Positions 1 to 64,000 of a DNA stretch of 64,000 nucleotides are shown in pieces. Position numbers and translations under genes: made by a program. The stretch comes from Prevotella ihumii (GTDB taxonomy: Bacteria; Bacteroidota; Bacteroidia; Bacteroidales; Bacteroidaceae), in assembly GCF_900155655.1 (NCBI RefSeq), contig NZ_LT706987.1:2773588-2837587 (forward strand), written 5' to 3'. The notes below the pieces were generated by a model that ran no database searches, was not told the DNA's origin, and saw nothing but the letters and a program-made list of their open reading frames with translations. Numbering within the stretch: the stretch's first letter is position 1; every line of letters begins with the position of its first letter.

Positions 1-171
1 ATCCTTATCCTTGAGCTCAGCATCCTTATCCTTGAGCTCAGCATCCTTATCCTTGAGCTCAGCATCCTTATCCTTGAGCTCAGCATCCTTATCCTTGAGT
101 TGAGTATCCTTGTTCTTAAGCTCAGCATCCTTGTTCTTGAGTTGAGTATCCTTGTTCTTAAGCTCAGCATC
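1..171 (-). repeat. 21-bp tandem repeat encoding TnpC heptads
   Basis: Eight 21-bp units encode the heptads of the TnpC coiled coil, and the array runs off the window. The five units nearest the edge (the last one cut) are identical at the DNA level, while the units nearest the start codon alternate between DAEL and DTQL forms. This pattern fits recent expansion by slippage or unequal exchange. Confidence 0.9.
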
Positions 172-252
172 CCTTTGCTCAAGAAGTTTAACAACAGCTT
201 CCCGAGTGAGAGAATGGTAGTCAGATGTCATTGTGCAATAAGGCATATCCAT
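1..252 (-). CDS. tnpC: IS66 transposase TnpC, N-terminal part (partial)
   Basis: This is the first 84 codons of the DDE transposase of the IS66 element; the rest lies outside the window. The start at 252 (MDMPYCTMTSDYH) matches the copy at 24051. After residue 27 the protein is a run of seven-residue units, DAELKNK, DTQLKNK, then DAELKDK, with at least eight units up to the window edge. The other copy has three. The units fit an extension of the N-terminal coiled coil that precedes the catalytic part in IS66 transposases. The assignment is secure from near-identity with the other copy. Whether the full protein is intact cannot be seen. Confidence 0.9.
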   Translation of the reverse strand, partial: MDMPYCTMTSDYHSLTREAVVKLLEQRDAELKNKDTQLKNKDAELKNKDTQLKDKDAELKDKDAELKDKDAELKDKDAELKDKD

Positions 253-315
253 CACATTATCAGTTCTTTATACGATGTAAAATTACAAAAAATATCTGAC
301 ACTGGCAAGAAAATA

Positions 316-660
316 CTAAGATTTATTGTATCTTTTTCTTCGGTAGCAATTAGGATTTATACCTTCAATATAGAGTACCAATTCGTCCCAGCGAAGTTCA
401 TAAAATCCAGCTCTCGCCCGTATGATTTTAGGACTTAGGCAACCCTGTGCCATCTGTTTATGATAGACGACAAAACCACAGCGTTCCCAGTGCAGCAATT
501 TAATTCGGTTACGGGATCGATTGTAGAAAACGTAGACAACACCATCAGAAGGATTGAAGTCATTGCTGCGTACCAATTGGGACAGGCGAAGAATACCCTG
601 ACGCATGTCCACAGGAGTGCAACAAACCCGGAAAACATTTGTTTCGTTGAGTACAAACAT
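316..660 (-). CDS. tnpB: IS66 accessory protein TnpB (IS66 Orf2)
   Basis: This is the small accessory protein of IS66 elements, required with TnpC for transposition in characterised members; its biochemical role is not settled. Family signs are the N-terminal VDMRQGILRLSQLV region and the central VVYVFYNRSRNRIKLLHWERCGF segment, which is the typical TnpB core. I chose Met at 660 (MFVLNETN), giving 114 residues, the usual family length. An in-frame ATG at 702 would add 14 residues but overlaps the terminal inverted repeat. It differs from the copy at 23643-23987 at only a couple of residues (for example A/T and N/S near the C-terminus). No tnpA is seen, as is common for Bacteroidetes IS66 elements. 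Confidence 0.92.
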   Translation of the reverse strand: MFVLNETNVFRVCCTPVDMRQGILRLSQLVRSNDFNPSDGVVYVFYNRSRNRIKLLHWERCGFVVYHKQMAQGCLSPKIIRARAGFYELRWDELVLYIEGINPNCYRRKRYNKS

Positions 661-700
661 AAGTTTTTCGGGCAAAGGTAGTAAAGCAAGAATGTTACAC

Positions 701-726
701 AAAGTCGGCTAATATTGGATGCTTAC
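701..726. repeat. IS66 copy A terminal inverted repeat
   Basis: This 26-bp end matches the two ends of copy B (23577-23602 and 25697-25722) except for one base (AAAGTCGG here, AAAGGCGG there). It marks the boundary with the host sequence at 727. Confidence 0.9.
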
Positions 727-740
727 GTCGTATCAAATCT

Positions 741-1337
741 TTAGTACACTCGCACGTGATACAAGTTCCACCAAATCGTAATATCAACTCGCACAGTGGA
801 TTCTATCTTCCGAAAACACAAAACATTGGTTTTGTTAGGGGCATTGCTCATCAAGAACCCCATTCTACGCAAGTCGTCAGCTATTCGGCGATAATACTGC
901 TTATCCCAAAATACAATTTCGGTTTCACCTTTATCAACGTCTATTATTGCCAAACTTGCAAAGTCGTTTTTGCGAAACAACTCATAAAGTGGTTGCGACG
1001 CTGCATTGTATTCCTCGTTAGGGTGAACGTGCCAAGCCCAAATATGGCGTGGGTCATCGTCCGAGATAAACTTTGCCGCACGAATACGACGCAGTCCATA
1101 ACGTTTGAAAGGGGCTATGGCTGTGGTACGTCTCGACTTCTGCAACTGATATTGCAAAATATCTGCCGTAGGAATATGGGCGTAGTTTGCTATTTGAGCG
1201 TGAGAAAAAAGAGGAAAGAGAAGTAGAAGCTCCCTTAAAAGTCTCCCCAAGCCCTTCCATTGAAAGAACGACCTCCCCCAGCCCCTCCGTTGGAAGGGGA
1301 GCATATATTTGCTAAAGATTTGCTGAAAAATGTTCAA
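741..1337 (-). CDS. Secreted protein of unknown function, uncertain start
   Basis: I do not recognise the family. The open frame gives 198 residues. The part from about residue 34 looks real: a hydrophobic LLLLFPLFSHAQ stretch resembles a signal peptide with a cleavage site after HAQ, followed by about 150 residues rich in Trp, Tyr and charged residues (WAWHVHPNEEYN, IVFWDKQYYRRIADDL). The first ~33 residues are encoded by a C-rich repeat (1276-1293) that recurs inverted at 1837-1854, and no ATG lies between that repeat and the signal-like stretch. The original start has therefore probably been replaced, or a TTG is used. The stop codon lies 14 bp from the IS66 boundary. The last two codons, the stop and the next 14 bp recur at 25723. 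Confidence 0.5.
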   Translation of the reverse strand: MNIFQQIFSKYMLPFQRRGWGRSFFQWKGLGRLLRELLLLFPLFSHAQIANYAHIPTADILQYQLQKSRRTTAIAPFKRYGLRRIRAAKFISDDDPRHIWAWHVHPNEEYNAASQPLYELFRKNDFASLAIIDVDKGETEIVFWDKQYYRRIADDLRRMGFLMSNAPNKTNVLCFRKIESTVRVDITIWWNLYHVRVY

Positions 1338-1385
1338 AATGAGTTGTTTGTAATTTTAAGTTATTGTGGGCGAGGGGCGTGTAGG

Positions 1386-1468
1386 GGCTCGATTTATCGA
1401 GTTCCGCTTAACAACTTGTGCTGAGCGGAACTCGACACGTGCTGATGAGCTTGCGAATAAATCGAGCC
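1386..1468. repeat. Nested double inverted repeat
   Basis: An inner perfect 11-bp stem (CGAGTTCCGCT at 1398-1408, complement at 1424-1434, 15-base loop) is enclosed by an outer perfect 12-bp pair (GGCTCGATTTAT at 1386-1397, complement at 1457-1468). The outer arms are AT-richer. It could be a structured terminator or a mobile palindromic unit. No T-run follows, so a simple terminator is less likely. Confidence 0.7.
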
Positions 1469-1565
1469 ACTACGCTACCCCCACAAGCATTTGGAAATAA
1501 TTCCCTTTAACGTCTCTAACTTCTTGATAAAAGGAACGAAGTTTAAGTTAATTGAGATGTATATA

Positions 1566-1823
1566 GGCTGGTTCTATAAATTACCACCGCATATAGTCAT
1601 TAATTTTTTATGAAATACGTTTTGTTATCTTTTGGCTTCTTTTTATATAAAACAGGCTGCGCCTCAACCATTCAAACAAGTTTGATTGCATTCGACTTGC
1701 TCCGTTTTTGGTTCAAAATGTAAGTTCGTTCAGTCGTGTAGCTCGCTACACTCCTTCACGCTCTTGCATTTTGACCTCAAAAATAAGCTCAAAATCTAAC
1801 AAAGCTAATTTATAGAACCAGCC
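1566..1823. mobile_element. MITE-like element, copy 1 (258 bp)
   Basis: The ends are perfect 18-bp inverted repeats (GGCTGGTTCTATAAATTA) and TATA flanks both sides, consistent with a 4-bp target duplication. It carries no open frame that could be a transposase. Two shorter relatives lie at 35969-36161 and 59839-59968. This is the longest copy and includes an internal segment missing from both others. Confidence 0.85.
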
Positions 1824-1866
1824 TATAAGGAGTAGCCCAACGGAGGGGTTGGGGAAGGCTTTTTAT

Positions 1867-3816
1867 TTACTCCAACCCCCAATCTACCGACACCGCATCA
1901 GACGGCATACGCCAATCGCCACGTGGTGAAAGGCTTACTGTACCCACCTTAGGACCATCGGGCAAACACGAACGCTTGAACTGCTGATTGAAGAAACGAC
2001 GAGTAAAGGTGTTAAGCCAATGCTTGATAACCTCTTCCGAATACTTATCTTCAAAGGCATATTGGGCAAGATAGAGTATCTTTGCAGGTGAAAAACCGTG
2101 ACGGAGGAAATAATATAGGAAGAAGTCGTGCAGCTCGTAAGGACCTACAAGGTCTTCGGTCTTTTGCTGTATTTCGCCCTCGGCAGTAGCAGGAGTAAGT
2201 TCTGGAGATATAGGTGTGTTGAGTACATCTAAGAGGCAACGACTTTCTTCAGCGTTATCTGTCGTTTCTGCCACGTAACGCACAAGATGCTTGATAAGCG
2301 TTTTGGGAACACCTGCATTCACGCCATACATACTCATGTGGTCGCCATTGTAAGTACACCAGCCAAGTGCCAATTCGCTAAGGTCACCCGTCCCAAGCAC
2401 CATTCCACCATATTTATTACTCAAGTCCATCAGAATTTGCGTGCGTTCACGAGCCTGTGCGTTTTCGTAAGTTACATCGTGGCTGCCAATGCTGTGCTCT
2501 ATATCCTTTAGGTGCTGTGTAACCGAAGCTGCAATATTGATTTCCATAGTGTTGATACCCAACTCTCGCATCAAACTAAGTGCATTGTTATAAGTGCGGT
2601 CGGTAGTACCAAAGCCAGGCATCGTTACACCAAGAATACCTTTGCGGTCTAACTTCAGTTTATCGAAAGTCTTGACACAAACAAGGAGTGCTAAGGTTGA
2701 ATCGAGTCCGCCACTCACACCTATTACCACAGTTTTGCAATGGGTGTGCATCAAACGCTTAGCCAATCCACACACTTGAATATTGAATATCTCTTCGCAA
2801 CGTTCAGCACGGCGAGTGTTGTCTGCCGGGAAGAAGGGGTGCGGATTAATCTTTCGGGTAAGGGTAAATGCCGTTTCAGGGTTGTTTAATGGCTGACACT
2901 TAATGATTTGTCGTGCTACAAGTTTCCCCGTAGTGGCATCGGTAGACATCTCCTTTTGCGCGATGGTAAAGGTAGTATTGGTGCGGCGTTCGGTGCGAAG
3001 TCGTTCCACATCCACTTCCGATACGATGAGTTGGTCGTCAAGGCTAAAGCGTTCAGCCTCAGCAATTAATGTTCCATTTTCGTAAACAAAGGCATTGCCA
3101 CCATAAACCACATCTTGAGTACTCTCACCAAAGCCACAACTGCTGTACACGTATGCCGAAATGGTGCGTGCACTCTGTTGTGAAAGCAGTTGTTTAAGAT
3201 AATTGTGCTTACCTATAAGTTCGTCGGTGGCAGAGAGATTGAAGATGATTTCAGCCCCCGAAAGTGCAAGTACATTGCTTGTAGGCGTGGGCGACCATAC
3301 ATCTTCGCATATCTCGATACCAAACTTAACTCCCTCTGCGGTCTGGAAAATCTGTGGCTCTGAAGTTACTTTAATGTGTTGTCCTGCAAAGTAAATCTCG
3401 GTAGGACTGAGGTCGCGAGCCGATGCGAACCATCGTTTTTCGTAAAACTCGCCATAGTTAGGGAGATAAGTTTTAGGCACGATGCCAAGAATTTTGCCTT
3501 GCTGAATAACAACCGCACAATTGAGCAAGAGTGACCCTGCACAGATTGGCGCACCCACTATGGCAATGATGTCCAACTGTCTTGTTAAGTCCATCAACAT
3601 TAGTATGCTATGTTCAGCGTGGTCTAAAAGCACCTGTTGACGGAAGAGGTCTTGACAGGTGTAGCCCGTGATGCAGAGCTCGGGAAAGGTTATGATTTCT
3701 ACTCCTTGCCCTTCAGCCACTACTATTTGCTTGGTAATGGCATCAAGGTTAAACTTCGTGTCTGCTACCTTTACGGCTGGGATTGCCGAAGCTACTTTTA
3801 CGAATCCGTATTTCAT
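1867..3816 (-). CDS. nadE: Glutamine-dependent NAD+ synthetase
   Basis: This cytoplasmic enzyme makes NAD+ from deamido-NAD+ (nicotinate adenine dinucleotide), ATP and glutamine, the last step of NAD synthesis. The 649 residues have the two-domain layout of the glutamine-dependent form. The N-terminal nitrilase-type amidase covers about residues 1-290, with the Glu of FPELCITGY, the Lys of VPKTYLPNYGE and the nucleophile Cys of GIEICEDVW. The C-terminal synthetase has the ATP pyrophosphatase loop GVSGGLDST near residue 370. It is the last gene of a minus-strand run and lies 13 bp downstream of the Smr-domain gene, so it is probably co-transcribed. Length and motifs are normal. Confidence 0.97.
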   Translation of the reverse strand: MKYGFVKVASAIPAVKVADTKFNLDAITKQIVVAEGQGVEIITFPELCITGYTCQDLFRQQVLLDHAEHSILMLMDLTRQLDIIAIVGAPICAGSLLLNCAVVIQQGKILGIVPKTYLPNYGEFYEKRWFASARDLSPTEIYFAGQHIKVTSEPQIFQTAEGVKFGIEICEDVWSPTPTSNVLALSGAEIIFNLSATDELIGKHNYLKQLLSQQSARTISAYVYSSCGFGESTQDVVYGGNAFVYENGTLIAEAERFSLDDQLIVSEVDVERLRTERRTNTTFTIAQKEMSTDATTGKLVARQIIKCQPLNNPETAFTLTRKINPHPFFPADNTRRAERCEEIFNIQVCGLAKRLMHTHCKTVVIGVSGGLDSTLALLVCVKTFDKLKLDRKGILGVTMPGFGTTDRTYNNALSLMRELGINTMEINIAASVTQHLKDIEHSIGSHDVTYENAQARERTQILMDLSNKYGGMVLGTGDLSELALGWCTYNGDHMSMYGVNAGVPKTLIKHLVRYVAETTDNAEESRCLLDVLNTPISPELTPATAEGEIQQKTEDLVGPYELHDFFLYYFLRHGFSPAKILYLAQYAFEDKYSEEVIKHWLNTFTRRFFNQQFKRSCLPDGPKVGTVSLSPRGDWRMPSDAVSVDWGLE

Positions 3817-3829
3817 CTTTGTTCTGTTT

Positions 3830-5020
3830 TTAGTTTGTAATCGTTACTTGAGTAGCACCATAGCCATATTCTTGGAAAGATGCGTCTTGATATTGATATT
3901 TCTTGTAACGATAGTTGAGTTCACGGAGGAGTGAGCGGCGCAAAGTGCCTTCGCCCTTGCCGTGAATGAAGATTATTTTTTGTCCTACCTTGGCTTTGTA
4001 TTGCTCTAAGGTTGAACGGAATACATTCATTTGGTATTCTAAGATGTCGCCTGCGCTCATTCCCGCTGTGGTTTCAAGAAGTTCGTCAGCGTGAAGGTCT
4101 ACAATGATTTTGTCGTTGCGAAGTATCTGCTTGGTGCGATGGCTCTTGCTTTGATTGTCCTCATAGCGATGTTCCAACGATTTGCGAGCAGGTGCTGTTG
4201 TTTCTTTAACCTCCTTGGTTTTGCTCGTTTGTAGCTTTTTAGGCAAATCGAGTTTCACTTCTATTTCCTCTTGCTCCACTTTGTCTTTCTCTGTGATAGG
4301 ATACAACAAGGCTGGCGACTCGAAGAAGTCGTTCTCACGGAAGGTGTTGAGCTTGTAAAACTTGGTTGCATCTATCCGTATCTTGACATCTAAGGCAGGT
4401 TTAAGCTCAAATGGCTTATCCAATTTGTAGCCAAAGAGTTGGATAGCTGCATCTTGAAGGTTGTTGAGGTCAGTGTAAGCAAATTCCTCAATGTAGAGTT
4501 TGGTATTTGGCTCTATCTCTCCTACCGACTTACAGCTCCACTTGTCGCCTCCTTCTTTCACCATATATATATAATGGATGTAGAAATTGGAGTCGTTCAC
4601 CATATATGATGAGAACTTTGTATTTGCCAATTCACGGATCGAATTAGGCACAAAGGCAAGGTAAGCAGCGAGTTTATCGCCTCCCTCACGCTCTTTGACA
4701 GGGGCAACAAAGTTGTCGGAAGGGTCGTAATCTATTTCTTCCAAGGCGTCCCAATCGGCATCAGTAGAGCCACCGTGGTCAGCTAAACGTGCTTTGATTG
4801 ACTTTACTTCGCCTTCTTCTACCTCTTTTTGCTGTTGTTCAAGTTTTTTTATCTTGGCAGTGGTCATATCTTCATTGCCCACAAGCACCACTTCGGAGAT
4901 GGGGGTTGGTATTTCAAAACCGTCTTCATCTTCTACCAAAACTATATTCTTACCTTGGAAGCCTGAGATTTTACCACCTCCAACTTCGCTTAAGAAACGT
5001 ACTTTATCTCCTATTTTCAT
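3830..5020 (-). CDS. DUF2027/Smr domain protein
   Basis: This 396-residue protein has an N-terminal small beta domain (MKIGDKVRFLSEVGGGKISGF, resembling DUF2027), a charged linker, a central beta-rich region and a C-terminal Smr domain. The Smr domain shows the VDLHAD motif near residue 310 and HGKGEGTLR near residue 357, the two signatures of the family; Smr domains nick or bind branched nucleic acids. In this form (stand-alone, not fused to MutS2) the substrate is unknown. MutS2 at 56367-59015 carries a second Smr domain. The gene sits between queA (18-bp gap) and nadE (13-bp gap), consistent with one transcript. The start at 5020 is the first Met and fits the conserved N-terminus. Confidence 0.85.
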   Translation of the reverse strand: MKIGDKVRFLSEVGGGKISGFQGKNIVLVEDEDGFEIPTPISEVVLVGNEDMTTAKIKKLEQQQKEVEEGEVKSIKARLADHGGSTDADWDALEEIDYDPSDNFVAPVKEREGGDKLAAYLAFVPNSIRELANTKFSSYMVNDSNFYIHYIYMVKEGGDKWSCKSVGEIEPNTKLYIEEFAYTDLNNLQDAAIQLFGYKLDKPFELKPALDVKIRIDATKFYKLNTFRENDFFESPALLYPITEKDKVEQEEIEVKLDLPKKLQTSKTKEVKETTAPARKSLEHRYEDNQSKSHRTKQILRNDKIIVDLHADELLETTAGMSAGDILEYQMNVFRSTLEQYKAKVGQKIIFIHGKGEGTLRRSLLRELNYRYKKYQYQDASFQEYGYGATQVTITN

Positions 5021-5038
5021 TGTCTTTACATTTAAAAA

Positions 5039-6310
5039 TTAGGGTATCAGCAGGCTGCTGTCGCCATAGCTGAGAAATCTGAAATCGTGGCTAAGGGCAT
5101 AATCGTATACCTTATGCCAGTCGCCATTGAGGAATGCACTCACGAGGAGTAAGAGTGTAGACTGTGGTTGATGGAAGTTTGTAACCAACATCTTCACAAT
5201 CTTGTACTTAAACCCTGGTGCAATGATAATTTGTGTGCTGGAATGAAGGGCTTTTAAACCATCTTTTTCAAGATAGTTTAGTAGGTTTTGGATTGCCATT
5301 TCAGGCTTTATTATCTCTCCATTTACAATTACAAGTCCTTCATCGTTGTGTTCGTATTCGTATGGGTCCCATTGGTTTACGTGCAATTCGTCTTCCGTAG
5401 CATTGGGGTGGATAGCCAATTTAACGCCCATATAGTAAAGGCTTTCAAGCGTGCGCACACTGGTAGTACCCACAGCAATGGCTGTACAATTGTGTTTCAA
5501 TAAGTTTTCAAGCGTATGACGCTGCACCACAACATACTCGGTGTGCATATTGTGTCCCTCTATCTCCTCGCTCTTAACAGGCTTGAACGTACCTGCACCC
5601 ACGTGGAGGGTAAGTTCGTCACGCACAATGCCCGCTTCGTCAAGCGATTGCAACACCTTATCAGTAAAATGGAGTCCAGCTGTTGGAGCTGCTACCGAAC
5701 CTTTTACCTTAGAATAAACGGTCTGATAAGTGGTTTTGTCGCTTTCTTCGGTGTTTCGGTTCAAATAAGGAGGGATAGGAAGTTCGCCCACAGCTTCCAA
5801 AATTTCAGCAAACGACACCTTCTCATTGTTCCAAGAGAAGTCTACCCAATGGTTTGTGCCGCCCACAGCTGCTTCTACTTTCGTGCGGTCTACACGTGCA
5901 GTAAGTGTGAGTTGCTTACCATTGATTTCAAAGTCGCGCTTTAGTTCTCCTTCTTTCCACTTTTTAAGGTTGCCTATCATACACAGCCACGAGCATTGCG
6001 CATTGGTTTGGAACATCAATTCGTAGTCGGTAGGAGCAGCAGGTTCCATCAAGAAGATTTCTATAAGTGCACCTGTTTCCTTGCGAAAGTGCATTCGTGC
6101 CTGTATCACCTTGGTATTGTTGAACACCATCAACGCATCCTTAGGCAGATAAGTTGGAAGATTGTAGAACACATCTTCACTCACTTCGCCTTGTTTGTAC
6201 AACAATAGCTTGCTCTCATCACGCTTTGCAATAGGGAATTTAGCAATGCGTTCATCGGGCAAAGGATAGTTATAATCCGATATTTTTATATGTTTTGTTT
6301 CTATTGACAT
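5039..6310 (-). CDS. queA: S-adenosylmethionine:tRNA ribosyltransferase-isomerase QueA
   Basis: QueA transfers and isomerises the ribosyl part of S-adenosylmethionine onto preQ1-modified tRNA to give epoxyqueuosine, the penultimate step of queuosine formation. Family segments are visible: the N-terminal YPLPDERIAKFPIAKRDESKLL, the central VAAPTAGLHFT, LHVGAGTFKPV, AVGTTSVRTLE, and the C-terminal LVTNFHQPQSTLLLLVSAF. I chose Met 6310 (MSIETKHIKISDYNY) rather than an upstream Met at 6364, because the longer form would overlap the PAP2 gene and its added residues are not family-like. The protein is then about 423 residues. No other queuosine gene is in the window. Confidence 0.96.
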   Translation of the reverse strand: MSIETKHIKISDYNYPLPDERIAKFPIAKRDESKLLLYKQGEVSEDVFYNLPTYLPKDALMVFNNTKVIQARMHFRKETGALIEIFLMEPAAPTDYELMFQTNAQCSWLCMIGNLKKWKEGELKRDFEINGKQLTLTARVDRTKVEAAVGGTNHWVDFSWNNEKVSFAEILEAVGELPIPPYLNRNTEESDKTTYQTVYSKVKGSVAAPTAGLHFTDKVLQSLDEAGIVRDELTLHVGAGTFKPVKSEEIEGHNMHTEYVVVQRHTLENLLKHNCTAIAVGTTSVRTLESLYYMGVKLAIHPNATEDELHVNQWDPYEYEHNDEGLVIVNGEIIKPEMAIQNLLNYLEKDGLKALHSSTQIIIAPGFKYKIVKMLVTNFHQPQSTLLLLVSAFLNGDWHKVYDYALSHDFRFLSYGDSSLLIP

Positions 6311-6327
6311 CGTTTTGTTTTCTTTGT

Positions 6328-7029
6328 TTATATACCTGCCATTAGCGTTCCACGGAACACACAATACAAACAGGTGAGTATGAATACCGTTACCACTACA
6401 TCTATATCGGACAAACTATAGCCCGTAGAAGAATATTGTGTGGAAACGTATGATATTTTGGGAGTCATCTTTCGATAAATAACCATAAATCCAATGTAAA
6501 TGAGCACTGCAATTAAACTTCCGACAAGCATACCCACAGCAACATCGAAAGGATAATGTACACCGAGATAAAGACGAGTCCAAGCCGTAAGCGAAGCCCA
6601 AAGGAAGAGCAAAGAAGTAAGCAATTTGCTGCGAACTAACAGGCTAAAGAACACTGCAACACAGAAACTATTGCAGGCGTGAGCTGAGAAAAAGCTGTAT
6701 CCTTCTGCCGTATATCCATCTACTAAACTGACAAGATGAGCAAGAGAAGGTTCAACCGACGGACGCAAACGAGCTATGGTAGGTTTGATAAAGCCACCAT
6801 TAAGACCATTGGAAGCCAACATACACAAACCTACTGCGCTGATAATAAGCAAGATTTGACTCCACTTTTCGTTGTTCTTAATCACCAAATACAGCAGGGA
6901 TATATACAGCGGAATCCACGTAACACCCGATGTAAACACCAGCACTACGTGGTCTAAGAACATATTCTCACTCCCATTCAAGGTGAGGAGAAGTGCTTTA
7001 TCAAATTCTAAAAGGTCGTTCAGACTCAT
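6328..7029 (-). CDS. PAP2-family membrane phosphatase
   Basis: This 233-residue membrane protein has about six hydrophobic segments and all three phosphatase signatures of the PAP2 family: KPTIARLRP, FSAHACNSF (in place of the usual PSGH) and TRLYLGVHYPFDV with the catalytic His. Members dephosphorylate lipid phosphates such as undecaprenyl pyrophosphate or phosphatidate at the membrane; which substrate applies here cannot be read from sequence. The gene lies 40 bp downstream of batD-batE and 17 bp upstream of queA, so it may form the tail of the Bat transcript. Confidence 0.9.
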   Translation of the reverse strand: MSLNDLLEFDKALLLTLNGSENMFLDHVVLVFTSGVTWIPLYISLLYLVIKNNEKWSQILLIISAVGLCMLASNGLNGGFIKPTIARLRPSVEPSLAHLVSLVDGYTAEGYSFFSAHACNSFCVAVFFSLLVRSKLLTSLLFLWASLTAWTRLYLGVHYPFDVAVGMLVGSLIAVLIYIGFMVIYRKMTPKISYVSTQYSSTGYSLSDIDVVVTVFILTCLYCVFRGTLMAGI

Positions 7030-7069
7030 TCAGTTCCTTTCATGTCTTTATATCTTTGTTCAAATTTCA

Positions 7070-9649
7070 TTATATTTCCTCTATGGCTTTTACTGCTATC
7101 CAACCCGTTTTGCCATTGGGAGTTTTGATACCTCGCCACCCATCTATCGACCTATCGGTTATCTCTACTCGTGTTCCTTCGTGCAGCATCATAACGTTCT
7201 CGCCTTTAGCATCGGGTGTTGACTTGATTGCAACTATAGAAGAAACGATTACAGCTCCATTATGATTTTGCTGACTGCCCTTTTGTGCAGCTGCAAAATA
7301 GGTTGAAGCTATGAAAATCAACCCAAAGAAGAGGGCTGAAAAGAAACCTAACTTGCGTACACCCACATTGGTTGACACGAAATAAAGCAATGCAAAGGCT
7401 AAAGCAAAGAAGAGTGCACCAAGGCTAATAGCTGCCCAAGCATCACAGCTGATAAAGTAAACCAAATTCTTAAACCAACTTACAAAGAACATTTCCGACT
7501 CGTTGCCAAGATTGTCAATGGTCTTTGATTGTGCCAACTGCAAATTGAAACGAATATCGGCATCACTTGGAGCAAGTTTTAAGGCTCGTTCGTATGCTAT
7601 AACGGCTTGCGTTATGCTATTATTGCGATAGTACGCATTGCCGAGATTGTAATACAAGTCAGCCGTTGCATCTTCCTTTATTAAGGCTTCGTAATCTTTT
7701 ATAGCTTGCAAATAATCGCCTTTTTCGTATGCTTTCGCTGCATCTTTCACAGTTACGGCATCGGCTTTCTGCGGAGCAAATATTCCTGCCACAACCATAA
7801 GAAGGATAAGTGTTGCCGACTTTATAGCATTATTTCCCATTCGTTTATTGCTTTTTAGTTCACGCACCGATTGTTCTATCTCTGTTATGGCTGCCACTGC
7901 CACTTCAAACGTTGCCGACATATTGCCTCTCTCATCTCCAGGGGCATAACGTTGAAATTCGCACTCGTCCAATGCGCTGATAAATTTATCGATAGCTGTA
8001 TTTGCAACTCCCATCTTTAAGAAATTATCTTTTATATTATCACGAGAGAGTTGTTCGGCAGGAATATTCAATTTATCGCTTGCATAACCCCACAATGCAC
8101 GGAGAATTTCGTCATAGAAATCCGCGCCCTTACGCATTTCCATAAATACTTTCGATTTATGTAAGCGGTTTATAGCCACACGTTCGGCATTCTTTCCTTT
8201 CAATCCAGCAATGTCGCCACGTATATTGGCACGCTTGCGGAGAACGGTCAATCCTGTTGCAAAAAGACCTACTAAAAACAGCAGAATACCCCAATAGCTT
8301 AACGAACCATAGAAATGATTGCCCGAAAGTGCTTTCTTTTCGTTGGTTTTAAGTCCGTGAATATCTTGATTGGCATTACCTGCGAGTGTTGCAACCTCTT
8401 CTGTTGTGCCGTCTCCCTTCTCCACATTAATCTTAAAAGGAGTGGTTTGCACAGTTTTATAACTATTGCTTGCTGTATCAAAATAAACCAATTTCACAGG
8501 AGGAATGGTGTAACTGCCTTTCTTGCGAGGAACGACAAGGAAGTCGTAAACCATATTTCCCTCAACCCCATTTGTTGTTAAACGTGTCTTATCAGAAACT
8601 TTTGGGTCATATTTATCGAACCCTTCAGGGAACTGAACCACAGGTTGTTTCATCAACTTTAAGTTTCCTATTCCTCCAACGACAATACGCAAGTTCAGCG
8701 GGTCGCCCTCTTTCAATTCAGCCTTATCTATTTGAGCCGTAATATTCAGACGTCCCACACCACCAGAGAAGTTGTCTGGCTTAGCTGGCAAGGGCAATAC
8801 ATCTATCGTAATGCCATCAGCTACAATGTTTTTCTCAATATCTGTTGCCCCATCAGACATAAATGCAAAGGGGTCGAAATCGTCCACATCAGGACGAATA
8901 ACTCCACGGAACGTTACCGCAGGAACGTGTATCTTTCCCGTTACTTGAGGATAAAGCACATACTCGCTCCACGTAGTACAACGATAAGTGCGACCGCCTA
9001 TTCGCTCAGTATGGAATGTTTTTTGCTGTGGGAGCTTTATTTCTTGCGTGTGGCAGCCTTTCAAGTCGGGCATCTTTCCTACCAATTGCATCAAATTTAC
9101 ATTGGTATATACCTTGTAAGTAAGCAATACAGGTTCTTGTTCGTGAACTCTTGTTTTGTTGGCTGTAACTTTGATAAACAAATCCTTCGAGCCCACATTG
9201 CGTGTTTCAGGTCGTGTAACTGTAACATCTTGACGACCACCACTTGCACTTGCAGCTCGATTGACATTCGCATTGCCCGAAGCCAACAACTTTACAGGTG
9301 TAGAAGCTATGGTCTGTCCATTTACAGAGATACGAGCTGGAGGAATACTAAAGCTACCCTTCTTAGTTGCAACAAAAACGTATGTAAATGTTTCAGACGA
9401 AGAACTGCTCATGTGCCCATTTACCACCTGAAAATTCTTTTGCGAAGCATAGTAAGGACCTGCTAAGACTTCAATTCCACGAGGCAGATTGCCCAATTTC
9501 AGTCCGTCCACATTATCGGAATAGACCGTGTATTCCACCTGAAACTCCTCGCCTACAGCCACTTGTCGTGGGGCAAAGACCCTCACGTGCTGTGCCTGAA
9601 CGAGTGTTGGCAGAATGATTGTAAGTAATAAGTAGATATATCGTTTCAT
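7070..9649 (-). CDS. BatD-BatE fusion protein (aerotolerance operon)
   Basis: The 859 residues combine two Bat proteins. Residues 1-19 are a signal peptide (ends VQAQ). About 20-430 are the beta-rich BatD repeats, followed by a membrane helix near 450 and a cytoplasmic stretch. A second membrane/signal-like segment (ATLILLMVVAGIF, about residue 610) starts the BatE part: TPR units (KGDYLQAIKDYEALI, NSITQAVIAYERALKL), two more membrane helices and a C-terminal SH3-like domain (IVAIKSTPDAKGENVMML, GWRGIKTPNGKTGWIAVKAI). In Bacteroidetes the Bat proteins form an envelope complex linked to tolerance of oxygen; the mechanism is not established. It lies 7 bp downstream of batC. The fusion appears as a continuous frame, with no sign of frameshift. 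Confidence 0.9.
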   Translation of the reverse strand: MKRYIYLLLTIILPTLVQAQHVRVFAPRQVAVGEEFQVEYTVYSDNVDGLKLGNLPRGIEVLAGPYYASQKNFQVVNGHMSSSSSETFTYVFVATKKGSFSIPPARISVNGQTIASTPVKLLASGNANVNRAASASGGRQDVTVTRPETRNVGSKDLFIKVTANKTRVHEQEPVLLTYKVYTNVNLMQLVGKMPDLKGCHTQEIKLPQQKTFHTERIGGRTYRCTTWSEYVLYPQVTGKIHVPAVTFRGVIRPDVDDFDPFAFMSDGATDIEKNIVADGITIDVLPLPAKPDNFSGGVGRLNITAQIDKAELKEGDPLNLRIVVGGIGNLKLMKQPVVQFPEGFDKYDPKVSDKTRLTTNGVEGNMVYDFLVVPRKKGSYTIPPVKLVYFDTASNSYKTVQTTPFKINVEKGDGTTEEVATLAGNANQDIHGLKTNEKKALSGNHFYGSLSYWGILLFLVGLFATGLTVLRKRANIRGDIAGLKGKNAERVAINRLHKSKVFMEMRKGADFYDEILRALWGYASDKLNIPAEQLSRDNIKDNFLKMGVANTAIDKFISALDECEFQRYAPGDERGNMSATFEVAVAAITEIEQSVRELKSNKRMGNNAIKSATLILLMVVAGIFAPQKADAVTVKDAAKAYEKGDYLQAIKDYEALIKEDATADLYYNLGNAYYRNNSITQAVIAYERALKLAPSDADIRFNLQLAQSKTIDNLGNESEMFFVSWFKNLVYFISCDAWAAISLGALFFALAFALLYFVSTNVGVRKLGFFSALFFGLIFIASTYFAAAQKGSQQNHNGAVIVSSIVAIKSTPDAKGENVMMLHEGTRVEITDRSIDGWRGIKTPNGKTGWIAVKAIEEI

Positions 9650-9656
9650 AATGCTT

Positions 9657-10334
9657 TTACCAATTCTTCACGTTTGTTTTGCTTAACGGCTGCTTCATAT
9701 ACTTCTTCAACCGTTGTTGTGTTGCTTTTTCTTCCTGCATAGCAGCATTCAAGAGTTGTTCGGCATTGTCTTTGCTCATATTATCCTCTTTGGGTTGCTG
9801 TGGCTTTTGCTTGTTTTTCTTATTTTGTTGGGGCTTGTTCTGCTCCTTTTTCTTTTGTTTATCCTTATTGTTGCTATTGCTTTGCTGCTGTTGTTGCTGC
9901 TGTTGATTTTTGTTTTGCTTCATACACATCGTAAGATTGTAACGTGCGTTGGCGTGTTTAGGATTACAACGCAAAGCATTTTTGTATGCTTCAATGGCTT
10001 TCCCATAATCTTTTTGTGCCTGAAGAATAGTTCCCATATTATGATAGGCACTTGCACGGCGCATCTTGTTTTCTTCGCCTTTTGCTGCTTTCGTGTATTG
10101 TTCTATTGCAGCCGAATCCTTCTTCTGTGCCTGTAATGCGCAACCTAAATTGTAAGCTGCAATTGCGTTTTTACCATTTGCAAAAAGAGCTTTCTTAAAA
10201 CATACTTCGGCTTGCGCATAATCTTTCTTCCCGAAATAGGCATTGCCTCGTCGGACAAGTTCACGGTCGGTTTGTGCACACAGGCTCAATACCGCCATCA
10301 CGAACAATAACAATATGTATATTCTCTTTGCCAT
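9657..10334 (-). CDS. batC: BatC, TPR-repeat protein
   Basis: This 225-residue exported protein has a signal peptide (MAKRIYILLLFVMAVLSLCAQ) and about three tetratricopeptide repeats (residues 22-140: GNAYFGKKDYAQAEVCFKKAL, YNLGCALQAQKKDSAAIEQY, YHNMGTILQAQKDYGKAIEAY). A very polar tail follows, with a run of eight Gln and many Lys/Asn. TPRs mediate protein binding, and in the Bat operon BatC is presumed to scaffold the vWA proteins. It starts next to the batB stop without a gap and lies 7 bp upstream of batD-batE, so translation is likely coupled. The Gln tract is encoded by CAG/CAA repeats that could vary in length. Confidence 0.88.
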   Translation of the reverse strand: MAKRIYILLLFVMAVLSLCAQTDRELVRRGNAYFGKKDYAQAEVCFKKALFANGKNAIAAYNLGCALQAQKKDSAAIEQYTKAAKGEENKMRRASAYHNMGTILQAQKDYGKAIEAYKNALRCNPKHANARYNLTMCMKQNKNQQQQQQQQSNSNNKDKQKKKEQNKPQQNKKNKQKPQQPKEDNMSKDNAEQLLNAAMQEEKATQQRLKKYMKQPLSKTNVKNW

Positions 10335-11357
10335 TTACTTCTTTGTGAATAAGTTCACCTTTTTGGTTAATGGGTTTTTACGCTCCATCAGCATAACCTC
10401 TACAACCAATAGGAACAAAACAATAAGCGCAACAGCAGGGTATTGCTCATCGTAGTCGCTATACACAACGCCCGCAATCTCACCTTTCTGCAGCTTGTTC
10501 AATTGGTTGTCCAATTGTGTTTCGGCTGCTGTTGTATTGTCTACGTGGATATATGTGCCTTGACCTGCCGATGCTATCTTGCGACACATCTCCTCGTTGA
10601 GTTTTGTCATCACCGTGTTTCCTGCTTCATCTTTCAGATAACTGCCGTCTTCCATTGGGATAGGTGCACCCGAAGTTGACCCTATTCCAAGTATAAACAC
10701 ATTGATGCCCAACTTGCGTGCCTTCTCTGCTGCCTTCTCTGCTCCACCCTCGTGATTTTCGCCATCGGTAATGATGATAATAGCCTTACCAAAGTGGGTA
10801 TTCTTAGAGAAACTTGCAGTACTCAATTCTATTGCTCCACCAATATCAGTACCTTGACTTCCAATAAGCGAAGGGTCGATATTGTTGAGAAACATCTTAG
10901 CCGAAACAAAATCTGCCGTCATAGGCAACTGCACAAAAGCATCGCCTGCAAAGACCACCAAACCTACTTTGTCGTTTGTGAAACGATTGACAAGATTTTC
11001 CACCAACATCTTACTGCGGTCCAAGCGTGAAGGACTTACATCTTCAGCCAACATAGAGTTGCTGATGTCCATTGCTATAATCGCCTCAATGCCTTCACGT
11101 TTCTCGTTAGAAATCTTTGTTCCTATCTGTGGGCGAGCCACCATTATGATGATGAGCGCCAAGATAAGTTCCATCAAATAGAACTTCACCAAAGGTCGAT
11201 ACTTCGATACATTGGGCGACAACTTGCGCAAAAGTTCCACATCGCCCAAACGTTTCATACGCTTACTACGCTTGTACGACCATATATGGTACATCGCTGC
11301 CAATATAGGAATGAGCAGCAAGAGCCATAAATATGTAGGATTTGCAAATCTAAACAT
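10335..11357 (-). CDS. batB: BatB, von Willebrand factor A membrane protein
   Basis: The 340-residue protein has two N-terminal membrane helices (YLWLLLLIPILAAMY, FYLMELILALIIIMVA), a vWA domain from about residue 90 to 290 and a C-terminal helix (AVALIVLFLLVVEVMLM). The metal-ion-dependent adhesion site is complete: AMDISNSM, with the conserved Thr region and the ITDGENHEGG motif. Such domains bind partner proteins through Mg2+. In the Bat operon BatA and BatB are paired vWA proteins of the inner membrane. The gene lies 46 bp downstream of batA and abuts batC. Confidence 0.92.
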   Translation of the reverse strand: MFRFANPTYLWLLLLIPILAAMYHIWSYKRSKRMKRLGDVELLRKLSPNVSKYRPLVKFYLMELILALIIIMVARPQIGTKISNEKREGIEAIIAMDISNSMLAEDVSPSRLDRSKMLVENLVNRFTNDKVGLVVFAGDAFVQLPMTADFVSAKMFLNNIDPSLIGSQGTDIGGAIELSTASFSKNTHFGKAIIIITDGENHEGGAEKAAEKARKLGINVFILGIGSTSGAPIPMEDGSYLKDEAGNTVMTKLNEEMCRKIASAGQGTYIHVDNTTAAETQLDNQLNKLQKGEIAGVVYSDYDEQYPAVALIVLFLLVVEVMLMERKNPLTKKVNLFTKK

Positions 11358-11403
11358 CGTTTCTTCTTATTTCGTTTCCAATAGTTTTGGCATCGTACCA
11401 ACA

Positions 11404-12372
11404 TTATGGTATTCTGCGCAACACTATGGTTCTAAAGATAATCTCTGCCGCAAAGAGCAACAACGCCAACACCGCAAAAGGCAAATAAGCCTCGTAACGC
11501 TTAGCATAACTTGATGCACTGAGCTTAGATTTCTCCAATTTGTCAATATCTTTGTATATCTGTGAGAGCTCGGAACGGCTTTCAGCACGATAGAACGCTG
11601 CATCGGTCATTGCCGAAATATTCTGCAATGTCTTGTAATCAATGTCGGCAACTACCTGTCCTTGAGCATTTTCTGCCCCTACACCTAAACCGATGGTATA
11701 AACACGTATGCCAAACTTCTTTGCTATTTCGGCTGCAGTAAGTGGCGAAATATCGCCTACGTTGTTGCTACCGTCTGTAAGCAGTATCACAACCTTGCTT
11801 TTTCCCTTGGCATCTTTCAGTCGGCTCACCGCATTTGCCAAACCCATACCTATGGCAGTTCCATCTTGTATGATACCATTCACAGACAAGTCGGCACGGA
11901 TATGGCGCAACAAGTTCAGCAACGTTGCTTGGTCAGTGGTCATTGGACACTGCGTAAAGGCTTCACCTGCAAAGATAGTAAGACCAATATTGTCGGTAGG
12001 GCGAGCAGCGATAAACTCGCTTGCCACGTCCTTTGCCACTTCTATTCTGTTGGGCTGCACATCGTTGGAGAGCATACTTGCCGACACGTCCACAGCCAGC
12101 ATAATATTGATACCTTCCACTTCTTCATTGCCCATCGGATTGATAGTTTGCGGACGGGCAAGGATTATCACCACAAGGGCAAACACCGCACAGCGCAACA
12201 GCATAGGCAGATGTATCAAGCGCATACGCCAGCTCTTTGGTGCATTGGCAAAGGCGTATGTGTCGCTCATCTTCAATGTAGGCTCGCTCTTGCGCTTATA
12301 AAGGAAGTACCATATTATATAAGGTAAGAGGAGAAATAGGAGTAGTAAGTATTCTTTGTTTGCAAATTCCAT
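11404..12372 (-). CDS. batA: BatA, von Willebrand factor A membrane protein
   Basis: This vWA-domain membrane protein is paired with BatB. From Met 12372 (MEFANKEYLLLLFLLLPY) it has about 322 residues: two N-terminal helices, a vWA domain with the metal-binding AVDVSASML and LLTDGSNNVGD motifs, and a C-terminal helix (PFAVLALLLFAAEIIF). An upstream Met at 12474 is rejected because that extension lies inside the preceding gene and is Cys/Gly-rich, unlike the family. The spacing to the upstream gene is 11 bp. The vWA domain has the MIDAS residues intact, so metal-dependent partner binding is expected. Confidence 0.93.
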   Translation of the reverse strand: MEFANKEYLLLLFLLLPYIIWYFLYKRKSEPTLKMSDTYAFANAPKSWRMRLIHLPMLLRCAVFALVVIILARPQTINPMGNEEVEGINIMLAVDVSASMLSNDVQPNRIEVAKDVASEFIAARPTDNIGLTIFAGEAFTQCPMTTDQATLLNLLRHIRADLSVNGIIQDGTAIGMGLANAVSRLKDAKGKSKVVILLTDGSNNVGDISPLTAAEIAKKFGIRVYTIGLGVGAENAQGQVVADIDYKTLQNISAMTDAAFYRAESRSELSQIYKDIDKLEKSKLSASSYAKRYEAYLPFAVLALLLFAAEIIFRTIVLRRIP

Positions 12373-12383
12373 TTTCGTCCTCC

Positions 12384-13448
12384 TTATCCTATCAACATCA
12401 TTACACCTCGCACCACATACACAAGGAGTGCCATAGCCACCACTACAACCATAATCATAGCAAGGCGAAGCCAACGTTTTATGCGTTTACTACGTCTTTC
12501 TGCTTCGGCAATGGCTTCCGCTTCGTCCTCCACTTGTGGAACATAGGTGGTCTTTGTTTCTTCTATATACGCCACAACGTTGGTCAACGAGTAAGTGCGC
12601 TCATCGTCGGGCGTAGAGTATTTGGCAAACTTTACCAAGTCGGCAGTGCGGAATACGTGTTCCAATTCTAAGAGTTTTGCTTGGTCACGCTCACTTCTTA
12701 ATCGGTCTACAATCTCCGAAGAGGTCATCTCCATAGCGTTGATGCCAAAGCGATCGGCAAGATACTGACGAAGAATATCGGTCAATGCCGTGTAATATGC
12801 CTTTTGGTCGTCTACCCCTTCATTGTTCTCTGCCTTCACCTTATTTATAGCTTGCAAAGCCTTTTCGTGAGGCAATAGTGGGTGTTGGTTCTTGCGTGGA
12901 CGCACCAAGAGCCGCTTGCTCTTCAAGCGAAGATAGATGAAAAACGCCAATACGAGCAAGCCTACAACCGTCACACTCAACCAAAAATAAGGCAACCATT
13001 CGTTCAAATCGAAGGGCAACTTCTGTACATCATCGGCAGGACGTGCCAAAACTGTGGCAGTAGTGTCCACATCTACGGCTTTCACATCGAAGGCTAAACG
13101 ATTGGTAGTATAGGTTTTTCCATCCACACTTACAGCCTGTGCAGGCAATTCATAATTGCGAGCCTCCCAAGCGGTGAGCGTATGCGAGAATGTTATCACC
13201 TTTTCGCCTTTCACATCGGTAGTATCAATGTGTTGTTCCATCAGTTCCACATTGTTAGGTACGTGGGTAGAGTCTGCAAAAAGTGCATAACTTACCTTGC
13301 TATGCTTAGGTGCTGTTACCACAACATTCCAATGCAAAGGTTCGCCTATGAGGATTTTTGGCACATCGAGCCTTGCTTCAACCTTTACTTGAGCTGAAGC
13401 CATCGCCGCTGTGAGCGATAAGAATAGGATGTATAAAAGCCTTTTCAT
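12384..13448 (-). CDS. Bat operon membrane protein, unknown function
   Basis: This 354-residue protein has a signal peptide (MKRLLYILFLSLTAAMASAQ), a beta-rich periplasmic part resembling the BatD repeats (residues 20-150), a membrane helix (LPYFWLSVTVVGLLVLAFFIYL) and a cytoplasmic part with an alpha-helical region like the DUF4381/BatD C-terminal segment (YYTALTDILRQYLADRFGINAMEMTSSEIVDRL). A last helix (LRLAMIMVVVVAMALLVYVV) ends the protein. It shares one base with the DUF58 gene upstream, so the two are co-translated. Its place between DUF58 and batA is the usual one in Bacteroidetes Bat operons. Its activity is unknown. Confidence 0.85.
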   Translation of the reverse strand: MKRLLYILFLSLTAAMASAQVKVEARLDVPKILIGEPLHWNVVVTAPKHSKVSYALFADSTHVPNNVELMEQHIDTTDVKGEKVITFSHTLTAWEARNYELPAQAVSVDGKTYTTNRLAFDVKAVDVDTTATVLARPADDVQKLPFDLNEWLPYFWLSVTVVGLLVLAFFIYLRLKSKRLLVRPRKNQHPLLPHEKALQAINKVKAENNEGVDDQKAYYTALTDILRQYLADRFGINAMEMTSSEIVDRLRSERDQAKLLELEHVFRTADLVKFAKYSTPDDERTYSLTNVVAYIEETKTTYVPQVEDEAEAIAEAERRSKRIKRWLRLAMIMVVVVAMALLVYVVRGVMMLIG

Positions 13449-14317
13449 TAATTTCTCTGTGCAAATAATGCCATTAGTTTCTTCACATAATCTTCGTTAG
13501 TTGCCACCGATATGCAGTCTACATTGCTACGTGAAAAGATGTTATGCAAGCGGTCTTGCTGTTCTATCCAGTAGGCTTTGTGCGCCATACGCAGTTTTTT
13601 GCTACTTGTATCAATGAGCATTTCGTGTCCTGTTTCGGCATCTTCCACATTGATAAGTCCCACATCGGGCAACTCTTTTGCACGTGGGTCGTACACCTGA
13701 ACAGCTATCACATCGTGCTTTCGATTGGCAATGGTAAGCTCGTTTTGGAAATCGGAGCGCACATAGAAGTCGCTTAGAATAAACGATGTACAACGGCGTT
13801 TCACCACACGGGTAAGAAACTCTATTGGCACCTTCATATCTGTGCGCTTGCTTTCGGCCTTAAAATTGAGCATTTCGCTAATGATATAGAGAATGTGTTT
13901 GCGACCTTTCTTAGGTGGGATATACTTCTCTATATGGTCCGAAAAGAAGATTACACCTATCTTGTCGTTGTTCTGAATAGCCGAGAAAGCCAAGGTTGCT
14001 GCTATTTCGGTAGCAAGGTCGCGCTTCATCTGCTTGGTAGTACCAAAGTCTAACGACCCACTCACATCAATGAGCAACATTACGGTGAGTTCTCTTTCCT
14101 CCTCAAATACCTTAACAAAAGGGTGATGAAAACGTGCCGTAACGTTCCACTCTATATCTCTTACATCGTCGCCATACTGATACTCGCGCACTTCAGAGAA
14201 TGCCATTCCTCTACCCTTGAAGGCGGAATGGTATTGTCCTGCAAAGATGTTTTGACTAAGACTGCGGGTCTTAATCTCTATCTTGCGTACTTTTTTTAGA
14301 ATATCAGTTGTGTTCAT
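13448..14317 (-). CDS. DUF58 domain protein (Bat operon)
   Basis: This 289-residue soluble protein contains the DUF58 core (RGMAFSEVREYQYGDDVRDIEWNVTAR), followed by a vWA-like segment beginning LLIDVSGSLDFG, whose DxSGS is the start of a metal-binding site. DUF58 proteins are almost always encoded beside MoxR ATPases and are thought to be partners of them. The gene starts 14 bp downstream of moxR and overlaps the next gene by one base. No membrane segments are visible, so it should be cytoplasmic or peripheral. Confidence 0.93.
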   Translation of the reverse strand: MNTTDILKKVRKIEIKTRSLSQNIFAGQYHSAFKGRGMAFSEVREYQYGDDVRDIEWNVTARFHHPFVKVFEEERELTVMLLIDVSGSLDFGTTKQMKRDLATEIAATLAFSAIQNNDKIGVIFFSDHIEKYIPPKKGRKHILYIISEMLNFKAESKRTDMKVPIEFLTRVVKRRCTSFILSDFYVRSDFQNELTIANRKHDVIAVQVYDPRAKELPDVGLINVEDAETGHEMLIDTSSKKLRMAHKAYWIEQQDRLHNIFSRSNVDCISVATNEDYVKKLMALFAQRN

Positions 14318-14331
14318 TCGTTGAGCCTTGC

Positions 14332-15327
14332 TTATGGAACTTGTACCTTATTGATAATTTCGCTGATAATGCCTTCGGTAGTTACGTTGCTTGCTTCAGC
14401 CTCGTAAGATAGTCCGATGCGGTGACGCAACACATCGTATGCCACAGCGCGCACATCTTCGGGTACCACATAGCCACGGCGACGAATGAAAGCATAGGCA
14501 CGGCTTGCCTTGGCAAGATTGATGCTTGCACGAGGACTGCCACCGAAAGTAATCATTTGGCTCAACTCGCCCAAGCCATAACGTTCGGGATAACGTGTAG
14601 CAAAGACGATGTCGGCAATGTATTGCTCTATCTTTTCATCTATATAAACCTCGTTCACCACTCGTCGAGCTTCCAAAATGTCGTTGGCTGTAATGAGTGG
14701 TCGCACCTCCGGCATACGCTCACGAAGGTTTTCACGGATAACGAGTTTTTCCTCCTCAAGTGTTGGATAGTCGATTATCACTTTCAGCATAAAGCGGTCT
14801 ACCTGTGCTTCGGGCAACATATAGGTTCCTTCTTGCTCGATAGGGTTCTGAGTTGCCATCACCATAAAAGGTGTAGGGAGCGAGAAGCTCTCATCGCCAA
14901 TAGTAACTTGATGTTCCTGCATAGCTTCCAAAAGCGCACTCTGAACCTTAGCAGGCGCACGGTTGATTTCGTCAGCCAAAACAAAGTTAGCAAATACAGG
15001 ACCTTTCTTTACGTGAAAGCGTTCGTCTTTCTGCGAGTAGATTTGTGTGCCCACTACATCGGCAGGCAACAAGTCGGGGGTAAACTGTATGCGGCTATAT
15101 TGCGAATCAATAAGTTGCGACAGCGTTTTAATAGCCAATGTTTTCGCCAAACCCGGTACACCTTCCAAAAGAATGTGACCATTACTAAGCAAACCGATAA
15201 GAAGAGAGTCTATCAAATGGCGTTGCCCAACAATAACGTTGTGCATACCATCGACGAGATTGGAAACAAATGCGCTCTTCTGCTCAATTCTTATATTTAG
15301 TTCGCGAATATCTATAGCTTCTGCCAT
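14332..15327 (-). CDS. MoxR-family AAA+ ATPase
   Basis: This first gene of the Bat operon encodes a 331-residue AAA+ ATPase of the MoxR type. Walker A is GVPGLAKT (near residue 56), Walker B LADEINRAP, sensor 1 in MVMATQNPIEQEG, and the C-terminal lid includes GGSPRASINLAKASRAYA. MoxR ATPases act as chaperones that remodel or insert metal into partner complexes, here presumably the vWA proteins BatA and BatB. A TAATTTTG box on the minus strand at 15367-15374 places a likely promoter about 40 bp upstream of the start. Confidence 0.95.
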   Translation of the reverse strand: MAEAIDIRELNIRIEQKSAFVSNLVDGMHNVIVGQRHLIDSLLIGLLSNGHILLEGVPGLAKTLAIKTLSQLIDSQYSRIQFTPDLLPADVVGTQIYSQKDERFHVKKGPVFANFVLADEINRAPAKVQSALLEAMQEHQVTIGDESFSLPTPFMVMATQNPIEQEGTYMLPEAQVDRFMLKVIIDYPTLEEEKLVIRENLRERMPEVRPLITANDILEARRVVNEVYIDEKIEQYIADIVFATRYPERYGLGELSQMITFGGSPRASINLAKASRAYAFIRRRGYVVPEDVRAVAYDVLRHRIGLSYEAEASNVTTEGIISEIINKVQVP

Positions 15328-15366
15328 AAGTATTTAATATTTATATTGTCAATTTTTAATATCACG

Positions 15367-15374
15367 CAAAATTA
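15367..15374 (-). promoter_or_regulatory. Candidate -7 promoter box of the Bat operon
   Basis: Read on the minus strand this is TAATTTTG, matching the Bacteroidetes TAnnTTTG -7 element, 40 bp before the moxR start. No clear -33 TTTG partner is visible at the usual distance. Confidence 0.45.
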
Positions 15375-15852
15375 ATACTTTTATCAGTTATAGAATAGTC
15401 TTTGTATCTAAATAATATTAAAAAGGTTTCCGAAAACTTATAAATTAGGAACTTTTAAGGTCTGTATAATAATTGGTAACATTTAGAACAGAGGCAAAAA
15501 GGGCATAAACCAAAGGGGAAAGTACAAATAAAGTATTAATTTGCCTTATTTGAAGTGTTCTTTTTGCGATGTATGGTTTTCCATTTTACCAAATTATCTA
15601 TCTGTAATGTTAAAACAAACTGCCATATTTCTCGTATTTACGTTCAACAGTGGCTTTGTACAAAAAGGTGGGATAAATAGGTGTGCAACTGCAACTTACT
15701 GACAAACAGAGCAAAACCATATTGACTAACAATAGTGTGCAAAAACACAATGCCCTACAATCGTAAATATAGAACTACAAAACAGAAATGATGGATAAAA
15801 AAGAGACGATTTATCGGTGTTTAGGAGGGCTAAAAGTAAACTTTGAGAAACT

Positions 15853-15914
15853 GAAAGTTCAACTTTGGCAAGGCTAAACATATATGTATGACCTCCCCAA
15901 AGTTGAACTTTGAC
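15853..15914. repeat. Palindrome cassette, copy 1 (diverged)
   Basis: The order here is AAAGTTCAACTTT, then ACATATATGT, then CAAAGTTGAACTTTG. It belongs with the cassettes at 27824, 36269, 44166 and 56072, but the order is altered: two AAGTT palindromes flank one ATAT palindrome. Confidence 0.7.
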
Positions 15915-16029
15915 AAACGAAACATCAAGTTTTCGTTTTTAAAACATTAAAAGCGAAATAAAGAACAATCCTATTTCGCCATTTTAAATGTTAAAAGAGC
16001 ATCATTGAGATACACTGCCCAACAACCCC

Positions 16030-16425
16030 TTATTTATAATCGTTTTTCGTAAAATTGGCCTCAAACAACACCTTACCTTTTTGTTTGTTCGAAGCATAGC
16101 TATATTTGAAGTTGAAGCCAGCGTCCTTGTACATCTTCGAACCTGTTTCGGCTTTCATCGTTTCAAGCAATGTTTTGCGAAGTTCGGTTTTATGGGCATT
16201 AATTACACGTTCGTCGTCCACCTCATTGAAGAAAGTGTAATAATAATGTATAGTGCGAGTGTTAGGCTCGTACACCATACTATCCAACTGCGTGTTATTG
16301 ACCATTGGCGTGGGACACTTCTTGAGCGTAAACTCCTCACACTCCTTAGCAGCCCTGTCTTCTAAACTTCCGTGACACGCACAGAGCATAGCACAGAGCG
16401 TAAACAAAAATACTACTCGTTTCAT
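16030..16425 (-). CDS. Small lipoprotein of unknown function
   Basis: I do not recognise the family. From Met 16425 the product is 131 residues: a lipoprotein signal (MKRVVFLFTLCAMLCAC, lipid-modified Cys about residue 17) and a mature part of about 115 residues with alternating polar and aromatic residues (TIHYYYTFFNEVDDERVINAHK). An upstream Met at 16491 is not used, because the signal peptide begins at 16425. The gene is monocistronic, facing away from lepA. Confidence 0.7.
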   Translation of the reverse strand: MKRVVFLFTLCAMLCACHGSLEDRAAKECEEFTLKKCPTPMVNNTQLDSMVYEPNTRTIHYYYTFFNEVDDERVINAHKTELRKTLLETMKAETGSKMYKDAGFNFKYSYASNKQKGKVLFEANFTKNDYK

Positions 16426-16574
16426 TGATATACGGATTAAGTGGGTGGTATGAAAGGGGAATTTATGACCATTCTGCCCCTCACTAACCACACATTTTAC
16501 TTTATAGAATGCAAAGATAGCTGTTTTTGTGCAATTTTATGATTTGATATTTCTTATTTCTCACTTTTTTTTGG

Positions 16575-16582
16575 TAATTTTG
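16575..16582 (+). promoter_or_regulatory. Candidate -7 promoter box of lepA
   Basis: TAATTTTG matches the Bacteroidetes -7 consensus and lies 22 bp before the lepA ATG, giving a leader of only about 15 nt. Confidence 0.5.
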
Positions 16583-16604
16583 CACGTTAAAAGAAGAACA
16601 TTTG

Positions 16605-18386
16605 ATGAAACACATAAGAAATTTCTGTATCATTGCACATATCGACCACGGCAAGTCTACGTTGGCAGACCGCCTCTTGGAATATACAAAGACTATCCAA
16701 GTAACAAGCGGACAAATGCTCGACGATATGGACTTGGAACGTGAACGCGGTATTACAATCAAAAGTCACGCTATACAAATGGAGCATGAACACGAGGGAG
16801 AGAAGTATGTGCTCAACCTTATTGATACCCCTGGACACGTCGACTTTTCGTACGAAGTATCGCGAAGCATTGCTGCCTGCGAAGGGGCATTGCTCATTGT
16901 CGACTCTACACAGGGTGTGCAGGCACAGACAATTTCGAACCTTTATATGGCTATTGATAACAATTTGGAAATCATACCAGTTATCAATAAAATAGATATG
17001 CCTAACGCAATGCCCGAAGAGGTAGAGGACGAAATCATCGACCTTATTGGCTGCGACCGTCAAGATATTATACGGGCGAGCGGAAAGACGGGCGAGGGTG
17101 TGCCAGATATTCTCAAAGCCATCATAGAGCGTGTGCCCTGTCCTAAGGGAGATAAAAACGAACCGTTACAGGCATTGATTTTCGACTCTATATTCAACTC
17201 GTTTCGTGGTATCATCACCTTGTGCAAGGTAACAAACGGAACAATTCGCAAAGGCGATAAAGTGAAGTTTGTACAGACAGGTATGGAGTATGACGCTGAC
17301 GAGGTGGGTGTGCTGAAGATGGAAATGATGCCTAAGAAAGAGCTTTCTACGGGCGAAGTGGGCTACATCATTTCAGGTATAAAGAACGCACGTGAAGTGA
17401 AAGTAGGCGATACCGTAACTCACATTGACCGCCCTTGCGCTACTGGAATTGAAGGTTTCCAAGTGGTGAAGCCAATGGTCTTTGCCGGTGTCTATCCTGT
17501 TGACCCTGCCGACTACGAAAATCTACGTACTTCGTTGGAAAAGCTCCAACTGAACGATGCTTCGCTTACTTTCTCGCCAGAGAGTTCGCAAGCTTTGGGC
17601 TTCGGTTTCCGTTGTGGTTTCTTAGGATTGCTCCACATGGAAATTATTCAAGAACGATTGGACCGTGAGTTCAATATGGACGTTATCACCACCGTACCTA
17701 ACGTTAGTTATATGGTTTACGACAAATTGGGCGAAAGCAAAGAAGTGCACAACCCGTCAGGTTTGCCCGAACCAACAATGATAGAGCACATTGAAGAACC
17801 TTATATCAAGGCTTCGATTATTACATCGGCAGACTATATCGGCCCTATTATGACGCTCTGTTTGGATAAACGTGGCGAATTGGTAAGCCAAAACTATGTG
17901 AGCGGAAACCGATTGGAACTCATTTTTATGATACCACTTGGCGAAATTGTTATCGATTTTTATGATAAGCTGAAGAGTATCTCGAAGGGTTACGCCTCGT
18001 TCGATTATCACATAGACTCGTTCCGTCCATCGAAGCTTGCCAAACTTGATATTTTGCTCAATGGTGAACCTGTTGATGCGCTCTCGACCTTAACGCACGA
18101 AAGCAATGCTGTGGCCTTTGGTCGCAGAATGTGTGAGAAACTGAAAGAGCTTATTCCAAGACAACAGTTTGATATTGCAATTCAAGCAGCTATTGGGGGG
18201 AAGATTGTGGCACGTGAGACCATCAAACAGGTGCGAAAGGACGTTACCGCAAAATGTTATGGTGGTGACGTGAGCCGTAAACGCAAACTCTTGGAGAAAC
18301 AAAAGAAAGGTAAGAAACGTATGAAACAAGTGGGAAATGTACAAGTACCACAAAAGGCGTTCCTCGCTGTATTAAAATTAGACTAA
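16605..18386 (+). CDS. lepA: Elongation factor 4 (LepA)
   Basis: This 593-residue ribosome-dependent translational GTPase is of the LepA/EF4 family and is involved in the quality of translation and ribosome assembly. The G-domain motifs are complete: [17 protein letters not shown] and NKIDMP. Domain II, the EF-G-like domains, and the LepA-specific C-terminal domain ([40 protein letters not shown]) follow in order. The ATG at 16605 is chosen over a TTG three bases upstream; it sits right behind the promoter candidate. Length and motifs are normal. Confidence 0.98.
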
Positions 18387-18410
18387 CATTATAATTAGGA
18401 GGGAATTAAT

Positions 18411-19004
18411 ATGAAAGAAGCCATTAACACTCGCGACATCGCACGTGAGTTGGCACGTAAGTACAGTACGATGACTCACGATGAGTTGGATGTGCTTGAA
18501 AGTATTCTCGTTCCCCTTAAATATGCTAAGGGTGAAATGATTTTAAGTGAAGGGGAGGTATGCGAAAATATATATTATATTGAACACGGACTGATTAGAC
18601 AGTTTTACTTCAAGAACGGAAAGCAAATCACCGAGCACCTTGGAGAAGACCGCACTATCTTTATGTGTATTGAAAGTTTGTTCCGCGAAGAACCAACCTC
18701 CTTGCAGGTGGAGGCTTTAGAACCTACATTGGTATATGCGATGCCCAAACGTAAGTTGGAGCAGGTAGCATTACACAATGTGAATATTCAAATTCTGTTC
18801 CGAAAAATATTAGAGGAAAGTCTTATCATATCACAAGTTCACGCAGACTTAGTGCGCTTTGAAACAGCACAAGACAGATACAAAAAGATGTGCAAACTGA
18901 GTCCGCAAGTTATTCTTCGTGCACCTTTGGTTTACATTGCAAGCTACTTGCAGATGACACCAGAGACACTCAGCCGTGTAAGAGCTGCAACTTTATTAGA
19001 ATAA
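18411..19004 (+). CDS. Crp/Fnr-family transcriptional regulator
   Basis: This 197-residue regulator has an N-terminal cyclic-nucleotide-binding fold (about residues 25-120: LKYAKGEMILSEGEVCENIYYIEHGLIRQFY) and a C-terminal helix-turn-helix (VYIASYLQMTPETLSRVR). There is no Cys cluster of the Fnr type, so it is not an iron-sulfur oxygen sensor. The ligand is unknown and the domain may be ligand-free, as in many Bacteroidetes members. It lies 24 bp after lepA, with a GGAGGG sequence before the ATG, and may share its transcript. Confidence 0.9.
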   Translation: MKEAINTRDIARELARKYSTMTHDELDVLESILVPLKYAKGEMILSEGEVCENIYYIEHGLIRQFYFKNGKQITEHLGEDRTIFMCIESLFREEPTSLQVEALEPTLVYAMPKRKLEQVALHNVNIQILFRKILEESLIISQVHADLVRFETAQDRYKKMCKLSPQVILRAPLVYIASYLQMTPETLSRVRAATLLE

Positions 19005-19067
19005 AGGTAGTAGGTTTACGCAGCTAAAACAAAACTTTTAAAAGACAAAGGCTGTAAGCTAAAGCAT

Positions 19068-19162
19068 CAAGGTTAAACTCTGAAAAAGTTAAGATAAACT
19101 TTGAAAGAGTCAAGATAAACTTTAAAAGAGTCAAGATAAACTTTGAAAGAGTCAAGATAAAC
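19068..19162. repeat. 21-bp tandem repeat array
   Basis: About four and a half imperfect units of GTCAAGATAAACTTTGAAAGA follow one another between the Crp-like gene and proS. The first unit is the most diverged. No gene uses the array; the weak minus-strand frame across it only reflects the repeat. Confidence 0.8.
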
Positions 19163-19177
19163 AATAAAAAAAGAATA

Positions 19178-19214
19178 AAGGTGAGCATTTTTCGTGTAAA
19201 ATGCTCACCTTTAT
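19178..19214. terminator. Bidirectional terminator hairpin
   Basis: The arms AAAGGTGAGCATTTT and AAAATGCTCACCTTT form a 15-bp stem with a short loop, between the convergent Crp-like gene and proS. It can serve both. Confidence 0.7.
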
Positions 19215-19346
19215 ATATATATATCAATACCACCATATTGATGTGAGAAACTAAGTTTTCGGGCATAAAACATAAAAATAGGTTCACCAACTTCACAGCC
19301 GATGAACCCCCAAAACTTTTACTATTAACCCATAAAACTTAATTAT

Positions 19347-20828
19347 TTAGTATGATCTTGCTATCAACACACGATGCTTAGATGGCTTTCCACTTACCAT
19401 ATCGACACCTTCTGTCTGTTCAAACATAAATGGAACGCAGCGTATTGTAGCCTGTGTTTCTTCCTTAATCTTTTCTTCTGTCTCTGCAGTACCGTCCCAA
19501 TGACAGAGGAAGAAACCACCATCTTTAACCTTTTCTTTGAACTCTTCGTAGTTATCACACTCGTAAATGTGTTCGTTACGGAAAGTTACAGCCTTCTTAT
19601 ATATATTTGCCTGAATGTCATAGAGCAAGTTCTTCACACGCTCAACAATGCCATCGAAGCTCACATTTTCCTTTTCAAGTGTATCACGACGCATTATCTC
19701 AATGGTATTGTTCTCCAAATCGCGACCACCCATAGCCAATCGCACTGGCACACCTTTGAGTTCGTAGTCAGCAAACTTAAATCCAGGACGCTTATTGTCG
19801 GCATTGTCAAACTTAACGGTAATGCCCAAAGCTCTCAACTCATTGATTACAGGTTGCAACTTTTCTGTTAGAGCCTGCAATTGTTCCTCTCCCTTGAAGA
19901 TAGGAATGATTACTACTTGGATAGGAGCAATCTTTGGAGGCAAAACAAGTCCGTTATCGTCAGAGTGGGTCATAATCAACGCACCTACAAGACGAGTACT
20001 TACGCCCCAAGAGGTAGCCCAAACATATTCAGGCTTATTCTCTTTGTTAAGGAAAGTCACATCGAACGACTTCGCAAAGTTCTGTCCCAAGAAATGAGAA
20101 GTACCGCTTTGAAGAGCCTTACCATCTTGCATCATTGCCTCAATAGTATAGGTATCAAGCGCACCTGCAAAGCGTTCAGTCTCACTCTTCACACCTTGTA
20201 CTACAGGAATAGCCAAGTATTGTTCAGCAAAGTCGGCATATACCTTCAGCATAGTCTTAGCTTCTTCTACTGCTTCTTCCTTTGTAGCGTGTGCTGTGTG
20301 ACCTTCTTGCCACAAGAACTCTGATGTACGGAGGAAAGGACGTGTACGCATTTCCCAGCGCATCACGTTACACCACTGGTTGCACATCAATGGAAGGTCG
20401 CGATAAGAATGTATCCAATTCTTATAAGTGTTCCAAATAATGGTTTCGCTGGTTGGACGTATGATAAGTTCCTCGTCGAGCTTTGCATTTGGATCAACCT
20501 CTACTCCGTTTCCTTCCTCATTAGAACGAAGGCGATAATGCGTTACTACGGCACACTCTTTAGCAAACCCTGCCACGTGTTCAGCCTCTCTTGAGAGGAA
20601 GCTCTTCGGTATAAGGAGGGGGAAATAAGCATTCTGTGCACCTGTTTCCTTAAACATCTTGTCCAACTGTGCTTGCATCTTTTCCCATATAGCATAGCCG
20701 TATGGCTTGATAACCATACACCCTCTTACAGGCGACTGCTCTGCTAATTCTGCTTTAACAACCAAATCGTTGTACCATTGAGAGTAGTTGTCGGCTCTCT
20801 TGGTAAGGTCTTTGAGTTCTTTTGCCAT
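19347..20828 (-). CDS. proS: Prolyl-tRNA synthetase, archaeal/eukaryotic type
   Basis: This class II synthetase charges tRNA-Pro. At 493 residues, with [15 protein letters not shown] near the start, [14 protein letters not shown] in motif 2 and the C-terminal zinc-like/anticodon domain ending RVLIARSY, it belongs to the archaeal/eukaryotic type without the large editing insertion of the E. coli enzyme. This type is usual in Bacteroidetes. A TATCTTTG box on the minus strand at 20900-20907 is a candidate promoter about 70 bp upstream. The length is typical. Confidence 0.97.
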
Positions 20829-20899
20829 AATATATTGTAATCGTTTTATCTACCTTTTTAAAATAGCCTATTTATGGTTGCAAGGCTAAAATCCCACCT

Positions 20900-20907
20900 C
20901 AAAGATA
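20900..20907 (-). promoter_or_regulatory. Candidate -7 promoter box of proS
   Basis: On the minus strand this is TATCTTTG, a match to TAnnTTTG, 72 bp upstream of the proS start. Confidence 0.4.
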
Positions 20908-21023
20908 GGAAATACTCCTTTTTGTTTAGGGAAAACCCCTTGCAACAAAGGCTGAATATCTATAACTTTGTGCAAAAATACAAAAAATAGTTGGCATAAC
21001 GATAAACAATAGGTAATTTGTTG

Positions 21024-21031
21024 TATCTTTG
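21024..21031 (+). promoter_or_regulatory. Candidate -7 promoter box of the OmpA-like gene
   Basis: TATCTTTG matches the Bacteroidetes -7 element and implies a leader of about 85 nt before the ATG at 21122. No -33 box is obvious. Confidence 0.4.
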
Positions 21032-21121
21032 TTGATATTTCAAGCAAATACTATCAACTATCGGACGCCACTAACTCTCTAAATAAAGGTAAAACAAAGA
21101 AAGATTAAAAAACGAAAGATT

Positions 21122-21805
21122 ATGAAAAATTTAAAGACAATTGCAGCAGGATTATGTGTAGCTACACTCGTTTCAAGTTGTGCTACCAAACAAGGAACAT
21201 ATACATTAGGTGGCGGTGGTGCTGGTGCTGTGCTTGGCGGTATTGTTGGTAACATCATTGGAAAGAACACTAAAGGCACTATGATTGGTGCAGCTATCGG
21301 TGCAGCAGTAGGCTCTGGCGCAGGTGCATTGATTGGTCGTCATATGGACAAGGTTGCTCGCGAGACTGCAGCACAGGTACAGAACGCTAAGGTAGAGAAA
21401 ACTACTGACGCTAACGGCTTAGAGTGTGTGAAAGTAACTTTCGATTCAGGCATTCTCTTCGCAACAAATAAAGCTAACCTCAACGCAACTTCAAAGAAAG
21501 AGTTGGCAGACTTTGCAAAGGTTATGATGAAGAATTCTGATTGCGACGTAGCTATTCAGGGTTACACAGACGCATCGGGTAACGACAATATCAACATTCC
21601 TTTGTCTCAAAAGCGTGCCGATGCCGTATCTTCTTATCTCCGTTCACAGGGCGTAAGTGGTGCTCAAATCCGCACTGTAGAAGGTCTTGGAAGCTCAAAT
21701 CCTATCGAAGACAAGCGTGTAAGTCAGGCTAACCGCCGTGTTGAGGTATATATGTATGCTTCAGAGGATATGATTAACAAGGCTAACAATGGTACTTTGA
21801 AATAA
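21122..21805 (+). CDS. OmpA-family lipoprotein with glycine-zipper region
   Basis: This 227-residue outer-membrane lipoprotein has a lipoprotein signal (ATLVSSC, lipidated Cys about residue 20), a glycine-zipper membrane-interacting segment (residues 30-75, many GxxxG such as GAGAVLGGIVGNIIG) and a C-terminal OmpA domain (about 100-218). The OmpA domain carries the peptidoglycan-binding pattern IQGYTDASGNDNIN with the later NRRVEVYM. It should tie the outer membrane to the wall, similar to Pal or YiaD. It is monocistronic and followed by a strong hairpin. Confidence 0.92.
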   Translation: MKNLKTIAAGLCVATLVSSCATKQGTYTLGGGGAGAVLGGIVGNIIGKNTKGTMIGAAIGAAVGSGAGALIGRHMDKVARETAAQVQNAKVEKTTDANGLECVKVTFDSGILFATNKANLNATSKKELADFAKVMMKNSDCDVAIQGYTDASGNDNINIPLSQKRADAVSSYLRSQGVSGAQIRTVEGLGSSNPIEDKRVSQANRRVEVYMYASEDMINKANNGTLK

Positions 21806-21860
21806 GCCGACGCACCTAAAACATTAAGACAAAAAACCATTAGATTCAGATAAGACAAAG

Positions 21861-21908
21861 AAAAGTTCCACCCCACCTTTCACTTGGAAAGGTTCGGGTG
21901 GAACTTTT
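21861..21908. terminator. Terminator hairpin after the OmpA-like gene
   Basis: The arms AAAAGTTCCACCC and GGGTGGAACTTTT form a 13-bp stem followed by T-rich sequence. It also covers the end of the minus-strand small membrane protein gene, so it may act in both directions. Confidence 0.75.
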
Positions 21909-22173
21909 CTTTTCTCTTTCTTTCTTCTTCTCGTGCAATAAGCTGATTGCTTAATGCTTCTTCGCTACATATTACATCATCTAACCGATAATTTCCAATA
22001 TGGACAATTATAAAAAGCAAGATGAGTTGTAAAAAACTACAAACATAAAAACCAAATTCTGCCTGACCTTCTTCGATAAAAACAAGAAATCCAAACAGCG
22101 CAGTACAAGGAGCAATACTCAACCTACAATATAAAGGAGCGCAGCTGCCACCTCCCAAATAGTAGACTTGCAC
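21880..22173 (-). CDS. Small membrane protein of unknown function
   Basis: I do not recognise this 97-residue product. It has two hydrophobic stretches (APCTALFGFLVFI and FYVCSFLQLILLFIIVHIG) and a polar, charged C-terminus (REEERKRKEKF). The frame lies 30 bp downstream of the RHH gene in the same direction, which supports it. Its stop falls inside the shared terminator hairpin. The start is uncertain, and chance is possible at this size. Confidence 0.45.
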   Translation of the reverse strand: MQVYYLGGGSCAPLYCRLSIAPCTALFGFLVFIEEGQAEFGFYVCSFLQLILLFIIVHIGNYRLDDVICSEEALSNQLIAREEERKRKEKFHPNLSK

Positions 22174-22203
22174 GTTCGTGGCATAAAATAATGTATTTCA
22201 TTA

Positions 22204-22407
22204 TCAAGCTCTCTTGTTGCTGTCTTCCTCATTGTTTTTCTGCTTTTTAGGCAACCTCCGAGCCTTGCGCAACGCATCATTGATAATCCATTGCAACTGT
22301 CCATTGGTTGAGCGAAACTCGTCGGCTGCCCACTTTTCTATCGCACTCATCGTATCGACATCGACACGAAGGATGAAACTTTTGGTATTGTTTTCCTTCT
22401 TTGCCAT
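22204..22407 (-). CDS. Arc-like ribbon-helix-helix DNA-binding protein
   Basis: This 67-residue protein has the ribbon-helix-helix pattern of the Arc/MetJ class: a basic N-terminus, the strand KSFILRVDVDTMSAIEKWA, a helix with EFRSTNGQLQWIINDALRKA, and a charged tail. Such proteins bind DNA as dimers and often repress their own operon. It follows the SPFH gene by 33 bp in the same direction. No toxin-like partner is visible, so a role as antitoxin is not supported. Confidence 0.8.
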   Translation of the reverse strand: MAKKENNTKSFILRVDVDTMSAIEKWAADEFRSTNGQLQWIINDALRKARRLPKKQKNNEEDSNKRA

Positions 22408-22440
22408 TTACTCATTGAAGGGGTTAAGACATTATTTATA

Positions 22441-23391
22441 TTACATGTTCAGGGTACCTGAATTTACTACAGGTTGGGTAGCACTTTCGCTACACAATAC
22501 CACCATCAGATTGCTCACCATAGCGGCTTTCTGACTGTCGTCAAGCTCCACAACGCTCTCCTTATCCAATTTCTGCAAAGCCATATCTACCATTGATACC
22601 GCACCTTCCACAATCTTTTCACGAGCCGAAATAATGGCATCGGCTTGCTGACGGCGAAGCATAACCGCAGCTATCTCTGGTGCGTATGCAAGGTAGTTGA
22701 TGCGAGCCTCTAAGATTTCTATACCAGCCATCTCTAAACGCTCATCAAGGGTTTGTTCCAAGAGCTTATTTATCTCCTCGCTATTGTCGCGAAGGGTCTG
22801 CCCGTGTACATTTTCGTCCACATTATCGTAAGCGTAAAGTCCTGCTACGTGGCGCAAAGCTGCATCGCCTTGCACACGAACGAAGCGTTCGAAAGCCAAC
22901 ATCAGGTCGCTTGTTGAAGTGCCAACCTTAGCATTTAGGTCGCCACCTGCCATCGATTCAGAATCAATGTCGAAGATTGCCTTATAGGTATCTTTCACTT
23001 TCCAAACCAGCATCATACCAATCATAATTGGGTTACCCGTCTTGTCGTTCACCTTGATAGGAGTTTGGTCGATGTTACGAGCACGGAGCGAAAGTCGCTT
23101 GGTATTGATGAGCGGATTAACCCAATGGAAACCCACCTCGCTGAACGTACCCTTGTATTGTCCGAAGAACATCATTACACGTGCCTCGTTAGGTTCAACC
23201 TTTACAAAGCCAGCAAAGATAAAAAGCACAACAAAGGCACAAGCTACTGCAAGAAAGAACAAGTAGACTTCTTCTTGCATAAACAGCTCTACCAAGAAGT
23301 AAGCACCTGCCAAAAATGCAACTACATTCAAAAGAAGCATCAAGAAGCCATTGAGCTTCATACCCGAAAACTTAAATTCTTTACTTTCCAT
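22441..23391 (-). CDS. SPFH/Band 7 domain membrane protein
   Basis: This 316-residue protein has two N-terminal membrane helices (LNGFLMLLLNVVAFLAGAYFLV, YLFFLAVACAFVVLFIFAGF), a Band 7/SPFH domain (about residues 65-230, KVEPNEARVMMFFGQYKGTF onwards), and a helical C-terminal part (EIAAVMLRRQQADAIISAREKIVEGAVSMVDMAL). SPFH proteins form large membrane rings or scaffolds that organise membrane domains and proteases. The companion small RHH gene downstream suggests a shared unit. Upstream the IS66 element begins 185 bp away, so the original promoter may be partly displaced. Confidence 0.92.
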   Translation of the reverse strand: MESKEFKFSGMKLNGFLMLLLNVVAFLAGAYFLVELFMQEEVYLFFLAVACAFVVLFIFAGFVKVEPNEARVMMFFGQYKGTFSEVGFHWVNPLINTKRLSLRARNIDQTPIKVNDKTGNPIMIGMMLVWKVKDTYKAIFDIDSESMAGGDLNAKVGTSTSDLMLAFERFVRVQGDAALRHVAGLYAYDNVDENVHGQTLRDNSEEINKLLEQTLDERLEMAGIEILEARINYLAYAPEIAAVMLRRQQADAIISAREKIVEGAVSMVDMALQKLDKESVVELDDSQKAAMVSNLMVVLCSESATQPVVNSGTLNM

Positions 23392-23576
23392 AGTCGATTG
23401 TTTTTAAATTTATTCGTTGTTTTAAAGTAATATCATTTTGATATTACAAATATATAACTTTTAGTTGATATACACCAAAGTTATGCGTGTTATTTAACAT
23501 ATATTTAACACTTGTGTTTATACTTTTTCCCCACCTTATTATCTACTCTTTATCTATACATCGATCAACTTAAAGT

Positions 23577-23602
23577 GTAAGCATCCAATATTAGCCGCCT
23601 TT
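23577..23602. repeat. IS66 copy B left terminal inverted repeat
   Basis: A 26-bp end, identical in inverted form to 25697-25722. Confidence 0.93.
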
Positions 23603-23642
23603 GTGTAACATTCTTGCTTTACTACCTTTGCCCGAAAAACTT

Positions 23643-23987
23643 ATGTTTGTACTCAACGAAACAAATGTTTTCCGGGTTTGTTGCACTCCTGTGGATATGC
23701 GTCAGGGTATTCTTCGCCTGTCCCAATTGGTACGCAGCAATGACTTCAATCCTTCTGATGGTGTTGTCTACGTTTTCTACAATCGATCCCGTAACCGAAT
23801 TAAATTGCTGCACTGGGAACGCTGTGGTTTTGTCGTGTATCATAAACAGATGGCACAGGGTTGCCTGAGTCCTAAAATCATACGGGCGAGAACTGGATTT
23901 TATGAACTTCGCTGGGACGAATTGGTACTCTATATTGAAGGAATAAACCCTAGTTGCTACCGAAGAAAAAGATACAATAAATCTTAG
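23643..23987 (+). CDS. tnpB: IS66 accessory protein TnpB (copy B)
   Basis: This is nearly identical to the copy at 316-660, with the same TnpB core (VDMRQGILRLSQLV, VVYVFYNRSRNRIKLLHW). I use Met 23643 (MFVLNETN); an in-frame ATG at 23601 overlaps the terminal repeat. Together with TnpC it is needed for transposition in studied IS66 elements. Confidence 0.92.
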   Translation: MFVLNETNVFRVCCTPVDMRQGILRLSQLVRSNDFNPSDGVVYVFYNRSRNRIKLLHWERCGFVVYHKQMAQGCLSPKIIRARTGFYELRWDELVLYIEGINPSCYRRKRYNKS

Positions 23988-24050
23988 TATTTTCTTGCCA
24001 GTGTCAGATATTTTTCGTAACTTTACAGCGTATAAAGAACTGATAATGTG

Positions 24051-25646
24051 ATGGATATGCCTTATAGTACAATGACATCTGACTACCATTCTCTCACTCG
24101 GGAAGCTGTTGTTAAACTTCTTGAGCAAAGGGATGCTGAACTTAAGGATAAGGATGCTGAGATTAAGATTAAGGATGCTGAGCTGGAACGAAAGTCCCGT
24201 CGTATTCTTGAACTTGAGCGCATGGTATTTGGCAGGCGCAGCGAGAAACGCCTGCCTGAGAGTGCAAGCGGCTGGGCGGGTACGCTTTTTGACGAGCAGT
24301 GGGCCAAAGAGGGCTCCCTGGCTCAGGTAGAAGCCCTTCCCATCATCAAGGAGATAAAACAGCAGGCCGGACAACGCAGGTCATCACGCCGTGTGAGCCG
24401 TCTTTCCAGAAAGGGTAGGGCCTACGCCTCCTATGTTCCCGAGAATATAGAGCGACAGGTGACGGAGATATATCCAGAGGGTTATGACGCTGAGCGCATG
24501 GTCATCATCGGACATGACAGAAGTGAGCATCTGTGTCTGCGTCCCTCATCCTTTTATGTCAGGGTAGAAGATCGTGTCATCTGCCGCCTGAAGGAAGCCC
24601 GGCCAACGGATGCGAAGGTCGACATCCTGGAAGCCCCCTTGAAAAAGCAAGCGGTGGATTGTTTTGCCGACGCTTCCCTGCTCGCCGAAATCATCACCGC
24701 CAAGTTCGCCTATCACCAGCCCGAGTATAGGCAATGTGAAAGATGGAAGGAACTGGGCGTGAACATCCCCACCTCAACCGTCAACAGCTGGGTTCACGAT
24801 GCCGCCGATGCACTTTATCCACTTTACAAACTTCAAGTAAGACAGATCCTGCAAAGTCCTTATCTTCAAGTTGACGAGACCAGCGTACAGGTTGCCGACC
24901 GCAAGGGAAAGACGCGCAAGGGATACCTGTGGGGCGTGCGTGACGCCATACACTCCCAGGGTGTGTTCTTCCATTGGAAGGACGGGTCGCGGTCGGGCGC
25001 TGTGGCAGATGAACTCTTCAAGGGCTACCAGGGTGCCATACAGTCTGATGGGTATGAGGTCTACAGCAGGTTTGAGAACGTTCAGGGCATCGTGCTGTTA
25101 GGATGTATGGCACACGTGAGACGTAAGTTCGAACATCTGGCGGCTGACGATAAGAACGCCGCCCATATCATCGAAACGATAGCCACGCTTTATGAGTTGG
25201 AGGAAAACCTCAAACACAAGAAAGCACCACCCGAGGAAGTGGAGACAGAACGAAAGGCTAAAGCTTACCCTATTCTTAAGTATTTGGAGACCTATATGTT
25301 GGATGTACACAAACAGTACACCCCAGGCGAAGCTATGGAGAAGGCACTGCGTTATGCCTTCGCCGTATGGATACGCATTGGCAGGTATGTGCAGGACGGA
25401 CGCTTCAACATAGACAACAACCTTATGGAACAGGCCATCAGACCCATCACGCTTGGAAGAAAGAACTACCTGTTCTGTGGTAACAATGAGGGAGCGGAGA
25501 ACAACGCCATCTTCTATACCTTCATGGCGTGTTGCAGGGAAGCAGACATAGAGCCATACAAATGGATGAAGGAAGTTCTTTCAAGGCCCCTGCCCGATAT
25601 GACGGAGGAGGAACTCACGAAAATGCTACCTTCAAACTTCAAATAA
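24051..25646 (+). CDS. tnpC: IS66 transposase TnpC (copy B)
   Basis: This 531-residue DDE transposase is full length. The N-terminus has a short coiled coil (three heptads, DAELKDK, DAEIKIK, DAELERK) and the LELERMVFGRRSEKR motif. The usual Cys zinc-finger pairs of IS66 TnpC are not visible in the following segment. The catalytic part has Asp in YLQVDETSVQV, Asp in AIQSDGYEVY, and Glu in the NNLMEQAIRPITLGRKNYLF region, in family order. The start is ATG 24051; a GTG directly upstream is also in frame. The copy looks active, and the last bases before the right end form a terminator. Confidence 0.95.
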   Translation: MDMPYSTMTSDYHSLTREAVVKLLEQRDAELKDKDAEIKIKDAELERKSRRILELERMVFGRRSEKRLPESASGWAGTLFDEQWAKEGSLAQVEALPIIKEIKQQAGQRRSSRRVSRLSRKGRAYASYVPENIERQVTEIYPEGYDAERMVIIGHDRSEHLCLRPSSFYVRVEDRVICRLKEARPTDAKVDILEAPLKKQAVDCFADASLLAEIITAKFAYHQPEYRQCERWKELGVNIPTSTVNSWVHDAADALYPLYKLQVRQILQSPYLQVDETSVQVADRKGKTRKGYLWGVRDAIHSQGVFFHWKDGSRSGAVADELFKGYQGAIQSDGYEVYSRFENVQGIVLLGCMAHVRRKFEHLAADDKNAAHIIETIATLYELEENLKHKKAPPEEVETERKAKAYPILKYLETYMLDVHKQYTPGEAMEKALRYAFAVWIRIGRYVQDGRFNIDNNLMEQAIRPITLGRKNYLFCGNNEGAENNAIFYTFMACCREADIEPYKWMKEVLSRPLPDMTEEELTKMLPSNFK

Positions 25647-25647
25647 C

Positions 25648-25687
25648 AAATAACCCTTATATGCTGCCAGACATATAAGGGTTATTT
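25648..25687. terminator. Terminator hairpin inside IS66 copy B
   Basis: The arms AAATAACCCTTATATG and CATATAAGGGTTATTT form a 16-bp stem directly after the tnpC stop codon. Confidence 0.75.
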
Positions 25688-25696
25688 ATTGGTGTG

Positions 25697-25722
25697 AAAG
25701 GCGGCTAATATTGGATGCTTAC
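25697..25722. repeat. IS66 copy B right terminal inverted repeat
   Basis: A 26-bp end, the exact inverted form of 23577-23602. Confidence 0.93.
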
Positions 25723-25758
25723 AGTGTACTAAAGATTTGATAAGACAAAAAATAAAGA

Positions 25759-25792
25759 AAATGCCATTGGGACGATCGTTCCAATGGCATTT
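25759..25792. terminator. Terminator hairpin between IS66 and the acyl-CoA synthetase gene
   Basis: The arms AAATGCCATTGG and CCAATGGCATTT flank a 10-base loop. The hairpin stands 12 bp from the 24-bp segment shared with the 3' end of the gene at 741-1337, so it may once have served that gene. Confidence 0.7.
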
Positions 25793-25820
25793 CTTGTATG
25801 CTCTTGTTTGTTCTTTTTAT

Positions 25821-25885
25821 TCCAAATCGGTCGTTAGAATAATAAAGTAAGCACCTAAACTGGGCTAATGCCCGATTTGGGTTTA
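25821..25885. repeat. CCAAATCGG inverted-repeat element, copy 1 (short)
   Basis: The arms CCAAATCGG and CCGATTTGG enclose a core containing AATAATAAAGTAAGCACC. The same core and 3' arm occur in the longer copy at 46571-46766, so this is an internally deleted form. Confidence 0.75.
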
Positions 25886-25917
25886 TTGAATATAAGCGAT
25901 TGTAAGTTCTAATCGGC

Positions 25918-27582
25918 TTACTTATACATAAATCGTTTGATAGACTTCTTTGGTGTTTTCTCAAACTCTTCTGTCATTACTTCCATTTCTGTTACTTTAG
26001 CGTATGCAGGGGTAACAGCATTGAGCTGTGTTCTGTTTTCCTCCATAATTGCCTTAATATCAGCATCGTTGAGGTTCAAGTTTTTAGCTTCCTCATAGTC
26101 AGGATAAACCAATCCTACGAGCTTTTCGCCACGCTGAATAACAAGACATTCGCTCACCAATGGCAACGAACTGAGCTTGTCTTCTATTTCTTCAGGGTAG
26201 ATGTTCTGACCATTGCTACCAAGGAGCATATTCTTAGAACGTCCACGAATAAAGATGTTGCCAGCAGCGTCCATTGTACCTAAGTCGCCAGTGTGATACC
26301 AACCCTCTGCGTCTAAAGCTGCACGTGTATCTTCTTCGTTTTTATAGTAACCCAACATCACGTTAGGACCCTTTGTCAGAATTTCGCCTGCTATATTTTC
26401 TGGGTCAGGACTATCGATAGCCACTTCCTGATGCAGTGCTGCACGACCACACGACTGAAGGGCAAACTCCTTCCAATCGCTATAAGCAATGATAGGCGCA
26501 CACTCCGTAGCACCATAGCCCACTGTGAATGGGAAGTTGATGTCTTTCAAGAACTTTTCTATTTCGTTGTTGAGGGCAGCACCACCAATAATAATTTGGT
26601 AAAGATTGCCTCCAAATGCCTGATACACCTGCTCTCTAATCTTTTCTTTCACCTTATTACTAATAATAGGTGTGTTGAGGAGCAACTTCATACGTTGGTT
26701 TTGTATCTTTGGGAACACCTTCTTGCGGATAATCTTCTCAATAACAAGTGGAACGGCTATCATAATGATAGGCTTCACATCAGCCAATGCCTGTGCAATG
26801 ATGGCTGGCGAAGGCATACGAGTTAGGAAGAAGATGTGCGCACCTGCGAGAAATTCGTACATAAACTCGAACATCATACCATACATGTGCGCCATTGGCA
26901 AAATACTGATGATGTTTTCGCCTGGTTTTACTACATTGTCCAATACATTTTTAGCAAAGTCGGCATTGCTCCACAAGGCACGATAAGGTATCATAACACC
27001 CTTTGAGCGGCCTGTTGTACCACTGGTATAGTTGATAAGTGCCAATTCGTCAGGGCTTTGCTCTCTATAATAATGTACGTGTTCGGCACGGAAGAACTTA
27101 GGATAACGCTGTCCAAACATCTCGTTAAGATGCTCGCGAGCGTAGGTAAGTTGCTCTGTGCGGCTCACTACGAGCGACAAGTCGGGTAGGTAGATAATAC
27201 CTTCCAATCCCATCATTTTGGTAGCATCAATCTGCGTAGACACCACATCGCCCACAAAAAGCAATTTGGCGTCCGAATGATTTACGATATTGTGGATTTG
27301 GTCGGGTGTGAACTCGTGAAGAATAGGCACAGCTATCGCTCCGTATGTGAGTGTAGCTAAGAAAGTTGCTGCCCACATCGAAGAGTTTCGACCGCATATT
27401 GCTATCTTGTCGCCTTTTTGTACACCACTGGCTTCAAACATGATGTGAATTTTCTCAATCTTGCGAGCAACATCATTATACTGAAGGGTTTTACCTTTAT
27501 AATCTGTAAGAGCGTCTCTATCCCAATGGGTGGTAATGCTCTTTTCAATTAATTCGTTAAAACTGGGATTTTTTTCCATCAT
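25918..27582 (-). CDS. AMP-binding acyl-CoA synthetase (long-chain fatty acid-CoA ligase type)
   Basis: This enzyme activates a carboxylic acid, probably a long-chain fatty acid, to its CoA thioester through an acyl-adenylate. From the start at 27582 it has about 554 residues. The AMP-binding signature INYTSGTTGRSKGVMI is near residue 190, and the later motifs VGYGATECAPI, GWYHTGDLGTMD and GRSKNMLLGSNGQNIYPEEIE are in order. A longer frame to 27624 is rejected: a TACCTTTG box on the minus strand at 27602-27609 puts the transcription start inside it. The product is soluble or membrane-associated in the cytoplasm. Substrate specificity is inferred only from the family. Confidence 0.92.
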   Translation of the reverse strand: MMEKNPSFNELIEKSITTHWDRDALTDYKGKTLQYNDVARKIEKIHIMFEASGVQKGDKIAICGRNSSMWAATFLATLTYGAIAVPILHEFTPDQIHNIVNHSDAKLLFVGDVVSTQIDATKMMGLEGIIYLPDLSLVVSRTEQLTYAREHLNEMFGQRYPKFFRAEHVHYYREQSPDELALINYTSGTTGRSKGVMIPYRALWSNADFAKNVLDNVVKPGENIISILPMAHMYGMMFEFMYEFLAGAHIFFLTRMPSPAIIAQALADVKPIIMIAVPLVIEKIIRKKVFPKIQNQRMKLLLNTPIISNKVKEKIREQVYQAFGGNLYQIIIGGAALNNEIEKFLKDINFPFTVGYGATECAPIIAYSDWKEFALQSCGRAALHQEVAIDSPDPENIAGEILTKGPNVMLGYYKNEEDTRAALDAEGWYHTGDLGTMDAAGNIFIRGRSKNMLLGSNGQNIYPEEIEDKLSSLPLVSECLVIQRGEKLVGLVYPDYEEAKNLNLNDADIKAIMEENRTQLNAVTPAYAKVTEMEVMTEEFEKTPKKSIKRFMYK

Positions 27583-27601
27583 AAACAATTTATAGATGGT
27601 G

Positions 27602-27609
27602 CAAAGGTA
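27602..27609 (-). promoter_or_regulatory. Candidate -7 promoter box of the acyl-CoA synthetase gene
   Basis: On the minus strand this reads TACCTTTG, 20 bp before the chosen start. It supports the shorter reading frame. Confidence 0.5.
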
Positions 27610-27672
27610 ATAAAAACATTGCACATTTCAAAAAATAATGTGCAACAATTGATATTTTTGCGTTTTTAGTTG

Positions 27673-27693
27673 CACAAAATTGCGCATTTTGTG
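27673..27693. promoter_or_regulatory. Operator-like palindrome upstream of the acyl-CoA synthetase gene
   Basis: The 8-bp arms CACAAAAT and ATTTTGTG flank a TGCGC centre, about 65 bp upstream of the promoter box. Related TGCACA sequences lie on both sides. This is a possible repressor site; no regulator can be named. Confidence 0.3.
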
Positions 27694-27823
27694 AAATATG
27701 TGCAGCATTTTGACCGTTAATCGTTCACTTAGGGTAAAATGGTAGTAGTGCTCTAAAAAATGGATTGTTCGTTTTTTCCTTTATCGGTTTTTGGAAAACT
27801 AAAGATTAATCTTTAGGCGGCAA

Positions 27824-27907
27824 TAGATATATGTTTGGCATTGTCAAAGTTGAACTTTGGGAGGGTAATACATATATGTTTTGGGGTGTAAAACATATAT
27901 GTTTTGG
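27824..27907. repeat. Palindrome cassette, copy 2
   Basis: The order is ATATATGTTT, CAAAGTTGAACTTTG, then two ACATATATGTTTT palindromes 23 bp apart centre to centre. The surrounding spacer (27610-28159) has no gene. Confidence 0.8.
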
Positions 27908-28159
27908 AAGGAGTTTGTAAAGTGTTGTATATCAATAGTTTGAGAACTCTGTTTTTGAAGTTTGATGGTAAAATATTATTGTTCTATTTTTCCACTATCG
28001 CTTTTGTTTCACACATATTATAAGAGGTGTCTCGGAGTAGGCATACTGTGAAGCAAAGTAGATTGAAAATGAAGGGGAATAAGGGTAGAATGACAGTTAA
28101 AAATAATTAATATAATCCTTTGCGAGAGGATATATCTCACTGATACAAAGTATTTTTTG

Positions 28160-28167
28160 TAATTTTG
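28160..28167 (+). promoter_or_regulatory. Candidate -7 promoter box of rplU-rpmA
   Basis: TAATTTTG lies 85 bp before the rplU start. The leader between holds a small hairpin (CGGTGAAACCG) that could take part in control. Confidence 0.45.
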
Positions 28168-28252
28168 CAGAGTTTTTATGCCGTTTAGGCTCGAATAAGT
28201 GCGGGAAAGATGCTCCGCCGCCTATCGGTGAAACCGTTTTACAAATATAAAA

Positions 28253-28570
28253 ATGTACGCAATTGTAGAAATTAACGGTCAGCAGTTTAAGGCTGAGGAA
28301 GGCAAGAAGCTTTTCGTAAACCACATCAAAGATGCGGAAGAAGGCAAGACTGTTGAGTTTGACAAGGTGCTTCTTATTGACAAAGAAGGCGCAGTCACAG
28401 TTGGCGCACCTACTGTTAGTGGTGCTAAAGTAGTAGCTGAGGTGGTAACTCCACTCGTAAAGGGCGACAAGATTGTTGTCTTCAAGATGAAGCGTCGCAA
28501 GGACTATCGCAAGAAGAATGGTCATCGCGCACAATTCACTCAGGTTGAAATCAAAACAATTAACGCTTAA
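28253..28570 (+). CDS. rplU: 50S ribosomal protein L21
   Basis: This 105-residue protein of the large ribosomal subunit binds 23S rRNA. The family pattern is clear: [18 protein letters not shown] at the N-terminus, then [18 protein letters not shown] and [25 protein letters not shown] at the C-terminus. It is followed by rpmA after 17 bp, the usual order. Confidence 0.98.
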
Positions 28571-28587
28571 ATTTAGGAGGACAAGAA

Positions 28588-28875
28588 ATGGCTCATAAAA
28601 AAGGTGTCGGTAGTTCTAAGAACGGTCGCGAATCACATTCAAAGCGTTTAGGTGTTAAGATTGGTGGTGGACAGAAGATTATCGCAGGCAACATCATCGT
28701 TCGTCAGCGTGGCAATCAGCACTACCCAGGTGATAATGTAGCTCAAGGTAAGGACGATACATTGTACGCATTGACAGATGGTATCGTTTACTTCCACAAG
28801 GGTAAGTACAACAAGAGCAAGGTCTCTGTACTCTCTGAGGAAGTTTACGCTGCAAAAACAACACCTCAGGCGTAA
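28588..28875 (+). CDS. rpmA: 50S ribosomal protein L27
   Basis: This 95-residue protein sits near the peptidyl transferase centre. The sequence [24 protein letters not shown] is the typical N-terminus, without the cleaved leader seen in Firmicutes. An AGGAGG sequence 10 bp before the ATG acts as the ribosome binding site, which is strong for this phylum. Confidence 0.98.
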
Positions 28876-28909
28876 ATAAAACAAACAACTATTCCAAACA
28901 AACAACATA

Positions 28910-28941
28910 AAATCCCAGACCTCCAAGGAGGTCTGGGATTT
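28910..28941. terminator. Terminator after rpmA
   Basis: A perfect 15-bp stem (AAATCCCAGACCTCC and its complement) has a two-base centre. Confidence 0.8.
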
Positions 28942-29013
28942 ATGCGTCTAATGGGGTACTGCTCAAAAATATTGCTGAAAGAAAGCAATATTTTGAAGCA
29001 GTTTTTAATGTGC

Positions 29014-29117
29014 TTAAACCCAAATCAGTCATTAGACCAGTCAGACCAGTCGGACCAGTCGGACGTGTCAGAAAAGTCCGACTGGTCCGACTGGTCTAAC
29101 GACCGATTTGGGTTTAA
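29014..29117. repeat. CCCAAATCGG inverted-repeat element, copy 2 (long perfect stem)
   Basis: The arms TTAAACCCAAATC and GATTTGGGTTTAA are extended inward by repeated CAGTCGGAC units that pair with GTCCGACTG units, so almost the whole element folds into one stem of over 40 bp. It lies between rpmA and panD. The rest of the 440-bp spacer shows nothing else. Confidence 0.8.
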
Positions 29118-29318
29118 AGAGTAGTAATGAGGAGGGAACAATTTATACGAAAGGCTGTCCACGTGTTACATTTGGTATCGAAAACGATGAAACGAGGGGC
29201 GGCTAAAGTTGAGTTTTTTCTTCGTTATATCTCTTTTGGCAATAGATAAAGGAGTTATGGTTCAGCCGTTTTAGCTCCCCATAACCCCTTTGTTGGTTCT
29301 AAGTATGATTTTACACCA

Positions 29319-29666
29319 TTAACCCAATTTGTTTCCTTCGCTTGGAAATACTACATTGGGTTTGAAAATCTTGGCTTCTTCAAAATCCATCAAGGCGTAA
29401 CTTATAATAATAACCGTGTCACCCACCTGTACTTTGCGAGCTGCTGCACCATTAAGACAGATGCAGCCTGAGCCACGTTCACCTTTTATAATATAGGTTT
29501 CAAATCGTTCACCATTATTATTATTGACTATCTGAACCTTCTCGCCCGCAATCATATTTGCAGCATCGAGTAAGTCTTCGTCGATAGTGATGCTCCCCAT
29601 ATAATTAAGGTTAGCCTCGGTAACGGTGACACAATGTAATTTGCTTTTTAGTACTTCTATTTGCAT
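29319..29666 (-). CDS. panD: Aspartate 1-decarboxylase
   Basis: This enzyme makes beta-alanine from aspartate for pantothenate and CoA. The 115-residue proenzyme cleaves itself at the Gly-Ser of [10 protein letters not shown] to form the pyruvoyl group. Other conserved parts are [18 protein letters not shown] and [14 protein letters not shown]. It lies 5 bp downstream of panC, so beta-alanine production and its use are coupled in one transcript. Confidence 0.97.
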
Positions 29667-29671
29667 TTCTT

Positions 29672-30523
29672 TTATCCCTTGTATTTGATATGGTCGATAA
29701 GACGAATAGGAGTTTTACCACAATAAACAGTGATACAACCTACAATGTAGGCACTGTCCGCCCATTCGTTTACAGCCAATAATGTGTTGCCATCTACAAT
29801 GTCGAAGTATTCCACTTCTAACCCTTCTATGGCATTAATTTCTGCTATAACCCTGCTGTGTGTTTCTTTGATTGTCAGCGAGTTTTGCCATTCGGTGCTG
29901 GCTTTCAATATGCGGTAGATGTTTGGCGCAATAGCACGTTCATCGGCAGCAAGAAGCGAGTTGCGCGAGCTCTTAGCAAGTCCATCTTCATCGCGAATGA
30001 TAGGACATTCTACAATCTCTACATCAGCATTGATATAGTCTACCAATCGTTTTACGACAGCTATTTGTTGCCAGTCTTTTTCGCCAAAATAAGCCCTATT
30101 AGGACGAACGATGTAGAACAGACGACTGACAACTTGGCACACTCCGTTGAAATGGCCCGGTCGTTTTTTGCCTTCCATCACAGTGCTTTGTGGTGGAAAT
30201 TCAAACTGACGAGTATCAGGCATAGGATACATTTCTGCCACAGTAGGAGCAAAGACATATTGAGCTCCGCAGGCTTCGATGAGCTTGCAGTCGGCTTCTA
30301 ATGTGCGAGGGTATCTGTCGAGGTCGCCTTTGTCGTTAAATTGGGTAGGATTGAGGAACACCGAGACTACTGTAACGGCATTTTCTTTCACACTTCTTTC
30401 AATCAGAGATGCGTGTCCTTCATGCAATGCACCCATTGTGGGCACTAATCCTACTTGCTTTCCTTCCTTGCGAACTTCAAATAGTTCGTTTTGTAGATCA
30501 ACAATGTTTTCGAATACTTTCAT
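29672..30523 (-). CDS. panC: Pantothenate synthetase
   Basis: This enzyme joins pantoate and beta-alanine with ATP to give pantothenate. The 283 residues show the nucleotide-binding motif [15 protein letters not shown], then [13 protein letters not shown], and [13 protein letters not shown], in the usual order. It forms an operon with panD and is divergent from the glycogen-synthase-like gene. Other pantothenate genes are not in the window. Confidence 0.97.
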
Positions 30524-30660
30524 TTTGAATATCTTCTTTCAGCGTGCAAAGTAACAACAAATTTATCTAAAACACCAATGAATAGTCTAAAAATATGCCA
30601 ATATTAGTTGAAATAAGTACTATTTCACAAAGAAAAGAGCAGTTTCTCAATATTTTTTCA

Positions 30661-30668
30661 TAACTTTG
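30661..30668 (+). promoter_or_regulatory. Candidate -7 promoter box of the GT5-like/DUF4270 operon
   Basis: TAACTTTG matches the phylum consensus and lies 89 bp before the ATG at 30757. Confidence 0.45.
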
Positions 30669-30756
30669 CAAAAGATAGGCTTGATATTTGGTAAAACAGA
30701 AGTTAGCTTTATGCGCCATTATTGAGTTATATCTTGCAATCAAAAAGTTATTTAGA

Positions 30757-31569
30757 ATGGGAAAGAAAGTATTGTTCATCAATCAAGAAATCTCACCGTA
30801 TGTACCGGATTCTGAGATGTCACTCTTTGGGGCTAATATGCCTCGCGAAATGCAAGATGCAGGTTTTGAAATCCGTACATTTATGCCTAAGTGGGCAGCT
30901 ATCAATGAACGACGTGGTCAACTTCACGAGGTGATACGCTTATCGGGTATCAACTTAATCATAGACGATATCGATCACCCATTGATAATCAAGGTGGCAA
31001 GTATTCCGCAAACCCGCATACAGGTTTATTTCATTGATAATGAGGACTATTTTCAGAAGCGTGCGGCAATGACAAAGGACGAGTTGGGAAACGACTATCC
31101 TGACAATGGCGAACGTGCCATATTCTTTGCACGTGGCGTATTGGAAACTGTGAAGAAGTTAAGATGGGCACCAGACATTATTCACTGTCAAGGTTGGATG
31201 TCGGCAGTTGTACCTTTTTATGTAAAGACAGCATATCACGACGAGCCACAGTTTGCCAACTCGAAGGTTATCACTTCGCTTTTCTCGGAGCAACCACACG
31301 ATAGCCTTGGTTCAAACTTTAAGCGTTGTTTGGAATTTCGCAGCGCAGAAGCAAAGATGCTTGATAAATATGGTGATAACTTTGACTTTATTGAACTCGG
31401 AAAATTGGCTTTAGACTATTCTGATGGTATTATTAAAACAAGCGATAAGGTAAATAAAGACCTCATAAATTACGCTTCTGAAATTAATATTCCTATGATA
31501 CAACAGCCTCAAGACCAAGGCGATATAAAAGCAAAGTACACAGAGTTTTACAATAATATACTCGGATGA
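30757..31569 (+). CDS. Glycogen/starch synthase-like protein, N-terminal domain only
   Basis: The 270 residues resemble the N-terminal (GT5) domain of bacterial glycogen synthases: MGKKVLFINQEISPYVPDSEM at the start, FARGVLETVKKLRWAPDIIHCQGWMSA and SEQPHDSLGSNF further on. The C-terminal GT-B domain that binds the nucleotide sugar is absent, and the KTGGL motif after the first strand is replaced (SPYVPDSEMSLFG). The family role therefore cannot be assumed, and it may be non-catalytic. It overlaps the DUF4270 gene by four bases (ATGA), so the two are translated together. The start at 30757 was chosen over 30688 because it gives the conserved N-terminus. Confidence 0.85.
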   Translation: MGKKVLFINQEISPYVPDSEMSLFGANMPREMQDAGFEIRTFMPKWAAINERRGQLHEVIRLSGINLIIDDIDHPLIIKVASIPQTRIQVYFIDNEDYFQKRAAMTKDELGNDYPDNGERAIFFARGVLETVKKLRWAPDIIHCQGWMSAVVPFYVKTAYHDEPQFANSKVITSLFSEQPHDSLGSNFKRCLEFRSAEAKMLDKYGDNFDFIELGKLALDYSDGIIKTSDKVNKDLINYASEINIPMIQQPQDQGDIKAKYTEFYNNILG

Positions 31570-33005
31570 AATCAAAACTTTTAATGCTTGCCTTAGTGCT
31601 ATGCACCTTTGGCATCATCTCGTGCGACGATACAACCAACGAACTTGGAGGTTCGCTCACAGGAGAAGTAGACAATTTGAAGATAAAGGCTGATACATTT
31701 AATGTCGGTTCGAAAAGTATCTTTGCACCAGATATGATTGCTCATTCGTCAAGAGGTTTTCTTGGACAAGTGAAAGACCCTGAAACGAATACTTATATCA
31801 CTGCTAATTATATGTCACAGTTCAACGTGCTCAAGAATTATCAGATGATTGACAACCAAAAGATAGTAAGCAGAGATGCTGAAGATAAGGTTGTGGCAGA
31901 TTCGTGCCAACTTATTCTGTATTACAACAATCACTATGGCGACTCGACAGCCCAGCTGAAGATGACTGTTTACGAACTCCAAAAGCCTGTGGAAGAAGGT
32001 CGCATATATCCTTCATCGTTCAGTCCGTTGGCGGAAGGATATGTCAGAAATGGTGGAATAGCTGTTGAACAGAGTTATACGCTCAGTGCTGCCAATATTT
32101 CGGATAGCCTTAAAGCAGATAAAAAATATGCTCCACATATCCGTGTGAAGATGTATGGCGCATATACGGACAAGAGTGGCACAACCTACAATAACTATGG
32201 TACTTACATAATGCGTAAGTATTATGAAAATCAAGCGAACTTTCGAAATGCTTATCAGTTCCTTCACGAAGTGTGTCCTGGATTCTTTTTTAAGATTACA
32301 AGTGGCTTAGGCTCTATGGCGCAAGTATCTGCTGCCCAATTGGTAGTGTTCTATCGCTATAAAGATGGTGAGAAAATAAAGAATGGAACAACAAGTTTTA
32401 CGGGTACTGAAGAGGTGTTGCAGCTTACCAACTTTGATGTAGATCAGACACAAATGCAACGCTTAGCAAACATACAAGGTAGCTCTTACATCAAGACACC
32501 AGCAGGTTTGTTCACCGAGTTTACACTTCCTATTGCTGAAGTTTTGCGTGGACACGAGACAGACACCATCAATTCGGCTAAGATAGAACTAAAGCGAATG
32601 ATTAATGAGACGAACAGTGCTTATACATTGGACGTTCCAAAACATCTCTTGATATTACCTTCAGATAGTTTGGCATCATTCTTTAAGAAAGGTAAAAACA
32701 TTGACAACAAGACCTCGTATATAGCTCATTACGATGCAAGTGCTAACAACTATGTGTTCAACAACATTGCAGGCATTGTAAATCTTTTTGCAAAGACACG
32801 CAACACTGCAAGTAATACAGCCAATTGGGGCAAGGTTGTAGTTGTTCCTGTTGATGTTCACACCACCAAAACAAGTGATGGACAAACTGCAATCAATAAG
32901 ATTTCGCTCTTTATGGGCTTGTCGTCTGCGAAGTTATTAGGCGGTGATGCAGCCACGGGAAATATCAAAATGTCGGTTGTTTATAGCAAATTCAATGGCA
33001 GATAA
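31566..33005 (+). CDS. DUF4270 family lipoprotein
   Basis: This 479-residue lipoprotein has a signal ending GIISC, with the lipidated Cys at about residue 20. The mature part begins CDDTTNELGGSLTG and continues as a beta-rich body typical of the DUF4270 family (KDPETNTYITANYMSQF, SFSPLAEGYVRNGG). The function of the family is unknown, and a surface or periplasmic location is likely. Its start overlaps the GT5-like gene by four bases, and the small basic ORF downstream overlaps its end, which suggests a conserved three-gene unit. Confidence 0.88.
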   Translation: MKSKLLMLALVLCTFGIISCDDTTNELGGSLTGEVDNLKIKADTFNVGSKSIFAPDMIAHSSRGFLGQVKDPETNTYITANYMSQFNVLKNYQMIDNQKIVSRDAEDKVVADSCQLILYYNNHYGDSTAQLKMTVYELQKPVEEGRIYPSSFSPLAEGYVRNGGIAVEQSYTLSAANISDSLKADKKYAPHIRVKMYGAYTDKSGTTYNNYGTYIMRKYYENQANFRNAYQFLHEVCPGFFFKITSGLGSMAQVSAAQLVVFYRYKDGEKIKNGTTSFTGTEEVLQLTNFDVDQTQMQRLANIQGSSYIKTPAGLFTEFTLPIAEVLRGHETDTINSAKIELKRMINETNSAYTLDVPKHLLILPSDSLASFFKKGKNIDNKTSYIAHYDASANNYVFNNIAGIVNLFAKTRNTASNTANWGKVVVVPVDVHTTKTSDGQTAINKISLFMGLSSAKLLGGDAATGNIKMSVVYSKFNGR

Positions 33006-33126
33006 TTTCTTAGAAAAGCGTTATCAAGACTACGAAGCGAGGAAAGCAGAGTGGCTTAGACGCAAGAAACATAAAAAGAAGGTGGTTCAACGACGGATTA
33101 TAAAACCTGAAGACGAGTCACTATAA
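32995..33126 (+). CDS. Small basic protein of unknown function
   Basis: From ATG 32995 the product is 43 residues (MADNFLEKRYQDYEARKAEW start), very rich in Lys and Arg in its second half (LRRKKHKKKVVQRR). Its start overlaps the last codons of the DUF4270 gene. Short basic proteins of this kind follow other genes in Bacteroidetes, but I cannot name the family with certainty. The gene is small enough that chance must be considered. Confidence 0.45.
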   Translation: MADNFLEKRYQDYEARKAEWLRRKKHKKKVVQRRIIKPEDESL

Positions 33127-33199
33127 GCGCAATGAAAATGTGTTGTAAGCGATAAACCTTTGCGCTTACACATCTTAAAAAATATAAAATCAGATGATA

Positions 33200-33228
33200 A
33201 TGGCAAGGAAAAGCATTTATTTTCCTTG
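33200..33228. terminator. Hairpin before clpC
   Basis: The arms GGCAAGGAAAA and TTTTCCTTGCC are separated by a short AT-rich loop, consistent with termination of the upstream operon. Confidence 0.6.
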
Positions 33229-33315
33229 CCATTTATTGTTTGGCACACCATTTGCAATAATAAAGAAAACGACTTTATAAAAGTTGTAGACGAATAAAAG
33301 AAAGATTTTAGGACA

Positions 33316-35844
33316 ATGATAAATCAATTTTCACCCAAGGTGTCAGAAGTATTAGCTTTCAGTAGGGAAGAGGCAGAACGATTGGCGAGCCAGTCGGTTG
33401 GCCCCGAACACATCCTATTGGCAATACTTCGTGAAGATAATGTTGATATTTCGAATATGATGAATACGCTTCAAATGGATTTGGAGCGTGTAAAACACGA
33501 CTTAGAAGATAAGGTTCGCAACGAAATAGGTAGCGAAAGAATGCTCTCTACAGATATGATTTTGAACGAGAGAGCCAATAATATACTCAAATTAGCAGTA
33601 CTCGAAGCACGTAGTCAGCGCACCCAAACTGTAGATTTGCCACACGTTTTGTTGGCAATACTTCACGACTCGGTGAACAATGGTGCAAAGCAAGTGTTGG
33701 AAAGTAACAACCTTGACTACCAAACTGCCCTCTCTCATCTCCAACCACAGCACAATGCGATACAAGACGGAATAGGAATGGCAGGCGAAGACGAGGAGGA
33801 AGACGACCCAATATTGGGTGGTGCTAATGCAAACAATGGAACTGCCAAAGCGACACAAAGCAAGAGTGCAAAGTCGAAAACTCCTGTATTAGACAATTTT
33901 GGCACAGACCTTACTCTTGCTGCATCGGAAGGAAAACTCGATCCTGTGGTAGGACGCGAGAAAGAAATTCAACGTGTGAGCGAGATACTTGGTCGTAGGA
34001 AGAAGAACAACCCTATCCTTATAGGCGAACCTGGTGTAGGTAAGAGTGCCATTGTGGAAGGATTGGCACAACTCATTGTACGTAGAATGACCTCTCCAAT
34101 CCTTTTCAATAAGCGAGTTGTTACCCTTGATATGACAGCCGTTGTAGCAGGAACAAAATATCGCGGACAGTTTGAAGAGCGTATTCGTGCATTGATAAAG
34201 GAAATAGAGCAAAATCCTGATATTATCATTTTCATTGATGAAATTCATACCCTCATCGGTGCAGGTTCAACTCCAGGGTCTATGGACGCTGCCAACATAT
34301 TGAAACCCGCCCTTGCTCGTGGTACAATACAATGCATCGGTGCAACCACAATTGATGAATATCGCAAGTCGATAGAGAAAGACGGTGCGTTGGAGCGTCG
34401 TTTCCAAAAAGTTATGGTAGAGCAAACTACCGCTGAAGAGACCTTGCAGATACTCCAAAACATCAAAGAACGTTACGAGGCACACCACCACGTTACCTAT
34501 ACTGACGAGGCAATTCGTGCGTGTGTCAAGTTGACAGAGCGATATGTCACCGACCGTGCGTTCCCCGATAAGGCTATTGACGCTATGGACGAAGTGGGTT
34601 CACGTGTACATCTTCAGAATGCACAGATACCTAAAGAGATAGTAGAGATACAAAAGCAGATAGAAGAAGCACAAGAAAAGAAAAATTCTGCTGTACAAAA
34701 TCAGAATTTTGAACTTGCTGCAAGCTTCCGTGACCGCCAAACTGAATTGGAGAAAACACTCAACGAAGCACAAAAACGTTGGGAGCGTGGCGAGGTGAAC
34801 GACCGAGTAGAGATACACGAAGACAAGGTTGCTGATGTTATTTCGATGATGACAGGCGTGCCTGTACAGCGTATGCAAGAAGGCGAAGGATTGCGCCTAA
34901 AGACGATGGGCGACCAACTTCGCCAACAGGTAATAGCACAAGACGGAGCTATCGAAAAGATGGTGAAGGCTATTCAGCGCAATCGTGTAGGACTGAAAGA
35001 CCCTAATCACCCTATCGGTGCATTTATGTTTCTTGGCCCTACAGGTGTAGGTAAAACATACTTAGCCAAGAAGTTAGCCGAAATAATGTTTGGTTCTTCC
35101 GACTCGCTTATTCGAATAGATATGAGCGAATACACCGAGAGTTTCAATACCTCACGCCTCATTGGTGCACCTCCAGGGTATGTGGGATATGATGAGGGAG
35201 GTCAACTTACAGAGCGTGTACGCCGTCACCCATATTCTATAGTGTTGTTGGACGAAATAGAAAAGGCACACGGCAATGTATTCAATATGTTGTTGCAAGT
35301 GCTGGACGAAGGTCGTTTGACAGATGGCAATGGACGTTTGATAGACTTCCGCAATACCATCATCATTATGACTTCGAATGCAGGTACTCGCCAGCTCAAA
35401 GAATTTGGGCAGGGCGTGGGCTTTACAGCGTCAAATCTTAACGGACTTTCGCACAGCGCAACCGATAAAGAGCGTGCACGTGCTATTGTTCAGAAGAGCC
35501 TTAGCAAGCAGTTTGCTCCTGAATTTTTGAACCGATTAGATGAGATTATCACCTTTGATCAGCTCGACCTTGAAGCCATTAAGAAGATAATCGACATTGA
35601 ACTTGCAGGTCTTTTCAAGCGTGTCAATGCCCTTGGCTATCAGCTCACCATTACCGACAAGGCAAAAGAGTTTGTGGCAACAAAGGGATACGATGTGCAG
35701 TTTGGTGCTCGTCCGCTGAAGCGTGCTATCCAAAACTACATAGAAGATGGCATCAGCGAGCGTATTCTTTCGGGCGAACTCCACGAAGGTGATACCATTG
35801 CAATAGGCAAAAATCCTAATGCAGAATTGCTCACCTTCAAGTAA
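33316..35844 (+). CDS. clpC: ATP-dependent Clp protease ATP-binding subunit ClpC
   Basis: This AAA+ unfoldase feeds substrates to ClpP. The 842 residues show two Clp N repeats (1-145), AAA domain 1 with Walker A GEPGVGKS (about residue 237) and [14 protein letters not shown], a UVR motif near 460 ([16 protein letters not shown]), AAA domain 2 with Walker A GPTGVGKT (about 575) and LDEIEKAH, and the C-terminal D2-small domain. The domain order with the UVR segment marks ClpC rather than ClpA or ClpB. It is monocistronic with a strong terminator. No mcsA/mcsB arginine-kinase genes are in the window. Confidence 0.96.
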
Positions 35845-35921
35845 ATACGTGTGGAATATGCTGTGCGTCACAGATAAATAAGACCTTTTGGCTATTTATC
35901 GTTAATAAGTTTATAGAAAGC

Positions 35922-35956
35922 AAAACGCTCAGAGGTGTTAAGACTCTGAGCGTTTT
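35922..35956. terminator. Terminator after clpC
   Basis: The arms AAAACGCTCAGAG and CTCTGAGCGTTTT form a 13-bp stem, followed by T-rich sequence. Confidence 0.8.
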
Positions 35957-35968
35957 TTATTTATTATA

Positions 35969-36161
35969 GGCTGGTTCTATAAATTACCACCGCATATAGT
36001 CATTAAATTTTTATGAAATACGTTTTGTTATCTTTTGGCTTCTTTTGGGTTCAAAATGTAAGTTCGTTCAGTCGTGTAGCTCGCTACACTCCTTCACGCT
36101 CTTGCATTTTGACCTCAAAAATAAGCTCAAAATCTAACAAAGCTAATTTATAGAATCAGCC
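35969..36161. mobile_element. MITE-like element, copy 2 (193 bp)
   Basis: It has the same 18-bp inverted ends as the copy at 1566, with one mismatch in the right end, and is flanked by TATA on both sides. It lacks an internal segment of copy 1 but keeps the CAGTCGTGTAGCTCGC region. It sits just behind the clpC terminator. Confidence 0.85.
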
Positions 36162-36268
36162 TATATAGAATAGAAAGAGAAGAACTCTTATTTTGTTTCT
36201 TTCATTTAAGAATGTTCTATTTTTCTTTTTCCCATCTTTTGAGAGCCATACATCTATCTTTGAAAAGC

Positions 36269-36329
36269 AAAACATATATGTTTGGCAATGCCAAAGTTGA
36301 ACTTTGAGACGGTGAAACATATATGTATT
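36269..36329. repeat. Palindrome cassette, copy 3
   Basis: The order is AAACATATATGTTT, CAAAGTTGAACTTTG, then a single AAACATATATGT. A CATCTATCTTT segment lies before it, as in copies 4 and 5. The rest of the spacer 36162-36475 has no gene. Confidence 0.8.
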
Positions 36330-36475
36330 GGAATGTGTAGATAACAACCTTGTTATCAGCAAGATACAGTTTTGTCTTTGAAAATAGATGTCTTGCTTCG
36401 CTTTGTTCTATTTTTCCTTGTTCACTTGTTTCGTTATTAGCGAAAAATAGATAAAAATAGCTTAGCAAAGCTGTG

Positions 36476-37018
36476 TTATTCTTCGCCTTCTTCAGCGTGT
36501 GTATAAAGAATTACGCTTGTAGCACCAATAGTAAAGAGTGTTCCGTGCTCAATAACACGTTGCTCTGTATCGCCAAGAATTTGATTATCTACAAACGTTC
36601 CTGTGTACGAAGGTCCGTCTTTCAATACATATTTTAGGTTACCCTTCTTATCCTTCGATACCGTGATAGAGCAGTGTGTCATATCCACACTTGGGTCTAC
36701 CGTTTCTATTGGACAATTGATAGGGTTACCCTTTTGGTATCTTCCGATGGTATTTACACCCCAATGAAGCGGAATAATTTGCTTGTAGTGGAAACAGTTT
36801 TCTATTACGTGTATTGCTCCGTATTCAGTTTCTTCGTCCTGATTTTCAGGTGTTTCGGCTGCCTCCTTTTGTGTTTTGTGCAGTTTTGACACACCTATTC
36901 TAATGCCAAACTGCTTGCTACAATTGGGACATTCGAATACTAAACGTTGACCTGACTGATATTTCTTTTCATCAAAGGTGATGAAATTATCGCATTTTGG
37001 GCATCTTACTCGCTTCAT
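36476..37018 (-). CDS. FHA-domain protein with N-terminal zinc ribbon
   Basis: This 180-residue cytoplasmic protein has an N-terminal zinc ribbon with two Cys pairs (CPKCDNFITFDEKKYQSG then CPNCSKQFG, MJ0042-like) and a forkhead-associated domain at about 75-170, with the core motif around NTIGRYQKGNPINCP and HCSITVSKD. FHA domains bind phosphothreonine, and the zinc ribbon may bind a partner or nucleic acid. It lies 6 bp downstream of the HU/SPOR gene and is likely co-transcribed with it. No kinase gene is nearby, so the phosphorylated partner is unknown. Confidence 0.85.
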   Translation of the reverse strand: MKRVRCPKCDNFITFDEKKYQSGQRLVFECPNCSKQFGIRIGVSKLHKTQKEAAETPENQDEETEYGAIHVIENCFHYKQIIPLHWGVNTIGRYQKGNPINCPIETVDPSVDMTHCSITVSKDKKGNLKYVLKDGPSYTGTFVDNQILGDTEQRVIEHGTLFTIGATSVILYTHAEEGEE

Positions 37019-37024
37019 AAAATC

Positions 37025-38008
37025 TTATTTTCCTATTTCTAACACCCAAGCCTGCTTAAAGTTGGCGTTGCTTCTTAGTGTGTTCAAGTGGTCAACAGCC
37101 TTTTGTGCTGTTGCATATTCTCCGTACAAAACCTTTGTGCTGCTTGAGCCAACATAGACGTGTGCTTTGGTAAAACCATTCTTTTGTAGTTGCTTTACAA
37201 AGGCGTTGGCATTGTTGGTAGTGACGTGACTTGCCAATACTATTGTCCAATAGTGCTTGCTTTTTGCCTCTGTTTTGTTGCTCACCTTTTGTACAGGGGT
37301 AGGGTGGAATGCAGTGTTGCTGTCCGAAACTTCGCTCGAATCAAACAAGTTGGCAAACATTCCGCTTTTTACGGTTTGGTCATTCAGCCCGTGTTGGGTC
37401 TGCGAAGCAAAGCCAGCAATAAATATAAAGGCAATGATGGCAGCAGCTACCGATACTTCTTTAATGGCTTTTAGGCTCACACTTAGTCGCTTTTCGCCTT
37501 GCTTATTGGTATCTATGCTTATTATTTTGGCTTTTGTTGGCTCTTCTTCTATTGTGGTTTCAACAATAGCGACAGGTTCTTCTGCCTTTGTAATAGTAGC
37601 TATTTCGTAGCTATTCAGGGCATAGAACTGTGGTGTAAGTAAGCCTCCTTCGTATGGTTCGAAAAGTATTTTGCTGCTATCGGTCTTGGTCAAACGCCCA
37701 AGTCCATTAAGCTCGATACTTCCTTCCTCGTCCAATACTTTATTAATATGGTCTACTTCATCTTCTATCCTTTGCATTGCTTCGGGATAGCTTACATCAT
37801 AGGCCTCAATATAACTTTGCGCTAAGAGCGAATCGTTCAATCTTAGTACAGGGTTAAATCCAATGGTGCGAAATGGGGGGAGGAACAAACGGTCGGATAT
37901 ATCGTAGCGTGCCTCCGCAAAATGTGCAACGAAGCCGCCTAAACCAGGAACAATGACACAGTCATTTTCCAACAAAAGAATTTCGATATGTCGATCGATA
38001 TTTATCAT
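37025..38008 (-). CDS. HU-CCDC81-type/SPOR domain membrane protein
   Basis: From Met 38008 (MINIDRHIEILLLENDCVIVPG) the product is 327 residues. Residues 1-130 carry the HU/CCDC81-like fold (PGLGGFVAHFAEARYDISDRLFLPP, EEGSIELNGLGRL). A single membrane helix follows at about residue 190 (VSVAAAIIAFIFIAGFAS), and the C-terminus is a SPOR domain (HYWTIVLASHVTTNNANAFVKQL). SPOR domains bind denuded glycan strands at the septum, and the N-terminal domain would face the cytoplasm. An upstream Met at 38074 is rejected, as the added residues do not fit. The layout matches the HU-LysM protein at 51443. Confidence 0.85.
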   Translation of the reverse strand: MINIDRHIEILLLENDCVIVPGLGGFVAHFAEARYDISDRLFLPPFRTIGFNPVLRLNDSLLAQSYIEAYDVSYPEAMQRIEDEVDHINKVLDEEGSIELNGLGRLTKTDSSKILFEPYEGGLLTPQFYALNSYEIATITKAEEPVAIVETTIEEEPTKAKIISIDTNKQGEKRLSVSLKAIKEVSVAAAIIAFIFIAGFASQTQHGLNDQTVKSGMFANLFDSSEVSDSNTAFHPTPVQKVSNKTEAKSKHYWTIVLASHVTTNNANAFVKQLQKNGFTKAHVYVGSSSTKVLYGEYATAQKAVDHLNTLRSNANFKQAWVLEIGK

Positions 38009-38129
38009 CGTGTGCAAATTTAGACAAATTTCGGTAAAGTGCCAAACCATTTTTCTTAAAAGTATGCTAAGCATTAGAAATAGTTATCATTCCTTTTTTA
38101 TTCAAATTATATTTAATATCTTTGCCATA

Positions 38130-38297
38130 ATGATGGAATTTTGTGTATCAATAATTGGATATGGAAAATTCTCTCTTTGCCAAAAGAATAGTGCCAGAGA
38201 AACTTTTGGTGTTACACTTGAAAGTGACAAAAATCAACGAGAAAAGGTATATGATTTATCATATTTATTAGACGAAGCCTTGGAGAAAATGATTTAA
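38130..38297 (+). CDS. Possible small protein of unknown function
   Basis: This 55-residue frame (MMEFCVSIIGYGKF start) is not recognised. It is only 10 bp from a TATCTTTG promoter box (38117-38124), so it would be almost leaderless. It may be chance. Confidence 0.2.
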   Translation: MMEFCVSIIGYGKFSLCQKNSARETFGVTLESDKNQREKVYDLSYLLDEALEKMI

Positions 38298-38302
38298 TAT
38301 AT

Positions 38303-38376
38303 TACCTTTGCATAAGATAGACTGCACTCGGCAATTTACAAGTAAGTTTGTATTGCGCTCGTTTACGCTATCTTTG
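38303..38376 (+). promoter_or_regulatory. Double promoter-like region with inverted repeat upstream of rfbC
   Basis: Two TAnnTTTG boxes, TACCTTTG at 38303-38310 and TATCTTTG at 38369-38376, bracket an imperfect inverted repeat whose arms begin AGATAGACTGCACTCGG and end TTGCGCTCGTTTACGCTATC. The second box leads to rfbC. Confidence 0.45.
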
Positions 38377-38482
38377 CATTAAAAGAATTGAACTTTAATA
38401 CTTTAGATGTTAACATATTCTATTTATATTAAGGTTCGCAAGATTGCAATTTTTTAAATATTAGAATAAAAGACATATAGAT

Positions 38483-39034
38483 ATGGAATATAAGAAGACT
38501 GAAATAGACGGTGTTTGGATTATCGAACCAAAGGTGTTTAGCGATGCACGTGGCTACTTTTATGAAGCGTGGAAGCAAGCAGAGTTTGACGAGAATATTG
38601 GCTATCACGTAGACTTTATTCAAGACAATGAATCTAAATCAAGCTATGGTGTGTTGCGTGGCTTGCACTATCAGAAGGGTGAATTCTCGCAAGCTAAACT
38701 TGTGCGTGTATTGCGTGGAAAGGTGCTTGATGTAGCTGTTGACTTGCGCAAGGATTCGCCTACATTGGGCAAGTATGTAGCTGCGGAATTGTCTGACGAA
38801 AACAAACGCCAATTCTTTATCCCTCGTGGTTTTGCTCACGGCTTTTTGGTGTTGAGCGACGAAGCAGTGTTTACTTATAAGGTAGACAATGTGTATGCGC
38901 CACAAAGCGAAGCAAGTATCAAGTGGAATGATGAGACCATTGGCATTGATTGGGGAATGAATGAAGGCGATGTATTGCTTTCGGAGAAGGACTTGACCAA
39001 GGCTTTGGCGTGGAAAGATGCCGACCTTTTCTAA
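38483..39034 (+). CDS. rfbC: dTDP-4-dehydrorhamnose 3,5-epimerase
   Basis: This enzyme epimerises dTDP-4-keto-6-deoxyglucose at C3 and C5, the third step to dTDP-rhamnose for surface polysaccharides. The 183-residue protein has the catalytic His in GVLRGLHYQK and the Tyr in FTYKVDNVYAP, with the EPKVFSDARGYFYEAWK N-terminus of the RfbC family. The other three rfb genes are not beside it in this window. The gene is alone, with a promoter candidate upstream. Confidence 0.95.
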   Translation: MEYKKTEIDGVWIIEPKVFSDARGYFYEAWKQAEFDENIGYHVDFIQDNESKSSYGVLRGLHYQKGEFSQAKLVRVLRGKVLDVAVDLRKDSPTLGKYVAAELSDENKRQFFIPRGFAHGFLVLSDEAVFTYKVDNVYAPQSEASIKWNDETIGIDWGMNEGDVLLSEKDLTKALAWKDADLF

Positions 39035-39136
39035 GCTATCAGTTGATAATAAAAGATGCAAACATTAAGCATAGAATAAACGTTGTTATATCTCTATGTT
39101 GTATTTCTTTAATATTGATAGTGTAAAATGCATATT

Positions 39137-39925
39137 ATGAATAGATTAGGAATATGCTTTCTGTTGCTTATGGTGTTATTTATGGGGTGCAAGAATGTAT
39201 CTCCCAATGCCGATAACCCTGACGAAGACCCTAAAGCTAAGGAGCTATTGCAAGGAATATGGGTAAGTGATGATGGCGGAACACCTGCTATTTGGGCTAA
39301 AGGTGACAGCATCTATTATCCAGATTCTGCAAGTATGCCCGTGCGTTTTTGGATTTATAAGGACTCGTTGTACCTAAAAGGAAACAATATAAATAGCTAT
39401 AAGATAACCAAACAAGCTGAGCATCTGTTCAAATTTGTGAATAAAAACGGTGAGGAAGTTAAACTTGTAAAGAGCAATAACAGAGACTTGTTGCCCTCAT
39501 TTATGTATCAAGTGTATGCAATGAATACCTTCCTTACAGCGCAAAGCGACACCATTGTGAAAACAACGATGGGCTTTTTTGAAAGCAAGGTAAATATTGC
39601 AACCACATCAGATAGAGTTGTAAAATCATCATACAATGATAATGGGGTAGAGGTAGACAATACCTACCTTGATAATGTGGCACATTTGGCTATCTCAAAC
39701 CACGGCTCACTCGTTTATGCGCACGACTTCCGCAAGCAAGAGTTTGCAGCCCTCATAGATAAAACATTGATGGCAAAGAGCATATTGCGCAAGTTCGAGT
39801 TCACCCACTGCGATGACAAAGCACTCTATTATGATGCTGTGATAGGTGTTCCCGACGCTTCTACGGCATACGTGGTGGAGGTAAGAATTACGACCGATGG
39901 AAAGGTAACACAGCGAATGCGCTAA
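39137..39925 (+). CDS. DUF4738-like lipoprotein
   Basis: This 262-residue lipoprotein has a signal peptide ending VLFMGC, the lipidated Cys following. The mature part has the pattern ELLQGIWVSDDGGTPAIWAKGDSIYYPDS, typical of a family of Bacteroidetes lipoproteins that I take to be DUF4738; I am not certain of the number. Function is unknown. An in-frame ATG lies three codons upstream (39128). It is followed by trpC after 19 bp, so it may be in the same transcript. Confidence 0.75.
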   Translation: MNRLGICFLLLMVLFMGCKNVSPNADNPDEDPKAKELLQGIWVSDDGGTPAIWAKGDSIYYPDSASMPVRFWIYKDSLYLKGNNINSYKITKQAEHLFKFVNKNGEEVKLVKSNNRDLLPSFMYQVYAMNTFLTAQSDTIVKTTMGFFESKVNIATTSDRVVKSSYNDNGVEVDNTYLDNVAHLAISNHGSLVYAHDFRKQEFAALIDKTLMAKSILRKFEFTHCDDKALYYDAVIGVPDASTAYVVEVRITTDGKVTQRMR

Positions 39926-39944
39926 AACCTAACGAGAAAACTAT

Positions 39945-40745
39945 ATGCGTGATATATTAGAAGAGATAGTTGCAAACAAGCAAGCCGAACTTGAGCTTTG
40001 GAAACAATACATTCCAATGAAGCGATTGTATGCCCTTTTGGAAAGCAAAGGCAGTTTTGACACACAAACACCATCAATGAAAGCGGCATTAATGCAAAGC
40101 AATTCGGGCATTATAGCTGAATTTGTGAGGAAACAACCAGGCAAAGAATGGATAAATAAGGCTGCTAAACCGCGTGATATAGCTTTAGCTTTTGAAGCCA
40201 ATGGCGCAACAGGCATAAGTTTTCCTACCGACTTTAAGTACTTTGGAGGGTATGATGAATATATCCAAGAAGCACGTGCAGCCCACGTAACCTTACCTAT
40301 TCTTTATCGCAACTATATCATTGACGACTATCAACTCTTTCAAGCAAAGCACGCAGGTGCATCGGCTGTAACGCTCAATGCGGCGTTATTACCCATTGAG
40401 GTGTGCCAATCGTTTACATCGCTTTGTGCCCAACTCCATCTTGAAATAGTGTTAGAAATTCACGATGAGAGCGAATTAGAGTACCTAAATTGCAACCCTG
40501 ATATGTGTTTGGTAAACAATCGCAAGTTTGCAACCTTGGAAATGGATACTAACATTTCGCTGCAATTGGCTGAAAAATTACCAACCGACTTGTTAACGAT
40601 AAGCGCAGGGGGCATTACAGATGCAGCAATAGCAAACCAATTGCGCAGTGTGGGGTATCAAGGTTGCATTGTAGACACCTACTTAATGGAAAGTGAGGAG
40701 GTTGGAACTGCATTGCAACAGCTTCTAACACAGATAAATAATTAG
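39945..40745 (+). CDS. TrpC-like protein with altered active site
   Basis: The 266 residues align along their length with indole-3-glycerol phosphate synthase: MRDILEEIVANKQAE, IIAEF, TDFKYFGGY, NYIIDDYQLFQAKHAGASAV, VLEIHDESELEYL, NNRKF. Key residues of the family differ. After IIAEF the usual KRxSPSKG is VRKQPGKE, so the catalytic Lys and Ser are lost. The RKDF motif is YRNY, the SESGI of strand 7 is SAGGI, and the IGE segment is VDT. Only the Glu residues of AEF and LEIH and the Asn of NNR remain. It is probably not an active TrpC. It sits directly before the TrpF-like gene (21-bp gap) and may have a new role. Confidence 0.8.
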   Translation: MRDILEEIVANKQAELELWKQYIPMKRLYALLESKGSFDTQTPSMKAALMQSNSGIIAEFVRKQPGKEWINKAAKPRDIALAFEANGATGISFPTDFKYFGGYDEYIQEARAAHVTLPILYRNYIIDDYQLFQAKHAGASAVTLNAALLPIEVCQSFTSLCAQLHLEIVLEIHDESELEYLNCNPDMCLVNNRKFATLEMDTNISLQLAEKLPTDLLTISAGGITDAAIANQLRSVGYQGCIVDTYLMESEEVGTALQQLLTQINN

Positions 40746-40766
40746 ACAAACATCAATCTTTAGAAT

Positions 40767-41429
40767 ATGATAACCAAAGCATATATCTGCCACACACAGA
40801 ATATAGACAAGGCAAAAGCACTAAACTTGAATTGTGTAAGTTTAGATTTCAGAAGCAAAAGTCCATATTACGTGCGTCAAATTTCCTCTCAAGCAGGCAT
40901 TATCCCTAATTATGGAAGTGTGGAAGCTGCCCAAGGAAAGATAAAAGGGTATGTTGCGAACGAAGCAAACCAATCTATCGCCTTTTGCGGCGTGTTTGCT
41001 GACGATATGCCACAAACGATAGTTACCCGTATTGTGAACTTTGGACTCAATATGGTGCAGCTTAATGGGGGCGAATCGCCAGTTATGATTAATAATTTGC
41101 GCAATACCGTAGACCCTGACATTCACCCTAACATCAAGATTGTTAAGACTTTACATATTCAGACCAAAACTGACATTGATGCGTATAAGGTTTTTGAAGG
41201 CGTGGCAGACTATATCTTATTTGATATAAGTGCGTGGGAAAACGTTGATTTACAGCAATTTGAAGATTATAAAGGTACAACTCCTTTTCTTATTGGAGGC
41301 ATCAATGAAGCCAATATAGCAGCTGTTTGTGCCATAAAAAATCCAAACTTTACAGGCATAAGCATCAATAAAGCCATTGACAAGGACGACGATAATACGC
41401 TTGAAACCTTATTAAAGGTTGGTCAATAA
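40767..41429 (+). CDS. TrpF-like protein with altered active site
   Basis: The 220 residues resemble phosphoribosylanthranilate isomerase: AYICHTQ (KICGxT in the family), KSPYYV (KSPRY), CGVFADD, MVQLNGGES (QLHG), YILFDIS (LLD), PFLIGGINEANI. The general acid Cys and general base Asp are kept, but the phosphate-binding Arg of SPRY is Tyr, the QLHG His is Asn, and the C-terminal DxSSGVE motif is ISINKAID. Activity as PRA isomerase is doubtful. The changes run in parallel with those of the TrpC-like neighbour. A conserved shared role is an inference. Confidence 0.78.
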   Translation: MITKAYICHTQNIDKAKALNLNCVSLDFRSKSPYYVRQISSQAGIIPNYGSVEAAQGKIKGYVANEANQSIAFCGVFADDMPQTIVTRIVNFGLNMVQLNGGESPVMINNLRNTVDPDIHPNIKIVKTLHIQTKTDIDAYKVFEGVADYILFDISAWENVDLQQFEDYKGTTPFLIGGINEANIAAVCAIKNPNFTGISINKAIDKDDDNTLETLLKVGQ

Positions 41430-41450
41430 TAGGTGGTGACGCTATAAAAT

Positions 41451-42032
41451 ATGGATATGGAGAAAACAACTTGTGCCATTATCGACAATTACGATTCGTT
41501 CACTTACAATCTTGTGCACCTTGTTCGCGAGATAGGAGTAGAAGTGAGCGTATTCAAAAACGATGCGTTGGATATAGACGAGTTGCAGCATTACGACAAA
41601 ATCATTTTGAGTCCAGGCCCTGGGATACCATCAGAGGCAGGCAAATTATTGACAGTTATTCAGCATTATGCAGGTAAAAAGCCCATTCTTGGTGTATGTT
41701 TAGGCCATCAAGCCATTGCAGAAGTTTATGGTGGAACGATAGAAAACCTTTTGCAAGTCTACCACGGAGCGCAAACAAAGGTAGTGCAAACCCACGTTTC
41801 GCCTATTTTTGATGGTTTAGACCACGAGTTTCTTGTAGGCAGATACCACAGTTGGATAGTATCAAAAGCCAATTTTCCCACTTGTTTAGAGGTTATTGCA
41901 GAAAGTAGCGATGGACAAATTATGGCCTTTCGTCATAAGCAGTACAACGTATATGGCATACAGTTTCACCCCGAAAGTATATTGACGCCAAGTGGGAAAA
42001 CTATTTTGACCAATTGGTTAACAAGGTCTTAA
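41451..42032 (+). CDS. Glutamine amidotransferase, TrpG/PabA type
   Basis: This class I glutamine amidotransferase subunit would supply ammonia from glutamine to an anthranilate or aminodeoxychorismate synthase. The 193 residues have all expected motifs: IDNYDSFTYNLVH, SPGPGIP, the nucleophile Cys in GVCLGHQAI, and the His and Glu of FHPES. Its partner (TrpE or PabB) is not in the window, so its pathway cannot be decided. It lies 21 bp after the TrpF-like gene. Confidence 0.9.
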   Translation: MDMEKTTCAIIDNYDSFTYNLVHLVREIGVEVSVFKNDALDIDELQHYDKIILSPGPGIPSEAGKLLTVIQHYAGKKPILGVCLGHQAIAEVYGGTIENLLQVYHGAQTKVVQTHVSPIFDGLDHEFLVGRYHSWIVSKANFPTCLEVIAESSDGQIMAFRHKQYNVYGIQFHPESILTPSGKTILTNWLTRS

Positions 42033-42090
42033 ATTCTTAGTTTTCTCTATTTACACCCCTTTCATTTAAGTAAAAAGTATAATCAGCGAG

Positions 42091-42666
42091 ATGATGAACG
42101 AGCAGCAAAGCAAATATATTGATGAAATAGTTGACGATGGCAAGCCTTGGTTTGCTATTCGGTTGTTCACACTCAAGTTAGACGAAGTTACAAACTACTT
42201 TAGAAGCAAGGGATTAGAGGTATTTACACCAATGCATTATGTAGACGAAGAGGACGCACGAGGTAGAGTTCACCGCTATCTTCGCCCAGTGGTTCGCAAC
42301 TTTCTATTTGTGAAACAGACGATAGAGGTTGCCAAATTTAAGCGCATTGTGTACGAAGCTAACCACAAAATAGCCGTTTATACCAAGTCGAAGGAAAACA
42401 AAGAGTACTATCTTATCCCTTCTAAAGAGATGTACGAATTTCGTATTATGTGCAATCCTGACATCTCTATCCGCAAATACATCACTCCCGAAGAAGCAGC
42501 AATAAAACCTGGCGACCTTGTTTGTGTAAAGTTTGGCCCATTAAAAGGCATAACAGGGCGATTGGTACGTTCGAGCAAAAAGTACTATTTGCTCAAAGAA
42601 ATCCCGGGCGTCAGTGTGATGTTGAAAGTTACAAGATGGTGTTGCGAGCCATTAGATACAAATTGA
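42091..42666 (+). CDS. UpxY/NusG-like transcription antiterminator
   Basis: This 191-residue protein has a NusG N-terminal domain (WFAIRLFTLKLDEVTNYFRSKG, VVRNFLFVKQT) and a C-terminal KOW domain (IKPGDLVCVKFGPLKGITGRLV). It resembles the UpxY regulators of Bacteroides capsule loci, which prevent premature stop of transcription. Here it is not followed by polysaccharide genes; serB follows. The target operon is unknown. The start could be the first or second Met. Confidence 0.85.
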   Translation: MMNEQQSKYIDEIVDDGKPWFAIRLFTLKLDEVTNYFRSKGLEVFTPMHYVDEEDARGRVHRYLRPVVRNFLFVKQTIEVAKFKRIVYEANHKIAVYTKSKENKEYYLIPSKEMYEFRIMCNPDISIRKYITPEEAAIKPGDLVCVKFGPLKGITGRLVRSSKKYYLLKEIPGVSVMLKVTRWCCEPLDTN

Positions 42667-42740
42667 TTACAATCATATAAAAAAACGATTAAGCACTAAA
42701 GTATTCGTCTGCATTTATTGTCAGTTTCACAATAAATGCT

Positions 42741-42748
42741 TACTTTTG
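42741..42748 (+). promoter_or_regulatory. Candidate -7 promoter box of serB
   Basis: TACTTTTG ends about 20 bp before the serB start chosen at 42770. A start at 42758 would fall almost on the transcription start, so the later ATG is preferred. Confidence 0.45.
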
Positions 42749-42769
42749 CATAACTAAATGATAAAAGTT

Positions 42770-44017
42770 ATGAATGAAACTAATGTAATTCAAGAAGAAC
42801 AGATTTTAATTCGTGTAACGGGACAAGACCGCCCTGGACTTACCGCCGAAATAATGTGCATCTTGGCAGAGTATGATGCACATGTGCTTGACATTGGTCA
42901 GGCAGATATTCACGCCACATTGTCGTTGGGTATATTGATTAGAACCACCGAAAACAACTCTGGAAGGGTAATGAAGGCCTTGCTCTTTAAGGCAACAGAA
43001 CTTGGTGTAAATATAGGTTTCTCGCCCGTAACCGATGACGAATACGAAGAGTGGGTGAGCCAACAAGGCAAAAACAGATACATTCTCACCATTATAGGAC
43101 GTCAACTATCGGCAGCAAACATCAAGGCTACCACGCAAGCCATTGCGAAGCACGGAATGAATATTGACACAATAACCCGTCTTACAGGTCGTCAGAGCAT
43201 CAAGACACAGACCGAAAGCGTACGTGCTTGCATAGAATTTTCGCTCCGTGGCACACCTAAGAACTATGACCAGATGCAAGCCGACTTGATGCAGATGAGC
43301 CAAGAACAAGACATAGATTTCTCTTTGCAAAAGGATAATATGTACCGTAGAATGAGAAGACTTATCTGTTTTGATATGGACTCTACACTCATTCAAACCG
43401 AGTGTATAGACGAATTGGCAAAGAAAGCTGGAGTTGGCGAGCAGGTAGCCGAAATCACTGAACGTGCGATGCGTGGCGAACTCGACTTCAAGGAAAGCTT
43501 TAAGGAACGTGTAGCCTTGTTGAAGGGTCTTGATGTGGGTGTGATGGAAGAGATAGCACAAAACCTTCCAATTACAGAAGGTGTAGACCGACTGATGGGC
43601 GTACTGAAAAACTGTGGTTATAAGATAGCTATTCTTAGTGGTGGATTTACCTACTTCGGAGAATACCTCCAACGCAAATACGGCATAGACTATGTGTATG
43701 CCAACGAATTGGAAATAGACGAAAACAATAAGCTCACAGGTAGATACCTTGGCGATGTGGTAGACGGGAAGCGAAAGGCAGAACTCTTGAAACTCATCGC
43801 ACAGGTAGAGAAAGTAAACCTCGCGCAAACCATTGCTGTGGGCGATGGTGCTAACGACTTGCCAATGATTTCTGAAGCGGGTTTGGGTATTGCTTTCCAC
43901 GCTAAGCCACGAGTTCGTGAAACTGCCGAACAAAACCTCACCAAAATGGGACTCGATGGTGTGCTCTACTTCCTTGGCTTTAAGGACAGCTATTTGGGTG
44001 AAGCTGGAAAGTTTTAG
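42770..44017 (+). CDS. serB: Phosphoserine phosphatase with ACT domains
   Basis: This enzyme converts phosphoserine to serine, the last step of serine synthesis. The 415 residues have two N-terminal ACT-like domains (residues about 8-90 and 100-180) that may bind amino acids for control, then a HAD phosphatase: DMDSTLIQTECIDELAKKAG with the two Asp, ILSGGFTYF, and the GDGANDLPM motif. The arrangement matches the long Bacteroidetes/actinobacterial SerB form. It is followed by a terminator. Confidence 0.96.
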   Translation: MNETNVIQEEQILIRVTGQDRPGLTAEIMCILAEYDAHVLDIGQADIHATLSLGILIRTTENNSGRVMKALLFKATELGVNIGFSPVTDDEYEEWVSQQGKNRYILTIIGRQLSAANIKATTQAIAKHGMNIDTITRLTGRQSIKTQTESVRACIEFSLRGTPKNYDQMQADLMQMSQEQDIDFSLQKDNMYRRMRRLICFDMDSTLIQTECIDELAKKAGVGEQVAEITERAMRGELDFKESFKERVALLKGLDVGVMEEIAQNLPITEGVDRLMGVLKNCGYKIAILSGGFTYFGEYLQRKYGIDYVYANELEIDENNKLTGRYLGDVVDGKRKAELLKLIAQVEKVNLAQTIAVGDGANDLPMISEAGLGIAFHAKPRVRETAEQNLTKMGLDGVLYFLGFKDSYLGEAGKF

Positions 44018-44050
44018 ACCCAATTAGTAAATAGAACGAAGTAGAAAAAT

Positions 44051-44089
44051 GCTATGTTTATGTACAAGACAATTGTATATAAACATAGC
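44051..44089. terminator. Terminator after serB
   Basis: The arms GCTATGTTTAT and ATAAACATAGC form a stem followed by a T-run. Confidence 0.75.
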
Positions 44090-44165
44090 TTTTTTGTATC
44101 TAAATAATTGTTCTATTTTTCCTCACGCCATCTTTTCACTCCAATACATCTATCTTTAAAATACA

Positions 44166-44249
44166 AAACATATATGTTTGGGAATGTCAAAGTTGAACTT
44201 TGGGAGGGTCAAACATATATGTTTTAAGCGGTCAAACATATATGTTTTA
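44166..44249. repeat. Palindrome cassette, copy 4
   Basis: The order is AAACATATATGTTT, CAAAGTTGAACTTTG, then two AAACATATATGTTTT palindromes 23 bp apart centre to centre. The leader TTGTTCTATTTTTCC and CATCTATCTTT lies before it. It fills the spacer after serB. Confidence 0.85.
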
Positions 44250-44287
44250 GGTGGCATCTATAAATTCTTAATAATCAATAAATTACA

Positions 44288-44324
44288 AATGCGCTTTTAA
44301 GGTTTTAGACTTAAAAGCGCATTG
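44288..44324. terminator. Hairpin after the cyclophilin gene
   Basis: The arms AATGCGCTTTTAAG and CTTAAAAGCGCATT form a 14-bp stem; it lies downstream of the minus-strand cyclophilin gene. Confidence 0.65.
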
Positions 44325-44405
44325 TTCTGTTTTTCGGTATATGGAGCGTCTGCTGTTGTACCTTTTGGGTGGTATTTCTAACCTTTCTCCGTATTGTGAT
44401 GAACG

Positions 44406-45089
44406 TTATTTCACAACCGTTGCTTTGCGTATTCTGATGTCAGTCAGTGGGCGATCGTTCTCATCCCCAACTGCCTGTTGTATCTTTTCTACAATGTCAA
44501 GCCCCTCTATTACCTCGCCAAATACGGTGTACGAGCCATCAAGATGTGGCGTTCCGCCTAAGGTTTTGTACACTTCTTTTATTTCGGGTGTAAGTTTTAC
44601 AGTTCCGTTTGTATGTTTGTCGATACGCTCTTGCGCCCAATCCAACTGACCATCAGAGAACTTTTGTCCCCACACAATGTAGAATTGAGTAGACGATGAC
44701 GCACGTTGCGGATTTACATCATCGCCCTCGCGCGCTGCTGCTAATGCCCCTCGCTTGTGAAAAAGTTTAGGGAAACAGATTTCGGCAGGTATGGTGTAAG
44801 GCTCTGGTGTGTCGCCAAGCATTTGTCCTGCTTGTGCTGTTTTAGACGCTTGGTCGCCTGCCTGAACCATAAAGTTCTTGATAACACGATGGAACAACAC
44901 ACCATCGTATGCCCCATTCTTGGTTTGTTTTAAGAAGTTGTCTCGGTGTTTTGGGGTTTCGTTGTAGAGCACCAAACGTATGTTGCCACTATCGGTTTCC
45001 ATCAAAATTTCGTGACGTAGAGTATCTGTTTGTGCGTGCATTGCAAGGGCAAATACCGCTAAAACGAGGGTTGTGAATAGTTTTTTCAT
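44406..45089 (-). CDS. Exported cyclophilin-type peptidyl-prolyl isomerase
   Basis: This enzyme speeds the cis-trans change of prolyl bonds in exported proteins. The 227 residues have a signal peptide (MKKLFTTLVLAVFALAMHAQ) and a cyclophilin domain with the motifs FHRVIKNFMVQAGD and SSSTQFYIVWG, though the usual MAN segment after the first motif is replaced (GALAAAREGDDVNPQ). It lies in the periplasm. It is monocistronic and divergent from sdaA. Confidence 0.92.
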   Translation of the reverse strand: MKKLFTTLVLAVFALAMHAQTDTLRHEILMETDSGNIRLVLYNETPKHRDNFLKQTKNGAYDGVLFHRVIKNFMVQAGDQASKTAQAGQMLGDTPEPYTIPAEICFPKLFHKRGALAAAREGDDVNPQRASSSTQFYIVWGQKFSDGQLDWAQERIDKHTNGTVKLTPEIKEVYKTLGGTPHLDGSYTVFGEVIEGLDIVEKIQQAVGDENDRPLTDIRIRKATVVK

Positions 45090-45227
45090 TGTTTATGTTT
45101 TGATTATTTCAAATAATGATATGTGCAAACTTACTTATTTTTTTTGATTTCAGCAAAATATTTGCTTTATTATCCATAATGCGTGATGATAGTGGGCGAG
45201 AAGTGATGGTTAGCCGAATAATTTTAT

Positions 45228-45235
45228 TACTTTTG
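45228..45235 (+). promoter_or_regulatory. Candidate -7 promoter box of sdaA
   Basis: TACTTTTG matches TAnnTTTG, 73 bp upstream of the sdaA start. Confidence 0.4.
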
Positions 45236-45307
45236 CATATTAATAATATATAAGGTGGCGTAACTTCTACCTCAAGTAACGAATTAAGAATTGGATACAG
45301 AGACATA

Positions 45308-46516
45308 ATGAACTCATTAAAAGAAATATTTAGGATCGGGAAAGGTCCATCGAGTAGCCATACGATGGGGCCTCAGCGTGCTGCGGAGATATTTGCAGGT
45401 CGCCATCCTGAGGCTGCTGCCTTTGAAGTAACGCTTTATGGCAGTTTGGCAGCAACGGGCAAGGGTCACTTAACCGATGTGGCTATCATTGAGGTATTGA
45501 ACAAGATTGCCCCAATCGAAATCGTTTGGAAACCTACTGAAGTATTGCCTTACCATACTAACGGTATGTTGTACAAGTCGCTCAATGCAGCTAACGAAGT
45601 TACCGATGAGTGGGAGGTGTACAGCGTTGGCGGTGGTGCATTGTCGGAAGGCAAAGGCAAGGAAGATATGTTCTATACCGAACCTGTATATGAACTAAAT
45701 ACGCTGAAAGAAATACAGAAGTGGTGCGAGGCAAGCGGTCGTGGCTACTGGGAATACGTGGAACACTGCGAGGGCGAAGAGATATGGGACTACCTTAGCG
45801 AGGTGTGGCAAACGATGCGAACAGCGGTGGAAGAAGGGTTGGATAATGCAGGGGTACTCCCTGGCAGTTTGAACCTATCGAGAAAGGCAAGCAACTACTA
45901 CATTAAGGCACGTGCTTATAAGGAATCGTTACAGGCACGTGGGTTGGTTTATGCCTACGCTTTGGCAGTGAGCGAACAAAATGCTTCGGGCGGCACTATC
46001 GTAACAGCCCCCACTTGTGGGTCGTGCGGTGTTGTGCCTGCCGTATTGTATCAGCTGGCTAAGAGTCCTGACTTTACTGAGCGCAAAATATTGCGTTCGT
46101 TGGCAACGGCAGGTCTTTTTGGCAATGTAGTGAAACATAATGCCTCTATTTCGGGCGCTGAAGTAGGCTGTCAAGGCGAAGTGGGGGTGGCTTGTGCTAT
46201 GGCTTCGGCTGCTGCTTGTCAACTTTTTGGTGGCACACCTTCGCAGATAGAGTATGCTGCCGAAATGGGGTTGGAACATCACTTGGGAATGACTTGCGAC
46301 CCTGTGTGTGGTTTAGTTCAGATACCTTGCATTGAGCGCAATGCTTTTGCAGCTTGCCGAGCTTTAGATGCCCAACTATATGCTAACTTCAGCGATGGTC
46401 GCCATCGTGTATCGTTCGATAGGGTAGTGGAAGTAATGAAGCAAACGGGACACGATATTCCTTCGCTTTACAAGGAAACGAGCGAAGGCGGATTGGCACA
46501 AGATTTTGAATGGTAA
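45308..46516 (+). CDS. sdaA: L-serine dehydratase (L-serine ammonia-lyase)
   Basis: This oxygen-sensitive 4Fe-4S enzyme turns serine into pyruvate and ammonia. The 402 residues begin with the beta domain (FRIGKGPSSSHTMGPQRAA), and the alpha domain carries the cluster Cys residues in APTCGSCGVVPA, in MTCDPVCGLVQIPCIERNA, and downstream. The single-chain form joins both domains. It lies near serB and in the opposite sense of flow, one making and one degrading serine. A terminator follows. Confidence 0.95.
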   Translation: MNSLKEIFRIGKGPSSSHTMGPQRAAEIFAGRHPEAAAFEVTLYGSLAATGKGHLTDVAIIEVLNKIAPIEIVWKPTEVLPYHTNGMLYKSLNAANEVTDEWEVYSVGGGALSEGKGKEDMFYTEPVYELNTLKEIQKWCEASGRGYWEYVEHCEGEEIWDYLSEVWQTMRTAVEEGLDNAGVLPGSLNLSRKASNYYIKARAYKESLQARGLVYAYALAVSEQNASGGTIVTAPTCGSCGVVPAVLYQLAKSPDFTERKILRSLATAGLFGNVVKHNASISGAEVGCQGEVGVACAMASAAACQLFGGTPSQIEYAAEMGLEHHLGMTCDPVCGLVQIPCIERNAFAACRALDAQLYANFSDGRHRVSFDRVVEVMKQTGHDIPSLYKETSEGGLAQDFEW

Positions 46517-46525
46517 AATAAAAGA

Positions 46526-46567
46526 AAAACTCCTTCCAACTGTAAGCACAGTGAGAAGGAGTTTTTT
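46526..46567. terminator. Terminator after sdaA
   Basis: The arms AAAAACTCCTTC and GAAGGAGTTTTT enclose a loop and run into a T-tract. Confidence 0.75.
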
Positions 46568-46570
46568 TAT

Positions 46571-46766
46571 CCCAAATCGGTTCGTTAGAATGAGAATGTA
46601 TTTTGCGATTATTTTGAGATTTATTTTGCATATATCAAAGGAGCATAGCGGGCTATGTGACTGCAGGTATAGGTAAAATAAAGCCAAAATAATCCAAAAG
46701 ACATCTCATAAGTTTCAAAAATAATAAAGTAAGCACCTAAACTGGTCTAACGACCGATTTGGGTTT
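46571..46766. repeat. CCCAAATCGG inverted-repeat element, copy 3 (long)
   Basis: The arms CCCAAATCGG and CCGATTTGGG lie 175 bp apart. The core includes an AATAATAAAGTAAGCACC segment also found in copy 1, and a segment near the right (AAAAGACATCTCATAAG) found inverted in copy 4. Confidence 0.7.
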
Positions 46767-46789
46767 ATTTGTTTCGTAATTTACTGTTC

Positions 46790-47827
46790 TTATCTTAACT
46801 CGTCTTTGAAAGCCATTATTGCACGTAGTGTGATTTGTTCGGCTTCCTCGATAGAGCAATGTAGCTTGCCGCCTGAAGCATCGGCGTGGCCACCACCATT
46901 GAAGAATTTCACCGCCATAGGTTGACAATGGAAGCCGTTGCCCGAACGTAAGCTAACAAGAACAAGGTTGGGGCGTTCGGTATCTTCGCGCAAAGAGATG
47001 CTTAGTTTTAAGCCTTTTATCTGTTGGGGTATGTTTACTACGCCCTCCATATCGCCCTTGATAAAGTGGAAACGTTGCATTTCTGCCTTTGTAACAGTAA
47101 AATAAGCAGCGTGCAACTCGTCTATCACTTGGAGTTTATTGTAAATAATGTGTCCACGCAGTTTGATGGCATTTGCCGAATAGTTGTGATACACACGATT
47201 GTAAATCTTGTCTTTGTCTATTCTTTTTTGCAAGAGTAAACTGATGATGTAATAGATTTCGGGACGTGTAGAGTTGTAGGTGAAACCGCCTGTGTCGGTC
47301 ATCATACCACAATAAATACATTGTGCGCAGTCTTTTCCCATCTGTTCGTAACCATCGAGTTGAGCAATAAGTCGGAAAACAATCTCGCTTGTACTCGACA
47401 TCTCTGTGTTTGAGATGGTTAGCTCGTTGTTTGTGTCGGGGTCAAGATGGTGGTCTATGAGGAGTCGTTTAGCTTTGCAACCCTCTAATAATGGGAGCAT
47501 ATCCTCTACACGGCTATTCTGATTGAAGTCGAGACAGCATACAAGGTCAGCGTTGTCGAAAGCTTGTTTTACTTCGGCAGGGCGTTTGTCGTGTCTTATT
47601 ATTTCGTTTGTCCCTGGCAGCCATTGCAGAAAGTCGGGATAAGCATCTGGCAAACAAACCTTTACGTCGTCTTTTCCTATCTGTTTCAAATATGATTTCC
47701 ACGCTAATGTTGAGCCTACCGCATCACCATCGGGCGACTTGTGCGCACAAATAACAATGTGTTGGGAGGTTTGGAGCAGGGTGCGGAGCTGTTCCAATTG
47801 GGTTGTGTCTAAGAGATTGATATTCAT
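46790..47827 (-). CDS. DHH-family phosphoesterase (NrnA-like)
   Basis: This 345-residue protein belongs to the DHH/DHHA1 family, whose members degrade short oligoribonucleotides and 3'-phosphoadenosine 5'-phosphate or cyclic dinucleotide products. DHH motifs: AHKSPDGDAVGS, CLDFNQNSRV and LIDHHLDPD, followed by MTDTGGFTY. The DHHA1 domain ends with FFNGGGHADASGG. Which of the NrnA-type activities applies is not shown by the sequence. It is monocistronic. Confidence 0.9.
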   Translation of the reverse strand: MNINLLDTTQLEQLRTLLQTSQHIVICAHKSPDGDAVGSTLAWKSYLKQIGKDDVKVCLPDAYPDFLQWLPGTNEIIRHDKRPAEVKQAFDNADLVCCLDFNQNSRVEDMLPLLEGCKAKRLLIDHHLDPDTNNELTISNTEMSSTSEIVFRLIAQLDGYEQMGKDCAQCIYCGMMTDTGGFTYNSTRPEIYYIISLLLQKRIDKDKIYNRVYHNYSANAIKLRGHIIYNKLQVIDELHAAYFTVTKAEMQRFHFIKGDMEGVVNIPQQIKGLKLSISLREDTERPNLVLVSLRSGNGFHCQPMAVKFFNGGGHADASGGKLHCSIEEAEQITLRAIMAFKDELR

Positions 47828-47876
47828 TCGTGTACCCTTAAAAGATGTTTAGTCCTGATTGATATTTATAAAAATA

Positions 47877-47917
47877 AAAGCATACATTCGCATCGTGTAA
47901 GATACGAATGTATGCTT
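47877..47917. terminator. Terminator after the nucleotidyltransferase gene
   Basis: The arms AAAGCATACATTCG and CGAATGTATGCTTT form a 14-bp stem, 13 bp past the stop codon of the minus-strand nucleotidyltransferase gene. Confidence 0.75.
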
Positions 47918-47929
47918 TGTTGTTAATAT

Positions 47930-48841
47930 TTAGAATAATTTAGAAGGATAAACGCCTTCGTCAATCAACTTTTGTATGCGAGCCACAACGCCATCTCTAT
48001 CCGCAGGGTAGGTAACGCCAAACCACGTGCTGGTGGTATCGAGAACCTTTACAGTGGCTGTGTTGTCGTTGATGAGCTTGTTTACCATCATTGGAATGAA
48101 GTATTCCGACTTCTTGTTCTCCATATTCTTAGGGTCTGACAAGAACTCCTTGAAGTAAGCATCGCTATACTCAAAGTAGTCGGGGGTAAATCCCCATACA
48201 TTCATCGAAGTAGGTGTATTGTCGTCAACTATTGTCCACGACTCGTCCTCATTCATATATTGCACCTTGCCGTCACGGCGTTCTATCTTTGTGCGTTCCA
48301 CAACTGTTGTGAGGTTGCCTTCAGCATTGGTAGAACAAAGTCCACGAGATACAGTTCCGTTTTCGCTCAATGTGTTGCCTACACGGAAGCCCACCATTGC
48401 ATAACTATTGCGAGCACCTTTAGGGAGGTCTGACAAGAATTTGCCAATAACCTTGAAGCAATCACGATTGTAGAAATCGTCGCAATTGATAACGCAGAAA
48501 GGTTCTTTGATAACATCTTTTGCCATCAAAATAGCGTGGTTGGTTCCCCAAGGTTTTTCGCGTCCTTCTGGTACTGTGAAGCCTTCGGGAAGTGCGTCTA
48601 TTGCTTGAAAAACAAGCTCGGCAGGGATATGACCTTCATATTTAGACAATACTTGCTCGCGGAATTGCTGTTCGAAGTCTCTACGGATAACGAAAACTAT
48701 TTTACCGAAGCCCGCTTGAATAGCATCGTAAATAGAGTAATCCATAATGGTTTCGCCATTAGGCCCTAATCCGTCAAGCTGTTTCAATCCACCATAGCGG
48801 CTGCCCATACCAGCTGCAAGAAGCAATAATGTTGGTTTCAT
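47930..48841 (-). CDS. Sugar-phosphate nucleotidyltransferase
   Basis: This 303-residue enzyme of the NTP-transferase family joins a nucleotide to a sugar 1-phosphate. The GMGSRYGGLKQLDGLGP nucleotide-binding start is clear, with INCDDFYNRD as the metal-binding Asp segment and VERTKIERRDGK further on. The exact sugar is not shown; UTP-glucose-1-phosphate and MurNAc-1-phosphate transferases both belong to the family. No partner sugar kinase is beside it. It is followed by a terminator. Confidence 0.85.
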   Translation of the reverse strand: MKPTLLLLAAGMGSRYGGLKQLDGLGPNGETIMDYSIYDAIQAGFGKIVFVIRRDFEQQFREQVLSKYEGHIPAELVFQAIDALPEGFTVPEGREKPWGTNHAILMAKDVIKEPFCVINCDDFYNRDCFKVIGKFLSDLPKGARNSYAMVGFRVGNTLSENGTVSRGLCSTNAEGNLTTVVERTKIERRDGKVQYMNEDESWTIVDDNTPTSMNVWGFTPDYFEYSDAYFKEFLSDPKNMENKKSEYFIPMMVNKLINDNTATVKVLDTTSTWFGVTYPADRDGVVARIQKLIDEGVYPSKLF

Positions 48842-48995
48842 ATTGATATATTTATAATATTTAAAATTTCAAGTATTCCTCTTTTTCATTGGCAAAGGTA
48901 CGAAAAAGATGTGAGAAACGAAACGAAAAAAACTCCCAAATGGTAGTTTATTTGGGAGTGGAGTGATATTTTTAAGTTTAAAAGTAAATCTTATG

Positions 48996-50075
48996 TTATT
49001 TCCATTTGCCTTCGGCGAGTTTGAACAACGAACCTGTTGGGCAAACAAAACGGCAATAAGGACGAGGAATAAACAACGAAAGAATGAGCGTAACTGCACC
49101 GATAAGAAGAACAGCTACCGATGCTGAGTAGAAGATAAATGCTGAAAAGACTTCGTAATCCATCCATTCTGTGCATACACCTATGGCTGCTAAGAGCATT
49201 AAAACGTAGAATAATATTTGGCGGAAGAAGTTGAGCCGCTTGCTTATCGTGCTACTCATTTTCCATTTTCGCTTGTTCGTTTTGCCCAATAAGTCTTGCA
49301 TCGAACCACAAGGGCATACGTGTATGCAGTAGTATTGCTTCTTTCCAAAGAGGGGATAGATAAAGGCTGTGGCAAGCATAATGAGCGGGATGAGCGATGC
49401 CCAAAGGTCGATACCGTTCGACATATATTTTACAAACACACCCCAAGACAAGAATATGCCACCCCAAAAACCAAGTACTGCAACATTTAAAACTTGCTGT
49501 AAAAGGCGATAATATTTATTTTTATAGAATAAAGGAATGACGGCTGCCATCAATACAATGATGAGTCCGATAGTGTCCTTTGTACTTAGGTCTGCTTTTT
49601 CTTGTGCTGAAGGGGTCTGAGTTCTCTGTGCTGCAAATTCTAAACCGCGTTTTACATTTCTTATTATGGCTTTGGAAGAATAGGTTGCACCACTTACTGC
49701 GTCTACATTCATATTCTGTGCAACATTAATGGTCTTCCCGTTCCATTGTGTGAGTAAGGTCTTGGCTTCGTTAAAGAAGTCGGGAGTCTCTGAATTTGGC
49801 AATGCTGTTACCTTAATTACCTTGTTATTCTTGATATAAATTTCTAATGGTACTATGCCACCATAGCCCTCAATATTCTTGCCAAGCGATGTTGTGTTGA
49901 CAACCATTGTGCCATCAGCCTCTGTGCGAAGCGTGTCTATTGTTTTAGAGACAGGCTTCTCAGTGGTCAATTCTGCAAGGTTATGCCCCCAGATGCGGCT
50001 ATCACGCTGTGCAGCGATGATTGTTACAATGGCGAAACATATTGCGAGAAAGATTATTTGCTTTGTTTTTTGCAT
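48996..50075 (-). CDS. FMN-binding and 4Fe-4S membrane protein
   Basis: The 359 residues have an N-terminal signal/anchor helix, an FMN-binding domain (about 50-140) with the motif DAVSGATYSSKAI, in which a Thr/Ser of SGAT is the covalent flavin site in RnfG/NqrC-type domains, five or so membrane helices, and two NosR/NapH-type ferredoxin motifs (CIHVCPCGSMQDLLGK and CRFVCPTGSLFKLAEG). The layout resembles NosR-like electron carriers of the inner membrane. Its electron partner is not in the window. It overlaps the MATE gene by 22 bp, so translation may be coupled. Confidence 0.85.
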   Translation of the reverse strand: MQKTKQIIFLAICFAIVTIIAAQRDSRIWGHNLAELTTEKPVSKTIDTLRTEADGTMVVNTTSLGKNIEGYGGIVPLEIYIKNNKVIKVTALPNSETPDFFNEAKTLLTQWNGKTINVAQNMNVDAVSGATYSSKAIIRNVKRGLEFAAQRTQTPSAQEKADLSTKDTIGLIIVLMAAVIPLFYKNKYYRLLQQVLNVAVLGFWGGIFLSWGVFVKYMSNGIDLWASLIPLIMLATAFIYPLFGKKQYYCIHVCPCGSMQDLLGKTNKRKWKMSSTISKRLNFFRQILFYVLMLLAAIGVCTEWMDYEVFSAFIFYSASVAVLLIGAVTLILSLFIPRPYCRFVCPTGSLFKLAEGKWK

Positions 50076-51427
50076 CTTTGTGTGTGTGATACTTCGTTTA
50101 ATCGCTTCCTAAAATAATAATAATACATTAATCCCGCAGTGGTAAGACCAAATGGGAAAGCTGACCAAATACCCAAAAGTCCCATTTCAAAGTAAATGCC
50201 AAAGAGATAACTAAGCGGTAAACTAACAACAAAATAAGCAATGAAGGCGGTGTACATCAATGGTTTAACATACGAAAGACCACGCAATGCGTTGCCGTAT
50301 GCGCATTGCATTCCATCGCCAAACTGATAAATAATCATTGGAATGATAACTTGTCCCACCATTACCCATACAGCTTCATTGTCGGTAAATACTGCTCCAA
50401 GTTGGTTGCGGAATATTATTACAGGCACAGAAACTGCAGTGGCAATTAATAATATAAGGTGAAATCCTGCGGAAGTGGACAGTTTAACAGCCTTAAAATC
50501 TTGTTGTCCTGTGAAATAACTTACACGTACAGCAACCGCAGAAGCCATTCCATAATAGACCATATAAAAGAATTGAGAGATAGTAAGCATTACCTGATGG
50601 GCAGCAAGGGCTTGTGTTCCAATCCATCCTACCATAACTGAGGTAAGACTAAAGCCTGCTGTTTCTAATCCCATCTGCATACTTAGAGGGAAGCCAATTT
50701 TGCATAGGTGGTTTATATCTTTCTTGCTAACAGGCTCGGACTTGAAACCTTGCTTGTAAATATGAAAACGTTTGACAGCAAAAAAGATAACTACAAAGGC
50801 GATAGACATCACAATGCGAGAAAACATAGTAGAAAGCCCTGCGCCTAAAAGTCCGAGTTCGGGGAAGCCGAACTTACCATAGATAAGAATATAATTTCCA
50901 ACGATGTTAAGCAAATTGCCCACTATGAGTATCCACATAGCTGTCTTTGTGTCGGTAATACCATCAGAAAACTGCTTAAAAGTATTGAACCACGTAACGA
51001 AAGGTAATGATATGAGGTTGACCAAGAAGTAAGGCCGCATCAGTGGAAGTAGCTCCTCTGGTTGTCCTAAATTACCAAGATTAAGATACAACACTACCAT
51101 TATAATGGCCAAAAGCACTGCCAATAGCGTATTAGCTATCAGTGAGTTCTTGAGCATTCCGCCTATCTTTAAATTTTCTTCTCTACCATACAACGCACCC
51201 ACGACAGGAGTTAAGCCATACGAGAAGCCCATCGCAAAGATAAGCACGAGTACAAACATATTGTTGACAAAGGCTGCTGCACCCAGCTCGGTGGTGCTGT
51301 GGCGGCCAATCATCAATGTATCGGCAAAATTTAAAATAATAGTCCCGATCTGTCCAATGATGATGGGAACCCCCAATTGGGTTAATGCTTTGTAATGTGT
51401 TTTGTAAATTTTGAGATTAAATTCCAT
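50054..51427 (-). CDS. MATE-family efflux transporter
   Basis: This 457-residue inner-membrane transporter has about twelve helices in two repeated halves (PIIIGQIGTIILNFADTLMIG and SMQMGLETAGFSLTSVMVGWIG mark their starts). MATE proteins export drugs and other cations by H+ or Na+ exchange. The substrate is unknown. The gene starts 15 bp after the HU-LysM gene stop and overlaps the FMN protein gene at its end. Confidence 0.92.
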   Translation of the reverse strand: MEFNLKIYKTHYKALTQLGVPIIIGQIGTIILNFADTLMIGRHSTTELGAAAFVNNMFVLVLIFAMGFSYGLTPVVGALYGREENLKIGGMLKNSLIANTLLAVLLAIIMVVLYLNLGNLGQPEELLPLMRPYFLVNLISLPFVTWFNTFKQFSDGITDTKTAMWILIVGNLLNIVGNYILIYGKFGFPELGLLGAGLSTMFSRIVMSIAFVVIFFAVKRFHIYKQGFKSEPVSKKDINHLCKIGFPLSMQMGLETAGFSLTSVMVGWIGTQALAAHQVMLTISQFFYMVYYGMASAVAVRVSYFTGQQDFKAVKLSTSAGFHLILLIATAVSVPVIIFRNQLGAVFTDNEAVWVMVGQVIIPMIIYQFGDGMQCAYGNALRGLSYVKPLMYTAFIAYFVVSLPLSYLFGIYFEMGLLGIWSAFPFGLTTAGLMYYYYFRKRLNEVSHTQRCKKQSK

Positions 51428-51442
51428 TAATACAATCTTTTT

Positions 51443-52945
51443 TTATTTGCTACGATATTGTGGCCGTAGCTCCACTTTTGGCACTTTCATAGTGTCGCCA
51501 GCACTCATCTTATTTACTCCATTGAGTACTTGGAAATAGCCCACCATATCTGGTCCGAGGGCTTTTCTACTATACGACTCCATTGTTTCGCCTTTCTTGA
51601 GTACCACAATCTTTTCTACACCAATGATGTCGTAAGCTCCGTAACGTATCTTGGGATTGTTGCTAAGTTTCTTAAACTCATTGTTTTCTACCGATGGAGT
51701 AGCATCTTCTACCTTCTCTTTTATTGGTTTTTGGGTAGGCTTTTCAGCTTGTACTATTGCTGTATTACCTTCTTTCTTATGTGGCTTTACTGCCTCTTGT
51801 TCCACCTTTACCTTGAGGTCATCGCGCTTATTGTCTCTTATTGCGCAATCTTTTCCAAACTTATATGCACCAAATACGCATAAAATGATGAACATAGCTA
51901 TTAAAAGCCACCACCAATTTTGCTTCTTCTTGGGCTCTTCTATACTTGAAGTATTAACCGAAGGAGAAACTTTAGCAGGCTCTTCTACAGCAGTTTCTGC
52001 AGATTTGGTTTCTATTTCAACAATCTTTGCAGGTTCTTCATCTGGAGTTGGCTCATTTGGAGTGGGCTGAATATGAATAGGAGCGATAGGTTTCTCTTCT
52101 TTTTGCACAACCTCTTCTGTCGCTTTCTCCATTGTTGGGGTAGGCATAATAGGCTGTACAAGTGGTTGGGTTGGTTCTTCTATCTGCTGTAGAACAACCT
52201 CTTTCTCGCCTTCAATTATTTCTTCCTTTGTTTCAGCTACCTCTTCTTTGACTTCAGTTGGCTCTTCTTTCGCTTCAATTATCTTTTCTTGCGTATCAAC
52301 TGTTCCATCTTTAGTGTCAGTTACTTCTTGTTTTGCCTCATTCGAACTAATTAATGGTTCAACTGCTACTACTTTTTCAGATGTCTCCGCTTCTTTTTGA
52401 ATTTCTGTTTTATCTACTTCTTCTGTCTTTGCACCAAATCTTTCATTGCTTTCAACAATTTCTTCAGCGAGCGTTTCTTCAACTTTTATGTCTTTTGTTG
52501 TTAAGTTTTGAGCTTGTTCTTCAACCTTTTCAGCCTTTTCCTCAACCTTTTCAGAAGTTTCGGTTAGAATCTCTTCAGCTGTTTCTTCTTCTGTTGTCTT
52601 GAAATCAATGTCTTCAAAATCCACTCCATCTTGTAAAACAACAGTTTCAAACTGTGAGAATGGCTTATTTACAAGCTCTTTCATATATGCATCGGGTGTA
52701 AAGCTCACCTTTTCGTGACCCTCTATTACCACACGTTCGCCCGTGTTGACATTGATGCTTTCACGAGGTTTTACAGCTTGAATTTTGAACGTTCCCAAGC
52801 CTTTAATCTTCACTTGCTTGTCAGCCTTCAATCCTTCGTTTACAATATCAAAAACTGCATTAGCAAAGAGTTCAGCATCTTTTGCCGAAAGTTTGTGCTT
52901 TTTTACAAGCAAATCGCTGATGAGTTGTAATGATGTTTTAGCCAT
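51443..52945 (-). CDS. HU-domain protein with membrane helix and LysM domain
   Basis: This 500-residue protein has an HU-type DNA-binding domain (residues 1-95: SLQLISDLLVKKHKLSAKDAELFANAVFDIV, GLGTFKIQAVKPRESINVNTGE), a long Glu/Lys/Val-rich region (100-330), one membrane helix (WWWLLIAMFIILCVFGAYKFG, about 340-360), and a C-terminal LysM-like domain (EKIVVLKKGETMESYSRKALG to MSAGDTMKVPKV). The HU end would be cytoplasmic and the LysM end periplasmic. It shares one base with the upstream HU gene, so both are made together. The architecture is compared with the HU/SPOR protein at 37025 in the findings. Confidence 0.85.
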   Translation of the reverse strand: MAKTSLQLISDLLVKKHKLSAKDAELFANAVFDIVNEGLKADKQVKIKGLGTFKIQAVKPRESINVNTGERVVIEGHEKVSFTPDAYMKELVNKPFSQFETVVLQDGVDFEDIDFKTTEEETAEEILTETSEKVEEKAEKVEEQAQNLTTKDIKVEETLAEEIVESNERFGAKTEEVDKTEIQKEAETSEKVVAVEPLISSNEAKQEVTDTKDGTVDTQEKIIEAKEEPTEVKEEVAETKEEIIEGEKEVVLQQIEEPTQPLVQPIMPTPTMEKATEEVVQKEEKPIAPIHIQPTPNEPTPDEEPAKIVEIETKSAETAVEEPAKVSPSVNTSSIEEPKKKQNWWWLLIAMFIILCVFGAYKFGKDCAIRDNKRDDLKVKVEQEAVKPHKKEGNTAIVQAEKPTQKPIKEKVEDATPSVENNEFKKLSNNPKIRYGAYDIIGVEKIVVLKKGETMESYSRKALGPDMVGYFQVLNGVNKMSAGDTMKVPKVELRPQYRSK

Positions 52946-53232
52946 TATTCAACCCCTCCTTTCTTCAATTGTTCTTTAATAGATGCTGTAGGACGAAAAT
53001 TTAGCACCAACTTGGGCGGAACAAGCATACGCTGTCCCGTTCCAGGATTGACCATCACACGCTCCAACCGTTTCTTTACTTCGAATGTGCCAAAGCCGTT
53101 TACCTGAACAGGATTGCCATCTTCGAAGCTATCGCCCATTGCGGCAATAACTGTCTTCACGTATTTCTGTGTATTCTCTTGCGAAAATCCAGTCTTATTA
53201 GCCAATGCTGCTATGAATTCTTTATTGTTCAT
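52945..53232 (-). CDS. HU-family DNA-binding protein
   Basis: This 95-residue nucleoid protein has the HU fold: MNNKEFIAALANKTGFSQENTQKYV, the GFGTFEVKKRLERVMVNPGTG arm region and VLNFRPTASIKEQL. It binds DNA as a dimer. It overlaps the HU-LysM gene by one base, so the two HU domains may form mixed dimers; this is an inference. Confidence 0.95.
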   Translation of the reverse strand: MNNKEFIAALANKTGFSQENTQKYVKTVIAAMGDSFEDGNPVQVNGFGTFEVKKRLERVMVNPGTGQRMLVPPKLVLNFRPTASIKEQLKKGGVE

Positions 53233-53360
53233 ATTGTGCTAAAATTTATGTTTTCTAAGTCCAATGCTACACCGAATGTAAATTATTGGATAACAAAGGG
53301 ATATACTAAGTATATTATATATTTACTCTAAGTATAGAGAAGTAAAGTCAAGGCGTGCTT

Positions 53361-54656
53361 TTATACCACCTCACCATAGAGGTCGAACTCATCAGAATCG
53401 GTAATATGCACCTGATAGAAATTGCCTACACGAAGACGTTTTTCGGCTTTTATCAAAACTTCTGGGTCAACATCGGGCGAGCAAAATTCGCTTCTTCCTA
53501 TGTAATAGTCGCCCTCTTTGCGGTCAATGATAACCTTTAGCGTTTGTCCCACCTTCTCTGCTTCTATCTCGGTAGATATTTCTTGCTGCAAAGCCATAAG
53601 TCTGTCTAATCGTTTTTGCTTTACTGCTTCTGGAACATCGTCCTCGTAATGCTTGTAAGCGTATGTTCCTTCCTCGTGCGAATAAGCAAATGCCCCCATA
53701 CGCTCGAACCTTGCCCAACGTACAAACTCCATTAACTCTTCAAAATCCTCATCGGTCTCTCCTGGGAAACCCACAAGGAGGGTAGTGCGGAGATGCAATC
53801 CTGGGACTCGTTCACGTATCTGTCGGATAAATTCCATCGTCTCCTTCTTCGTAACGTGTCGACGCATACGTGTGAGCATATTGTCGGAAACGTGCTGCAA
53901 AGCCACATCTAAGTATTTGCAAACTTGTGGCTTTTCACGAATAACGTCCAACAAGTCCATTGGAAACTGGTTAGGATAAGCGTAGTGCAAGCGTATCCAT
54001 TCCACTTTAGGAATGTCTGCCATTCGTTCAATAAGTTCGGTGATGTGGTGTTTGCCATCAAGGTCAACCCCGTAATAGGTCAACTCCTGTTCTATCACCT
54101 GAAACTCTTTCACCCCATTAGCAGCCAATTCTCTCACTTCATTGAGCACATCGTCCATCTTTCGCGACTGATGTTTGCCCGTAATAAGCGGTATGGCACA
54201 ATATGCGCAATGACGATCGCAGCCTTCAGCAATCTTTATATAAGCATAGTGACGAGGTGTAGTAAGACGGCGGCGACCATCACACGATGGCACTTCAGCC
54301 TTTCCTAAATCGGTAAGCAATTGTTTGAAATTGAACTTCCCATAAAACTTATCCACCTCAGGAATTTCATTTTCCAGCTCGTCCTTATATCTTTGAGACA
54401 GACAACCCATTACGTAGAGGCGGCTGAGCTGTCCGTTATTCTTTCTATTTACAAATTCGAGAATAGTGTTTATGCTCTCTTCCTTTGCCGTTTCTATGAA
54501 ACCACAAGTATTAATGACAGCTATTTCGCCTTGTGGTCGCTTGGCATCGTGTACACAATCGTAACCATTGGTTTCAAACTGCTTCATCAATAGCTCCGAA
54601 TCGACAAGATTTTTGGAGCAACCCATTGTGATTATATCTATCTGATTTTTCTTCAT
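53361..54656 (-). CDS. rimO: Ribosomal protein S12 methylthiotransferase RimO
   Basis: This radical-SAM enzyme adds a methylthio group to Asp of ribosomal protein S12. The 431 residues have the N-terminal UPF0004 domain with the auxiliary-cluster Cys (MGCSKNLVDSE, NTCGFIETAKEES, VMGCLSQRY), the radical-SAM motif CDRHCAYCAIP, and a C-terminal TRAM domain (GQTLKVIIDRKEGDYYIGRSE). The length and motifs fit RimO rather than MiaB. Confidence 0.95.
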   Translation of the reverse strand: MKKNQIDIITMGCSKNLVDSELLMKQFETNGYDCVHDAKRPQGEIAVINTCGFIETAKEESINTILEFVNRKNNGQLSRLYVMGCLSQRYKDELENEIPEVDKFYGKFNFKQLLTDLGKAEVPSCDGRRRLTTPRHYAYIKIAEGCDRHCAYCAIPLITGKHQSRKMDDVLNEVRELAANGVKEFQVIEQELTYYGVDLDGKHHITELIERMADIPKVEWIRLHYAYPNQFPMDLLDVIREKPQVCKYLDVALQHVSDNMLTRMRRHVTKKETMEFIRQIRERVPGLHLRTTLLVGFPGETDEDFEELMEFVRWARFERMGAFAYSHEEGTYAYKHYEDDVPEAVKQKRLDRLMALQQEISTEIEAEKVGQTLKVIIDRKEGDYYIGRSEFCSPDVDPEVLIKAEKRLRVGNFYQVHITDSDEFDLYGEVV

Positions 54657-54701
54657 TCACTCTTTGTCCACACCATCAATTAGGGTGTGGTGTTATCCTT
54701 A

Positions 54702-55658
54702 TTAATCCTTTTTAAACAAGCTATCTACAAATTGTTCTTTGTTGAATAACTGCAAGTCTTCCATACCTTCGCCCAAGCCGATATACTTCACAGGCACTTT
54801 CAATTGGTCACTGATACCTATTACAACTCCTCCTTTAGCCGTTCCGTCCAACTTTGTGATAGCCAACGATGTAATCTGTGTAACCGAAGCAAATTGTTTA
54901 GCCTGTTCAAAAGCATTCTGTCCCGTACTACCATCAAGCACCAACATCACTTCGTCTGGTGCTTCAGGCATTACTTTCTTCATTACTTCCTTAATCTTTT
55001 TCAGCTCGTTCATCAATCCCACCTTGTTGTGCAAACGTCCTGCAGTATCAATTATCACCACATCAGCTCCATTTGCTTTGGCGCTCTGAATGGTGTCAAA
55101 AGCCACGCTGGCAGGGTCGCTACCCATTTGTTGCTTGATAACGGGTACCCCCACACGTTCACCCCAAATACATATCTGCTCCACAGCAGCCGCACGGAAC
55201 GTATCAGCCGCACCAAGGTAAACCTTCTTTCCTGCTTTCTTGAATTGGTAAGCTAATTTGCCGATAGTAGTAGTTTTGCCCACGCCGTTTACACCTACAA
55301 TGAGTATAACGTAAGGTTTGTGGTCGGTCGGGAAGTCCCAATCCTCGGCATTCTCGGTATTATTTTCGGTCAATAAACGTGCTATTTCTTCACGCAACAC
55401 TGCATTGAGTTCGGATGTAGATACATACTTGTCACGTGCAATGCGTTCTTCGATGCGCTGAATAATCTTCACAGTTGTGTCTACTCCTACATCTGATGTG
55501 ATGAGGATTTCTTCAAGGTTGTCCAACACTTCGTCATCAACCTTTGACTTACCTGCTACAGCTCTTGCCAATTTAGAAAATACACTCTGCTTGGTAGTCT
55601 CTAAACCCTTGTCAAGAACTTCTTTCTTGTTCTTATTGAATAATCCGAAAAATCCCAT
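54702..55658 (-). CDS. ftsY: Signal recognition particle receptor FtsY
   Basis: FtsY binds the Ffh-SRP complex at the membrane and hydrolyses GTP to deliver nascent membrane proteins. The 318 residues have only a short N-terminal region (no large acidic A-domain), an N-domain with four helices, and the G-domain motifs GVNGVGKTTTIGKLA, DTAGRLHNK and TKLDGTAKGG. It lies 45 bp from rimO. Confidence 0.96.
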   Translation of the reverse strand: MGFFGLFNKNKKEVLDKGLETTKQSVFSKLARAVAGKSKVDDEVLDNLEEILITSDVGVDTTVKIIQRIEERIARDKYVSTSELNAVLREEIARLLTENNTENAEDWDFPTDHKPYVILIVGVNGVGKTTTIGKLAYQFKKAGKKVYLGAADTFRAAAVEQICIWGERVGVPVIKQQMGSDPASVAFDTIQSAKANGADVVIIDTAGRLHNKVGLMNELKKIKEVMKKVMPEAPDEVMLVLDGSTGQNAFEQAKQFASVTQITSLAITKLDGTAKGGVVIGISDQLKVPVKYIGLGEGMEDLQLFNKEQFVDSLFKKD

Positions 55659-55854
55659 AATTAGCTAATTTGTATGCGAAGATATTATATGGTGCATCGC
55701 ATTGTTAAGTGCAAAACGCAATAAGAAGCGTATTTACATTTTACAACACGTTGCTTTTATTTAGTGCAAAGTTAACATAAAATTAATAAACAACAAAGAA
55801 TTTAGGGGTTACATTCATTATTGCAACGATAAGTTATGTTGTTTTTTGCTTATT

Positions 55855-55955
55855 TAACCCAAAACGGTCATTAGACCAGTTGAGAGGTGCTTGTTCATTT
55901 ATTTACAAAACCTATGAGATGTCTTTTTGTTTTGTTTTGGGATTATTATCTTTTT
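55855..55955. repeat. CCCAAA-CGG element, copy 4 (one-armed, reverse orientation)
   Basis: The left arm AACCCAAAACGGTCATTAG is present. The inner part (TTAGACCAGTT then GGTGCTTG) is the reverse of the right part of copy 3, and ATGAGATGTCTTTTTG matches, inverted, a segment of copy 3. The second arm is missing. Confidence 0.6.
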
Positions 55956-56071
55956 GGACATCTAAACGTATGAAAAAATACACGCTAATCACACATTTTG
56001 AGCACTAAACACTATTGTTCTATTTGCGAACACATCGTGAATACAAAATCATACATCTATCTTTTAGTTGC

Positions 56072-56156
56072 AAAACATATATGTTTGAGGTTGTCAAAGT
56101 TGAACTTTGGGAGGGTAAAACATATATGTTTTGGGTGGTGAAACATATATGTTTTG
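56072..56156. repeat. Palindrome cassette, copy 5
   Basis: The order is AAACATATATGTTT, CAAAGTTGAACTTTG, then two AAACATATATGTTTT palindromes 23 bp apart centre to centre. It follows a CATCTATCTTTT segment. Confidence 0.85.
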
Positions 56157-56308
56157 CAGCGTGTTTGTAAATTGCTTATAATCAATATGTTACATAGTGA
56201 GTTTTTAACGATTATTCCTTTTTTAGGATTGGTCTATTCTTCTGTTGCTCATTTTTTGTTCCTCTGCCTTATATATAATAAGGTCTACTCCTTATGCACG
56301 TCTCTATT

Positions 56309-56370
56309 TAACCCAAATCGGTCGTTAGACTTCTTCGAGATTTGCGGGCTAATGACCGTTTTGGGCTTAA
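56309..56370. repeat. CCCAAATCGG element, copy 5, at the mutS2 stop codon
   Basis: The arms AACCCAAATCGGTCGTTAG and CTAATGACCGTTTTGGG lie close together. The right arm overlaps the mutS2 stop codon, so the element probably provides its transcription end. Confidence 0.7.
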
Positions 56371-59015
56371 AGTTCCACAACGGTAATGCCAGCCCCGCCA
56401 AACTGCACGTGTTCGTCACGAGCTGACTTTACATTAGGGATACTTTGCAGAAACTGACGTATCATAGTTCGAAGTATGCCATTGCCTTTTCCGTGCAGAA
56501 TACGTACCTGAGACACTCCCACAAGAATGGCATCATCAATGAAATATTGTACTTGATTCAGTGCTTCGTCCGTGCGCATACCCCTCACGTCAATCTCTTG
56601 TTTGAATTGGTTGCGGTGTTGGTCTATTGTCTCACGTGTTGACCGACTGTAATTATAAGCCTGAAATTGCTTTTGAGTATTCTCCACCGACTGACTATCA
56701 GCGTGTTCAAGGCGCGAAACTTGCATCTTGGAACGCATTCCGCCAAAAATAACCGTAGCTTGTTTGCCGTCTAATGCCTCTATACGCCCCACTGTGGTAA
56801 GCCCTTTGATACGTACCGCATCACCAACGTGCATTGCTTCGTTGTCCTTACGTTGTTGTGCAGCCGCACGCAATTGTTCTGCTTCAGCTTGTTTGCGCTC
56901 TGTCTTTTCCTTCTTGTGTTGTTCGTGACGCTCTTTGCGATTTTTTATCTTGTCTATTTTCTGTTGCAATTCTTCATCGTTCAGCAATCCATGCTTACGC
57001 ATATCTTGCTTATTGGCAGGGCGTTTCCCCCTTTTGCTTCTATCAGAAGACGAAGGTACTTCGCCATCAGATGCCATCAAACTTTCCTCGTATTCAGCCA
57101 ATTCTTGGCGCAAACGCTTTGTTGCTTCACGTTCAGCTTGTTGTTCACGAATTTCACGAATAACGTTTTCGATACGTTTGTTGCTCTCACGTATCATCTC
57201 CTCTGCTTGAACTTTTGCCTTGCTTATAATTTCCTTTCTGCTCTCTTTCAGTTTAGTTATTTCGTCTTCGTATTTGGCAATGGTGCGTTCCAATTCTTTC
57301 TCGTGACTATGAATGGTTTGACGCTTACCCTCCCAATAACGTTTATCTCTAACAATATCTTGTAAGTACTTGTCGCTCTGTATATAGTCCGACCCAACAA
57401 TCTCAGCCGCATCACGTATCACCTCTTCTGGAATACCTGTCTTGCGTGCTATCTCGATTGCAAACGAACTACCAGGACGGCCAATAGCCAATTGGAAAAG
57501 TGGGCGCATCTCGTGTCTATCGTACAACATTGCACCATTTACCACACCGTTATGGTCTTCTGCAAAGTGTTTCAGATTCTGATAGTGGGTCGTAATGACA
57601 GCCCACGCTTTCTTTTTCCAAAACTGTTTCAATACCGACTCGGCTATTGCGCCGCCAATCTGTGGTTCTGTACCTGTTCCAAACTCATCAATAAGAATTA
57701 ATGTGTGATTGTTGGCTTGGCGCATCATATTCTTCATATTCATCAAGTGTGACGAATAAGTACTAAGGTCATTCTCAATACTTTGTTCGTCACCGATATC
57801 AATCATCACATCGTGGAATGTTCCAGCCTTTGAGCGGTCGCCTATGGGGATAGAAAGACCACATTGTAACATATACTGAAGCAATCCGACTGTCTTCAGA
57901 CACACCGACTTACCACCAGCATTAGGACCTGAAATTATTAAGAGGTGCTTATCGTGGGTGAGCTGAATATTGAGAGGAACTACACTTGCCGGTTTCTCTT
58001 CTGCTCCATCTTCTGGCTTTGTTATCAAGGCTTTACGCTCTAACGATCGTTGCAACAAAGGGTGAATTGCTCTAATCCAGTCTACCACAGGTTCAGCCTC
58101 AACTTCGGGTTCGAAAGCCTTAAACTCACGAGCCATTTGGGCTTTGGCACGGATAAATTCAATACGAGCCAAGAAATGATACGAATCCAATATAGGGGCT
58201 ACGTGAGGGCGCACCTGCTTTGCAAACTCGGTGAGAATACGAATAATCTCTCTACGTTCCTCGTTTTCCAATTCACGTATGCGGTTGTTAGCCTCTACTA
58301 CTTGTGTTGGCTCAATAAAGACAGTGCGACCTGTTGCGCTCTCATCGTGAACAATTCCAGGGATTTTGCGTTTCAAACCTGGTGCAACAGGAATTACAAG
58401 ACGGCCGTCACGAATGGCAGGTGTTACATCACGATCTACCACACCTTCACTTTGTGCCAAGCGAAGAATACTATACAGCGTTCGCGATATGCTTCCTTCC
58501 ACCTTTGCCAGCTCTCTGCGAATTTGTAAAAGCTCGGGCGAAGCCGTGTCGCGCATCTTCCCAAACTTATCAATAATCTGACTAATGCGTTGCACCAAAA
58601 CAGGGAAGGTTGCCACACCATCAGCCAAGACATATAAAGCTGGATAATAATGATTTACACTTCCGTCTTCTTGTTCTTCTCCAACGCTAAGAAAACGCAC
58701 CACAGCAATGATTGTTTCTAACGAGCGTTTCAAGTCGAATAATTCTTCCACCTCGATATGTGTGCCTTGCAAGCGTAGTCGTGCCACACTTTCACGTACA
58801 TCAAAAACGTTGTCGAGCGGAAAATCCTCTGTTCCTTCCTGTATTTGGCGAAACTCTCTCAACTCCTTCAACCATTGGTTTATTTCCTCCGTATTGGTAG
58901 AAAACTCCATCTTGTCTACCTCCTCTTTGCCAAGTGTAGACAAGCAATGGTGTTTCAGAAGGTTGCGCACCTCGTTAAAACCTATCTTTTGTTCAAAATT
59001 ATTGGGATATATCAT
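56367..59015 (-). CDS. mutS2: MutS2-type DNA-binding ATPase/endonuclease
   Basis: MutS2 suppresses homologous recombination and, in some bacteria, splits collided ribosomes. From Met 59015 (MIYPNNFEQKIGFNEVRN) the product is about 882 residues: N-terminal core, ATPase with Walker A ISGPNAGGKSVCLKTV (about residue 340), LIDEFGTGTEPQIGG as Walker B, a long Lys/Glu-rich coiled coil (520-700), a KOW-like segment and a C-terminal Smr nuclease domain (IDVRGMRTDEALNQV, ILHGKGNGILR). A Met nine codons earlier (59039) is rejected. The coiled coil and Smr domain are typical of MutS2. Its 3' end carries a repeat element. Confidence 0.95.
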   Translation of the reverse strand: MIYPNNFEQKIGFNEVRNLLKHHCLSTLGKEEVDKMEFSTNTEEINQWLKELREFRQIQEGTEDFPLDNVFDVRESVARLRLQGTHIEVEELFDLKRSLETIIAVVRFLSVGEEQEDGSVNHYYPALYVLADGVATFPVLVQRISQIIDKFGKMRDTASPELLQIRRELAKVEGSISRTLYSILRLAQSEGVVDRDVTPAIRDGRLVIPVAPGLKRKIPGIVHDESATGRTVFIEPTQVVEANNRIRELENEERREIIRILTEFAKQVRPHVAPILDSYHFLARIEFIRAKAQMAREFKAFEPEVEAEPVVDWIRAIHPLLQRSLERKALITKPEDGAEEKPASVVPLNIQLTHDKHLLIISGPNAGGKSVCLKTVGLLQYMLQCGLSIPIGDRSKAGTFHDVMIDIGDEQSIENDLSTYSSHLMNMKNMMRQANNHTLILIDEFGTGTEPQIGGAIAESVLKQFWKKKAWAVITTHYQNLKHFAEDHNGVVNGAMLYDRHEMRPLFQLAIGRPGSSFAIEIARKTGIPEEVIRDAAEIVGSDYIQSDKYLQDIVRDKRYWEGKRQTIHSHEKELERTIAKYEDEITKLKESRKEIISKAKVQAEEMIRESNKRIENVIREIREQQAEREATKRLRQELAEYEESLMASDGEVPSSSDRSKRGKRPANKQDMRKHGLLNDEELQQKIDKIKNRKERHEQHKKEKTERKQAEAEQLRAAAQQRKDNEAMHVGDAVRIKGLTTVGRIEALDGKQATVIFGGMRSKMQVSRLEHADSQSVENTQKQFQAYNYSRSTRETIDQHRNQFKQEIDVRGMRTDEALNQVQYFIDDAILVGVSQVRILHGKGNGILRTMIRQFLQSIPNVKSARDEHVQFGGAGITVVEL

Positions 59016-59154
59016 GTCTGTGCTGTGTAGAATTAGCACGCAAAGTTACAACATTTCTTTGGAAAAATGATGATTTATAATGTGTCTAACGATTGATAAA
59101 TAAAGATTTAATATATTTTCTTACTTCCATTTTCACATTCTCTATTCTTTTTCT

Positions 59155-59162
59155 TAACTTTG
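59155..59162 (+). promoter_or_regulatory. Candidate -7 promoter box of the DUF4827-like gene
   Basis: TAACTTTG lies 30 bp upstream of the ATG at 59192 and supports the later start. Confidence 0.45.
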
Positions 59163-59191
59163 CATCTATATATATAAAGGTAAAAGAAGAA

Positions 59192-59830
59192 ATGAAGAAA
59201 ACAAGTTTGTTATTCGTACTATTGGCAGCTATCGTATTGATGGTGTCGTGTGATAAGAAAGATACTTACGCTGACCAGTTGGATCGTGAGCGCAACGCTA
59301 TCAATGCTTATGTTGTAAAAGAAGGCATTAAGGTTATCAGCGAAGAGCAATTTAACGCTCAAAACCATACTACCAATGTCAGCAAAAACGAGTATGTTCT
59401 GCTTGCAAACTCTGGAGTTTATATGCAGATAGTAGACCTTGGTGTGGGTAAAAAGATAAAAAAAGGCGAAACAGCCACAGTGCTTTGCCGTTTTGACGAA
59501 CGCAATTTGCTAACCGATTCATTGCAGTTGACCAACAATGCTTTGTATTGGAGTGGAATGGTAGACAAAATGATGGTAACCAATACGAGCGGAACTTTCA
59601 CTGCATCGTTCGACCAAGGGTCAAGTGTAATGTTCAAAGCTAACCAAAGTACCATTGTACCTGAAGGTTGGTTAGCCCCATTGCGTTACATCAACATTGG
59701 ACGTCCTAAAACTGCAACCGAAAAAATTGCTAAGGTTCGCCTCATCGTTCCATCAAGTAAAGGTAGCGAAAACTCAAAGAATAGGGTAACTCCTTGCTTT
59801 TACGAAATTACCTATCAGCGAGGTATATAA
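59192..59830 (+). CDS. DUF4827-like lipoprotein
   Basis: The 212-residue product has a lipoprotein signal (MKKTSLLFVLLAAIVLMVSC), with the lipidated Cys about residue 20. The mature part starts with CDKKDTYADQLDRERNAINAY and has a small beta-rich domain (VGKKIKKGETATVLCRF, GWLAPLRYINIG) that resembles FKBP-like domains of DUF4827 proteins. No catalytic claim is made. An upstream Met at 59093 is not used because the signal starts at 59192 and a promoter box lies between. Confidence 0.8.
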   Translation: MKKTSLLFVLLAAIVLMVSCDKKDTYADQLDRERNAINAYVVKEGIKVISEEQFNAQNHTTNVSKNEYVLLANSGVYMQIVDLGVGKKIKKGETATVLCRFDERNLLTDSLQLTNNALYWSGMVDKMMVTNTSGTFTASFDQGSSVMFKANQSTIVPEGWLAPLRYINIGRPKTATEKIAKVRLIVPSSKGSENSKNRVTPCFYEITYQRGI

Positions 59831-59838
59831 AGGCTGAA

Positions 59839-59968
59839 GGCTGGTTCTATAAATTACCACCGCATATAGTCATTAAATTTTTATGAAATACGTTTTGTTA
59901 TCTTTTGGCTCCGTTTTTGGTTCAAAAATAAGCTCAAAATCTAACAAAGCTAATTTATAGAACCAGCC
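59839..59968. mobile_element. MITE-like element, copy 3 (130 bp)
   Basis: It has perfect 18-bp inverted ends as in copy 1, and TGAA on both sides (59835-59838 and 59969-59972), which confirms a 4-bp target duplication that differs from that of the other copies. The internal region is the most deleted. Confidence 0.87.
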
Positions 59969-60050
59969 TGAAAATAGAATTAAGATAGGGAGCTAATAAA
60001 ATAGTCACAAATTCAAAAGATTTTTTATTCAATTAAAAAGATATATAGAA

Positions 60051-61439
60051 ATGACACTAATTAAGTCAATCTCTGGAATCAGAGGCACAATAGGCGGACA
60101 AACGGGCGACACCTTAAACCCACTTGACATTGTAAAATTTACTTCTGCGTATGCTACTTACATTCAAAGTCAGCACCCAGAAAAGAAACTAAAAATAGTT
60201 GTAGGACGCGATGCACGCATTTCAGGCGAAATGGTAAAGAACGTAGTGTGTGGCACATTGATGGGCATCGGTGCAGATGTGGTGAACATAGGCTTAGCTA
60301 CCACTCCTACAACCGAACTTGCTGTACAAATGGCAAAGGCTGATGGAGGTATCATTATCACAGCTTCGCACAACCCACGTCAGTGGAACGCCCTAAAACT
60401 ATTGAATAGCAAGGGCGAATTTCTCACTGCAGAAGATGGAGCAGCAGTACTCGATATTGCTGAGCGTGAAGACTTTCACTATGCTGATGTAGATGGATTG
60501 GGAACTTATACAGAGGACAACTCGTTCGACCAAAAACACATTGATGCTGTAAAGGCTCTACAATTGGCAGACCTTGAAGCTATCCGTAATCGCAAATTCC
60601 GTGTATGCGTAGATGCTGTAAACTCGGTTGGCGGCATTATTCTTCCTAAGTTGTTAGACCAAATTGGCGTGGAATATAAAATATTGTATGGTGATGCCAC
60701 AGGCGATTTTGCACATAATCCAGAGCCAATAGAGAAAAATCTCGGTGGTATAATGGACGAAATGAAGAAGGGCGATTATGATTTGGGTATCGTTGTCGAC
60801 CCCGATGTCGATCGTTTAGCATTTATTCAGGAAGACGGAGTGATGTTTGGCGAAGAATACACCCTTGTTTCTGTAGCCGACTACATTCTCGACCACGTCA
60901 AGGGCAATACCGTTAGCAATCTTTCGTCTACACGTGCCCTTCGTGATGTTACCGAAAAGCACGGTGGTAAGTATTATGCTTCAGCTGTAGGCGAGGTTAA
61001 TGTTACCACAAAGATGAAAGAGGTAGGCGCAGTAATTGGTGGCGAAGGCAATGGCGGAGTTATCTATCCTGAAAGCCATTATGGTCGCGACTCATTGGTA
61101 GGTATTGTGCTTTTCCTCAGTTCATTGGCTCAAAAGGGCTTAAAGGCAAGCGAATTGCGTCGCACATATCCTGAGTATTTCATTGCCAAAAACCGTATCG
61201 ACCTTACTGCTGATACCGATGTAGATGCTATTCTTGTAAAGGTGAAGGAACTTTATGGCAACGAAAAAGATGTTCAAGTTACCGATATTGACGGTGTTAA
61301 GCTCGACTTCCCTAAGGCTTGGGTACATCTCCGCAAGTCGAACACCGAACCTATTATTCGTGTATATAGCGAAGCAAGCACAATGGAAGAGGCTGACGCA
61401 TTAGGCAAAAAGCTGATGGACGTTGTTTATAGTATGTAA
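60051..61439 (+). CDS. glmM: Phosphoglucosamine mutase
   Basis: This enzyme converts glucosamine 6-phosphate to glucosamine 1-phosphate on the way to UDP-GlcNAc for wall and lipid A. The 462 residues have the phosphoserine loop TASHNPRQWNALKLLN (Ser about residue 103), the metal-binding DPDVDRLAFIQEDG, the sugar-binding GEGNGGVIYP and the C-terminal RKSNTEPIIRVYSEA. The family also contains phosphomannomutases, and the assignment to GlmM is by overall pattern. It is monocistronic. Confidence 0.9.
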   Translation: MTLIKSISGIRGTIGGQTGDTLNPLDIVKFTSAYATYIQSQHPEKKLKIVVGRDARISGEMVKNVVCGTLMGIGADVVNIGLATTPTTELAVQMAKADGGIIITASHNPRQWNALKLLNSKGEFLTAEDGAAVLDIAEREDFHYADVDGLGTYTEDNSFDQKHIDAVKALQLADLEAIRNRKFRVCVDAVNSVGGIILPKLLDQIGVEYKILYGDATGDFAHNPEPIEKNLGGIMDEMKKGDYDLGIVVDPDVDRLAFIQEDGVMFGEEYTLVSVADYILDHVKGNTVSNLSSTRALRDVTEKHGGKYYASAVGEVNVTTKMKEVGAVIGGEGNGGVIYPESHYGRDSLVGIVLFLSSLAQKGLKASELRRTYPEYFIAKNRIDLTADTDVDAILVKVKELYGNEKDVQVTDIDGVKLDFPKAWVHLRKSNTEPIIRVYSEASTMEEADALGKKLMDVVYSM

Positions 61440-61471
61440 GTTACGTACATTAGAAAATAACTTTGAAATAT

Positions 61472-61510
61472 AAAACGAGCAATCTTTAATGCAAAGGTTG
61501 CTCGTTTTTT
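61472..61510. terminator. Terminator after glmM
   Basis: The arms AAACGAGCAA and TTGCTCGTTT enclose a loop and a T-run follows. Confidence 0.75.
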
Positions 61511-61544
61511 GTGTCTGATACCTCAAAAATAGGGTTTATAGGGT

Positions 61545-61587
61545 AAGCAAGAATGTTACACAAAGGCGGCTAATATTGGATGCTTAC
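61545..61587. mobile_element. Solo IS66 end (remnant)
   Basis: These 43 bp match the tnpB-side end of the IS66 copies (same 26-bp terminal repeat at 61562-61587 plus the adjoining AAGCAAGAATGTTACAC), but no IS gene follows. It is a leftover of a third insertion or a short non-autonomous end. Confidence 0.8.
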
Positions 61588-61646
61588 AAATAATTACTGA
61601 AATGGTCATATAATGGGGACGATAAGCTATAAAAGCAAAATGAAAA

Positions 61647-61679
61647 AGAAAGAGTTCGGTATTGCTCCGAACTCTTTCA
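61647..61679. terminator. Terminator of the secreted protein gene
   Basis: The arms AAAGAGTTCGG and CCGAACTCTTT form a stem with a 7-base loop. Confidence 0.7.
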
Positions 61680-61711
61680 ACATTGTTTAATCCTTAAATC
61701 TTATAACAAAC

Positions 61712-63403
61712 TTAACGCATGATGCGCTTAATGGTCTTCTGTTCTCCGTTTGAATAGGTAATGCGGCTGATACAAATTCCCTTTGTAGGTTGCAATAAAC
61801 GTCTACCGCAAAGGTCATAATATTCAATCTTTACTTTTGAATCGGCAGTGCAATCAGTAATACCAGTAGCATTATCACACCATACTATTTCAGAACGTTT
61901 TGTTTCGCCACCCCCTTTATATATCATTTGAATGCCGACACGCTTAAAATCTTTGACGTATGCATAGAACATACGCAAGTTTCCTTTCAAGAAGAAGTAA
62001 TCGCCATCATAATAACTAACAGGAATATCTGTCAAATCATCATCTAATTGGGAATAAGTTTCTGTGTCAAAAGTATAAGGTGCCTTGTCTGAATCGAAAT
62101 AAACATTATAATAAAGATGCTCTGGCAAAATAAATTCGCCATTCACATCTTGTGCTTTGATGCTAAATACCACTGGTTGTCCGTCTTCTTCGCTATATTC
62201 TTCTAATTTTATATCTGCTGGATTGGCAGGTGTAAAAGGTTTATCAACGAAAATTGTAAGATTAGGGTCGGCATAGGCAGCCCAAACATTAAGTTCCTCC
62301 AAACCTTCATTAATAAGCATTAATCCCTTTTCATTACAAGTAAGTTTTCCTGTGGTAGCATCTAAATCGAAAGTCAAATTATCAGCATTTGACACTGTCA
62401 TTTTCTTCTGCCCGTCGTCTGTTGTTTGATAGTCATAAATAGCTGGTTTCATGAAAACGTAATTATGTTCATCTTTGTTCAAACCAATATATTGAGGTTT
62501 AAATACAACTTTCGAATTTTCTTTTGTGCCTTTAATCCACATATCTGGAGCATTTTCATCATCAAAAACAAACGGATTTTTTAAATAGAAATCGTTTCCG
62601 TCTATAGCAACTTGGGCTATAATATTCTCTTTTTCACTTTTAAGATTGAGGAAATTGAGTACATAAGTTGATGTTTCCAGTCCTTCAGGAAGTTCCGTTG
62701 CTGTTTCTTTGAAAGGTTTGATAACAATATCGGTAGTGCAAAATCCTCTCCATTCTCCTTCGGCAGTGGTCAGTGCAATAATCGTATTGGGCAATTCCGT
62801 TTCTGCATCTTTCCCATCGCTTACTTGTGTGAGCGTATTGTCTTGTAGTTCAAACTTTACATCGCCTACAAATTTTCCGTCTACTGTCATTTCAGGAATA
62901 TAGTTAAGTCCGTCTGGAGTCTTTTCTAATTTAAGACGTGTAGCATAAAGATTGATTGTTTTTCCTTCTGAATCATAATCAGTATCAATAGCCTGTGGTG
63001 TATGAAGGACGTAAGAGTTGCCTCCAAGTGGCTCTAATTTAAGGTAAGAGAAAGTATAACACTTGCCCAATGCGTCATAAATGTATAAATTACCGTCCTT
63101 TCCTTTCAGAAAATTACCTACTGCACAAGTTTGTGGAACATAATCTATTCCTGTAGTCCCACCAGGTACTGTACAGAAAGCCTTCCGTTGGAGGTTTTCT
63201 ATCGCCTCGCCTTCTGGTTTATCCCTAATGATTACATCAGAGATAATAGGTAATTTACTCTGTGCTGCCTTAGCAAACATGCGAAGACTTTTCTGTTGTG
63301 ACTGAGTTTTTTGTACAGAAAACAAATGTTGGTTGTTACTGTTCTGCGCCATAGACATAATAGAGGTGAGCGCAGCAATGATAGTAAATGTTACTTTTTT
63401 CAT
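61712..63403 (-). CDS. Secreted protein with C-terminal sorting-like region
   Basis: I do not recognise the main family. From Met 63403 the product is about 563 residues: a signal peptide (MKKVTFTIIAALTSIMSMAQ), a large beta-rich body, and a C-terminal segment of about 40 residues (KVKIEYYDLCGRRL, ISRITYSNGEQKTIKRIMR) that fits the sorting tail of proteins sent out by the type IX secretion system. The frame has an upstream Met at 63448 that is not used. The role is unknown; surface or extracellular location is inferred from the two ends. Confidence 0.7.
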   Translation of the reverse strand: MKKVTFTIIAALTSIMSMAQNSNNQHLFSVQKTQSQQKSLRMFAKAAQSKLPIISDVIIRDKPEGEAIENLQRKAFCTVPGGTTGIDYVPQTCAVGNFLKGKDGNLYIYDALGKCYTFSYLKLEPLGGNSYVLHTPQAIDTDYDSEGKTINLYATRLKLEKTPDGLNYIPEMTVDGKFVGDVKFELQDNTLTQVSDGKDAETELPNTIIALTTAEGEWRGFCTTDIVIKPFKETATELPEGLETSTYVLNFLNLKSEKENIIAQVAIDGNDFYLKNPFVFDDENAPDMWIKGTKENSKVVFKPQYIGLNKDEHNYVFMKPAIYDYQTTDDGQKKMTVSNADNLTFDLDATTGKLTCNEKGLMLINEGLEELNVWAAYADPNLTIFVDKPFTPANPADIKLEEYSEEDGQPVVFSIKAQDVNGEFILPEHLYYNVYFDSDKAPYTFDTETYSQLDDDLTDIPVSYYDGDYFFLKGNLRMFYAYVKDFKRVGIQMIYKGGGETKRSEIVWCDNATGITDCTADSKVKIEYYDLCGRRLLQPTKGICISRITYSNGEQKTIKRIMR

Positions 63404-63804
63404 AAATATGTAACTTTGGTTAGTATAATCGCCCGAGTTTGAACACAATCTTTACCGAATAGGTTGGGAAAATGTTCGTAACATACGCCTCTAAATCGAT
63501 ATAAAGGGCTAAGAGGTGATGGGGTTTAGTTATTCACAAAAGTATAAAAAATTATGATAACAGAAAAATATATTGTATTTTAATCTTAATATGTTCATTA
63601 TTTTTAATAAATATTTAATTTTAAACAAGCCTTTTGTAACTATTCTGTATTTTTATCAACTTCTTATTAATCCTTATTTCCGCAGCGTTTTTGCTTGCAA
63701 GAAATGCAAGTGCTTGATACATAAAAGTATTCAAATACTTGCGTATGTCAGAAAATTCACTTATCTTAGTGCTACTAAACATATAAAACAATAAACCAAC
63801 TGAC
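63404..63804. other. Gene-free spacer before the IS1380 transposase
   Basis: This very AT-rich stretch has no supported gene. The left end of the IS1380 element must lie within it, but I could not fix it without the opposite end. Confidence 0.5.
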
Positions 63805-64000
63805 ATAACAAAGGTAGCAATAAAATCTGACAAAATAACCTCTTTTGGTGGAATTTTTCACGTAATGGATGTTTTTTCCAAACTTGGACTCAATCAAGTC
63901 ATTGACTCCTCGCTTGGTCAGCGTGGCAGTACAGGCACGGCATTCCAATATAGTGATATTATTTCATCGCTGTTTTATAGCTATTTGTGCGGTGCTGATT
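63805..64000 (+). CDS. IS1380-family transposase, N-terminal part (partial)
   Basis: The translation (TKVAIKSDKITSFGGIFHVMDV, then LGLNQVIDSSLGQRG, and IISSLFYSYLCGAD at the edge) matches the start of IS1380-family transposases of Bacteroidetes. The codon where ATG is expected is ATA (63805-63807), and no other in-frame ATG lies before 63865, inside the conserved region. The stop upstream is at 63784. Either the copy has lost its start or it uses a rare ATA start. Confidence 0.85.
   Translation, partial: MTKVAIKSDKITSFGGIFHVMDVFSKLGLNQVIDSSLGQRGSTGTAFQYSDIISSLFYSYLCGAD

Follow-up and report, generated by a model that had tools for sequence, protein, structure and literature searches.

The locus examined here raises the question of why a bacterium should keep genes for two tryptophan-synthesis enzymes that have lost their active-site residues. 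It lies within the window, the 64,000-nucleotide stretch of Prevotella ihumii DNA that was analysed, in a genome of 3.3 Mb in 19 contigs that is 99.95% complete and whose named relatives, as judged by TrpF, are Prevotella species. Four plus-strand genes occupy 39945-42666, encoding TrpC-like, TrpF-like, TrpG/PabA-type and UpxY proteins and separated by gaps of 21, 21 and 58 bases. The features of the locus are as follows.

39945..40745, + strand: TrpC-like (IGPS-fold) pseudoenzyme, 266 aa (open frame, Pfam IGPS, motif alignment)
40767..41429, + strand: TrpF-like pseudoenzyme, 220 aa (open frame, Pfam PRAI, motif alignment, AlphaFold/Foldseek)
40878..40913, + strand: side face segment 1 of the TrpF-like protein, residues 38-49 QISSQAGIIPNY, modelled beta-hairpin (modest confidence)
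41001..41051, + strand: side face segment 2, residues 79-95 DDMPQTIVTRIVNFGLN, helix 3 region
41082..41123, + strand: side face segment 3, residues 106-119 VMINNLRNTVDPDI, helix 4 region
41451..42032, + strand: TrpG/PabA-type glutamine amidotransferase with intact active-site motifs, best read as PabA
42091..42666, + strand: UpxY-type NusG-like antiterminator (NusG paralog)
42711..42739, + strand: terminator-like hairpin 3' of UpxY, a consensus match only

Both the TrpC-like and the TrpF-like frames were confirmed to be open from end to end, and a C-F pair with altered TrpC active sites was found in seven related genomes; an assembly or frame error was thereby ruled out. The unit is flanked by genes for RmlC and a DUF4738 protein upstream and SerB downstream. 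An RNA leader was also sought and ruled out, as no Rfam family matched within 36000-46000. Terminator-like hairpins in the region were equally frequent by chance: four were found, and shuffled sequences gave a mean of 3.5.

The two proteins retain their fold families, as the preliminary description had proposed from the letters alone. The TrpC-like protein matched Pfam IGPS over its full length (142 bits), with at best 56% identity to TrpCs of the genus, and the TrpF-like protein matched Pfam PRAI at 29.8 bits against a cut-off of 22.7. None of the NCBIfam TrpC and TrpF equivalogs listed reached its cut-off in a search run on the window proteins only. In the TrpC-like protein, the KRxSPSKG motif has lost its first Lys, its Ser residues and its last Gly, RKDF its Lys, SESGI its ES and IGE its GE. 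The changes are K53V, S56Q, S58G, G60E, K110R, E210A, S211G and GE to DT, so that none of K53, K110, E210, S211 or the G and E of IGE is kept; we take the numbering and the catalytic roles of the residues to be those of the known enzymes. The TrpF-like protein has lost the Cys of KVCG, the Arg of SPRY, the His of LHG, and the Asp and Ser of the phosphate-side motif. The motif readings given earlier agreed with the alignment for both TrpC (VRKQPGKE, YRNY, SAGGI, VDT) and TrpF (SPYY, QLNG, ISINKAID), with two amendments: the Cys loss, where KVCG aligns with TKAY, had been missed, and in YRNY only the change of K to R is a loss, the Y being no loss since the form in the genus is commonly YKNF.

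Pathway-bearing relatives provided 98 TrpCs (23 from other genera of the family) and 94 TrpFs (22 from other genera). Another trp gene was present in the locus for 97/98 and 93/94, respectively, and the single TrpC and single TrpF without one both came from genomes with TrpA. A filter on active-site residues removed no rows from the TrpF set. TrpC residues K53, S56, S58, G60, K110, E210, S211 and the G and E of IGE were each found in 98/98, and TrpF K, C, R, H, D199, N201 and S202 each in 94/94; at position 153, the Asp was D or E in 92/94. Free variation of these residues among proven active enzymes of the same clade was to count against the preliminary description; in pathway-bearing relatives, to judge by the aligned sequences (98/98 and 94/94), there is no such variation.

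A genome-wide search identified a single match each to IGPS and PRAI, which are the TrpC-like and TrpF-like genes themselves, and found neither TrpA nor TrpD. No TrpE was found in the genome either, the two chorismate-binding matches being an isochorismate synthase and PabB (NF005486, 455 bits against a cut-off of 275). A second, normal set of trp genes, for which a search had been advised, is thus ruled out, and the absence of trpE, trpD and trpA first noticed in the window holds genome-wide. The amidotransferase that follows the pair at 41451-42032 is intact as described, with its GVCLGH and FHPES motifs, and scored 187 bits with TIGR00566 (cut-off 121). Because PabB is present and TrpE was not found, the best reading of the window TrpG is as PabA, the amidotransferase that works with PabB.

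We further studied how widely the genes are retained in the genus. Among 398 sampled genomes, 175 had at least 90% completeness and at most 5% contamination; TrpF was present in 166 of these, TrpC in 123 and TrpA in 118, three of the last (G428, G479, G539) falling below the family cut-off and leaving 115. At least 51 of the 60 trpA-less genomes with at least 90% completeness carried TrpF, and eight of that completeness were identified with TrpC (G000, G216, G217, G274, G283, G506, G531, G577). In an 80-genome sample, the 42 complete genomes gave TrpD in 25, TrpA in 25, TrpF in 37 and TrpC in 29. TrpF was compared in 43 genomes without the pathway (trp-less) that were at least 90% complete, out of at least 51 with TrpF; by hand comparison of the TrpF and TrpA listings, 19 trp-less TrpF genomes of any completeness lay outside the fetched loci.

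An rpoB tree of 66 genomes (76 requested, ten without an rpoB match) contained 13 maximal trp-less clades, 12 of which are spanned by the 43 examined TrpFs. All sampled members kept TrpF in 11 clades, part of them did in one (G425 with TrpF; G204, G264 and G277 without), and none in one (G218), which indicates that the TrpF function is dispensable at times. Several trp-less clades were placed next to pathway-bearing relatives with good support (for example G260/G559 with G227/G243, G271 with G258, and G345/G216/G495 with G150, each at 100), and about seven separations of trp-less clades had support of at least 83. Since some nodes between trp-less clades fell below 50, 13 losses is an upper count and about seven is safer. 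In the TrpF gene tree, trp-less copies were scattered among pathway-bearing ones, many of them in two large groups, and the window TrpF was grouped with Prevotella TrpFs. A search of 45 trp-less genomes at the TIGR00566 cut-off gave no TrpG/PabA match in 20, of which 15 have TrpF and four do not, the remaining one being G371, in which TrpG is split. The 15 TrpF-bearing genomes without a match over the cut-off rule out a dependence of TrpF on TrpG. TrpC, TrpD, TrpA and TrpG are not required for TrpF retention. In G371, the TrpG adjoining TrpF (L245) consists of two overlapping frames and is possibly a broken gene.

The gene order around TrpF points to the origin of the unit. In G122, G150 and G164, the operon D-C-F-A-B-E, with G after E where seen, adjoins SigE and Rpe (the two are inverted in G164), and PrfC lies 3' of the operon in G122 and G269. 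Among the six pathway-bearing loci that are wide enough to show ample flanking sequence (L126, L146-L150), this Rpe/SigE arrangement occurred in three; the remaining three (G108, G005, G075) have the order B-E-G-D-C-F-A, and Rpe was not seen. Fifty trp-less loci were annotated by BLASTP against the window and operon proteins. In 30/50, Rpe directly preceded the unit and was encoded on the other strand; TrpG was present in 25/50 and TrpC in 8/50; one of these eight, G578, has an intact TrpC in a genome that is 81% complete. The remaining C, F and G genes keep the order and strand of the D-C-F-A-B-E-G operon, which in trp-less relatives has often been cut down at its original site to C-F-G, F-G or just F, and C-F-G adjacency, for which a search of related genomes had been proposed, was found in six relatives. 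The preliminary description had missed two points: the C-F-G unit is what remains of a trp operon, and the pattern recurs throughout the genus. Because the window flanks differ, the reading of shrinkage in place rests on the window's relatives. PrfC, a frequent right neighbour of the locus in relatives, sits at about 16.6 kb in the window, about 24 kb upstream of TrpF, which indicates that the locus has been rearranged there.

UpxY was found within about 3 kb of TrpF in 32/50 trp-less loci (28 on the same strand, four on the opposite) and was not found near TrpF in the other 18; beside the operon it was found neither in the six wide pathway-bearing loci (L126, L146-L150) nor in L119. This incomplete adjacency (32/50, and none of the six) rules out UpxY as a proven partner. 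G420 and G528, in which TrpA is present, carry a second TrpF flanked by Rpe and UpxY, so the UpxY link stays as a lead.

Several other arrangements were observed around TrpF. Two loci, L234 and L236 (G562, G178), have the order ThyA-FolA-TrpF-TrpG on the same strand as a folate-type operon, with ThyA and FolA assigned by eye. In L107, from a genome (G212) with neither TrpA nor TrpD, TrpB comes directly after TrpF, possibly for indole salvage. A small protein that is thioesterase-like by eye is encoded between trpA and trpB in G122 (L148, 1485-1892 from the TrpF start), and another lies between TrpF and UpxY in G262 (L141, 3721-4119). Two loci, L118 (G258) and L119 (G269), carry a trp operon plus a second TrpF with a degraded active site.

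Codon substitution ratios, which the preliminary description had recommended, showed purifying selection in the relatives' TrpF and TrpC-like genes. For TrpF, dN/dS was 0.08-0.22 in 13 of 17 trp-less or second-copy pairs, the other four being saturated, and 0.03-0.23 in seven pathway-bearing pairs. For the TrpC-like genes, it was 0.07-0.10 in four of five pairs and the fifth was saturated; these pairs all come from one clade (G283, G217, G531, G577) with the window outside it, the window's nearest TrpC being only 56% identical. In the same four genomes, similar values were obtained for TrpG (0.07-0.08, three unsaturated pairs) and UpxY (0.08-0.15), and TrpF gave 0.17-0.23. These ratios of the relatives indicate protein-level selection and bear out the earlier claim that the open frames are not in simple decay; the TrpC-like relatives are under purifying selection, strong where tested, in one clade.

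We then asked which parts of TrpF are held. Pathway-bearing TrpFs proved to be of two kinds, with and without conserved residues in 38-49, 79-95 and 106-119: 50 sequences with this face, all from this genus, and 44 without, of which 22 are from the genus and 22 from other genera. Columns were classed from the 94 pathway-bearing TrpFs alone, which avoids circularity, into 49 core columns (conserved in both kinds) and 26 face columns (first kind only). In the 43 trp-less TrpFs, a comparison that left out trp-less loci from genomes below 90% completeness and five named species (L032-L036), the mean entropy of the core columns rose from 0.09 to 0.86 and that of the face columns went from 0.76 to 0.78. 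The column permutation gave p = 1e-4 for this swap, in a test that treats columns as independent and ignores kinship. The constraint is swapped: the enzyme core loosens and a non-catalytic side face is held. The window TrpF retains 4/14 core residues and 17/18 face residues, the lowest face score among the 43 trp-less TrpFs is 14/18, and in G258 the operon TrpF scores 4/18 and the second TrpF 16/18; the 18-residue score was picked after seeing the trp-less set, and only the entropy column classing is free of that. Within the face, dS was higher than that of the whole gene in six and lower in seven of 13 unsaturated TrpF pairs. This lack of bias gives no sign of DNA-level constraint, and such constraint on the face, including an overlapping gene, was ruled out.

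TrpF of known structure has helix 2 in the region where the face begins in our models. The window TrpF and a P. jejuni protein were modelled with AlphaFold (mean pLDDT 73.9 and 83.7, respectively); both models contain a beta-hairpin at about 38-48, a disordered insert, strand 3, and helices 3 and 4, and the best Foldseek match for the window model was 1lbm (TrpF; E 2e-10). The models suggest, with modest confidence, that the hairpin replaces helix 2, and the order of the modelled elements would place the face on one side of the barrel. Pathway-bearing TrpFs without this face number 44, 22 of them from the same genus, so the enzyme can work without it.

TrpC accompanies TrpF in fewer lineages. 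In the nine trp-less TrpCs, which include G216 (a separate rpoB lineage) and P. amnii, counted without a TrpA search, the second Ser of SESGI is Gly in 9/9 (S211G) and in the 98 pathway-bearing TrpCs it is always Ser. Moreover, all nine have the same residue at L28, Y103, E105, Q108 and E109, positions that vary among the 98. As changes shared by nine sequences from few lineages, these are suggestive only. Most likely, the TrpC-like protein is a non-catalytic companion of the TrpF-like protein in the few lineages that retain it.

The best reading of these results is that TrpF has a second, non-enzymatic function here, probably protein binding. The trp operon would have shrunk to leave C-F-G as a remnant, and the loss of trpD, trpA and trpE would, to judge from the absent genes, have made tryptophan synthesis from chorismate impossible. 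TrpG may then have stayed as PabA for folate, together with PabB. TrpF would have stayed owing to a prior second function in this Prevotella branch that did not need the active site and that may be carried by the side of the barrel formed by the modelled beta-hairpin and helices 3 and 4, the face being most likely a docking surface for another protein. After pathway loss, catalytic and phosphate-side residues would have decayed and the face stayed fixed; the TrpC-like protein most likely became a non-catalytic companion in what we infer to be a TrpC-TrpF partnership. We regard this account of the locus, namely an operon remnant with TrpG as PabA, TrpF kept through a face function free of the active site and TrpC-like as companion, as reasonably probable. 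To the broader proposal of a two-function TrpF in one branch of Prevotella, whose non-enzymatic job was kept through about seven to 13 pathway losses and was joined by a TrpC pseudoenzyme, possibly as an UpxY-tied regulatory pair, we incline only slightly.

Four other explanations were weighed. The genes might be passive remnants of a recent pathway loss, with C and F merely not yet gone: the active-site residues decay differently in each genome, as expected for released constraint, and His is still found in 7/43 trp-less TrpFs. However, the TrpF matches listed have no internal stops, TrpF dN/dS is 0.08-0.22, F survives where D and A are gone, and the face does not drift, all of which make this explanation distinctly improbable. 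The trp-less TrpF might instead bind or act on another small molecule through its kept Cys and Arg. Cys is retained in 39, Arg in 37 and Lys in 40 of the 43, so ligand binding may persist in most of them, though not in the window, and PriA in Actinomycetaceae, retained where the Trp and His pathways were lost, is reported to shift specificity (PMC5404923). The phosphate-side groups, however, are mostly gone, with His kept in 7, S202 in 9 and the second G of GGI in 14 of the 43, and the window protein is without Cys, Arg and also Lys, yet retains the face. We consider this quite unlikely.

The preliminary description had favoured a repurposed or regulatory role, possibly in a complex with the amidotransferase. 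Selection, the sole TrpC and TrpF copies and the absence of TrpA, TrpD and TrpE favour repurposing; the complex is not supported as a general reason for it, given the 15 genomes that keep TrpF with no TrpG/PabA match over the cut-off. That the pair are subunits or regulators of the TrpG-type enzyme would fit the side-by-side position of C, F and G both in the window and in six relatives, and the folate setting of ThyA-FolA-TrpF-TrpG in G562 and G178 (ThyA and FolA by eye), but 20 of the 45 trp-less genomes lack TrpG/PabA over the cut-off and 15 of these keep TrpF, G371 aside. An obligatory complex is not supported, one confined to C-F-G lineages is possible, and as an explanation of the pair we consider it very improbable. 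The face might also serve for homodimer contact or be required for folding in this subfamily, with the kept function elsewhere on the protein. Indeed, 50 pathway-bearing TrpFs from the genus have it, but 44 other pathway-bearing TrpFs do without it, 22 from the same genus, and we consider this unlikely.

Set against known systems, the window TrpF-like protein shares with TrpF/PRAI (T. maritima 1lbm/1nsj) the barrel fold, a Pfam PRAI match over the cut-off, and the Prevotella TrpF locus and gene-tree group; it differs in lacking the catalytic Cys, Arg and His and the phosphate-side residues, in a modelled hairpin and disordered insert before strand 3, and in a genome without TrpA, TrpD and TrpE. 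The TrpC-like protein matches TrpC/IGPS over its full length, at no more than 56% identity to genus TrpCs, but is without the catalytic Lys pair and the phosphate-side residues and lies below the listed NCBIfam TrpC cut-offs. PriA of Actinomycetaceae is likewise reported (PMC5404923) to be a barrel isomerase kept and altered once the Trp and His pathways were gone, with relaxed purifying selection taking it from a dual to a single activity; the window-type TrpF, in contrast to PriA as portrayed there, loses catalytic residues and holds a non-catalytic face. The eudicot TSB-like protein is reported (PMC12727527) to be a TrpB paralog that acts on TrpA, and is also a pseudoenzyme derived from the Trp pathway that still has a role through a partner; here, unlike in that portrayal, TrpF and TrpC are concerned, mostly not as extra copies and in genomes without TrpA. 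Among the open papers listed in searches of PubMed Central, none dealt with a Prevotella pseudoenzyme derived from TrpF or TrpC.

If the favoured reading is true, a textbook enzyme has a hidden second function that was exposed by separate losses of the first in several lineages. The trp-less TrpFs would then serve as natural separation-of-function variants for finding the partner. In Prevotella, moreover, a trpF or trpC annotation does not equal tryptophan synthesis, which bears on predictions of tryptophan producers in the microbiome.
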